A model generated the notes under the pieces. That model did no database searches, was not told the origin of the DNA, and saw only the letters and a list, made by a program, of their open reading frames with translations. From positions 1 to 32,284 of IMG/VR virus record IMGVR_UViG_3300005511_000858: 32,284 bases of DNA; one strand, written 5' to 3'. The translations under genes and the position numbers were made by a program. The DNA comes from a virus. Within the stretch, counting starts at the first letter, position 1. Each line of letters begins with the position of its first letter. Below, one piece after another: positions 1 through 32,284 of the stretch.

Positions 1-786
1 ATGACGCTCAATGCGGTCAACGCTTCGAATTGGGCGCGAGCCCGAGACCTCGCTTGGAAGCATTCCGCCAGCATAATCGCAATCGGCATCACCGTGTTCT
101 TGCAGGTCGTCTATCTGTTTCCGCTTCCCGATCGCTGGATGATCGACAGCGGTCTGATGGGCAATTTCCTGACCGAGAGCTATGGCATACTTCTGACCGT
201 GGTGCTCCTGGAGCGCCTGCTACGAACCGAAGAAAGCCTGCGGAACGAAAAGGCGAGACAGCTCGCGAACTCCGAGTTCACGGTGGTCTACAGCCGCTGC
301 ATCGAACTCTGGACAATCTTCGCGGACGCGACATCGGACGACGCCGGTCCGGTCCCGATGTTCGATGCCTCGGTCGCGCAGCGGATGCGGACCGTCAATG
401 TCTTCGGACCCGCACACGTCCACCCGGTCCGCCCCATCAACGTCTATGCTCGCCAACGACTGCAGGAACTCGAAAAATTCATCCAAACGGCAATGCTTCG
501 CTATGTCCAATATGCCGATATGGAGGTTCTGGAGGCGGTGCAAGAAATCGAGCGTTCGCTGTTTCTGGAGATGGTCAGGCTTTGCGACGTTCTCGCGCAA
601 AGTGCTCAGCAGCGGGGTCAGTTTCCCGGGTTTCCCGCTCCAGACAACAGGTTTGAGGAGATGTTGCCAATCGAACAGCTCCGCAACGCGATTAACCTCA
701 GCCGAAGCCGGCTCTCGCCCCCCGCCCCTCCAATCGCTCGGCCGATGCTGCGATTTCGTCCTCCTCGCCCAGCAACGGCCGACTGA
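1..786 (+). CDS. Membrane protein of unknown function, convergent to the prophage
   Basis: This is the only convincing plus-strand gene, 261 residues from an ATG at the first base of the window. Whether the frame continues further left cannot be seen. Two hydrophobic stretches (about residues 23-41 and 53-71) flank a short loop. They are followed by a charged helical region (about 73-95) and a soluble domain, ending in a Pro/Arg-rich tail. This layout suggests a small inner-membrane protein with a cytoplasmic domain. I do not recognise a family. It is visibly less GC-rich than the phage structural genes. It may be a phage accessory gene at the right prophage end, where Mu carries its non-essential genes, or a host gene next to the insertion. 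The convergent gene ends at 906, 119 bases away. Confidence 0.65.
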   Translation: MTLNAVNASNWARARDLAWKHSASIIAIGITVFLQVVYLFPLPDRWMIDSGLMGNFLTESYGILLTVVLLERLLRTEESLRNEKARQLANSEFTVVYSRCIELWTIFADATSDDAGPVPMFDASVAQRMRTVNVFGPAHVHPVRPINVYARQRLQELEKFIQTAMLRYVQYADMEVLEAVQEIERSLFLEMVRLCDVLAQSAQQRGQFPGFPAPDNRFEEMLPIEQLRNAINLSRSRLSPPAPPIARPMLRFRPPRPATAD

Positions 787-863
787 TGCTTTCGCGACCG
801 CCCCGGCGGGCGATGTGATGCAACTCTCGTCGGGCGGCTAAGACCTTGCCGGGAACTGCCGCC

Positions 864-879
864 GGAGCCCTTGGGCTCC
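864..879. terminator. Hairpin between convergent genes, probable end of the late operon
   Basis: GGAGCCC and GGGCTCC form a perfect 7-bp stem with a 2-base loop in the 119-bp gap between the plus gene ending at 786 and the minus gene ending at 906. No T-run follows on either strand, so it is a weak intrinsic terminator at best. Its place between convergent genes fits transcription end. No ORF or other structure stands out in the rest of the gap. Confidence 0.4.
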
Positions 880-905
880 CCTGTCACGTCACGTTTCTGT
901 CCGTC

Positions 906-2003
906 CTACGCGCTCGTCACGGGCTCCTGGGGAAGTTCAGAGGCGGGATAGAGATAGACGCGGCCGCTCTGGGGCACTTCCGCATCGTTCTGTGGGCAGC
1001 CCACGGCGAGCCGGCCGCAATCAGCCGCCAGCGCATAGCCGAAGCGGTCATACTGGCCGAGCGAGACAGGAATAGACTTCGCCATGCCGATCGAGGTCGC
1101 GAGCGCGAAGGGCCCGGAAGGCGGGATGTCGAAGCCATAGACCGCGCCGTAGCCGTCCGTCCCGGCCGCGCCGTCGTCTCCCGGGGCGCCTACCCATAGC
1201 CGGTCGCCGTCGATCTCGCAGGAGGCGCCGAGGAAGTCATCCTTGCGCAGCGCCAGCGACGGGTGGTCGACGCCGATCACCTGGCTGTATTGCGGCCGCT
1301 CGTAATCGTCATTGTCGAAGCGCCAGATGTGGACACCGCCGTATTTGTTGTCGGTTTCGGCCGCGCCACCGTGCTTGTCGTCGCCGATCGCGATCATGCG
1401 ATGGCCGAGCGAGACCGAATGCCCGAAGGCTCGTTCCGGCCTGACGACCAGGTTGACGTCCTTGCGCGCCACGGCGCCGGGGCGGAAGGAATACATCCGC
1501 TCGACCGCCTCGCCGCAGTGCCTGAACAGGTGGACCGCGCCGCGCTGCGGTGAATCGCAGCCTATCGTCTCGGAAATGGCCAGGACGTCGCCGCGCAGCG
1601 AGATGTCGAAGACGTCGCGCAGCGGATAGTTGACGTCGGCCATGCCGCCGATCGTCGTCTCGAGCGCCAGATCCGCGAGGTCCGCATCGCAGTAGGAATA
1701 GAGCGAGACGGCCGAGGTCTCCGGGCCTGTGCCGTAATGCGCGATGGCGAGACGGGTTTCGCTCAGCGCCAGACCGAAGCCGAAATCGCAGCGATGCGAC
1801 GGCGCAATGATCTCGCGCACGAGGCGTGGATTGCTGAAGGCCAGATCGTCGAAGCGGAAGATATAGACCGCCCCGCCGAGGCCGGCATTGTAGGCCGCGA
1901 CAGCGAGGGTGCAGCCGCACAGCGCGACGCCCCGGCCGAAGCCGGCGCGGTTGCTGAAGGAGAGGCTGAAGTAGCTGCTGCCGGGCCCGATAATGAAGGG
2001 CAT
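906..2003 (-). CDS. FG-GAP/beta-propeller-like protein of the tail fibre module
   Basis: The 365-residue protein is read from the ATG at 2003, which overlaps the stop of the preceding gene (TGATG). It contains about six repeats of roughly 30-40 residues, near 22-50, 74-104, 130-161, 193-229, 258-291 and 321-353. Each has the pattern F-G-x-x-(V/L)-(A/S)-L, a beta strand such as RLAVG or RMIAIG, a G/D-rich loop, then G-x-V-Y/H-x-F/W. This is the pattern of FG-GAP (integrin alpha type) beta-propellers. The loop around residues 273-285, rich in Asp and Gly, could bind calcium. There is no signal peptide. As the last gene after fibre and fibre-assembly-like genes, it may be a receptor-binding or adhesin part of the tail, but that is inference. 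Mu has no equivalent here. Confidence 0.7.
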   Translation of the reverse strand: MPFIIGPGSSYFSLSFSNRAGFGRGVALCGCTLAVAAYNAGLGGAVYIFRFDDLAFSNPRLVREIIAPSHRCDFGFGLALSETRLAIAHYGTGPETSAVSLYSYCDADLADLALETTIGGMADVNYPLRDVFDISLRGDVLAISETIGCDSPQRGAVHLFRHCGEAVERMYSFRPGAVARKDVNLVVRPERAFGHSVSLGHRMIAIGDDKHGGAAETDNKYGGVHIWRFDNDDYERPQYSQVIGVDHPSLALRKDDFLGASCEIDGDRLWVGAPGDDGAAGTDGYGAVYGFDIPPSGPFALATSIGMAKSIPVSLGQYDRFGYALAADCGRLAVGCPQNDAEVPQSGRVYLYPASELPQEPVTSA

Positions 2004-2740
2004 CAGGCCGGCTCCGGCCAGACGGCTGTGACCGCCTCCGCCGCCGCGGCATCCGCAGCCGCGTCGATCGCCTGTTTGGCCGAGAGACGCGCCGCCTCGA
2101 TCGCCGCGCCGATCGCGAGCCACTGCCGATAGGCGGCGAGCACGATGGCCCCGACCTCGCGCAGCGTCGGCGCGGTGATGCCGATCTCGGCCGCGAGCAG
2201 CGGATAATCCGCCGGATCCGGTTCGGCTTCGGCCGGCAGTGCATCGAGCCGCAGCGCCTCCGCCGACTTGGCCTGATAGGTCATCGCCTGACCGGCGCCG
2301 CCCGTAATGTATTTCAGGCGCTCCCGCTCGGCCGCGGCGTCCACGAGGGCCTTCAGGGCTGTCTTCGTGCGCGCCAGAATGATCGCCGCGCCGGCCGCCA
2401 CCGTCAGCCCTTCGATCAGACCCGCATGAGCTTCGTCGATCACGAGCGCGCCGGCGTCGTAGGAGACGGTCCCGGGCACGGCCCTGACCTCGTCCGGGAG
2501 CTGCGCGACGATCGCGACATAGTCGTCTTGCGGCATCGGGAACGACCGGCGGGCGGGCTCCTGCTCGGCCAGCAGCGCATGGCCCTGCTCGACGCTCAGC
2601 GCGTCGATAACCTCGGTCAGCGATTCATCGAAGATGAGAGCCGCCCCGTCATAGGCGACCAGGCGCACCTGTTCAGCGGAGAGTTGGGCAACGATCGCGC
2701 GAACGTCCGCCGCGCTCATCGGATAGGATTTCGTGGCCAT
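2003..2740 (-). CDS. Tail fibre assembly-like protein
   Basis: This 245-residue protein is translationally coupled to both neighbours by TGATG overlaps. The N-terminal third holds two related segments (around residues 8-50 and 67-110), each with an x-D-x-x-A-I-V-A-Q-L start and a Y-D-x-G/A-A-L strand, so it looks internally duplicated. The C-terminal half has a typical phage segment: a helix with ERERLKYITGGAGQAMTY, then a D-Y-P-L-L-A-A-E-I stretch and a long Ala-rich helix. Similar C-termini are found in proteins encoded next to tail fibres. Role in fibre folding or attachment is inferred from position and this similarity. It could also be a structural fibre-associated protein. Confidence 0.6.
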   Translation of the reverse strand: MATKSYPMSAADVRAIVAQLSAEQVRLVAYDGAALIFDESLTEVIDALSVEQGHALLAEQEPARRSFPMPQDDYVAIVAQLPDEVRAVPGTVSYDAGALVIDEAHAGLIEGLTVAAGAAIILARTKTALKALVDAAAERERLKYITGGAGQAMTYQAKSAEALRLDALPAEAEPDPADYPLLAAEIGITAPTLREVGAIVLAAYRQWLAIGAAIEAARLSAKQAIDAAADAAAAEAVTAVWPEPA

Positions 2741-3732
2741 CAGACATCCCCGAGGCGCATGACGCGGAATTGCATGTTGTTGACGTTCCGAGCCGCCGAA
2801 CTGTTGTGCGAGACCTGAAAGGTGATCACATCGCCCGGCGCACCCTTGAAGAAGGTCACCACGGGTAGCGGGGTGTTTGAGTTCGTGGCGCAGTCCGGCC
2901 CCCGAACTGACGAAATGATCGTGCCGTTCACCCGCGCGTTAGCGTAGGGCAGGATCACATCGCCTGAGCTGATGAAGGCCGACCAGAATTGCACCATGTA
3001 GAAGCCGGACAGCGACAGGGTGATGGTCCCGGCGCCCAGGTTCACCGTCACGGGGACATCGTTGAATTGCGTCGAAACGAACGAAGAGATCGTGATCTCG
3101 CCGGCCGAGGCCGGAATCGTCTGACCCGTGCCGTTGACGACTGAGGTGCCGCGCACAGTCGCAGCCCGGAGCTGATCCGGCGTGATGAATTTCTTGACGG
3201 CCGAGCCGGCGAGCTGCTCGGCGGCCGAGGCGGCGACGGGTCGTGTCAGGCGAAGCGAGGTGCCGTCATACTCCGCTTCGATCAGATCGCCGCTGAGGAT
3301 CGCCCCCCCGACGAAAGCCACGCCATATGGATCCACGAGTGGCTTCGTTCCGGCCAGGCCCGCCACCGCGACCGTCATCGCCCCGCCGTTGGCAGCCTCG
3401 GCCAGGAAGCGAAGGGGTGTGCCCCGCAGCTCGTTCCAGCTCAGCGGGACGGGATCGAGCGTCAGGACGATGTCGTTCGCCGTACCGGCGACAGCCGCTG
3501 CCGTGATGTAGTTGAACCCCTGCGAACGGATTGCACGCAGGATCTGTTTGAGGTCGGCGGCGCTCGGCTCGTAGCCCAAGGCCTCGATCACCGCGAGCAG
3601 CTCTTCCTGGACCGCATTGTGCCAGGTGGCGGTGAGTTCCGTACCAGGCAGGCCGGCGACGGTGTCCTTGCTGCGGAAGCCTCTGCGCCCCCCGCCCAGG
3701 TCGATGACGTTCGCGCCGACGATGCGGTCCAT
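2740..3732 (-). CDS. Tail fibre protein with C1q-like tip
   Basis: The ATG at 3732 gives 330 residues. An earlier in-frame start at 3849 would run deep into gp48 and is unlikely. The N-terminus (about 1-70: a glycine-rich loop G-G-G-R-R-G-F-R-S-K, then T-A-T-W-H-N-A-V-Q-E-E-L and a D-L-K-Q-I-L-R-A-I helix) is the usual baseplate-anchoring start of Mu-like fibres. The middle is beta-rich. The last 110 residues read as a jelly-roll of C1q/TNF type, with L-S-L-S-G-F-Y, A-R-V-N-G, F-F-K-G-A-P-G-D-V-I-T-F-Q-V and an ending strand M-Q-F-R-V. Such tips usually trimerise and bind the receptor. The tip-coding DNA is less GC-rich than the baseplate genes, as expected for exchanged host-range modules. 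Confidence 0.8.
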   Translation of the reverse strand: MDRIVGANVIDLGGGRRGFRSKDTVAGLPGTELTATWHNAVQEELLAVIEALGYEPSAADLKQILRAIRSQGFNYITAAAVAGTANDIVLTLDPVPLSWNELRGTPLRFLAEAANGGAMTVAVAGLAGTKPLVDPYGVAFVGGAILSGDLIEAEYDGTSLRLTRPVAASAAEQLAGSAVKKFITPDQLRAATVRGTSVVNGTGQTIPASAGEITISSFVSTQFNDVPVTVNLGAGTITLSLSGFYMVQFWSAFISSGDVILPYANARVNGTIISSVRGPDCATNSNTPLPVVTFFKGAPGDVITFQVSHNSSAARNVNNMQFRVMRLGDV

Positions 3733-3739
3733 GGGTGCC

Positions 3740-4342
3740 TCAGGTGTAGCGGAAGGCGACTTCGGTATGCGCCGGCTTGGCGCGCCGGATGTCGCATTCG
3801 ACGTCGGAGAGGGTGAGGTCGTAGAGAAGGTCGCCAATCTGGGCGTCATCGACGCGAGCGATCGTCTCGCCCATCAGGGCGAGCTCGACCGTCCAGACGA
3901 ACTGTTCCGGAGATTCGATCAGCTCGTCGCCGCATTGCGCGGTATCGGTGACGGTGACGCGGTTCTCGGTGATGGTGATGGCGACGCCGCGCCGGGCCGC
4001 CAGCGCCACGAAATAGGGGATCGAGGCGCCGCCGCGCGCCGTCCAGCGCTGATGGGCGAGTTGCCGACGCTGATCGAGCGACATCGTCAGCGGATCCCGG
4101 CCGCAAGGGTCCGGTCCCAGCACGCGCTCGAAATCGGGCAGCAGAAGTGTCGCGGTCCGCGGATCGATCTCTTCCATCATCCGCTCGGCCACTTGCTCGA
4201 CATCCGCCTGGCCTGCGGCGAGCGCTTTGAACAGCGTTTCAAACAGGCTTTCGGGTTCGCCCTGGGCGCTTTGCGGCCACACCCAGCCCGGCGGCGCCAG
4301 CGCCACCAGATCGGCCTGGGTCTGTTCCTTCGTGCGGCTCAT
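3740..4342 (-). CDS. Mu gp48-like baseplate protein (DUF2313/YmfQ family)
   Basis: The 200-residue protein starts at an ATG overlapping the stop of the gpJ-like gene by 4 bases. It has the marks of the family: L-A-P-P-G-W-V-W at 15-22, a helix E-S-L-F-E-T-L-F-K-A-L, then a D-P-R-T-A-T-L-L-L-P-D-F-E stretch and G-R-D-P-L-T in the middle. The second half is a small alpha/beta domain ending at the C-terminus. In Mu and P2 relatives this gene follows gp47 and encodes a peripheral baseplate part near the fibre attachment site. Position and sequence agree. Confidence 0.88.
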   Translation of the reverse strand: MSRTKEQTQADLVALAPPGWVWPQSAQGEPESLFETLFKALAAGQADVEQVAERMMEEIDPRTATLLLPDFERVLGPDPCGRDPLTMSLDQRRQLAHQRWTARGGASIPYFVALAARRGVAITITENRVTVTDTAQCGDELIESPEQFVWTVELALMGETIARVDDAQIGDLLYDLTLSDVECDIRRAKPAHTEVAFRYT

Positions 4343-5439
4343 GGCACCACCCAGGTGATGACGCCGCGGATCGGTAGCTCGCGGGGCTCAGGCTCGACAT
4401 CGCCAGGGGGGACACTGAGCCGATGGGCGTATTCGCCATTGGCGGCCGAGATCGCCTCCGAGATCCGCGACTTGGGCATGCGCCCGCCAATCGTCGCCTC
4501 TCGGGCAAAGAAGTCGTCCACCGCCGCCTCGACAGCCGCGCGGTTCGAGGAGGTGTCCGGCTCGAGCTCGATGGTCAGGGGCACCGGCAACGGCAGGTAC
4601 GGGAGCACGATTACCTCGGCCGTGACCGGGCGCAGCGTCTCAAGATGCGCGGCGATCGCATCGATCTCGGCCTCGGTCGGTTCGACCGGCGCCTGTGCTG
4701 TGCCCATTGCGACGACAACGCCGACGGTGCCATAGCCGACCCAGTTGGCGATCGGCTTCACCTTGGAGGCCGCGAAGGCCTCGAAGACCCACTTGGGATA
4801 GTCGAAATCGGCCCCGCCGTGACCGGGCTCGCGGATCTCCGCAAGCAGGCGCGCCAGCAGCGACTCGGGCGTCTCCTCCTCGGCGCCGCCGGCGAGGCCA
4901 CCCGCATCAAGGGTCGCGGCCTGCGGGTCGAGCCCAGCCAGAACCGTGACCAGCGGCAGGCTCGCGCCGCCGGCAGTGTTGGCGGCCGTGCCGCCTTCGG
5001 TTGCAACGAGCGCGATGGTGACAGTGCCGTCACCGGCGATAACGCCGCCGACCGAGGTCTCGACCAGACCGCCGCCCGGCGTGCGCAGCTGCAGGCCGAC
5101 CGGCACAGGCAAGCCGGCCGTCCCGGTGAAGATGGCATAGCCCACCGCCTTGGTCGCTGGGCGCTTGTTCACGCCCCAGATCGACGCATGGCGCACCAGA
5201 TGCTCGGCCTCAGCCTTGTCCGGCATGTATTGATCGCCCCACCAGCGCAGATGCAGATGAGTGCCGAAGAGGCCAATGGAGTCGGCGCGCAGATGGGCGG
5301 CAATGACACCCTTCTCGGAGCGGACGGCCCGCGCGATCGCCGCCGGGTCTGCCTCCGGCTTCAGCTTGATCAGCTCGGCTTCCAATTCGGCCTGGGCCGC
5401 CTCGAGGATCTGCTGCGGCGTCGGGAGAGGAAACGGCAT
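4339..5439 (-). CDS. Mu gp47-like baseplate wedge protein (gpJ family)
   Basis: The 366-residue product is read from an ATG at 5439, overlapping the gp46-like stop by one base (TGATG). The N-terminus is Pro- and Gln-rich, followed by a long helix. The middle has the family's Gly-rich beta segment with V-P-V-G-L-Q-L-R-T and a later E-T-P-E-S-L-L-A-R-L-L-A-E-I-R-E-P box, then D-Y-P-K-W-V near residue 220. The end is R-G-V-I-T-W-V-V-P. These are hallmarks of the baseplate J protein, which builds the wedges that hold the tail fibre network and trigger sheath contraction. Length fits the family. Confidence 0.92.
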   Translation of the reverse strand: MPFPLPTPQQILEAAQAELEAELIKLKPEADPAAIARAVRSEKGVIAAHLRADSIGLFGTHLHLRWWGDQYMPDKAEAEHLVRHASIWGVNKRPATKAVGYAIFTGTAGLPVPVGLQLRTPGGGLVETSVGGVIAGDGTVTIALVATEGGTAANTAGGASLPLVTVLAGLDPQAATLDAGGLAGGAEEETPESLLARLLAEIREPGHGGADFDYPKWVFEAFAASKVKPIANWVGYGTVGVVVAMGTAQAPVEPTEAEIDAIAAHLETLRPVTAEVIVLPYLPLPVPLTIELEPDTSSNRAAVEAAVDDFFAREATIGGRMPKSRISEAISAANGEYAHRLSVPPGDVEPEPRELPIRGVITWVVP

Positions 5440-5903
5440 CAGCGCACCCGGAAGCGGCGCTCGACGGCATGGCCGTCGATCATGCAGCGCAGCGCCAGCA
5501 CGCCGCGCTGGATCCACTCCGCCGAGATCTCCGCCGAGCGGCCGAGCTCGACCCGCGACCACGCGAGCGCCTCGTCCGCCCAGAAGGCGCAGAAGCGCCG
5601 CGTCGTCTCGGTCTGCTTGGCCCGCTCGAGCAGCCAGAGCCGTGAGCCGCAGCGGCGGCCCTGCGTATCGAGCGCGTCGCCGACCCAGCCGCGGCGGGTG
5701 ACGAAGGAGGTCGAGACGTTCAGCGCGTCGAGGCCCTGCGGCAGCTCGTCGTCGGGCTCGGCGCGCCGATCGCTGCCGATCGAGACCAGCATCGCCGTGA
5801 CCGGGGTTTCGTCGAGCAGGAGATCGCCATCCGGGCCGAGCGCCAGATCGGCGCGGCGGGTCGCGGGGTCATAGACCAGAGCCGTGTCGAGGAAGGCGGA
5901 CAT
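5439..5903 (-). CDS. Mu gp46-like baseplate protein
   Basis: I chose the ATG at 5903 (154 residues). A TTG at 5930 would add nine residues that look unlike the family start. The sequence begins with a D-T-A-L-V-Y-D-P segment and a D-L-A-L-G-P-D-G-D-L-L-L-D hairpin, then A-M-L-V-S-I-G-S-D-R-R-A and R-R-G-W-V-G-D, which match the GP46 family order. It lies directly before the gpJ-like gene, as in Mu. The expected direct contact with gp45 is broken by the accessory gene at 5958-6686 and a hairpin, so transcription must pass that insertion. The region before the ATG carries no strong ribosome-binding site. Confidence 0.88.
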   Translation of the reverse strand: MSAFLDTALVYDPATRRADLALGPDGDLLLDETPVTAMLVSIGSDRRAEPDDELPQGLDALNVSTSFVTRRGWVGDALDTQGRRCGSRLWLLERAKQTETTRRFCAFWADEALAWSRVELGRSAEISAEWIQRGVLALRCMIDGHAVERRFRVR

Positions 5904-5939
5904 GGCGCCGAAACTGACGCGCGCGCGCAATCATCGGCA

Positions 5940-5957
5940 CGCCCCGAGATCGGGGCG
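5940..5957 (-). terminator. GC hairpin, copy 1 of a three-copy family
   Basis: CGCCCCGAGATCGGGGCG forms a 7-8-bp stem immediately after the stop codon of the accessory gene (5958). On the minus strand it is followed by TGCCG and no T-run. The same hairpin with the same GGCAC flank occurs at 18564-18581 and 26316-26333. It may be a transcription attenuator or an mRNA 3'-end stabiliser. It does not look like a strong intrinsic terminator. Confidence 0.55.
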
Positions 5958-6686
5958 TCAGGGCGTTTCGGACTTAATCGAGATCAGCATCCGCAGGAGA
6001 TAATCCGCGAAGATGAGGCTGTTCACGCTATGCTGGAAGGTCTGATAGTCAATAACGCCATGCAGGCATGCGTGACGGTTCGGGATTCCGCTCGCCTGGA
6101 ACCGAGCGAGATCCGCCTCACCATCCACCCTGTCGAAGAAGTGGCTCTCTAGGTTCTCGAAGAGCGATACCGAATGGATCCTGGCCTCTGGCCAATGATC
6201 TGTCAGCGCGACGCTATTGAGGCGTTCCCGCAGCTTGCGAAGCTGAGTGTGCATACCCCACCTTGTCCCTAGAAGGTCGGCGCGGACCACCTGCTCCAAA
6301 GCAGGAAAAACGAGGCGGGTCGTGGCTCGAAAGAAACCTTGCCGATGGACGTCAACAGCTTCTCTCAAAGGGGCGGCAGACGACGGCAACAATCCGGAAT
6401 CTATAATGCGTTTCAGCAGCTCGGCTTCAATGGCCCCGGTCGCAGCTCGGTATCGTCGCTCGGCATCGTCGGCGACGTCCCCCTCCGCGAGGTCTGCGAT
6501 GTCGCCAATATAGACGCAGGGATGTGGGAGCCACCCTGCTTGGACGAGTAAATCCGCTCCCCGGAACATCCTTCCCACGGCCAGCCAATGCCTTCCATGC
6601 CGCCTCACTATCGTGGTTAGCAATCTGTCGAGGCGACGCAGTCCGCGCTGCAGCTCTTCGAGTGTCGGAAAATGAGATGACGTCAA
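5958..6686 (-). CDS. Accessory (moron) protein with HEPN-like R-x4-H motif
   Basis: The gene sits between gp45 and gp46, which are adjacent in Mu, and is clearly less GC-rich than both, so it is a probable insertion. A TTG at 6686 overlapping the gp45 stop (TTGA), with GGAG eight bases upstream, gives 242 residues. A GTG at 6731 would add 15 low-complexity residues. The protein is helical and rich in Leu and Arg. Near the C-terminus it has N-R-H-A-C-L-H-G (R204 to H209 from the TTG start), then a Tyr/Gln stretch and the hydrophobic helix N-S-L-I-F-A-D-Y-L-L. R-x4-H followed by HG is typical of HEPN-type RNases and of abortive-infection-like proteins. A lysogen defence or superinfection role is inference, as no relative was identified. 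Hairpin copy 1 follows its stop. Confidence 0.6.
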   Translation of the reverse strand: MTSSHFPTLEELQRGLRRLDRLLTTIVRRHGRHWLAVGRMFRGADLLVQAGWLPHPCVYIGDIADLAEGDVADDAERRYRAATGAIEAELLKRIIDSGLLPSSAAPLREAVDVHRQGFFRATTRLVFPALEQVVRADLLGTRWGMHTQLRKLRERLNSVALTDHWPEARIHSVSLFENLESHFFDRVDGEADLARFQASGIPNRHACLHGVIDYQTFQHSVNSLIFADYLLRMLISIKSETP

Positions 6687-7240
6687 ACCCCCGGCTCCGG
6701 ATCCGGCCCCACGACCGGCGCAACAGAACACTTGATTCCGCTGTCGTCGACAACCACCCAGTGCTCCCCCTTGCGCATCTTGGCGTAGTCGGGTCGAACG
6801 ACGGCGCGGGCGTCCCCATCGACCTTGGCGATGACGCGGTCTTCCGTCACCTCGACCGTCGTCTCCTTGACCTTCACGAACACCTTCCTGCTCGACAGAA
6901 CCTCGATCGAACCGTCTGCCTTGATGTGAATGCGGTCAGCCTTGGCGTTGTGCATGGCAGCCTCGCCCTCGGCGAGTTTGCCGAGGCGGGCGCCAGGCGC
7001 CGCGACCGGAAGGCCGGCGAGGTCGCCCTGGTCGCCGCCGATCGCCAGCACGATCATCAGCCCGCCGGCGGGCGGCCTCGAGGCGAAGCCGAAGGGCTGC
7101 ACGATCTCGACATTGGTGCGGTCGACATGGCGATGTGTGGTCACGCTCGCCGTCTGCATCGCCCCTTCGTCATTGGTGGAGCGCACAACCGACCGCGAGA
7201 CGATGCCGCGGAGAGCGTGGGCGATTTCCTTCCAGTCCAT
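6683..7240 (-). CDS. Mu gp45-like baseplate spike protein (gpV family)
   Basis: The 185-residue protein begins M-D-W-K-E-I-A-H-A-L-R-G and continues into an OB-like domain with N-V-E-I-V-Q-P-F-G-F and a G-D-Q-G-D loop. After that comes a beta-repeat stretch (about 105-150: I-H-I-K-A-D-G-S-I-E-V, V-F-V-K-V-K, V-I-A-K-V-D) that forms the triple beta-helix of the cell-puncturing spike. This matches Mu gp45, the central membrane-piercing spike at the tail tip. The end, C-S-V-A-P-V-V-G-P-D-P-E-P, is Pro-rich. I see no clear H-x-H iron-binding tip motif, which Mu and P2 spikes have; the C-terminus seems to end differently. Confidence 0.9.
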   Translation of the reverse strand: MDWKEIAHALRGIVSRSVVRSTNDEGAMQTASVTTHRHVDRTNVEIVQPFGFASRPPAGGLMIVLAIGGDQGDLAGLPVAAPGARLGKLAEGEAAMHNAKADRIHIKADGSIEVLSSRKVFVKVKETTVEVTEDRVIAKVDGDARAVVRPDYAKMRKGEHWVVVDDSGIKCSVAPVVGPDPEPGV

Positions 7241-7248
7241 GGCAGTCC

Positions 7249-8499
7249 TCAGAGCGGATAGGCCGTTGAATCGAGCTTGCCGCCCTTGGCGGAGTTCGCC
7301 TTGCCCGCGCTCTTGCCCGAGCCCTTGTCGGCGCGGCGATCGCCTTCCGGCAGCACGTCATAGGCCTCGGGCCCGGTCAGGCGCAGGCCGGTGCGGACGC
7401 CACGCTCGCCGTAGCTGACGCGGACGCCGGCGACGAGCATGTCGCGGTCAATGTTGGAATAGGCATCGACCACATCAGTGATGGTGTTGGGTTTCCAGAG
7501 CTGGCCATTGGCCCGGAATTCCGGCCAGGAATAGTCCTCCTTATCGCCCTTGCCGCGCCGGGTCCGCATCTCCCATTCGGCCTGGCGCTGCGCGTCGAAG
7601 GACGTGGCCTTGGTCCGGGCCATGGCGATGAAGGGCCGCCAGCGAGTCACCTCGGGATCCCGCGCATGGCCCATGACCAACGCACCGGCGCCCTCCGGCT
7701 CGTCCTCCGGATCCGAGGTCGCCGGCGCCGGCTGGCTCGGCGCCGACTCGAGGGGCGCGGCCGTCGCGTCCAGGGCTGCCGACTTGCCGCGCTTGCCGCC
7801 ATTCTTCTCCGACTGCCCCTTCACGAAATAGTCGCTGAAGCGCTCCCGCGCCGAGAAGGAACCGCGCAGGCGGGTGACGTTGTTGCCCGGAAACTGGATC
7901 GAGCCGGCCGCGCGCTCCTGGCCGGAGCGGGTGATGACCAGTGTGCCGACGCGATCGGTGGTGATCAGGACTCCGCGCTGCTTGGCGTATTTCGACAGGG
8001 CTGACAGCACGGTCTCGCCGGCCTCGACGGTCATCTTGTCGAAATTGGGCGAGACGTCCGTGTCGCAGCGGACCTTGATGCCGAAGGGCGAGCAGAGCTT
8101 CTCGGCGAACTCGGTCAGCGAGATGTCGCGATATTCGTGCTTGCCGCGCGGATCCGGCGGGCAATCGACCAGGTCGCCGGTCATGTCACGGCCGGTGATG
8201 ACGACGCCGTTCTGGCCGACCGAGGCATCCGGCATGACGTCGTCGACCCAGCCGATCAGCCAGATCTCGCCATCGATGGTGATCGTGACCTGCTTGCCCC
8301 AGTCGAGCGGGCCGGAGCCGTCGACCGGCGTCGCATAGTCCCATGTCTGCATCGCCCGCGCTTCGTCGCGGCAGGAGAGCTCGAAAGAGGCCGCGAGCTC
8401 GCTGAGGTCATGGCAGAGATCGGCACGGAAGAACTGGTCGAAGTTGCGGCCGTCGATCGAGAGCGTGACGCGGCGGGTCGGCTCGGCGGCCGGCTTCAC
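7249..8499 (-). CDS. Mu gp44-like baseplate hub protein (gpP family)
   Basis: The start is a GTG whose GTGA overlaps the end of the N-like gene, giving 416 residues. The first domain has R-R-V-T-L-S-I-D-G, W-D-Y-A-T-P and Q-V-T-I-T-I-D-G-E-I-W-L-I-G-W-V-D-D, and the next shows G-V-V-I-T-G-R-D-M-T-G-D-L-V-D-C. This is the order seen in Mu P / phage late control D type hubs, which form the trimeric platform between tube and spike. A Lys/Ser/Gly-rich C-terminal tail (last 35 residues) is probably disordered. Position between N and gp45 agrees with Mu. Confidence 0.92.
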   Translation of the reverse strand: MKPAAEPTRRVTLSIDGRNFDQFFRADLCHDLSELAASFELSCRDEARAMQTWDYATPVDGSGPLDWGKQVTITIDGEIWLIGWVDDVMPDASVGQNGVVITGRDMTGDLVDCPPDPRGKHEYRDISLTEFAEKLCSPFGIKVRCDTDVSPNFDKMTVEAGETVLSALSKYAKQRGVLITTDRVGTLVITRSGQERAAGSIQFPGNNVTRLRGSFSARERFSDYFVKGQSEKNGGKRGKSAALDATAAPLESAPSQPAPATSDPEDEPEGAGALVMGHARDPEVTRWRPFIAMARTKATSFDAQRQAEWEMRTRRGKGDKEDYSWPEFRANGQLWKPNTITDVVDAYSNIDRDMLVAGVRVSYGERGVRTGLRLTGPEAYDVLPEGDRRADKGSGKSAGKANSAKGGKLDSTAYPL

Positions 8500-9830
8500 A
8501 GCAGCACCTCGATCGGGCCGGGGCCGAGGCTCGCCGGATGCCGCAGCCGGTTGCGGCGAACGATATCGCCGGCGAAAGCGATGACGGCAGCGGGATCGTC
8601 GCCAACCAGGTGCTGCGCGAGGACGAAGGCCGAGGCCGGGCCCGGCGGTTCGATGCGCTGGACGGAGGGCAACCGGCCGATGGCCTCGGACATGTCCATC
8701 GCCAGCTTGGCGCGCGTCTCGCCCAGCGCCCGCCAGAGCGTCGCCGCCGGCGCGGCCTGGCTGCCGGCGAGATCCGCCGCGCTGGTCTGGGCGCGTCGCA
8801 GCGAAGCGTCGAGCCCGCCGGCATGGGCCTGCGCGTCCTGCCGGGAGTTGAAGGGGATTTGAACGGCGAGCTTGGCCGCCTCGGCCAGCGCCCCGGCCTC
8901 GGCCGCGAGCAACACCGCCTTCTCGGCGACGGCGGTCGGCAGCTCGGCCGGTGCGATCGGGCTCAAGCCCGAGAGCGCGATCGGCTCGGCCGGGCGCAGA
9001 CGCCGACCGATATCGGCGGCGATCGCCAGCAGCAGCGTCGTTCCTCCGCGCGGATCCGCAGGCGGCGGCTGGATCGCCTGCGGGCCGGGCCCGATTCCGG
9101 AGGCCGGCTGCGGGCGATGGGCCGCCGAGAGCGCGGAGAACAGCGCCGGCGGCACGGCAGCGAGAGCTGCCGCCCGCGCGCCCTGGGCCGGGAGCGCGAC
9201 GGCGCTGGTGATCGCCGCCTCGGCCGAGGCGACGGCTGGCAGGATCTGTGCCGCGCGAGGCGCCTGGCCCGCCCAGCTGCTGGCGATTGCGACGGCTGTC
9301 CCGCTCGCCGCGATCGCCCGTGCCTGGATCGCGGCGGCGATCGGCGAGGCCGAGAGCGCGAGGTTGGCCAGCGACATCGCGGCATCAATGAGGCCGCCGG
9401 CGGCCACGAGCACGGCGCCGAGCGTGGCGACGATGCTGCCGCCGGCCGTGACCGGGTCGAACTCGGCATCAATGCGCGCGACCCGCAGCTCCTTGACGTC
9501 GAACTCGATCGAGGCCGGCCGGAACAGGACGCAGCGGATCGGCCCGCGCCAGGGATGGATCAGCGTCGCCGGGCCGGGAGCCCTGAAGGCCGCATGCAGC
9601 GCCTCGGCCTGCTGCACGTAATCGTCGCCTATGACCAGGCCGGAGATCCGGATCGGCCCGTCGAGGGGGCCGGTGTCGTCATGCGTCTTCAGGTCGAGGC
9701 CGGGAAACAGCACCTGGTGGATGCGCCGGCCGACCGAATGCTGGACGTTGATCGCCCAGAAGCTCTGGCCGCGCCAGGCGGCGGGCATGAGACCGGGAAG
9801 AAGACCGTCGATATCGTCGAAGAGCGCCAT
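8496..9830 (-). CDS. Mu gpN-like tail/DNA circularisation protein
   Basis: The 444-residue protein starts at an ATG that shares one base with the tape-measure stop. Residues 10-125 carry the DNA-circularisation N-terminal domain pattern: W-R-G-Q-S-F, a conserved H-Q-V-L-F-P-G and later H-P-W-R-G with a C-V-L-F strand. The remaining 300 residues are very Ala-rich and helical with a few Pro-rich linkers. In Mu the N gene is required for tail assembly and lies between tape measure and P, as here. The family name comes from a proposed role in joining injected DNA ends; the baseplate role is better supported. Confidence 0.88.
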   Translation of the reverse strand: MALFDDIDGLLPGLMPAAWRGQSFWAINVQHSVGRRIHQVLFPGLDLKTHDDTGPLDGPIRISGLVIGDDYVQQAEALHAAFRAPGPATLIHPWRGPIRCVLFRPASIEFDVKELRVARIDAEFDPVTAGGSIVATLGAVLVAAGGLIDAAMSLANLALSASPIAAAIQARAIAASGTAVAIASSWAGQAPRAAQILPAVASAEAAITSAVALPAQGARAAALAAVPPALFSALSAAHRPQPASGIGPGPQAIQPPPADPRGGTTLLLAIAADIGRRLRPAEPIALSGLSPIAPAELPTAVAEKAVLLAAEAGALAEAAKLAVQIPFNSRQDAQAHAGGLDASLRRAQTSAADLAGSQAAPAATLWRALGETRAKLAMDMSEAIGRLPSVQRIEPPGPASAFVLAQHLVGDDPAAVIAFAGDIVRRNRLRHPASLGPGPIEVLL

Positions 9831-11869
9831 CAGGCCCTACCCAGCATCGTGCCGCGGTTCGGCGTCACCGGCACGGCGGGGTTCTCCGACTGCACGTTGA
9901 CGATACGCGAGCCCTCGGCCGCCTCAACCACAATGCGCCCGCCGACATTGACGTTGCTGTTGGCGGCCGGGCCGCCGGCCGTGCGGGTGAAGCCGGCCGA
10001 GCCGCCGACGCCGCCGCCAGGCGCGGAGGTCGGATTGAAGCCGCCTGTCGGATTTCCCATCGGGTCGACGCCAGTGCCGCCGGGGGTGCCGGGCAGCGCG
10101 CCGCCGAGGGAAGGAAGCTTGAACAGCCCCGAGATCGAGGCCCATTTTGCCTGAAGCCAGGCGATCATGGCGTCCAGCCTTGAGGCCATGCCATCCCAGA
10201 GGCCCTGGATGGCGGCCGCGCCGATCTGCGCGAGCTGAGCGGGCAGCCCCTGCGCCCAGGCGAGGAACTCCTGGCCCTTCGCCTTGATGCCGTCCCAAGC
10301 GGCGGAGCCGGCTTGCAGCATCCCGTTCCAGGCCGAAGAGAGATCCCGGGACAGCTGGTCATAGAGCGCGGCATAGGCCGCGACGACGTCCGCCCAGATC
10401 TTCTTCAGCCCTGCCACGACGCTGTCCCAGCTCTGGTACAGGAGATAGGCGCCATAGCTCAGCGCAGCGAGCCCGCCGACGACCAGGCCGACCCAGGAGA
10501 AGATCAGCCCGAGCACCGCTGCCAACCCCGAGACGATCGGCGTCAGGATGGCGATCGATGCGCCTAGGGCCAGCAGCACACCGGTCCAGGAGACGACGCC
10601 GTCGATCAGTCCTGGCCATTTCGCGTCGATATCCGAGACCCATTTCAGGAGATCGGCGAGCGCCTTGTTCGCCATCGGCAGATTCGACGCAAAGGCGAGA
10701 CCGATCCGGCGCATCGCCTGGGTGCCGACCTCGGAGAAATAGAACATCTGGCCGGAAAGCCCGCGCATCCGGCTGTCAAAATCTTGGGCGATCACGTCGA
10801 TGCCGGACTCCTTCAGCTGGCGGCGGAAGTCCCTGATCTTGTCGACGTTGAGCAGGGTCGGGATCAGGAAATCGAGCACCTGCATGTCGGCGTAGATCTT
10901 GCCCAGCCGCGTGCCCGAGATCAGCTGCTCGACCTGCTTGCGGATCGTGGCCTCGCGCTCCTTGTCGGACATATTCGACTGCCCGGCCTTCTTCATGATC
11001 TTGTCGATCTCGGCCTGCGGCACCTTGAGCTTGGAGGCGAGCTTCTGGATCACCGCCTCGACCGGGTTGATGCCTTTGGCCGCGGCGTCGGTCATGACGC
11101 CGGTGACGTCGACCTGCAGCTCCTTCTCGAACTTCTTGATCGCCTCGGGGGCGTTGATCTTGGTCAGAAAGTTCTTGAGGTTGTTCGCCGCCTCGGAGGG
11201 GTTCGCCGTGCCCAGCATGGCGATCTGCAGGCTGGCGCCAAGCGACTCGACCGCCTCCATGCCGGTGATGCCGAGTTTCGCCATCTGGGCGGTCAGGCTC
11301 GGGAACTCTGCCGCCATATTCTTGAACTCGAAGCGGCCGAGCTTGCCCGCCGTCACCAGCTTAGCGAGCGCGGTCTCCATCTGATCGGCCGGGATCTTCA
11401 GCGTGTCGGAGAGCGCGAAGGCCGTCTTCGCCGTGTCGGTCAGCTCGGCGTTGGCCGCCGTGGAGACGCGGGCGATCGTCGGCATCAGCCGGTCGATCAG
11501 ACCGGAATCCATACCCGCGGCGACGAGGAGCTGCGCGCCCTTGGCGATGTCGGCCGAGCGTTGCCCCGTTTCGAACGCGAGCTTCTCATAGCGCCGGCTG
11601 GTCTCGGCAATCATGCTCTCGACGGCCGCCCCCGATTTGCCGGCCGTGATCGCGATGTCGCGCAGTGAGGCATCCCAGGCGGCGGCCTGCTGCAGGGGAG
11701 CGGTGAACGAGAGCGCGGCAAGCGCCGCGCCGACGACGCCAATGCGACGGCCGAGATCTCCGACCGAGCGGGCCACGCCGGCGATGCCGCGGGTGAGACC
11801 GCGCAGAGGCGCCGTCAGTCGGTCGACCAGCTGGACGAGGACGGAGACCTTCATGTTCGGATCGGCCAT
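9830..11869 (-). CDS. Tail tape measure protein
   Basis: This 679-residue protein is the longest in the tail block and starts at an ATG just after the frameshift ORF. Residues 1-60 are amphipathic, with an Arg/Gly-rich repeat pattern. About 65-220 form the TP901-type tape-measure core (W-D-A-S-L-R-D-I-A, A-Q-L-L-V-A-A-G, A-T/N-A-E-L-T-D-T-A, F-K-N-M-A-A-E-F-P). Two hydrophobic segments lie near 425-477, consistent with membrane insertion during DNA ejection. The C-terminal 80 residues are Gly/Pro-rich. Tail length is expected to scale with its helical part. The chaperone pair just upstream is the usual partner that coats it during assembly. Confidence 0.94.
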   Translation of the reverse strand: MADPNMKVSVLVQLVDRLTAPLRGLTRGIAGVARSVGDLGRRIGVVGAALAALSFTAPLQQAAAWDASLRDIAITAGKSGAAVESMIAETSRRYEKLAFETGQRSADIAKGAQLLVAAGMDSGLIDRLMPTIARVSTAANAELTDTAKTAFALSDTLKIPADQMETALAKLVTAGKLGRFEFKNMAAEFPSLTAQMAKLGITGMEAVESLGASLQIAMLGTANPSEAANNLKNFLTKINAPEAIKKFEKELQVDVTGVMTDAAAKGINPVEAVIQKLASKLKVPQAEIDKIMKKAGQSNMSDKEREATIRKQVEQLISGTRLGKIYADMQVLDFLIPTLLNVDKIRDFRRQLKESGIDVIAQDFDSRMRGLSGQMFYFSEVGTQAMRRIGLAFASNLPMANKALADLLKWVSDIDAKWPGLIDGVVSWTGVLLALGASIAILTPIVSGLAAVLGLIFSWVGLVVGGLAALSYGAYLLYQSWDSVVAGLKKIWADVVAAYAALYDQLSRDLSSAWNGMLQAGSAAWDGIKAKGQEFLAWAQGLPAQLAQIGAAAIQGLWDGMASRLDAMIAWLQAKWASISGLFKLPSLGGALPGTPGGTGVDPMGNPTGGFNPTSAPGGGVGGSAGFTRTAGGPAANSNVNVGGRIVVEAAEGSRIVNVQSENPAVPVTPNRGTMLGRA

Positions 11870-11873
11870 CGCT

Positions 11874-12038
11874 CTATCCCTTCGCGGCCTCGGCGGCCCG
11901 GCGCTCGAGCTCGGCGGCGATGTTGAACCACCAGCGCAGCTCGGGGAGCGTCAGGCGCTCCGCCCGATCGAAGCCGCCGCCGTAGTAACGGGCGACGCTG
12001 CCGACGATCAGCGGCCAGTCGTCCGGCCACTCACTCCG
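11874..12038 (-). CDS. GpE-like tail chaperone segment, reached by programmed frameshift
   Basis: Reading the minus strand in the frame +1 (equal to -2) to the gp41-like gene, an open stretch of 54 codons runs from 12038 to a TAG at 11874-11876. It encodes S-E-W-P-D-D-W-P-L-I-V-G near its start and later L-P-E-L-R-W-W-F-N-I-A-A-E-L-E. The W-P-x-x-W and E-L-x-x-W pattern is that of small tail-assembly chaperones located between tube and tape measure. No ATG or GTG opens it, while its frame stays open upstream inside gp41. So a fused product by frameshifting near the gp41 stop is the best explanation. Mu itself is known to use a -2 shift in this pair. The candidate slip site is TCCTTTCTTTCGGAGTGA (minus strand, 12048 down to 12031). 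Confidence 0.75.
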   Translation of the reverse strand, partial: RSEWPDDWPLIVGSVARYYGGGFDRAERLTLPELRWWFNIAAELERRAAEAAKG

Positions 12039-12444
12039 AAAGAAAGGAGATGATATCGCCGCCGGCTTTGATGTCGCGGCTCCCCATCTGGTCGAAGATC
12101 ACGATCATCCGGTTGGTTGCGATCCGCGTCGCGCGGGCGAAGGCCACCACCGGCTTCATGTCGTCGGAGGCCTGAGCCATGATCCGCAGATCGGCGCCGC
12201 CGAGCTCGTGGAAGGTGAGTTCGGCAACCTCCTCCCGGCGCGAGCCAGTGCTGGACTTCACCGTGAAGCCGACCTTCTTGATCAGCGGCAGCGTGACGCT
12301 GCCGTCGTCGTTGCGGACGGCCCGCTCCGGCAGCTTCGTCCTTTTGGCCTCGGCGCCATCTTCTTCGATGACGAGGGACTGAGCGGAGCCGGCGGTGGCG
12401 GCGGCTTCCTCGTCCGCTTCGATGACGATCGGTTCGGTCTTCAC
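12031..12444 (-). CDS. Mu gp41-like tail assembly chaperone
   Basis: A GTG start overlaps the tail-tube stop (GTGA) and gives 137 residues. An acidic Ala-rich leader (1-50) precedes the family core: G-S-V-T-L-P-L, then E-L-T-F-H-E-L-G-G-A-D, then V-V-A-F-A-R-A-T-R-I and a closing helix I-I-S-F-L-S-E. Phage tail assembly proteins of this type bind the tape measure with their frameshifted longer form. The stop TGA lies just downstream of a T-rich run, CCTTTCTTTC, where a +1 or -2 shift would continue into the GpE-like frame. Position between tube and tape measure agrees. Confidence 0.85.
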   Translation of the reverse strand: MKTEPIVIEADEEAAATAGSAQSLVIEEDGAEAKRTKLPERAVRNDDGSVTLPLIKKVGFTVKSSTGSRREEVAELTFHELGGADLRIMAQASDDMKPVVAFARATRIATNRMIVIFDQMGSRDIKAGGDIISFLSE

Positions 12445-12803
12445 GCCTGGATCTCCTCATAGTCGCCGGCAGACCATTTCAGCGGCACCTTGCCGCCTTC
12501 GCCGCCGGTCATTTCGATGGTGTCGGTCAGGAAGGCATCCGGAAACACGTAGGTCTGGCCGGTATCGCAGATCGCCTGCAGCTCGCCCGACCCCGAGGGA
12601 TAGAGATCCTTCACGCGCTGGCCGCGTTCGAGCGCGGTGGTCGCCTCGATTTCGGAGGCGACGAACTCCTGCGCGTTTCCGACGCGCTTGCCGTAGACGA
12701 CGGCATTGTTCTTCATGCCGCCGAGCTTGAGCTTTGCGCCCTTCTCGACCGGGATGTTCCGGCCCTGCCAGACGATGTCGATGATGCCGAGCGTCTGCGC
12801 CAT
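12441..12803 (-). CDS. Tail tube protein (Mu gpM family)
   Basis: The 120-residue protein starts M-A-Q-T-L-G-I-I-D-I-V-W-Q-G and contains G-A-K-L-K-L-G-G and a helix N-A-V-V-Y-G-K-R-V. It ends with a D-T-I-E-M-T-G-G-E-G-G-K-V-P-L-K-W strand pair. Length, position directly after the sheath, and these segments match the Mu tube subunit, which polymerises as hexameric rings through which DNA passes. A 58-base gap separates it from the sheath gene. AGGAAAG lies shortly before the ATG and can serve as ribosome-binding site. Confidence 0.93.
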   Translation of the reverse strand: MAQTLGIIDIVWQGRNIPVEKGAKLKLGGMKNNAVVYGKRVGNAQEFVASEIEATTALERGQRVKDLYPSGSGELQAICDTGQTYVFPDAFLTDTIEMTGGEGGKVPLKWSAGDYEEIQA

Positions 12804-12861
12804 CGCGCTTTCCTTTCAAGGCGGCTTCAACGCCGCGTCAGATGCCTCAGACTTTTGTGCG

Positions 12862-14322
12862 TCAGTCCTGGAACTCGAGCGCAGAAGCCAGCACCATCTG
12901 GTTGCCGATGATGCGGATCTGCTGCTGCGAGTTCATGCGGTTCTTGTCGCTCTCGTCGCGCTCGAACTCGCTCTCCGAGACGGTGCGGTTGACATCCTCG
13001 ATCCAGGCCAAGCGCTCATAGAGCTTGCAGCGCGTCGCCCAGGAGCCGTGCATGCGGCGCGGCGTGACCACGGCGTCGTTGTTGTTGGCGGCGACGCTGT
13101 CGTCATCGGCTAGCTTGTGGCGCGGATAGAGCAGCGTGACATACATCGCCCAGTCGTAGCGGATGCGGGTCAGTGTCTTCGGCACCATGATGTCGAGATA
13201 CGAGCGATCCGGCGCGCCGAGCGACGTCGTCTTGTAGGCGGTGATCACGCGCTCGAGGACGATGGTGCCGTCGTCCAATCGCGTCCAGGTCGAGATGCCC
13301 TGGCGCAGCAGCAGATCGCGCTCGGTCTCGGTGAAGCAGTCGACTGATTCCGGCCCGGCGATGCCGGTCAGCGCCAGCGAACGCAGCTGGCGAGCGGGAT
13401 CGTTGGTGAGCTGGAAGGCGCAGACGCCGGCAAGCGCCGCCGCCATCTCCCAGGGCGCGGACATCGGGTTCTTGGCGCCAATCGGCGAGAGGAAGGGTGA
13501 GTTGGTGAGCGCGCCCTTGGTGCCAAGCTGGCCATAGGTGCCGGCATGGCCGACATAGGCGTGCCCGTCCTTCTTGCCCATCGCCTGGAAGCGGGCAGCG
13601 AGCTCGGCCGTCAGCGCCGCGAGATTCGCGGCATCGTCCCAGGGCATGATGAAGTCGGTGTACCACTCGTTCGCGATCGCGGCGATCAGCGTCGCGACGT
13701 CCGGGTTGCCGGAGCCAGCCGTGCCGGCGGCGATCGCGACGGAGATAGTGCCGGGCAGGATCTCATCGGCGAACTTGCGCATGCGGACATCGATGGCGTT
13801 GCCGCACTCGCCGGCATGCTTGGCCGTGAGGGTGACAACACCGGCGGCCGAGGTTGCGACCACCGGCATGTCGGCATCGGCGTTGATCGCAGCGATGGCT
13901 GCACTGGCGAGCTGGGTCACCGTCATGGTCGAGGTCGCGGCGAAGCGCACGCGGCGGTTCTGGATGTAGATCGAGATCGTACCGCTGCCCGAGCCGGTAA
14001 AGGTCATCGTCTTCGTCGCCTTCACGCCAGCGCCGTTGTCGGCGAGCGCGATCGCGTAGAAGCGGGTAGTCTTGTTGACCTTCTTGAAGGCCGCGACCAT
14101 CTGCTGGCCGATCGAGCCCGCGCCGAACAGCACGGTCGCGTCCTCCGGCCGGGTGACTTCGTAGAGCTGGCTCGCCACGGCGATCCCGCCAGCTAGCTTC
14201 TGCACGAAGGCGACGGTGCGCGCCGGGAAGGCGACCAGGCCCATGTTCCGGTAGTTGCGGCGGGCCTCGACATAGGTGCCGGGGACCAGCCAGTCATACG
14301 GGATCTCGTTGAAGTTGATCAT
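12862..14322 (-). CDS. Contractile tail sheath protein (Mu gpL family)
   Basis: This 486-residue protein begins M-I-N-F-N-E-I-P-Y-D-W-L-V-P-G-T-Y-V-E, the standard start of Mu-type sheath subunits. A variable beta-rich insertion (about 95-200) is followed by the conserved half, with D-F-I-M-P-W-D-D near residue 230, then H-A-Y-V-G-H-A-G-T-Y-G. The C-terminal polymerisation domain has R-S-Y-L-D-I-M-V-P-K-T-L-T-R-I-R. Its presence proves a myovirus-type, contractile tail. Length is normal for the family. Confidence 0.96.
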   Translation of the reverse strand: MINFNEIPYDWLVPGTYVEARRNYRNMGLVAFPARTVAFVQKLAGGIAVASQLYEVTRPEDATVLFGAGSIGQQMVAAFKKVNKTTRFYAIALADNGAGVKATKTMTFTGSGSGTISIYIQNRRVRFAATSTMTVTQLASAAIAAINADADMPVVATSAAGVVTLTAKHAGECGNAIDVRMRKFADEILPGTISVAIAAGTAGSGNPDVATLIAAIANEWYTDFIMPWDDAANLAALTAELAARFQAMGKKDGHAYVGHAGTYGQLGTKGALTNSPFLSPIGAKNPMSAPWEMAAALAGVCAFQLTNDPARQLRSLALTGIAGPESVDCFTETERDLLLRQGISTWTRLDDGTIVLERVITAYKTTSLGAPDRSYLDIMVPKTLTRIRYDWAMYVTLLYPRHKLADDDSVAANNNDAVVTPRRMHGSWATRCKLYERLAWIEDVNRTVSESEFERDESDKNRMNSQQQIRIIGNQMVLASALEFQD

Positions 14323-14334
14323 CGCGGCGGATCC

Positions 14335-14523
14335 TTACTTCTCGCCTTCGGGCTTGGCGGGCTTCGGCGGCGTGGCCGCGACCAGGTCGCGATCGGCGAT
14401 GCGGCGGCGGACGAAGAGGGTGAGGTCGGCGAAGTCGCCCTCGGCCGGCCAGAGCTCGCCGGTGTCCTCGCGGCGCACGACGCGGCCTTCGCCGGGCTTC
14501 AGATACTTGCGGTCGTCGGCCAT
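14335..14523 (-). CDS. DUF2635-type small tail protein (Mu gp38 position)
   Basis: The 62-residue product has the family marks Y-L-K-P-G-E-G-R-V-V-R-R-E-D-T-G, L-W-P-A-E-G and R-R-R-I-A-D-R-D-L-V, and ends in a Pro/Lys-rich tail. In Mu relatives this small gene always lies just before the sheath gene. Its precise function is unknown, probably in tail assembly. It starts two bases after the gp37-like stop. Confidence 0.88.
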   Translation of the reverse strand: MADDRKYLKPGEGRVVRREDTGELWPAEGDFADLTLFVRRRIADRDLVAATPPKPAKPEGEK

Positions 14524-14525
14524 GC

Positions 14526-15134
14526 TCAGAGCTCCTCGGGTTCTTCGGCGTGCGCGACCTCTCCGGCCCGCACTGACAGGGCGCCGTCCCGTTCCTGGCC
14601 ATCCGGCCAGGGCTCGAAGGTGGAGAGGGCGCGCAGAAAGTCGGGGGCGGATGCCAATTCGCCGGTGACGTCACCGATCGTCACCATGATCGACAGGTCG
14701 ATGGTCGCGATCGCGGCGTTGAGGTCGTCATAGCCATCGGCATAGGCCTGAGCCGTGGCGGTGACGAAGAAAGTCCCGAGATCCGGCACGGAATGACCGT
14801 TCAGCAGCAGCATTGCGGCGAGAGCGGCAGGAAACAGGCCCGGCCCTGCCGCATCGCCCTTGAAGCGCTTGTCGGCGTTGAGCTGGTTCTTGACCACCAC
14901 CGTCAAGCGGAGCGCGATATCATACTGGCCGCGTCGGCCATTGCTCTTCGAAGCCGGATTGAATGAGCGCCAGCCGAGCGCCAACAGAGGCGTCTTGCGG
15001 GTCACAGACTTGAATTCTGCGATCGACATCGGGTCGGGAACGATCGCGAATTCCCAGACCTTCGGCTTGAAGAACGTGCGCAGCTTCGCTTCGACGGCGT
15101 CGCAGGCGAGCGAGACGGGATCGACAGCGCTCAT
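14526..15134 (-). CDS. Mu gp37-like protein (DUF1834 family)
   Basis: The ATG at 15134 overlaps the gp36-like stop by 4 bases, giving 202 residues. Features are V-E-A-K-L-R-T-F-F near the start, S-R/N-G-R-R-G-Q-Y-D-I-A-L-R-L-T-V-V-V-K in the middle, and a later F-F-V-T-A-T-A-Q-A-Y. The family lies between gp36 and the sheath region and is thought to be a head-tail or tail terminator protein. The C-terminal 35 residues are acidic and probably flexible. Confidence 0.82.
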   Translation of the reverse strand: MSAVDPVSLACDAVEAKLRTFFKPKVWEFAIVPDPMSIAEFKSVTRKTPLLALGWRSFNPASKSNGRRGQYDIALRLTVVVKNQLNADKRFKGDAAGPGLFPAALAAMLLLNGHSVPDLGTFFVTATAQAYADGYDDLNAAIATIDLSIMVTIGDVTGELASAPDFLRALSTFEPWPDGQERDGALSVRAGEVAHAEEPEEL

Positions 15135-15556
15135 AAGCCGCGCTCCCCAAACCGGCCGAACATGCGCTCGCGGTCCTGCGTCCGGCCGACGCTGCTGGGC
15201 TGGGACGGTGCGACGCCGTCGAGCGTGACGGTGCCGGCTGCGATCTGCGTCAGCCACGCAACGATGTCCTTGCGGTCGTTCTTGGCCTGCTCCGGCGGCT
15301 CGCGATCGCCGCCGACGGAGAGGTCGTAGCGGGCGAGGATGCAGCTGGCGCGGGTGATGACCTGCGGCACGACTTGCAGAGGCACGCTGTAGCGCTTGCG
15401 CAGATAGGAATCGACGATGCCGTCCGCGTCGGCGATCGCCTGCTCGACCGGGGCGGCCGTGACCGTCTCCGGCAGCTCGCCATCGACGGAGGAGAGCCGC
15501 AGCATCTCCGTCTCGCCGAAGCGGCCGATCATGTCCTGGACGGTGGCGTAGGCCAT
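15131..15556 (-). CDS. Mu gp36-like head-tail connector (DUF1320 family)
   Basis: The ATG at 15556 gives 141 residues starting M-A-Y-A-T-V-Q-D-M-I-G-R-F-G-E, the typical start of DUF1320. A helix A-I-A-D-A-D-G-I-V-D-S-Y-L-R-K-R-Y and a Cys-Ile-Leu-A-R-Y-D-L helix follow, then P-E-Q-A-K-N-D-R-K-D-I-V-A-W-L. This fold joins portal and tail as a connector ring. A 144-base gap with a long hairpin lies before it, so it may begin a separately controlled stretch. Confidence 0.9.
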   Translation of the reverse strand: MAYATVQDMIGRFGETEMLRLSSVDGELPETVTAAPVEQAIADADGIVDSYLRKRYSVPLQVVPQVITRASCILARYDLSVGGDREPPEQAKNDRKDIVAWLTQIAAGTVTLDGVAPSQPSSVGRTQDRERMFGRFGERGL

Positions 15557-15577
15557 GGAAGTTCTACATCCCAAAGC

Positions 15578-15606
15578 GACGGCCGCCCCGCACGCCGGCG
15601 GCCGTC
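15578..15606 (-). terminator. 10-bp hairpin in the gap before gp36
   Basis: GACGGCCGCC and GGCGGCCGTC pair perfectly over 10 bp with a 9-base loop, 22 bases upstream of the gp36-like start and about 95 bases after the gp35-like stop. On the minus strand GCTTTGGG follows. It may limit read-through from the highly expressed head genes into tail genes, or mark an mRNA end. The rest of the 144-bp gap shows no ORF. Confidence 0.45.
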
Positions 15607-15700
15607 TGATCGGGGGATGTCCGGGAGGAGCGAGCCGAAGCCCTTTCCACCTAACCGGGCCGCTGAGCGTGCGACGGCGACCCGGACCCGCTCTCGGGGG

Positions 15701-15961
15701 TTATTTCTTGGGCTTGCGGCCCTTGACCGTTTCGAGCGCCTCGGCGGCGACCGGGTCGAGGATCACGGTCAGCATCGGCTCGTTCTGGAAGGCGATGACC
15801 TGCTCCGGCGTAAACTCCGTCACGGGATAGGTCTTGTCGGCCGGATGGCCGATGCCGCCACGCCGGAAGCCCTCGTGAGCCCGGTTGATGATGCGGATCT
15901 GAGGCACCGTTTCGGCCTTGGTCTCTTCGGCCTGATCGGCAGGGTTCGGGGTCTCGGACAT
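15701..15961 (-). CDS. Mu gp35-like protein (HI1506-related)
   Basis: The 86-residue protein has an acidic leader and then I-R-I-I-N-R-A-H-E-G-F-R-R-G-G-I-G-H-P, Y-P-V-T-E-F-T-P-E-Q-V, F-Q-N-E-P-M-L-T-V. This is the conserved order of the HI1506-related small proteins found after major head genes in Mu-like phages. The C-terminus is Lys-rich. Function is unknown; it is probably a minor head or head-completion protein. A strong hairpin separates it from the major head gene. Confidence 0.82.
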   Translation of the reverse strand: MSETPNPADQAEETKAETVPQIRIINRAHEGFRRGGIGHPADKTYPVTEFTPEQVIAFQNEPMLTVILDPVAAEALETVKGRKPKK

Positions 15962-15993
15962 CGGGGTCTCCGGTTGAGTGGCGTCCTCTCCGA

Positions 15994-16016
15994 AGCCGCC
16001 GGGGACACCGGCGGCT
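15994..16016 (-). terminator. 9-bp hairpin after the major head gene
   Basis: AGCCGCCGG and CCGGCGGCT pair perfectly around a 5-base loop, 23 bases after the major head stop codon (16039). No T-run follows on the minus strand (TCGGAG). Hairpins in this spot commonly stabilise or partly end the abundant head mRNA, which would lower expression of gp35 and the genes after it. Confidence 0.5.
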
Positions 16017-16038
16017 CTGACAAGACGTCTGGCGACGC

Positions 16039-16938
16039 TCAGGCCAGCCAGGGGCAGACCAAAACCTCGGCCGTGCCCTTCCAGACGTTGCTGGCGCCGG
16101 CGGCGTCGTTCTCGGCATTGATGATCTGGTTAGCCTTGCCTTCGAGCGAGGGGGGCACCAACAGCAGACGCGGGCGCACGCCCAGCGGGCGGCCGTGATC
16201 GCCCTTCATGCCCTGCAGCGCCGCGCGGGCGGTGGCATAGTGCGCAGCGTCGAGCGTCTGCTTGGAGCCCCAGGCGAACTGCCAGAAGCCGAACCCGACG
16301 TTGTGGCGAGCGTCGGTGCCGTAGACGAATTCCTTGCGGTCGAAGACGTTGTCGTCGGTCGGCTTGTCCTTGCTGACCAGGTTCCAGGCCTCGCGCTTCT
16401 GCAGGATGATCGGCTTCAGGGTGCGGGTGTCGTCGATCAGGAACCAGGGGTCGCCCGAGCCGCCATCGGTGTTGGCGACCGAATTGACGGTGACGCCGTC
16501 CTCGGCGAGGACCGGGTGGTCGGTGTCGAAGAAATACTGCTTGTCGTAGCAGGCGGTGGCGAAGCCGGCCTTCAGCAACGCGAAGACGAGCTGGTCATAG
16601 TGGGCGCCGGAGGCTGCGCCGAGCTCGGTGAACATCGGCCCGTAGATGCCGAGGTTGTCGTCCTTGATGTCGTCGGCGCTGACGGAGATCGTCACCTCGT
16701 ACGACTTGTTTCGGATCGAGTAGCCCGACTGGGCGATGTTGTGAACGACGCGATCGCCGATCCACTCGCGCACGTTCGGCATCTTGCCGAGCCAGCCATA
16801 GTCCTGCTCTCGCGTGGTCGAGGGGACCGTGGTGGCGACACGGCCGAACTGGGAGGCCGCAAGAGCGGCGAGACCGGACTGAAAAGCGGCATGAAAGCCG
16901 ATATTCAGGAGCCGCATCGAGTTCTGGTTGATCTGCAT
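16039..16938 (-). CDS. Major head (capsid) protein, Mu gpT family
   Basis: The 299-residue protein begins M-Q-I-N-Q-N and carries the gpT pattern. This includes F-H-A-A-F-Q-S-G-L near 17, a Q-D-Y-G-W-L-G box near 46, R-E-W-I-G-D-R-V-V near 58, and Y-E-V-T-I-S-V-S-A-D-D-I-K-D-D near 80. F-F-D-T-D-H-P-V follows near 136, and a W-Q-F-A-W-G stretch later. It is expected to have the HK97-type fold. The Shine-Dalgarno AGAGG lies in a stem with the preceding gene's stop, described separately. No truncation is seen. Confidence 0.96.
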   Translation of the reverse strand: MQINQNSMRLLNIGFHAAFQSGLAALAASQFGRVATTVPSTTREQDYGWLGKMPNVREWIGDRVVHNIAQSGYSIRNKSYEVTISVSADDIKDDNLGIYGPMFTELGAASGAHYDQLVFALLKAGFATACYDKQYFFDTDHPVLAEDGVTVNSVANTDGGSGDPWFLIDDTRTLKPIILQKREAWNLVSKDKPTDDNVFDRKEFVYGTDARHNVGFGFWQFAWGSKQTLDAAHYATARAALQGMKGDHGRPLGVRPRLLLVPPSLEGKANQIINAENDAAGASNVWKGTAEVLVCPWLA

Positions 16939-16944
16939 GAAGCT

Positions 16945-16980
16945 GGCCTCTGATGAAGGAAGGGGTGGCCGTCAGAGGCC
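16945..16980 (-). promoter_or_regulatory. Hairpin coupling the decoration gene stop to the capsid ribosome-binding site
   Basis: GGCCTCTGA (16972-16980 read on minus) and TCAGAGGCC (16945-16953) form a perfect 9-bp stem with an 18-base loop. The 5' arm holds the stop codon TGA of the preceding gene and the 3' arm holds AGAGG, 8 bases before the capsid ATG. A ribosome ending translation upstream would melt the stem and free the site, so capsid synthesis would depend on translation of the gene before it. Confidence 0.5.
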
Positions 16981-17385
16981 GGAGCGGACCCAGACGCCTT
17001 GGGCGTCGACATCCATGATCTTGCCCGCCACCGAACGGGTGTTGCTGCCGTTGGTTTTCGCCACCGTCTGATCGTCGACGATGTAGCAATCGGACCCGAT
17101 GTCGGCGGCAGTGATCAGGTCGCCCGAAGCGGAGTTGTTCCAGCGGAAGCCGCCGCGCCGAATCTTCACCTGGATGTCGCCCGCCGCACCGGCCGAATTG
17201 TCGGCGTAGGCCTCGCAACGGCCGAGGCCCTTGAGCGTCGCCGCGACCGCACCCGGCGTGGCGCGCCCGTTGGCGTCGAGCGCGACCAGGGCGCCGGCGA
17301 AGAACTTCTTGGCCGCAGCCGCCGGCAGCTCGATCAGGTCGGACTTGCGGGTCGGCGTGTTGCGGTCGGCGGTCAGGGCGGCCAT
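16972..17385 (-). CDS. Capsid decoration/head protein (DUF2190-like)
   Basis: The 137-residue protein has a T-R-K-S-D-L-I-E-L-P start and A-K-K-F-F-A-G-A-L-V-A-L-D-A-N-G, then L-K-G-L-G-R-C-E-A-Y-A-D-N. V-K-I-R-R-G-G-F-R-W-N-N comes next, and D-I-G-S-D-C-Y-I-V-D-D later. These small beta-rich proteins are found just before the major head gene and are thought to sit on or stabilise the shell. Mu does not have an obvious equivalent at this site, but many alphaproteobacterial Mu relatives do. Its stop codon takes part in the capsid hairpin. Confidence 0.72.
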   Translation of the reverse strand: MAALTADRNTPTRKSDLIELPAAAAKKFFAGALVALDANGRATPGAVAATLKGLGRCEAYADNSAGAAGDIQVKIRRGGFRWNNSASGDLITAADIGSDCYIVDDQTVAKTNGSNTRSVAGKIMDVDAQGVWVRSGL

Positions 17386-17420
17386 GGGTCAGTGCTCCGT
17401 TGCGTTGCGGTCGAGCGGCC

Positions 17421-18074
17421 TCAGAGGACCGCCTTCTCCAGCTGGGCCTTGCTTTCGGCGTACTTCTTGGGGTCGAGGCCCATCATCTCGACCACCTTCG
17501 TCTCGTCGGCATCGAGAGCGCCGTCTTCAGGCTTGGGCGGCCGGACGATGCCGCCGGCGTGAATCGAGACGAGCGCGTTGACTTCGCTCTCGACGGCGGC
17601 GGCGTCCTTCTGGTGGCGCGCGATGTAGTGGTCGCGCATCGCCTTGATCGGCTTGCCGGCCGCGATCGCGCCGTCGATGAAAGTGGTGGCCTTCTCCTTC
17701 GCCTGGTCGCCGGCCAGCGTATCGAGGCGGGACTGCAGGGAAATCACCGTCTGGCGGAGCTCGGTCTCGGCACTGGAGCCGGACCGCGCCATCAGCTGGG
17801 TTTCCAGCTCCTTTGGCGTCAGCTTTTCGAGATCGAGGCCGGCAGCCTTGCAGTTCGCGGAAATCGCCGTGAGCTTGCCGGCATCCGCCGCCTTGGCCGT
17901 GGCGCCGGCAATGATGTCGTCGGACTTCGCGTCGGCGGCGAGGCCGAGCACAGCCGAGACCTTGCCGAGCGTGGTGCCGGCGAGCGCATGCGCCGAAACG
18001 CTGGTCAGCATCGCGTCCTGGGCGGCGTCGGCGGGAAGGCCGAGCGCCTGGCGCAGCTTGGCGAGGAAATCCAT
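17421..18074 (-). CDS. Internal-start scaffold protein (Mu gpZ-like)
   Basis: Inside the protease frame an ATG at 18074 is preceded by GCGGAGCAATTCC, placing GGAG seven bases from the start. It would yield a 217-residue protein beginning M-D-F-L-A-K-L-R-Q-A-L-G, which holds only the helical scaffold half. Mu makes its scaffold from such an in-frame internal start. The DNA evidence is the ribosome-binding site and the clean domain boundary; expression is not proven. Confidence 0.55.
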   Translation of the reverse strand: MDFLAKLRQALGLPADAAQDAMLTSVSAHALAGTTLGKVSAVLGLAADAKSDDIIAGATAKAADAGKLTAISANCKAAGLDLEKLTPKELETQLMARSGSSAETELRQTVISLQSRLDTLAGDQAKEKATTFIDGAIAAGKPIKAMRDHYIARHQKDAAAVESEVNALVSIHAGGIVRPPKPEDGALDADETKVVEMMGLDPKKYAESKAQLEKAVL

Positions 18075-18527
18075 GGAATTGCTCCGCGAATGAAGGGTGG
18101 TCAGTGTCAGGTTCGGGTCGTTGGTCAGGGCCGCGCGCAGGACGCGGACCACGCGGCCGCCTTCCTTCGTGTGGGTGAAAACAGGCGAGATGCCGCGATA
18201 GGCCTTGTCCCGCATCAGCTCGGCGCCGGATCCGGTCCATTCGACGCGGCCCCAGAGGCCGTCCGGCCGGGCCTGCATCTCGACGATCCAGCCCCGCGCC
18301 GGCGACGGGCGCCCCTCGGGCGCGGCCTTGTCGACGGCGTGGTTCTCGTCGATCGGCAGCTTGCCGGCCGCCATGGAGGTTCGGATCACATCGTCAGCGT
18401 CCCCGAGCGTGAAAGGCCCGCGTCCGTCCGCCCCGGAAAAAGTCCCGGCGGGAGTGAGGTGGACCCATTCGGGCGCCTCACCCGTCGCCGGGATCTGGAA
18501 GTGAAGGGAGGAAACAAACGTCGTCAT
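17421..18527 (-). CDS. Head maturation protease with scaffold domain (Mu gpI family)
   Basis: The ATG at 18527 gives 368 residues; a TTG nine bases earlier is possible. The N-terminal protease part (about 1-145) has K-L-P-I-D-E-N-H-A-V-D-K with a candidate catalytic His63, R-P-S-P-A-R-G-W-I, and Y-R-G-I-S-P-V-F with a candidate Ser114. These are the usual marks of Mu I-type proteases. The C-terminal 217 residues are helical and coiled-coil-like, matching the scaffold. The two parts are in one frame, as in Mu, where the shorter scaffold Z is made from an internal start. An 84-bp gap containing hairpin copy 2 precedes the gene, as expected for a separate head transcription or processing unit. 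Confidence 0.9.
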   Translation of the reverse strand: MTTFVSSLHFQIPATGEAPEWVHLTPAGTFSGADGRGPFTLGDADDVIRTSMAAGKLPIDENHAVDKAAPEGRPSPARGWIVEMQARPDGLWGRVEWTGSGAELMRDKAYRGISPVFTHTKEGGRVVRVLRAALTNDPNLTLTTLHSRSNSMDFLAKLRQALGLPADAAQDAMLTSVSAHALAGTTLGKVSAVLGLAADAKSDDIIAGATAKAADAGKLTAISANCKAAGLDLEKLTPKELETQLMARSGSSAETELRQTVISLQSRLDTLAGDQAKEKATTFIDGAIAAGKPIKAMRDHYIARHQKDAAAVESEVNALVSIHAGGIVRPPKPEDGALDADETKVVEMMGLDPKKYAESKAQLEKAVL

Positions 18528-18563
18528 CCCGGCCAATCTGGCGGGAGAGCACAGGGCGCGGCA

Positions 18564-18581
18564 CGCCCCGAGATCGGGGCG
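18564..18581 (-). terminator. GC hairpin, copy 2 of a three-copy family
   Basis: The same CGCCCCGAGATCGGGGCG hairpin with GGCA in front lies in the 84-bp gap between the G-like gene (ends 18621) and the protease gene. No T-run follows on the minus strand. In Mu the gap between G and I also holds the strong gyrase site, but no sequence here lets me claim one. Confidence 0.55.
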
Positions 18582-18620
18582 GCGCCTATTGCAACGATGA
18601 GGGAAGGAGACGCCGGCGGA

Positions 18621-19157
18621 TCAGCGCGGGCGGGACGATGATGAACCGGAACCGATGGCGCGATCAAGCGCGCCGGTGACGACGTCCAGGATCATCTCGC
18701 GATCCTCGCGGCTGACGCCGAGATAGGGCCGCGCCTGGATGGTGACAGAGCGGGCATGGACGACGCTGTTGCCGAGGCGGAAGACCAGTCGACCAGACCC
18801 CTTTGGAGTGATGACGCCGCCTTCCTGGTGGATGCGGGCGTAAATCTTGTTCGACCCGACCGCGACCTGGTCGCGCCCGGCGCTGTAGGTGATGGAGCCC
18901 TGCAGGCCGCCGCGCATGCCGCGTTCGCGCAGGATGCCCGGCCCTTTCTTTCCGGCGGCGTAGAGGGGATTGAGGGCTGCCCAGGCGCCGCCGTCCGGCC
19001 CGACGCCATCATCCATGCGATCCTGCGTCGAGGTGACGAGCCCGGTGCCAATCGCGCGCATGATCGGCGTGGTGTCGGAAACCGCCATCGCGAGCCGCTG
19101 GAAGCCGCTCTGCGCCTGCGAGACGTCCATGCGGGTGATGAGCTGGATGCCGCTCAT
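18621..19157 (-). CDS. Virion morphogenesis protein (Mu gpG family)
   Basis: The ATG at 19157 overlaps the F-like stop by 4 bases and gives 178 residues. The family marks are L-V-T-S-T-Q-D-R near 48, then D-G-G-A-W-A-A-L-N-P, K-K-G-P-G-I-L-R-E-R-G and L-Q-G-S-I-T-Y. A-R-I-H-Q-E-G-G follows near 110, then A-R-P-Y-L-G-V-S near 143. These proteins act in head-tail completion. The earlier in-frame start at 19601 lies inside the F gene and is rejected. The Ser/Arg tail is short and probably disordered. Confidence 0.92.
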   Translation of the reverse strand: MSGIQLITRMDVSQAQSGFQRLAMAVSDTTPIMRAIGTGLVTSTQDRMDDGVGPDGGAWAALNPLYAAGKKGPGILRERGMRGGLQGSITYSAGRDQVAVGSNKIYARIHQEGGVITPKGSGRLVFRLGNSVVHARSVTIQARPYLGVSREDREMILDVVTGALDRAIGSGSSSSRPR

Positions 19158-19864
19158 TGCGCGACCGGGATCTCCTTCCAGGCCTTGCCCGGATTGTAGT
19201 CGAAGCCCGGATCCACGCCGAGCGAGCCCTTCAACACCTCGCCGGTGCGTTTGACCACGGTCTGTGTCGGGATCCGCTCCGGGGCCTCGTCGACGCCGGT
19301 CCGACCCTGGCGGCGCATCCTCGTCTCGGAAAGCGGCCGCACCCGGCAGCCGCAGCCCCAGCCATTCGGCGGATAGGCCCAGTCCCAGAAGGGATCGGTC
19401 GCGGCGAGCACCATGCCGTTCCAGGCAAGGTGCTGCTTGCGCGGGTGCCGCGCTCCCGAATGGACATATTGCCAGTACGGGAAGGCGAGCAGCGTTTCGG
19501 GCTCGGTCTGCTGAGCATAGCGACCGGCCGAATAGGCCATGGAAAGATTGGTCTCGTAGATGACGCGGGACCGCCAACCCGGCCGGCCGGTGTGCTCCCA
19601 ACCATGCTTCTGGACAATCTCGTCGAAGCGGCCGCGGAACTCCTGCAGCGTGGTGCCCTGGTCAAGAGCCTTCTCTATCTCCGCCCGGAAATCCGCCACC
19701 AGGGCGTCGGTGGTGGCGCCAGCGACAGTGAAGCCCTTGGTGTTGGCGCGGCCGAAGACATCGGTCCAGCCCGTCGATGTCGTGTTGACCTTTTGGCGGA
19801 GGAACTCGATCGCCTCCTCGAAGGGCAGATCGAGCGCTGACGAGATGGTGCTGAAATCGATCAC
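19154..19864 (-). CDS. Minor head protein (Mu gpF / SPP1 gp7 family)
   Basis: I place the start at the GTG at 19864 because CTCCGGAGGACGCC, a near-ideal ribosome-binding site, stands just before it. The ATG at 19987 has none and would begin inside a hairpin. The 236-residue protein has a helical first half and then the SPP1 gp7-type domain. That domain shows I-Y-E-T-N-L-S-M-A-Y-S-A-G-R near 102-115, R-H-P-R-K-Q-H near 139-145, N-G-x-V at 149-152, D-P-F-W at 157-160, and P-P-N-G-W-G-C-G-C near 165-173. It joins the portal and the shell and may enter the cell with the DNA. Confidence 0.9.
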   Translation of the reverse strand: MIDFSTISSALDLPFEEAIEFLRQKVNTTSTGWTDVFGRANTKGFTVAGATTDALVADFRAEIEKALDQGTTLQEFRGRFDEIVQKHGWEHTGRPGWRSRVIYETNLSMAYSAGRYAQQTEPETLLAFPYWQYVHSGARHPRKQHLAWNGMVLAATDPFWDWAYPPNGWGCGCRVRPLSETRMRRQGRTGVDEAPERIPTQTVVKRTGEVLKGSLGVDPGFDYNPGKAWKEIPVAQ

Positions 19865-20008
19865 GGCGTCCTCCGGAGAGTGAGCCTCAGGGAAGCCCGC
19901 TGGCGGGCGGTTCCGGTTTCGGCCCCATCGCCCCGGAAAATCTTTTGAAACTGAAATTGAAACAGTTGTGGGCGATTGGCGCGCCATCCGTGATGGCGGG
20001 CCAGCCCT
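19865..20008 (-). promoter_or_regulatory. Gap between portal and F: hairpin, A/T-rich repeat and strong RBS
   Basis: This 144-base gap is unusual in an otherwise overlapping gene chain. Just after the portal stop, CGCCATC-CGT-GATGGCG (19982-19998) forms a 7-bp hairpin. It is followed on the minus strand by an A/T-rich stretch, TGTTTCAATTTCAGTTTCA, in which TTTCA occurs three times at 6- to 7-base spacing. The gap ends with the GGAGG site of the F gene. The layout of hairpin, A/T-rich block and strong RBS suggests a terminator followed by a promoter. No convincing -10/-35 pair is visible, so an activator may be needed. Confidence 0.4.
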
Positions 20009-21658
20009 TCACGCCGAGCGTTCACCGGGGCTGCCTCCGATCTCCTCGAGGAGCGCCGCGCGGCCGGCCATGTTCGCGAGCGCCAGGCCGCGCCCCATCG
20101 CCTCCGCCAGCGCCTTCGGATCGAGCTGCATCAGCGCGAGGCGCTGCGCGAGATCCTGCATGTCGGTCGCCGCGTCGAAGGCGGCGCGGATCTGGCCGGT
20201 GAGTCCCGCCATCGCGCCGGCGGCATCCTCGGCGAGCGCGCCCGTCAGCTTGTCGACCAAGTCGGGTTCCGGCGCCGAGGCATGGCGCGAGACGATATGG
20301 CGGACCTGATCGAGCATGCCGGGCTTAGCGCCCGGCACCGACAACGCCGGATTCGGTTTGCCAAGCTCCAGCGGCTGCGGCGCCGGCGGGCGGCCACCGA
20401 TCAGTTCCGGGGCCTTGCCGTCCTTCCGAGGTTTGGCGGGATCCGAGAAGCCAAGCCGGTCGCGCAGCTCGCTCGCCTCGATCGTCAAACCCTGCGGGCC
20501 CAACTTGTCGAGGGCGTTGACGACATCGTTCAACGGCACTTCATCGGGCCGGCCGATGTTGATGCGCGGATACTTCGCCTGCGGCCCGAAGTTGAGCGAG
20601 ATGATCAGCGGTATCAGCTGATGCGTCAGCGAGGCCGAGAGCAGCTTCGCGTCGGCGCGTTCCAGATCCTCCTGGACGAGACGATGCTCCTGGGCAACAG
20701 CATGGCCGCCAGAGACGGCGTCCGTTGTGGTGGTCTGGCCGAGCACGAGCTTCGAGATCTGGCGGTCGAGCCAATCGACGCGCCGCTCATAGAGCTGCCC
20801 CGGCGTGCCGGTGCCCTTGTCGACCGAGACGAAGTCGATCGACATCTCGGCGGGGATGATGGCGGCGCAGTCGCCGGCGATGTTGGCGACGGCGCGCCAC
20901 AGCACCTCCTTGTCCGCGTCGGAGGCCGCGCGGTCGAACTTTCCCACGCGGGTCGGCATCCCGTAGTTCTGGGTGAAGATCGCCCAGTCATTCGCCGTGA
21001 AGGCCTTGTACATCCACGCCCAGGAGGCGACGCGGGCCAGGCCGGAGCGGATCGTCAGGCCGCTCTTGGCCTTGTGGCGATGGACGATGAACTTGTGCGG
21101 CGAGAGCGGCTCGCGGGTCACGCCCTCGGCCAGCACCACCGTCTCGCCATCGATAAGGTCGAACTCGAACCAGCGCTGCGGGCGATACTCGAAGCACTTG
21201 GGCAGCACGGCCTCGGGCGTCGATTCCCAGTCCGTCTCCATGACGGAAAAGCCCTTGCCGATCGCGTCGAGCATGTCGAAGAGCGCGAGCTCGAGCACGC
21301 CTTCCTTCAGCCACTCGCGCAGGAAGTCGGCATGGCGGACATGCTCGGCATCGTCGCTCGCCGCCTCCATGGTGATCGGCAGCTGCGCGACCGAGCGACG
21401 GCGCGTGCCGAGCACGGACAGGTAGTGCGGATCCCGCTCCTCGATGTCCTCGGCGAGCTCGAGCCAGGCGAGCGGGTTTCCGGTGGCGGCCGCCCGGTGG
21501 ATCGAAGCCAGGCGCGTCGGCGTCAGCCCATCTGCCGGATGGCCGGAGATGGGCGTGCGCACGCCGGTGAGCGTCGGCCCGGCCTTGGGCGGTCCGAAGA
21601 CGTCGTCGTAGTCGATCGGGCGACCGTCCGGCCCGAGCAGCTTGGAGAGGCGGGCCAT
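20009..21658 (-). CDS. Portal protein (Mu gp29, DUF935 family)
   Basis: The ATG at 21658 overlaps the TerL stop (TGATG) and gives 549 residues; a GTG three bases before is equally possible. The start M-A-R-L-S-K-L-L-G-P-D-G-R-P-I and the central E-D-I-E-E-R-D-P-H-Y-L-S-V-L-G-T-R-R are DUF935 marks. So are G-F-S-V-M-E-T-D-W, the R-P-Q-R-W-F-E-F segment and Q-N-Y-G-M-P-T-R-V-G-K-F-D. V-L-G-Q-T-T-T-T-D near residue 300 also fits. The portal is the twelve-fold ring for DNA entry. The C-terminal 130 residues are helical and end after a run of Ala/Leu helices. Length is normal. Confidence 0.95.
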   Translation of the reverse strand: MARLSKLLGPDGRPIDYDDVFGPPKAGPTLTGVRTPISGHPADGLTPTRLASIHRAAATGNPLAWLELAEDIEERDPHYLSVLGTRRRSVAQLPITMEAASDDAEHVRHADFLREWLKEGVLELALFDMLDAIGKGFSVMETDWESTPEAVLPKCFEYRPQRWFEFDLIDGETVVLAEGVTREPLSPHKFIVHRHKAKSGLTIRSGLARVASWAWMYKAFTANDWAIFTQNYGMPTRVGKFDRAASDADKEVLWRAVANIAGDCAAIIPAEMSIDFVSVDKGTGTPGQLYERRVDWLDRQISKLVLGQTTTTDAVSGGHAVAQEHRLVQEDLERADAKLLSASLTHQLIPLIISLNFGPQAKYPRINIGRPDEVPLNDVVNALDKLGPQGLTIEASELRDRLGFSDPAKPRKDGKAPELIGGRPPAPQPLELGKPNPALSVPGAKPGMLDQVRHIVSRHASAPEPDLVDKLTGALAEDAAGAMAGLTGQIRAAFDAATDMQDLAQRLALMQLDPKALAEAMGRGLALANMAGRAALLEEIGGSPGERSA

Positions 21659-23304
21659 CACAAGCTCCTGCGCAGGCGCGGCAGCAACGCGCCGCGCGAT
21701 TCGTCGTCGTCTTGGTGGCGGCCGGCGCCCATCCCGCGCGGACCGTCCAGCGCGACCGGGCCGGCCGAGGTCACTGCCTGGTAGCTGTAGGGAACGAACG
21801 GCATGCGGGTCGCCGCATAGGCGAGCACGATGGCAATGCCGGCATCGCCGTGGCGGGTGCCCCCGGCGCTGGCCGCCGCACGCAGGGCCGGCAGGCTGGC
21901 AATGCCCTTGATGATCCGGAAGGCGCGCAGATCCGCAGCGACCTCGGCGTCGCGCGGGACGGCGATCGCATCGTCCTCAAAGGCCGCCTTCACCGGCGGC
22001 ATCTCGACCCGATACCACTCGGTCGAGAACTTCACGCCCATCATGCGCTCGCCGAAGGTCTGCGTGCCGGATTCCGCGAGTGAGGCGCCGATGCCGGTGG
22101 CGTCGATCCGGCCGCCGATGAAGCGCGGCAGGGCGCGGGCGATCGCGTCACGAATTTGCTCTTGCTGCTGGAATGGCACCCGCGCGAGCTCGACCATGAA
22201 AGGCACCACCCGGCGCATCGTCCGGGTGAGCTGCATCGGGCACATCACCGTCAGGTCGCGATGGCGGCCGATGTCCATGCCGAAGGCGGACTGCAGCGCA
22301 GGGTCGAGGGTCGCTCGCATCACCGGCTCGAGCTCGTCTTCGATCCAGTGCTGGACCTCGGCCTTGCGGCGGTGCTCGGGCTCCATCGTGAAGGATTCGG
22401 GGAAAGACAGGCGCAGCACCGGAGCGTCGTGCATGCGCGCCTCGATCAGCGGACCGGGCAGCCAGGCGCCCGAGCCCTGGCTCGGGATGCAGTAGAGCTC
22501 CTCGTCGGCACCATCGCCGTATTTGCCGATGAGCTCCTCGCGCCAGTCCGCCTCCTTCTCCGGCGTCCACTCCCCATGCTTGTGGGCATTGATCAGGCAG
22601 ATGCGCTCAAACAGGCCGTCCTTCAGCGCATCGTCCAGGTCAAAGCGGATAAGGCCGTAGCGGAGCCGCTCCGCTCGGATATCGACGACGAGCTGGTTGA
22701 ACGGGTTCTCGGCGCCGTTATGCGTCGAGATGATCAGCACCTTGCCGCCCCAGATCAGGAACGCCATGGCGGCTTTGATCAGTTCCGCCAGGTTATCGAC
22801 GAAGGCGGCCTCGTCCAGCACAGCGAAACCCTGGCGGCCGCGCAAGCTGCGCGGCTTCGACGACAGCGCCACGATCGAGAAGCCTGAGGCGAAATCGATC
22901 TTCAGTGCCTGGACGCCCTTGTCCGACCCATCGTCGAAGATGACGTCGCCGGTGGCTGTGACCACCTTCTCGAAGAGGCGGGCCCACATCGCGGCAGCGT
23001 CGATGAACTCCTTCGCCATGTCATGGGACGTGCCCATGTAGAGCGTGTCCATGCCGCCGTCGGCGCGTCCGGATGCCGACCGAAGCACGGCGTCGGCCGC
23101 GGCGCCCCAGGTCGCGCCAGTCCGCCGGCTCTTCTCCACGACGACGACGTCATGCTTCTCACACTGGCGGACGATTTCAGCCTGGTAGCCGAGCAGGACA
23201 TCCGTCTCCTGCCACTCCGCCGCGGTCGCCCGGCCTTGCGCCGTGCGGATCGCGATCCATTGCTCGCGTGTCGGGCGCTCGGCTTCAACAGCTTCAGTCT
23301 TCAT
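21658..23304 (-). CDS. terL: Terminase large subunit (Mu gp28 family)
   Basis: This 548-residue packaging motor overlaps its small-subunit gene by 11 bases. The ATPase part shows the deviant Walker A E-K-S-R-R-T-G-A-T-W at 57-66, Walker B G-F-A-V-L-D-E-A at 159-166 with the catalytic Glu165, and the coupling motif S-T-H-N-G at 193-197. The RNase H-like nuclease shows F-G-M-D-I-G-R with Asp344 and R-I-D-A-T-G with Asp401 as metal ligands. In Mu-like phages it cuts next to inserted phage DNA and fills heads by the headful mode, taking along some host DNA. All key residues are present. Confidence 0.97.
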   Translation of the reverse strand: MKTEAVEAERPTREQWIAIRTAQGRATAAEWQETDVLLGYQAEIVRQCEKHDVVVVEKSRRTGATWGAAADAVLRSASGRADGGMDTLYMGTSHDMAKEFIDAAAMWARLFEKVVTATGDVIFDDGSDKGVQALKIDFASGFSIVALSSKPRSLRGRQGFAVLDEAAFVDNLAELIKAAMAFLIWGGKVLIISTHNGAENPFNQLVVDIRAERLRYGLIRFDLDDALKDGLFERICLINAHKHGEWTPEKEADWREELIGKYGDGADEELYCIPSQGSGAWLPGPLIEARMHDAPVLRLSFPESFTMEPEHRRKAEVQHWIEDELEPVMRATLDPALQSAFGMDIGRHRDLTVMCPMQLTRTMRRVVPFMVELARVPFQQQEQIRDAIARALPRFIGGRIDATGIGASLAESGTQTFGERMMGVKFSTEWYRVEMPPVKAAFEDDAIAVPRDAEVAADLRAFRIIKGIASLPALRAAASAGGTRHGDAGIAIVLAYAATRMPFVPYSYQAVTSAGPVALDGPRGMGAGRHQDDDESRGALLPRLRRSL

Positions 23305-23869
23305 CGCGCACCCCGAAGAGCTCGCGCCTGAAGGCCTTCTTCGCCTCGGCCGAGAGCCCCTTCGTCGCGCCGGTCTTCTCGATCACGGCCTCGGCGTGCT
23401 TGAGGGCCTCAGCCCGCGCCCTCTCAGCCGCGCGCTTCTCGATGGCGACGGTGCGAGCGACATCGTCCTTCGAGGCCTTGCCGAGATGGTCCAGCGCCTT
23501 TGCGATCAGCATGACCTGCATCGGCTCGAGCACGACTGCCTCGCCGTCCTCGCCCGTGTTCGCCAGCATATCGAACACGGCCTGGTGCATGAGCTCGATA
23601 TTGAGCCTGGTGGCCTTGTCGGGCTCGCTTTCGCCGAGGCGACGCACGATGACGTCCGCCACCGTCCGGCTCTTGCGCAGACGCTCGGCGATGACCTCGG
23701 CCTTCTGCAGGTGGCGATGCAACGCCGAACGCGAAGGCAGCGCCTCGACGTCGAGCTCGCGTAGCTTCGCGATGATCTCGTCCAGCGTGCGGCCCTGGTC
23801 GCGCAGCCGGCCGATCCAGTCGCGGACCTCCTCGGGCAGTCGATCGATGGAGCTCGGGCGCTTCGCCAT
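23294..23869 (-). CDS. Terminase small subunit (Mu gp27, DUF3486 family)
   Basis: The 191-residue protein begins M-A-K-R-P-S-S-I-D-R-L-P-E-E-V-R, the usual DUF3486 start. A helix-turn-helix-like segment follows (about 27-55: T-L-D-E-I-I-A-K-L, then S-R-S-A-L-H-R-H-L). The rest is long helices rich in Ala, Glu and Arg, ending in K-A-F-R-R-E-L-F-G. In Mu this protein recognises the pac end and guides TerL. Its position directly before TerL with overlapping ends agrees. Confidence 0.9.
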   Translation of the reverse strand: MAKRPSSIDRLPEEVRDWIGRLRDQGRTLDEIIAKLRELDVEALPSRSALHRHLQKAEVIAERLRKSRTVADVIVRRLGESEPDKATRLNIELMHQAVFDMLANTGEDGEAVVLEPMQVMLIAKALDHLGKASKDDVARTVAIEKRAAERARAEALKHAEAVIEKTGATKGLSAEAKKAFRRELFGVRDED

Positions 23870-23871
23870 GA

Positions 23872-24180
23872 TCAGAACTTCGGCGAGGGCTGATCGACCA
23901 TCGGGTGCGGCCGGCCGTTCGCGACTTCCAGGCCGAAGCGCGTGAGCGTGGCGAAGACCAGCGTCTTGCCGTTGAGAGGCTCTTCTTCCCGCGTGAGCAG
24001 GCCGTGCTGCTCGAGCATGACCAGGTCGGCTGCGATCGTGTCGTCGTACACCGCATGACGCATGGCTCGAACCGCCTTGGTCAGCATCGAGGCCGAAAGG
24101 GAATAGTTCGGCACTTCCGACAGGAGGCGCAGGATGACGAGACGACGGTCCTTGGCGAGGGTCTCGGCCAGAGAGCTCAT
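23872..24180 (-). CDS. Winged-helix phage protein (VpaChn25_0724 type, Mu gp26 position)
   Basis: The 102-residue protein overlaps the DUF2730 gene by ATGA. It has an ArsR-like winged-helix layout: a first helix R-R-L-V-I-L-R-L-L, a second segment A-S-M-L-T-K-A-V-R, a helix D-T-I-A-A-D-L-V-M-L-E-Q-H-G-L, and a wing with L-V-F-A-T-L-T. Proteins like this are common at this spot in Mu-like phages. DNA binding is likely; a packaging role is inferred from place. Confidence 0.78.
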   Translation of the reverse strand: MSSLAETLAKDRRLVILRLLSEVPNYSLSASMLTKAVRAMRHAVYDDTIAADLVMLEQHGLLTREEEPLNGKTLVFATLTRFGLEVANGRPHPMVDQPSPKF

Positions 24181-24590
24181 GCGCTCTTCTCCAACATGTG
24201 CTTGAGGATCAGGCCCAGGGTCGTGTCGATCTTGGTGGTCGTCTTCTCGACGCCGCGGATCGTTTCGGTCGAGGTGGCGACTTCCTTTTCCACGCGCCCG
24301 ATGCGCTCACCCAGCGCCTGGACTTCCTGGCGATCGGGGAGCTGTCGCAGGTCCGCCTCGATCTTGCCGACGCGGGACTCGATGGCGCGCTCGTTCGTGG
24401 CGACGTGGTCGCGCAGATCCTTGATGGAAGCTTGCAGGGTGAGCGTCTGGGCGTCGTGCTGCGCTTTTGTCGGAAACTGGCTGCGCAGATAGAACATGCC
24501 GACCGTGACGAGCGCGGTCAGCGGCAGCGAGATGATCCACCAGAGATCCTTCGCCAGGGCGACCCAGCCGGCCCAATCCAGATTCGTCAC
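24177..24590 (-). CDS. DUF2730-type membrane-anchored coiled-coil protein
   Basis: I take the GTG at 24590, whose GTGA overlaps the o-spanin stop, giving 137 residues. The longer frame to 24671 would lie inside the spanin gene. One hydrophobic segment near residues 13-33 (W-I-I-S-L-P-L-T-A-L-V-T-V-G-M-F-Y-L) precedes a long coiled coil (about 40-130) with repeated heptads. This is the DUF2730 pattern found between lysis and terminase genes in Mu relatives. Its function is unknown; some annotate it as a lysis or head accessory protein. Confidence 0.8.
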   Translation of the reverse strand: MTNLDWAGWVALAKDLWWIISLPLTALVTVGMFYLRSQFPTKAQHDAQTLTLQASIKDLRDHVATNERAIESRVGKIEADLRQLPDRQEVQALGERIGRVEKEVATSTETIRGVEKTTTKIDTTLGLILKHMLEKSA

Positions 24591-24862
24591 GGCATCGCTC
24601 CATCCACGGCAGCCACGGCTGCCGCCCGCCTCGTCTCGCATTCGCGCAGGGACGCCTGGTCGCGTCCCCACAGATCCGTGGCCTCGCGCTCGCTGATGTC
24701 CCGATCGGGAATCGCCGCCGGCTTCGCACAGGCCTTGCGGGCAGATGCCGGCAGCTCCGGCTTGACCAGCTCGAGCTTCACGGTCGGTTCAACGGGCGCC
24801 GTTGAGCAGGCGGACGCGATCGCGCCCAATCCCGCAGCGATCGCCACCTGCCAGCTCCGCAT
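24587..24862 (-). CDS. Outer-membrane spanin lipoprotein (Rz1-like)
   Basis: This 91-residue gene begins inside the inner-spanin gene in another frame, overlapping it by 74 bases, which is the typical Rz/Rz1 layout. The N-terminus M-R-S-W-Q-V-A-I-A-A-G-L-G-A-I-A-S-A-C is a lipoprotein signal with Cys19 as lipid site, followed by a Pro-containing periplasmic segment. With the inner spanin it would fuse inner and outer membrane after peptidoglycan is cut. It is longer than lambda Rz1. Confidence 0.8.
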   Translation of the reverse strand: MRSWQVAIAAGLGAIASACSTAPVEPTVKLELVKPELPASARKACAKPAAIPDRDISEREATDLWGRDQASLRECETRRAAAVAAVDGAMP

Positions 24863-25175
24863 TCGCCTTCTCCAGCCCTTTCAACTCGTCTTGAAACCGT
24901 GCCGCCTGGTCGGCCGCCTGCGTCTCGATGCGCGAGACGGCGAGTGCCTGATCGGCCCGCGCCTGCTGCGCCGCCGCGTTCGCCAGCGCGATCTGCTTCT
25001 CCCAGGCCGCATCCCGTTCGGCCTTCGCCGCCGTGACAGCGTCCGCAATGATGCCGCGATAGCCGGCGACGGTGCCCCAGGCCCCCAGACCGATCGCAGC
25101 AGCCAGCGCCAACACGACGAGCATGACGACGGCGGCGCGGCCGAGGCCCGTGACCTTCATGAGCCAGGCGATCAT
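24789..25175 (-). CDS. Inner-membrane spanin (Rz-like)
   Basis: The ATG at 25175 overlaps the endolysin stop (TGATG); a GTG one codon earlier is possible. The 128-residue protein has one N-terminal membrane helix (about 13-36, V-V-M-L-V-V-L-A-L-A-A-A-I-G-L-G) and then a periplasmic coiled coil rich in Ala, Gln and Glu (about 42-105). That is the layout of inner spanins. The lipoprotein partner is encoded within its 3' part. Function follows from architecture and context. Confidence 0.82.
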   Translation of the reverse strand: MIAWLMKVTGLGRAAVVMLVVLALAAAIGLGAWGTVAGYRGIIADAVTAAKAERDAAWEKQIALANAAAQQARADQALAVSRIETQAADQAARFQDELKGLEKANAELAGGDRCGIGRDRVRLLNGAR

Positions 25176-25681
25176 CACAGACCCTCGAGGCAGAGCTCGA
25201 GCTCGCCGATGCGCTGAGCGTCGCCATACTCACGGCGGCGCTTCAGCCCTGTAACGACCTGGCCGCCAGCCCTATTGAACCTGGTGAAGGCCTGGCAGCT
25301 TTCGCGGTAGTTTCCGGCACGGGCGAGATCCGCAGCTGTGGAGCTGCAAATCTTCCCAACGCCGACGTTGTAGGAGGTGGAAATGGCGACCGCCCGCCAG
25401 CTGAGCGGCTTGTCGTCGAAGCCGGCGATGCATCTTGTCAGCGGCAGATAGAAGTCGCGGTAGACCCGGTTTTCCAGCATGCCGTCGCATTCGGCCTTGG
25501 TCTTCACCATGCCGGCCGTGACGCCCTTGGTCTCGCCGTAGCAGATGTCCCAGATCTTGGCGTAACGGTCCCAATGGGACTTGAGCACCAAGCCCTCCCA
25601 CGGTTGGATCAGGACCGCGGTCGACAACCCGATGGCTGTCGTTGCGGCGATGAGAGCGGTCTTGGCGCGCTTACTCGCCAT
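25175..25681 (-). CDS. SAR-type endolysin (GH24 lysozyme family)
   Basis: The ATG at 25681 gives 168 residues and overlaps the holin-like gene by 11 bases. Residues 8-26 form a weakly hydrophobic segment rich in Ala/Thr, fitting a signal-anchor-release helix, so the enzyme would be exported by Sec and held inactive. The catalytic Glu29 (W-E-G) and Asp38 have the family's spacing, and D-I-C-Y-G-E-T (45-51) is the phage 21 R-like box. In the third position of the E-D-T triad an Asp45 stands where Thr is usual. Several Cys (47, 65 and others) could swap disulphides for activation. Confidence 0.88.
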   Translation of the reverse strand: MASKRAKTALIAATTAIGLSTAVLIQPWEGLVLKSHWDRYAKIWDICYGETKGVTAGMVKTKAECDGMLENRVYRDFYLPLTRCIAGFDDKPLSWRAVAISTSYNVGVGKICSSTAADLARAGNYRESCQAFTRFNRAGGQVVTGLKRRREYGDAQRIGELELCLEGL

Positions 25682-25898
25682 CGCCCGCTCCCGAAACCGT
25701 CTCCTGCTTGACCAGCCGGGCAACACTCGCCGCGAGCGAAGCGGCCATGACCATCAGGCTGGCGGAGGCGCGACCGTCGACCCAGTAGGAGATCCCGGCA
25801 TCGACCGCCGAGGCCACCGAAAGCAGAATGTTGAGGCGCAGCGACCAGGCGTGCTTGACGACACGCTTCCAGTTCGGGACGAGCTTCCAGCGCTTCAT
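25671..25898 (-). CDS. Holin-like small membrane protein
   Basis: The 75-residue protein has a basic N-terminus (K-R-W-K-L-V-P-N-W-K-R-V-V-K) and two hydrophobic stretches (about 22-40 and 46-62), and an acidic C-terminal tail. Size and charge pattern fit a phage holin, and it lies directly before the endolysin with overlapping ends. With a SAR endolysin it may act as a pinholin that depolarises the membrane. The family assignment is from architecture and context. Confidence 0.7.
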   Translation of the reverse strand: MKRWKLVPNWKRVVKHAWSLRLNILLSVASAVDAGISYWVDGRASASLMVMAASLAASVARLVKQETVSGAGDGE

Positions 25899-25901
25899 GG
25901 C

Positions 25902-26243
25902 TCAGCTCCCTCCGATCGCAGCGAAGAAGCAGAGCAACTCGCCCTGGCCGTTGATGCAGAGGTGCCAGTGGCCGTCCGGCGAGGGCTTCGCCTCGGCATA
26001 GGCGACGCGAACGACCAGCGCCCCCGGACGATCGGCACGCCACATCGGATGCGCCCCCGGCCGAACCGTGACGACGTAGCCGCCCGGCGTCTCCTGGACG
26101 GCCGCGCCGTTGATCTCGGCGCAATCCACGCCGGAACAGCAGCTGGCTGGGTACGCCCAGCCTGACATCGCCTCATGGGCAAAGGCCGGCCGCATGCAGC
26201 TCGACAAGGCGACGATCGCAGCGAGGGCGAGAAAGCGGATCAC
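25902..26243 (-). CDS. Secreted Cys-rich protein opening the lysis operon
   Basis: A GTG at 26243 with GGAG nine bases before it gives 113 residues. The first 22 form a Sec signal peptide (I-R-F-L-A-L-A-A-I-V-A-L, cleavage likely after A-F-A). The mature part has G-W-A-Y-P-A-S-C-C-S-G-V-D-C, a beta-rich middle, and C-I-N-G-Q-G-E-L-L-C-F-F near the end. Five Cys in the mature protein suggest disulphides in the periplasm. I recall similar small proteins beside lysis genes of rhizobial phages and in host genomes, but no function is known to me. It is the first gene after the control gap, so it is probably co-expressed with lysis genes. Confidence 0.7.
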   Translation of the reverse strand: MIRFLALAAIVALSSCMRPAFAHEAMSGWAYPASCCSGVDCAEINGAAVQETPGGYVVTVRPGAHPMWRADRPGALVVRVAYAEAKPSPDGHWHLCINGQGELLCFFAAIGGS

Positions 26244-26333
26244 GGCGGCGCTCCGGAGGGCGGGCCTTAAGCCCGAACGTCAACCGAAGATGCTGGGATC
26301 AGCCGAAAGCCGGCACGCCCCGAGGGCGGGGCG
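26244..26333 (-). promoter_or_regulatory. Control gap between early and lysis/late genes
   Basis: This 90-base gap follows the Mor-like activator gene. From right to left it holds hairpin copy 3 (26316-26333), a minus-strand TTGACG (26278-26283) that could be a -35 box, and an inverted repeat CGGGC-CTTAA-GCCCG (26261-26275). The GGAG of the next gene follows. No good -10 box stands 16-18 bases after TTGACG, as expected for a promoter that needs an activator. The inverted repeat is a plausible operator for the Mor-like protein. This is inference from order and sequence. Confidence 0.5.
26316..26333 (-). terminator. GC hairpin, copy 3 of a three-copy family
   Basis: CGCCCCG-AGGG-CGGGGCG forms a 7-bp stem directly after the stop codon of the Mor-like gene (26334). 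Its stem and GGCAC flank are identical to copies 1 and 2; only two loop bases differ. It marks the end of the early operon. Confidence 0.6.
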
Positions 26334-26696
26334 TCAGGCGAAAAGGTCGAGCTGGATCTTGGTGGGGCGGCCGTAGCGGCTCAGGATGTCATGCACCGTG
26401 TTCTCGGTGCATCCCGCTCTGAGGGCCGCCTGCTGGCGGTTCAGTCCCATGGCGATGTAGCAGAGCACCCGCCAGGGCCGCCCGAGCGGAACCTTGATCT
26501 CGCCCTTGCCGTAATGTCGATGCATCGCCTGGGCCGCGTCAAGCCCGATGATGCCGGCAAGCACGCCGCCCTCGGCCGATTCCGGAATCCACAAGCGCGT
26601 GCCGCCGCGCGCCTCGAGCAGCTTCAAAGCTGCTTCGGCGCCGATGCGCTCGACCAGGCGGGCGACGTCGTCGGTTGCGGGCGGCAGCGCGGTCAA
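26334..26696 (-). CDS. Mor-like transcription activator
   Basis: The best start is a TTG at 26696 whose TTGA overlaps the previous stop, preceded by a G-run; the protein has 120 residues. It shows G-G-T-R-L-W-I-P-E-S at 31-40, the counterpart of the G-G-x-x-L-Y-I-P strand of Mor/C activators. A helix region follows, and then a C-terminal helix-turn-helix, L-N-R-Q-Q-A-A-L-R-A-G-C-T-E-N-T-V-H-D-I-L near 84-104. In Mu, Mor is the last early gene and turns on the middle promoter. Here too it closes the early operon and is followed by the control gap and lysis genes. It may act on both middle and late genes, since no separate C gene is seen. Confidence 0.8.
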   Translation of the reverse strand: MTALPPATDDVARLVERIGAEAALKLLEARGGTRLWIPESAEGGVLAGIIGLDAAQAMHRHYGKGEIKVPLGRPWRVLCYIAMGLNRQQAALRAGCTENTVHDILSRYGRPTKIQLDLFA

Positions 26697-26932
26697 CGAG
26701 GCCCCCCCGGTTTCTGCTGCATGGCAGCGTCCAGGACGGTGACCAGGTCGCCGTTCTTCACGATGTACTTCAGGCCGTCCGCCGTAACGGTGTAGTCGGC
26801 GATGCCGGCCCGCTCGGCGGTGCGGCGTGCGCGTTCAAGGCCGCCGGCGATCAAGCCGCGCAGCTGCTCGACATCGAGCGCGCCGGATCGCTCCAGGAAG
26901 CGGACAAGGGCGTGGTCGGACACGTTGGTCAT
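26693..26932 (-). CDS. Small early protein, unknown
   Basis: The 79-residue product starts at an ATG overlapping the GemA stop (ATGA). It begins M-T-N-V-S-D-H-A-L-V-R-F-L-E-R-S-G-A-L-D-V and ends with a strand pair Y-T-V-T-A-D-G-L-K-Y-I-V-K-N-G-D-L-V-T-V-L. The helix followed by a two-stranded end with D-L-V-T-V-L faintly recalls BrnT/DUF4258-type small proteins, but the likeness is too weak to name a function. It lies between GemA and the Mor-like gene. Confidence 0.7.
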   Translation of the reverse strand: MTNVSDHALVRFLERSGALDVEQLRGLIAGGLERARRTAERAGIADYTVTADGLKYIVKNGDLVTVLDAAMQQKPGGPR

Positions 26933-27336
26933 GCTTGCCCCCGCAACCGCCTCTGCCAGGCCTTGAGCTGCTCGATCGCGTTCTGCGCGTCCTCGGGCTT
27001 CAGGAATTCCGGCGCGGCGACGCCGAAGCGGCCGTTGACCCAGGCGCGGAGCGCGTCGCGATCGGCCGCGCCGGAATGCAGCGAGCCCCACAGCGCGTAG
27101 ATCTTGCGGACGTCGGCCCGCTGCGCCGGCGGGCGCTTGGGCCCGGTCGACTGGCGCGGCTTGAAGCCGAGGCTCTTCAGCTCGGCGATGACGGCGGTCG
27201 CCTTCGCGTCGGACAGATCCTTTGCGCTATCGACGCCGGCGACGCGGAGCAGCAGCGCGCGGTATTCCGCCTCCTCGAGGCGGAGCTCCTTCTTGGCAAT
27301 GTGAATCTTCGCGAGCATGGCGGGATGGGTGCTCAT
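26929..27336 (-). CDS. gemA: GemA regulatory protein (Mu gp16, DUF1018)
   Basis: The 135-residue protein has the marks of the family: I-H-I-A-K-K-E-L-R-L-E-E-A-E-Y-R-A-L-L at 11-29, G-V-D-S-A-K-D-L-S near 34, a following helix A-V-I-A-E-L-K-S-L-G-F, and I-Y-A-L-W-G-S-L-H-S-G near 79. In Mu, GemA changes host DNA gyrase activity and the expression and timing of host cell division and replication genes. ATGA overlaps join it to both neighbours. Its presence in the early operon fits the cell-cycle theme of the genes around it. Confidence 0.9.
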   Translation of the reverse strand: MSTHPAMLAKIHIAKKELRLEEAEYRALLLRVAGVDSAKDLSDAKATAVIAELKSLGFKPRQSTGPKRPPAQRADVRKIYALWGSLHSGAADRDALRAWVNGRFGVAAPEFLKPEDAQNAIEQLKAWQRRLRGQA

Positions 27337-27557
27337 CGGCCGGCCCTCCCGATGCGGGCGAGGATCTCGACGCGCTGCCTGGTCAGCCGCTTCAACTGGC
27401 CTTCAACGATCGTCGAACGGCGCGGCGCGATACTGGCGATCACTTCCTTGAGGCGCTCCCGCTCGCCGTCGATCCGTTCCAGGTCGCCGCGCGCCAGCAA
27501 CACCGAGATGGCGGCGGCGTCGGACGGAGCGGGTCGGGGCGCGAGGAAGCGGGCCAT
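27333..27557 (-). CDS. Small helical early protein, unknown
   Basis: The ATG at 27557, two bases after the methyltransferase stop, gives 74 residues. The long frame to 27932 runs inside the methyltransferase gene and is a shadow. The product is basic and helical, with L-E-R-I-D-G-E-R-E-R-L-K-E-V-I and L-K-R-L-T-R-Q-R-V-E-I-L-A-R-I, likely a helical hairpin or coiled coil. I recognise no family. Confidence 0.7.
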   Translation of the reverse strand: MARFLAPRPAPSDAAAISVLLARGDLERIDGERERLKEVIASIAPRRSTIVEGQLKRLTRQRVEILARIGRAGR

Positions 27558-27559
27558 GG

Positions 27560-28237
27560 TCAGGCACCCGGCTCGATCAGCGGCGCCGCGGCTGGCTTCG
27601 CGAAGCGGGCGGCATCGGTGAGCATGGAGAAGGCAGCCCGGCTGCCCGGCGGGATCCAGAGCGGCGCGCGCGGCTCGGCGCCATGCTTCCAGCAGACCCA
27701 GCAATAATCCGTGGCGGTGTCGCCGCCGGGTTCCCAGCGACCGCGGTGCATCGGCACGCGCTCGACATAGTAGGCGATGACGAAGGGCGGATGATCCTGG
27801 AAGAGCTTGAAGCGCTCGACGGTGTGCAGCCACTGCGTCCGGACGAGGAGCGCGACGCCGCGCACCGAAAGCGCGATCGCCTTGCGGGCGAAGGCTACGG
27901 CCTGGTTGAAGGGCGGGTTGGTGAAGATCCAATCCGCTGCCTTCCCATCTTCCTCGGCGAGGAAATCGCAGACGCGGTCATAGCCGTAAGGGTGGATGTC
28001 GCTTGCGACGACGAGCCGGAACGCCTCACGCAGAGGCTCGGCCATGTGGCCCTCGCCGCAAGCCGGCTCCCAAATGAACTCGTCATGATCGTCACGCACG
28101 CCGAGCACCGGCACCGCGACATACTTGACGAAGGCCCGCGTCGCCCAAGGCGGCGTCGGAAAGAAGTCGAGGGAGTCAGCCGGCTCAATGCGCTGGGACG
28201 CGACGGCTGGGGAGAACGGGAGGCCGCGCTGGGTCAT
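27560..28237 (-). CDS. Orphan DNA N6-adenine methyltransferase-like protein
   Basis: The 225-residue protein shows the order of an adenine methyltransferase with the AdoMet part first. F-F-P-T-P-P at 25-30 is motif X-like, and E-P-A-C-G-E-G-H-M at 57-65 is motif I with the Gly loop. A-S-D-I-H at 78-82 is the acidic motif II, and N-P-P-F at 107-110 is motif IV, the catalytic box for N6-adenine. There is little room for a separate target-recognition domain and no restriction gene is nearby, so it is an orphan enzyme. It could protect phage DNA or change host methylation marks. It is not a CcrM homologue by motif order. Overlaps join it to the LexA-like gene. Confidence 0.82.
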   Translation of the reverse strand: MTQRGLPFSPAVASQRIEPADSLDFFPTPPWATRAFVKYVAVPVLGVRDDHDEFIWEPACGEGHMAEPLREAFRLVVASDIHPYGYDRVCDFLAEEDGKAADWIFTNPPFNQAVAFARKAIALSVRGVALLVRTQWLHTVERFKLFQDHPPFVIAYYVERVPMHRGRWEPGGDTATDYCWVCWKHGAEPRAPLWIPPGSRAAFSMLTDAARFAKPAAAPLIEPGA

Positions 28238-28557
28238 GACCTGAGCTCCCGTTCCAGGAACTCGCTCACCGCCTGCTGGACGAGGCGATCGCGCGGGACA
28301 CCGCGGCGGGCGGCGAGCTGGGCGAGCAGGCCTTCGGCATCGCCCGTTGCCTCGACGATCACGAAGGAGCGGGACCGGCGCGGCAGGTGTTTGAGATAAC
28401 CCCTCTCGACCAGCTTTATCATGCTGTGGTGGATGCTGCTGATCGACGCTATGCCGAGGGCCGCCCCGACTTCCCGAACGCTCGGGGAGACGCCGTCCCG
28501 GGACAACTGCTTGATCGTTGCCAGGACGTCGGCCTGGCGCCGCGTTAGGCCCATCAT
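28234..28557 (-). CDS. LexA-type winged-helix protein without protease domain
   Basis: The ATG at 28557 overlaps the ASCH stop (ATGA); the next codon is also ATG, giving 106 or 107 residues. Residues 2-65 match the LexA DNA-binding domain: L-T-R-R-Q-A-D-V-L-A-T-I, S-P-S-V-R-E-V-G-A-A-L-G-I, S-I-S-S-I-H-H-S-M-I-K-L-V-E-R-G-Y-L. No S24 peptidase follows. The C-terminal 40 residues are helical (A-A-R-R-G-V-P-R-D-R-L-V-Q-Q-A-V), perhaps for dimerisation. It would bind DNA but could not undergo self-cleavage, so it may be a fixed repressor of phage or host SOS-type operators. Confidence 0.82.
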   Translation of the reverse strand: MMGLTRRQADVLATIKQLSRDGVSPSVREVGAALGIASISSIHHSMIKLVERGYLKHLPRRSRSFVIVEATGDAEGLLAQLAARRGVPRDRLVQQAVSEFLERELRS

Positions 28558-28967
28558 CGCGCCGGCTCCCAACGGATCAGCACGCCGGCGAAGGCCAGTT
28601 CGGGATCGGAGGCCTCGGAATGCTCCGCCTGCCAGAACGCCTGCAGATCAGCCCAGTGGAGGAAGCCGTCCTGCCGGGCGAACTCGTCGAGCATCGCGGT
28701 GATGCCGAAGGCTTCGCCGGTGTCGGTGAAGCGGACATAACCGCGGGCGATGAGAAGCTCGACGGACCGCACCGAGACGCAGACAGGGTCCGGGATGATC
28801 TTGCGGCAATGCTTCGTCCGCATGCCTTGGTAGATCTGCAGGAGCTCGCCTGGACGTGCGTGACGCGCCCGCGGCGCGCGGATGGTCTGGCGCTTGATGA
28901 TCCCGGTGGCCGGGTGGCCGCTGGCGATCGGCTCGGCGAAGCGCTTGTTGAAGGAATAGGCGACCAT
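28554..28967 (-). CDS. ASCH-domain protein
   Basis: The 137-residue protein begins M-V-A-Y-S-F-N-K-R-F-A-E-P-I and has I-K-R-Q-T-I-R-A near 24-31, then A-R-P-G-E-L-L-Q-I-Y-Q-G-M-R-T near 37-51. This is the ASCH order, with the conserved Lys/Thr/Arg lining a pocket. ASCH proteins bind RNA or act on modified nucleosides. The last 60 residues hold a D-G-F-L-H-W-A-D-L-Q-A-F-W segment. Similar genes are frequent in early regions of Mu-like phages of rhizobia; role unknown. Confidence 0.8.
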   Translation of the reverse strand: MVAYSFNKRFAEPIASGHPATGIIKRQTIRAPRARHARPGELLQIYQGMRTKHCRKIIPDPVCVSVRSVELLIARGYVRFTDTGEAFGITAMLDEFARQDGFLHWADLQAFWQAEHSEASDPELAFAGVLIRWEPAR

Positions 28968-29224
28968 CAGGCCGGTTCCTTCTTCGCAAGTACTGCCGCT
29001 CTCGCCTCGGCCGACAGCTTGAGGAAGGCGCGGATCTCATCGGCGTTCTTCGCCAGCGTCTCCAGCGTGCGCTGGGCGCTCTCCAAGCAGGCGAGGCCAC
29101 GCTCGGCGATCGCCGGCTTCCTGAGCTCGCGGATCTTGGCGCCCTTCATCATGCTCTGCTGCCGCACGATGGCGAACTTGACCTCCTCGATCTGCTGGAC
29201 GAGCGGGATGGCAGGGGCGCTCAT
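28967..29224 (-). CDS. Small helical early protein, unknown
   Basis: The 85-residue protein overlaps both neighbours (ATGA and TGATG). It is almost wholly helical: V-Q-Q-I-E-E-V-K-F-A-I-V-R-Q-Q-S-M-M near the start, then A-C-L-E-S-A-Q-R-T-L-E-T-L and a final Ala/Lys helix. A coiled-coil dimer is likely. I recognise no family and can say only that it is translationally coupled to the CtrA-like gene before it. Confidence 0.72.
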   Translation of the reverse strand: MSAPAIPLVQQIEEVKFAIVRQQSMMKGAKIRELRKPAIAERGLACLESAQRTLETLAKNADEIRAFLKLSAEARAAVLAKKEPA

Positions 29225-30033
29225 GCCCGGAATCCCGCTTGGCGCAGCATCTCGCGGAGGATGCCCTTCGAGGTGGCGTCCATGCCGTAGAAGCCGCGCC
29301 CGAGCGTCTTGATGCTGATGTCCAGCTCGGCCAGGCGCGGGCGCATCTTGCTAAGCCAGACGTCGACGACCTTCGCGTCGCGGTCATCATCACCCCCGGC
29401 GGGGTCATGCGTCGCCGCGAGCAGCGCCTCCCGCGACATGTCCTTGCCGCGGAAGAGCGCCTCCAGAATCGCAGCCTCGGCCGGTGCGAAACGGACGGAC
29501 CCGAATTCGCGTGGAAATCGGTTCGTGACACCGAGCGCCTGCAAGATCTGGCGGTTGCCTGCCTCGATCTCGCCGGCTGGGATGACCTCGCGCACGGGTG
29601 CCACGTCTGGCGCCTTCGGGGCAGACGGGGCCGGCAGCGCGAGGCGCCGGCCGAACTCCACGGGCACCTCGACGAGCAAGCGCTTGCCGATCGCGTCGAC
29701 ATAGAATTCCGGCTCAATGCGATCGTCGGAGAAGACCAGGCCAGCCGGCACAGGCACGGTGATGCGCGAGGCGCCTCCCTTCGGATAGGCATGCGCCTCG
29801 AAACGCGCCTGCGGGCCGGACTTGACTAGCAGCATGCGCTTTGCCGCATTCCACGCCACGTCGTAGCGGGGGCCGCCAATCTCATCGAGGATCTCGTTGC
29901 GGAAGATCAGCAGGAGGCGCTCGGCCGAGCGCATCCGCGAGAAGGCAAGGCGCAGATCGACGCGGCGCTGGCCCTTGGCCGCCGGCTGAAGCTCGAGGAA
30001 GCCGGCCTCGTCGAAGTCAACGAATGCGTTCAT
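29221..30033 (-). CDS. Protein with CtrA/OmpR-type winged-helix DNA-binding end
   Basis: The 270-residue protein has a mixed alpha/beta N-terminal part (1-125) that I do not recognise, a Pro-rich linker (132-152), and a C-terminal winged helix (about 178-252). The latter reads F-A-P-A-E-A-A-I-L-E-A-L-F, M-S-R-E-A-L-L-A-A-T, D-A-K-V-V-D-V-W-L-S-K-M-R-P-R-L and I-K-T-L-G-R-G-F-Y-G. This is the order of response-regulator output domains, and the K-V-V-D-V-W-L-S-K-M-R box is close to that of CtrA. No receiver domain with a phosphorylated Asp is present. It may bind host CtrA-type sites without phosphorylation control; this is inference. Confidence 0.72.
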   Translation of the reverse strand: MNAFVDFDEAGFLELQPAAKGQRRVDLRLAFSRMRSAERLLLIFRNEILDEIGGPRYDVAWNAAKRMLLVKSGPQARFEAHAYPKGGASRITVPVPAGLVFSDDRIEPEFYVDAIGKRLLVEVPVEFGRRLALPAPSAPKAPDVAPVREVIPAGEIEAGNRQILQALGVTNRFPREFGSVRFAPAEAAILEALFRGKDMSREALLAATHDPAGGDDDRDAKVVDVWLSKMRPRLAELDISIKTLGRGFYGMDATSKGILREMLRQAGFRA

Positions 30034-30296
30034 GCGAAGGCCTCCAGAAGATCGGGCTGGGTTTCGACCGCCGGTTGGCGGCTCTTGATGCTGGGTTCGC
30101 CGGCGAAGCTGGGGCGCGGGCCCGGCTGGTACATGCCGACGACGTGTACGGCGCAGTAGGAGGTCAGGCCGGAGACGGGCTCGCCGCAGATCCGGGCCTT
30201 GCCGAAGGCGTCGCCTTTGAGTGACGGCGGCTCGACGGCCTCACAGACGATCGCGCGGCACTGGCCGGAGCGGGCGCGGGAAAGGAGGACGCTCAC
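30030..30296 (-). CDS. GcrA-type zinc-tail protein
   Basis: A GTG overlapping the previous stop (GTGA) opens this 88-residue protein. Its Cys/His pattern matches the C-terminal domain of GcrA: Q-C-R-A-I-V-C near 12-18, then I-C-G-E-P-V near 36-41, S-Y-C-A-V-H near 46-51, and a Tyr after that. In GcrA this domain contacts the sigma-70 domain 2 of RNA polymerase, while its N-terminal HTH reads methylated GANTC sites. Here no HTH is attached; an HTH protein is encoded two genes upstream. The last 30 residues are Pro-rich. It might compete with GcrA for RNA polymerase or deliver polymerase to phage promoters. Confidence 0.65.
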   Translation of the reverse strand: MSVLLSRARSGQCRAIVCEAVEPPSLKGDAFGKARICGEPVSGLTSYCAVHVVGMYQPGPRPSFAGEPSIKSRQPAVETQPDLLEAFA

Positions 30297-30541
30297 CGGC
30301 GGCCCTCCCGCTCCATCCGGTCGAGCTCGCGGCGCGCGTCCTCGATCGAGCCGAACTGCTCGAGGCGCTGGCGGGCTTCGGCGACCACCATGACGACGAG
30401 CGAGGCGAAGAAGAAGGCGGCCGCCAGCGACGTCCCGGTGGCGATCGCTCCGGCGAAGATTCCGGCAACCATGACGATGGCGAGGACGGTGATAGTCAGG
30501 GCGCCGCGACCATCGGCCCGGATGTAAAGAATGGGCTTCAT
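30293..30541 (-). CDS. Small membrane protein, unknown
   Basis: The ATG at 30541 (overlapping the previous stop as TGATG) gives 82 residues. Two hydrophobic segments lie at about 15-32 and 36-54 (A-L-T-I-T-V-L-A-I-V-M-V-A-G and A-A-A-F-F-F-A-S-L-V-V-M-V-V), followed by a charged helix E-A-R-Q-R-L-E-Q-F. A small inner-membrane protein with a cytoplasmic helix is likely. In an early operon it could act in superinfection exclusion, but nothing in the sequence proves it. Confidence 0.7.
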   Translation of the reverse strand: MKPILYIRADGRGALTITVLAIVMVAGIFAGAIATGTSLAAAFFFASLVVMVVAEARQRLEQFGSIEDARRELDRMEREGRR

Positions 30542-30918
30542 CAAGCGGCCTCCTCCGCGATCGCCTCGCGGCGGGCGAGCGTCATGAGGCGGCCCGCGAT
30601 CGAATTCGGCTTCCGACCAAGTCGGCGGGCAATCTCGGAGTTGCTGGCGCGGGCGAGCGCCATTTCGGAGAGGACGGCATCCTCCTCCGGCGTATAGGGG
30701 CGCACCTGGTAGCCGCAGCGCTGATAGACGGTGCCGGCCTTGAGCGTGCTAGCCCGCAGCCGCGTGCCTGGATGCTCGATGCCATGGCGCAGGCACTGCC
30801 AGGAGACGGCGCCGGGCGAGATGCCGAGCTCCGCGGCGATGCGCTTGACCGACCAGCCGCGCTCCTCGCGAAGCTCGGCCAGGCGCCCTATGTCGATCCT
30901 GCTCTTGAAGCCCCGCAT
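30541..30918 (-). CDS. Double helix-turn-helix (SANT/GcrA-N-like) DNA-binding protein
   Basis: The ATG at 30918 gives 125 residues; the longer frame to 31128 is a shadow of the next gene. The N-terminal half has an HTH (W-S-V-K-R-I-A-A-E-L-G-I-S-P-G-A-V-S near 21-38). The C-terminal half has Y-T-P-E-E-D-A-V-L-S-E-M near 74, then S-N-S-E-I-A-R-R-L-G-R-K-P-N-S-I-A-G-R-L. The second repeat resembles SANT/Myb-like and GcrA N-terminal HTHs, which also read E-I-A-x-x-L-G then V-x-G-R/K. It ends Ala/Glu-rich. With the GcrA-type tail protein two genes later it may supply the two halves of GcrA. Confidence 0.72.
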   Translation of the reverse strand: MRGFKSRIDIGRLAELREERGWSVKRIAAELGISPGAVSWQCLRHGIEHPGTRLRASTLKAGTVYQRCGYQVRPYTPEEDAVLSEMALARASNSEIARRLGRKPNSIAGRLMTLARREAIAEEAA

Positions 30919-30925
30919 GGCGCCC

Positions 30926-31579
30926 TCACGCCGCTGCGAGATCAATGGTGACCGCGCGCCAGGGGCCCGAGGCCTGATTGCGGCGATAGAAGCGGATGTA
31001 TTCCTTGGTGCCCGTGACGCGGATGGCGTCGCGCACCGCATCCATGGCGCGCTTCCAGCGCTCGTCCTCGATGCCGACGCGCAGCAACGAGAAGAGCTCA
31101 GCCTTGTTGATCTGGCCCTCCTTCTCAACGCTGAAGACGCGGTTGACCAGGGCGCGCAGCTCCGGCCCGCTATCGGCGCCCCAGGCCAGGAGGCACTCGT
31201 CGATCAGCTTCTTCGCCTGCTGCAGCTGCGGCCCGAACGAGATCTGATCGGCGATCTGGACTTGGACCTTCATCAGGCCGTCGAAGGTCTGGAAGGTGAC
31301 GTTGCCCTTCGGGCCACCGGCGCGCGCGCCGTAGTCCTGCTCGAGCAGCGACTGGAAGCTGTTGAGGTCGGCGAAGGTGTGGCCCTTGAAGCGGGCCACC
31401 TGCGCCGAGAGCGCCTCCGCGAACGACATCACCTTGCGGACGATCTCGTCCTCGAGCTTGTCGGCGGGCTTCACCGCCTCGAGCGGGATCAGCGCGCCCT
31501 TCGCATCGGGCATGTAGAGTTTGCCGCCGACGTTGACGGCGCCGGTCGGCAAGGCGTTTTCGGCAGTCTCAGGCTGCAT
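30926..31579 (-). CDS. DUF3164 family early protein
   Basis: The ATG at 31579 overlaps the DnaA-like stop by 11 bases and gives 217 residues. The extended frame to 31900 is low-complexity shadow sequence. The protein has the family order: G-A-L-I-P-L-E-A-V-K-P near 28, K-V-M-S-F-A-E near 50, F-K-G-H-T-F near 64, L-L-E-Q-D-Y-G near 80, G-N-V-T-F-Q-T-F-D-G near 95, and G-T-K-E-Y-I-R-F-Y near 194. DUF3164 genes are regular members of the early region of Mu-like phages, a few genes after the transposase pair. Biochemical function is unknown. Its presence shows the transposition genes should lie just to the right. Confidence 0.9.
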   Translation of the reverse strand: MQPETAENALPTGAVNVGGKLYMPDAKGALIPLEAVKPADKLEDEIVRKVMSFAEALSAQVARFKGHTFADLNSFQSLLEQDYGARAGGPKGNVTFQTFDGLMKVQVQIADQISFGPQLQQAKKLIDECLLAWGADSGPELRALVNRVFSVEKEGQINKAELFSLLRVGIEDERWKRAMDAVRDAIRVTGTKEYIRFYRRNQASGPWRAVTIDLAAA

Positions 31580-32075
31580 CTTTGGACTCCGGGTTGGGGG
31601 AAGGTTCGAAAGGCGGAGGGACGTCGCCCTGGTCGGCGGCATCGACGACGACGCGGCAGAGCGCGATGATTTCGGCGGTGGACACGCGCACCGCCTCGCG
31701 CTCCGGCCGGGCGAGCACGCGCCGGGCTGTCGCGATCGGATCGACGGCCGCGGCCAAATTAAGATGGCCGGCGCGCTCCAACTCGAGCAGGGTCGTGAAG
31801 AGCGCATCGGTCGCGGCCCGGAACTCGGGATCGCGAGCGCGCTCTTCCTCCGCCCGCTGGATGGCGTGCCAGACGGTCGATGGATCCCGGCGCGTCGCAT
31901 CGCCGATCCGGATCGTCGACAGCGTGGTCAGCTTGGACGCCAGCCAGAAGAGCGTGAACCGGGCTGCAATGAGCTCGGGTGCTCGCCGGTCCGATAGGAT
32001 TTCGCGGCGCGTCAAGCCGGACGCGACCTCGACGGCGGCAATGATCTGGCCGAGGCTGACGGGGAGCTCGCTCAC
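31569..32075 (-). CDS. Stand-alone DnaA domain IV-like DNA-binding protein
   Basis: A GTG overlapping the preceding stop (GTGA) gives 168 residues. The first 80 read as the DnaA DNA-binding domain: I-I-A-A-V-E-V-A-S-G-L-T-R-R-E-I-L-S-D-R-R at 11-31, A-A-R-F-T-L-F-W-L-A-S-K-L-T near 37-50, I-R-I-G near 55-58, and R-R-D-P-S-T-V-W-H-A-I-Q-R-A near 62-75. The last is the counterpart of the D-H-T-T-V box that reads DnaA boxes. There is no AAA+ part. The second half is helical and Pro-rich at the end. It may compete for DnaA boxes and hold back host replication, or act on the phage genome; this is inference. Confidence 0.8.
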   Translation of the reverse strand: MSELPVSLGQIIAAVEVASGLTRREILSDRRAPELIAARFTLFWLASKLTTLSTIRIGDATRRDPSTVWHAIQRAEEERARDPEFRAATDALFTTLLELERAGHLNLAAAVDPIATARRVLARPEREAVRVSTAEIIALCRVVVDAADQGDVPPPFEPSPNPESKDAA

Positions 32076-32284
32076 GCGGCGTCTCCGCTGTCGAGCGGGC
32101 GCGGCCGCGGTGCCACTGGGAAGGCGAGGACGTTGCTTGCGCCGATCGGCGCCGCCAGCTCCGCCAGGCTGCCGCGCGGCGTACCGCCGTCGAGCCCGCG
32201 CTGGAGCTCTGCCTGCTCGGCCTTCAATGCGGCTTGAAGGGCCGGCGAAGCCGCGGCGCTCGCGACCATGTCGAGATCGCGCGC
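32072..32284 (-). CDS. Early gene cut by the window edge, unknown
   Basis: An open frame enters from the right edge with no stop in the last five codons before the first ATG (32269), so the gene very likely starts outside the window. The visible end (70 codons) is Ala-rich, with a helix A-A-L-K-A-E-Q-A-E-L-Q-R-G-L and a Pro/Arg-rich tail. Nothing in it identifies a family. By order in related phages, it could be the end of a small gene following the transposition genes. Its stop overlaps the DnaA-like GTG. Confidence 0.6.
   Translation of the reverse strand, partial: ARDLDMVASAAASPALQAALKAEQAELQRGLDGGTPRGSLAELAAPIGASNVLAFPVAPRPRPLDSGDAA

Follow-up and report, generated by a model that had tools for sequence, protein, structure and literature searches.

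Does a Mu-like phage early operon that holds counterparts of the alphaproteobacterial regulators DnaA, GcrA and CtrA encode one circuit acting on the host cell cycle, or a changing set of pieces captured from it? The window, by which we mean the whole analysed stretch of 32,284 nucleotides (IMG/VR record IMGVR_UViG_3300005511_000858), is a truncated record of a Mu-like phage, recognized by GemA, Mor, gp27 and the Mu-type gene order, with GemA and gp27 above their cut-offs and Mor matched weakly; the transposase genes fall outside the record. Its early operon lies on the minus strand and is tightly packed, as adjacent open reading frames (ORFs) overlap by 1-11 bases with the single exception of a 7-base gap. 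All ORFs named in the original prediction are present where it had placed them, all on this strand, and its GemA is confirmed. GemA and a methyltransferase are, however, ordinary genes of transposable phages (PMC8705779).

Features of the early operon, with positions counted along the window
Feature	Positions	Strand	Basis
DnaA domain IV, stand-alone, with conserved C-terminal extension, without AAA+	31569..32075	-	Pfam PF08299 (Bac_DnaA_C), 44.9 bits; orthologues in 13/13 members of the window's clade
DUF3164, a core protein in phages of this type and the anchor for collecting relatives	30926..31579	-	PF11363, 243 bits
Protein carrying two generic HTH motifs, D5-like (phage T5) and not GcrA-N	30541..30918	-	Generic HTH matches; among relatives, window only
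Small predicted membrane protein	30293..30544	-	Hydrophobic sequence; no family match above cut-off
GcrA sigma70-interacting-domain-like zinc tail, stand-alone, 88 aa	30030..30296	-	hhalign 93.9%; Cys/His signature; orthologues
N-domain of unassigned function and C-terminal CtrA/OmpR-type winged helix, without receiver	29221..30033	-	HMM, predicted fold, same architecture in L018
Small conserved early protein, 85 aa	28967..29224	-	Homologues in most of the clade
phrog_8581 early protein	28554..28967	-	Family match; widespread in relatives
LexA DNA-binding domain without peptidase domain, short C-terminal extension	28234..28554	-	PF01726, 52.6 bits; orthologues
DNA methyltransferase phrog_799, motif I then IV, TaqI-like rather than CcrM-like	27560..28237	-	Family match, motif order
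GemA	26929..27336	-	PF06252, 99.5 bits
Mor-like middle regulator, early operon end	26334..26696	-	Weak PF08765 and HTH matches, position

The DnaA domain IV protein (DnaA-IV) is identified with strong confidence, scoring well against the Pfam gathering cut-off of 31.5 bits, and as originally predicted it lacks the AAA+ ATPase domain, since in its 168 aa domain IV alone was matched. The DnaA-box contact signature RDH(T/S)(T/S)V is kept in most relatives; the window reads RDPSTV, in which proline replaces the histidine of the DnaA DH(T/S) signature, and its specificity may therefore have changed. Equally strong is the assignment of a LexA DNA-binding domain that the original prediction had overlooked (PF01726 cut-off, 23.7 bits). 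Its orthologues occur in relatives L002, L009/L064, L063 and L070, and these proteins of 106-112 aa are matched over the N-terminal part of LexA only, the C-terminal autopeptidase being absent.

The CtrA-like protein, for which confidence in the domain identity is moderate, comprises an N-domain (about residues 1-130) followed by a CtrA/OmpR-type winged helix (about residues 170-265). Direct matches were weak, with Trans_reg_C at 16 bits (below cut-off) and the CtrA model at 11.5 bits, tied with that of RpaB. An HMM built from host CtrA only nevertheless finds the protein among 14,919 ORFs (18 bits, E 0.0022), its predicted C-terminal fold matches the DNA-binding domains of OmpR-family response regulators with Z up to 9.3, and relative L018 carries a protein of the same architecture at 38% identity. 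The predicted winged helix without a receiver thus held up, in a diverged form whose specificity may have changed. Neither protein has a receiver with a phosphorylatable Asp: another N-domain takes its place in the window and L018, and no N-domain at all is present in the stand-alone winged helices of L009, L022 and L048. A tblastn search for nearest relatives of the window protein returned one partial phage match, confined to the N-domain; no viral contig and none of five host genomes (0/5) was matched by tblastn. The stand-alone winged helices are closer to the host regulator, as the CtrA model outscores every other response-regulator model on all three. For instance, L022 as query matched 82 of 115 alphaproteobacterial genomes, the best matches being ORFs of some 240 aa at roughly 47% identity, and the 29 full-length top matches that were extracted look like CtrA and share the recognition helix of L022 (KI[IV]DVF[VI]CKLRKKL), while the second-best OmpR-like ORFs in host genomes scored far lower.

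Confidence that the 88-aa protein is a GcrA-type tail, as had been proposed, is good. The window tail itself has no Pfam match, leaving the PF07750 gathering score unreached, and two orthologues score 13.6 and 16.4 bits against the cut-off of 26.9, with GcrA as their top weak Pfam match. As a family, however, the window tail and its orthologues in six relatives (L002, L009, L035, L036, L050 and L063) align to the GcrA C-terminal domain in a profile-profile comparison (hhalign 93.9%, E 1.5e-7). Furthermore, the window tail shows the C-terminal Cys/His pattern C[RK]..CG-x9-C-x2-H-x4-[YF] with exactly the spacing of GcrA, and a relaxed form of it, C[RKH]-x(8,35)-CG-x(8,10)-C-x2-[HC]-x4-[YF], retrieves from the 14,919 ORFs only GcrAs, tails and one unrelated ORF. 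The tryptophan of the GcrA tail is alanine in the window. Structural routes were uninformative, as the AlphaFold2 model of the window tail reached a pLDDT of 45, too low for use, and a PDB sequence search with the tails gave no match that could link them to the sigma-interacting domain. In GcrA, the C-terminal domain binds sigma2 and the N-terminal domain binds methylated DNA (PMC7403470). The latter is missing from the tail, which alone should therefore bind sigma without DNA targeting.

Two further proposals fared less well. The nearby helix-turn-helix protein had been read as GcrA-N-like, and a single-sequence hhalign comparison does give 79.8% to GcrA-N; the alignment, however, spans a generic HTH, the host GcrA-N HMM misses the protein, its matches are generic HTH families and the phage T5 D5-like family, and it has no orthologue in the relatives. 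The adenine methyltransferase suggested as a CcrM counterpart is a genuine methyltransferase by its phrog_799 match, but not of the CcrM type: motif I (residue 57) precedes motif IV (residue 107), similarity to TaqI is weak but present, and neither the beta-class motif order nor PF01555 was found.

Whether these genes form a set was judged from relatives collected with the DUF3164 anchor, 60 of which were placed on a DUF3164 tree. The original prediction envisaged a coordinated module whose pieces jointly read or rewire the DnaA-GcrA-CtrA-methylation cycle, and the window does combine DnaA-IV, GcrA tail, CtrA domain, LexA domain and this methyltransferase in one operon. All five recur together in just one other phage (2/60), represented by L009/L064 in a Methylobacterium MAG, and even there the CtrA protein differs in architecture from that of the window. 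On the tree, the CtrA domain (5 carriers) has changed 5 times, the GcrA tail (7 carriers) 5 times and the methyltransferase (13 carriers) 8 times; many gains or losses thus mark a rapid mosaic turnover of every part except DnaA-IV, and the number of informative pairs was too small for paired tests to support an association. In other relatives the slot is occupied by a full-length GcrA or by a CtrA domain standing alone; the full-length GcrA sits just downstream of DUF3164, including in Brucella and Ochrobactrum prophages, and the enzyme immediately upstream of gemA in L050 is instead an MT-A70. The full set is hence not co-conserved, an outcome that the original prediction had itself named as evidence against it, with DnaA-IV as the exception. 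Together with the TaqI-like enzyme and the missing GcrA N-domain, this makes a coordinated module improbable. What the related viruses carry is a changing toolbox in differing mixtures rather than one fixed circuit. What survives of the original prediction is the truncation theme, in which three of the four named relationships (DnaA-IV, GcrA tail and CtrA winged helix, each lacking its regulated part) hold.

DnaA-IV is the sole piece present in all members of the window's clade (13/13), and there, as in phage RC1, it has the transposition genes on one side and DUF3164 on the other. It is restricted to alphaproteobacterial-type Mu-like phages among the phages compared, being above cut-off in 17 of 51 relatives and in 0 of 36 gammaproteobacterial-type Mu-like phages (Fisher p 4.5e-5); GcrA passes in 5/51 and 0/36, respectively, and none of the DnaA-IV, GcrA and CtrA families passes its own cut-off in the 36.

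We give roughly an even chance to the following model, which is drawn from these sequence comparisons. In alphaproteobacterial Mu-like phages, the early-operon region flanked by the transposition genes on one side and by gemA/mor on the other would be a fast-recombining slot. Into it, pieces of host cell-cycle and SOS regulators that bind DNA or RNA polymerase would have been captured again and again: domain IV from DnaA, the sigma-interacting tail from GcrA (or GcrA in full), the winged helix from CtrA and the DNA-binding domain from LexA. The window phage has accumulated four of them. None of the four retains the part that puts it under host control (the AAA+ domain for DnaA, the DNA-binding domain for GcrA, the receiver for CtrA and the peptidase for LexA), and each would for that reason most likely act as a constitutive competitor at DnaA boxes, sigma70 region 2, CtrA boxes and SOS boxes. 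Replication initiation and transcription might thereby be freed, or held in a state suiting replicative transposition, independent of the host cell-cycle phase; that these proteins bind host sites, compete there and benefit the phage is what we infer here. A stronger version, in which the captures are dominant-negative fragments against every node of DnaA-GcrA-CtrA plus LexA that jointly release the infected cell from cell-cycle control while the phage transposes replicatively, appears unlikely to us.

Equally, the phage may use these domains as regulators of its own. Built from common DNA-binding folds, they might act as transcription or replication factors on phage promoters or ends, and DnaA-IV may assist in loading the host replisome onto transposition intermediates; its constancy in the clade and its place beside the transposition genes fit this, and early operons usually hold small HTH proteins. 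Yet the CtrA and GcrA pieces match host cell-cycle regulators rather than generic families, and in gammaproteobacterial-type relatives these families are absent above cut-off. Full CtrA sites and DnaA boxes were none or almost none in the phage pieces examined, which also goes against phage-side action but is uninformative because only about 0-1 was expected. We regard own factors as possible, on the unlikely side. Turnover of methyltransferases in the slot, with the MT-A70 gene of L050, and LexA domains in several clade members could alternatively point to counter-defence or lysogeny control, with the LexA domain and the methyltransferase serving to tune SOS induction and to protect DNA while the DnaA, GcrA and CtrA pieces are decaying passengers. 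The diverged CtrA domain of the window would suit such decay, but tails and DnaA-IV proteins that have diverged to about 50% identity still share invariant Cys/His and core residues, which is unlike decay, and of the readings weighed this seems the least probable.

If the captured pieces do act as competitors, they would offer ready tools for switching off CtrA, GcrA or DnaA in cells, and cell-cycle state would be a barrier that phages transposing replicatively must overcome. GcrA sigma-binding tails, receiverless CtrA domains and AAA-less DnaA-IV in one early slot would represent natural dominant fragments from the cell cycle of alphaproteobacteria.

With respect to known systems, the original prediction acknowledged single phage homologues of these regulators; published cases are single GcrA homologues in phages and phage methyltransferases of the CcrM-like kind (PMC3556154, PMC9437464). 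Phages with CtrA-binding sites, for which lytic deferment was proposed (PMC9437464), likewise tie the CtrA cycle to phage gene expression; they carry sites for host CtrA, whereas the window, with no full CtrA sites (few were expected), encodes a receiverless CtrA-type domain, for which we found no counterpart paper in the literature searched. The family phrog_31800, annotated "transcriptional regulator", unites the stand-alone response-regulator winged helices of L022, L048 and L009, while the window and L018 proteins fall outside it with their extra N-domain. Sinorhizobium phages such as phiLM21 are cited as having methyltransferases (PMC9437464, PMC12429752), also in an alphaproteobacterial host; as described in those citations they are CcrM-like, in contrast to the motif order and TaqI-like similarity of the window enzyme. 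A likeness in kind, a phage carrying a piece of host GcrA, is found in the Caulobacter phages phiCbK, Magneto, Swift, Karma and Rogue, whose GcrA homologues were proposed to change the host replicative state (PMC3556154). Phage-encoded whole GcrA is already published, and those proteins are family members by Pfam PF07750, whereas the Mu-like phage of the window carries the C-terminal tail only; other Mu-like relatives possess the full-length regulator.

Parts of host regulators, namely a DnaA domain IV, a GcrA-type tail, a CtrA-type winged helix and a LexA domain, occur in the early operon of the window, an IMG/VR virus record of 32,284 bases, and missing from them are exactly those parts by which the host regulates them. 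The right end of the window is the distal part of this operon, in which fifteen consecutive ORFs mostly overlap by 4 bases and the single gap measures 7 bases; the record ends before it reaches the early promoter or the transposase genes. The window also includes late Mu-like phage genes. A 261-aa ORF at its left end, oriented against all phage genes and without Pfam match, may be host flank or else a moron gene.

Features of the window and of related contigs and loci (L handles)
Feature	Record	Position	Strand
261-aa ORF	window	1-786	+
gp27 (late gene)	window	23294-23869	
Lysozyme (late gene)	window	25175-25726	
Fifteen-ORF run, early operon	window	32,269-26,334	-
LexA DNA-binding domain	window	28234-28554	
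CtrA-type winged helix	window	29221-30033	
GcrA-type tail	window	30030-30296	
Two-HTH protein	window	30541-30918	
DUF3164 protein	window	30926-31579	-
DnaA domain IV protein	window	31569-32075	
LexA DNA-binding domain	L055	9398-9790	
GcrA C-terminal domain	L087	G054:C2:135779-135985	
ParB-like/DUF6551 protein	L009	10224-11138	
ParB-like/DUF6551 protein	L048	10132-10956	
ParB-like/DUF6551 protein	L022	10812-11663	
ParB-like/DUF6551 protein	L050	9793-10647	
ParB-like/DUF6551 protein	L063	10948-12024	

DnaA domain IV is clear (Pfam, 44.9 bits), lacks the AAA+ part and is followed by a conserved C-terminal extension, which three relatives (L013, L019, L020) carry in proteins without a matched DnaA domain IV. 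The LexA domain (52.6 bits), overlooked in the original prediction, is without peptidase and recurs in L002, L009/L064, L063 and L070, with a more distant version in L055. Such peptidase-less domains in distantly related Mu-like phages hint at SOS-box binding independent of RecA.

The 88-aa tail has no Pfam match of its own; with its six orthologues (47-54% identity), two of which weakly match PF07750, it aligns to the GcrA C-terminal domain at 93.9% probability (E 1.5e-7), as had been proposed. In a loose search of 14,919 ORFs from the window and 70 relatives, the pattern C[RK]..CG-x9-C-x2-H-x4-[YF] was confined to GcrAs, the tails and one unrelated ORF. In GcrA itself, residues 108-173 (the C-terminal domain) bind sigma region 2, and methylated DNA is bound by a separate N-terminal domain (PMC7403470). 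A 104-aa ORF of Ochrobactrum teleogrylli (L087) likewise contains a stand-alone GcrA C-terminal domain (GcrA profile 86-153, 46.7 bits). In several relatives, a ParB-like/DUF6551 protein adjoins the CtrA winged helix or the GcrA tail; it is absent there in the window.

The winged helix at the C-terminus of the window protein is weak by Pfam (16 bits, below cut-off), and CtrA and RpaB models tie in NCBIfam (11.5 bits); its link to CtrA, which upholds the original assignment, comes through relatives. For the stand-alone winged helices of L022, L048 and L009, the CtrA model outscores every other response-regulator model. L022 has a match in 82 of 115 alphaproteobacterial genomes; the best-scoring ORFs measure about 240 aa and share about 47% identity with it, and the 29 of full length that were read all resemble CtrA and contain the same KI[IV]DVF[VI]CKLRKKL helix. 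An HMM built from these host CtrA domains alone retrieves L022, L048 and L009, and after them L018 and the window protein (E 0.0022), among the 14,919 ORFs. L018 repeats the window's two-domain architecture (38% identity), and its N-domain is similar to a Microcystis phage yong2 protein. The predicted model is confident towards the C-terminus (residues about 170-265), and structural comparison of this stretch gives OmpR-family DNA-binding domains as the best matches (Z up to 9.3, rmsd 2.2 over 76 residues). This modelled similarity supports an OmpR-type fold, not CtrA identity, because the model's alignment included other phage winged helices.

Two further members of the reduced host cell-cycle circuit first envisaged did not hold. 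The protein taken as a GcrA-N-like HTH is missed by the GcrA-N HMM, and no orthologue was found among the relatives; it contains two HTHs matching generic families and a T5 D5-like regulator. The methyltransferase (phrog_799) is not of CcrM type: motif I precedes motif IV, and the enzyme shows weak similarity to TaqI. L050 has an MT-A70 enzyme directly upstream of gemA, and L035, L063 and L070 have, as read from sequence only, another methyltransferase-like protein upstream of gemA or nearby. GemA is clear by profile match; since transposable phages at large count GemA and a DNA methyltransferase among their best-conserved genes (PMC8705779), they mark no alphaproteobacterial circuit.

Nor is the full set co-conserved. 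Using DUF3164 as anchor, we gathered 56 viral contigs along with 9 genome loci, whose hosts include Bosea, Methylobacterium, Hoeflea and Brucella/Ochrobactrum. In a 60-row tree of DUF3164, DnaA-IV is carried by all of the window's 13-member clade; the GcrA tail (7 carriers) requires 5 changes, as do the CtrA domain (5 carriers) and the LexA domain (7), and the methyltransferase (13) requires 8, carrier counts being lower bounds as many contigs are fragments. All five occur together only in the window and L009, whose CtrA proteins differ in architecture; the L009 DUF3164 is identical to that of the Methylobacterium MAG locus L064. Against 36 gammaproteobacterial-type Mu-like records, none of which had any of the three families over cut-off, the 51 alphaproteobacterial-type records (host class of viral contigs inferred from similarity) contained, over cut-off, DnaA-IV in 17 (p 4.5e-5), whole or partial GcrA in 5 and Trans_reg_C in 3 (p 0.26), the contrast being significant for DnaA-IV only.

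Most alphaproteobacterial-type Mu-like phages show a strong depletion of GANTC, the site of CcrM and GcrA (L003, i.e. StopSmel, L004, L010, L009, L048 and the window), with 1 site in 17.8 kb of StopSmel vs 98 expected, 8 vs 184 in L010 and 40 vs 178 in the window under a first-order Markov model, codon use accounting for part of the deficit. Two gammaproteobacterial Mu-like phages are only mildly depleted (22 vs 43 and 25 vs 45). Of full CtrA sites and DnaA boxes there are none or almost none, the expectation itself being just about 0-1. L004 (MZ436628.1) is phage Mwe-Yong1, with Microcystis as recorded host and a DUF3164 63% identical to that of the window; an alphaproteobacterium present in the culture may have been the actual host.

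The simplest action of these pieces would be that of constitutive competitors: the CtrA-type and DnaA-type domains would occupy host DNA sites, the LexA domain would occupy SOS boxes, and the GcrA tail would compete for sigma70. In the strongest rival explanation they would work for the phage itself, at its promoters or in its replication; this is most plausible for DnaA-IV, which is constant in the window's clade and adjoins the transposition genes.

The papers searched on alphaproteobacterial Mu-like phages (PMC5488378, PMC8601537) do not mention these domains, and in the open literature, outside which most subscription journals lie, we found no report of a phage-encoded receiverless CtrA domain or stand-alone GcrA tail. 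Phage-encoded homologues of GcrA and phage methyltransferases resembling CcrM have already been published (PMC3556154, PMC9437464).
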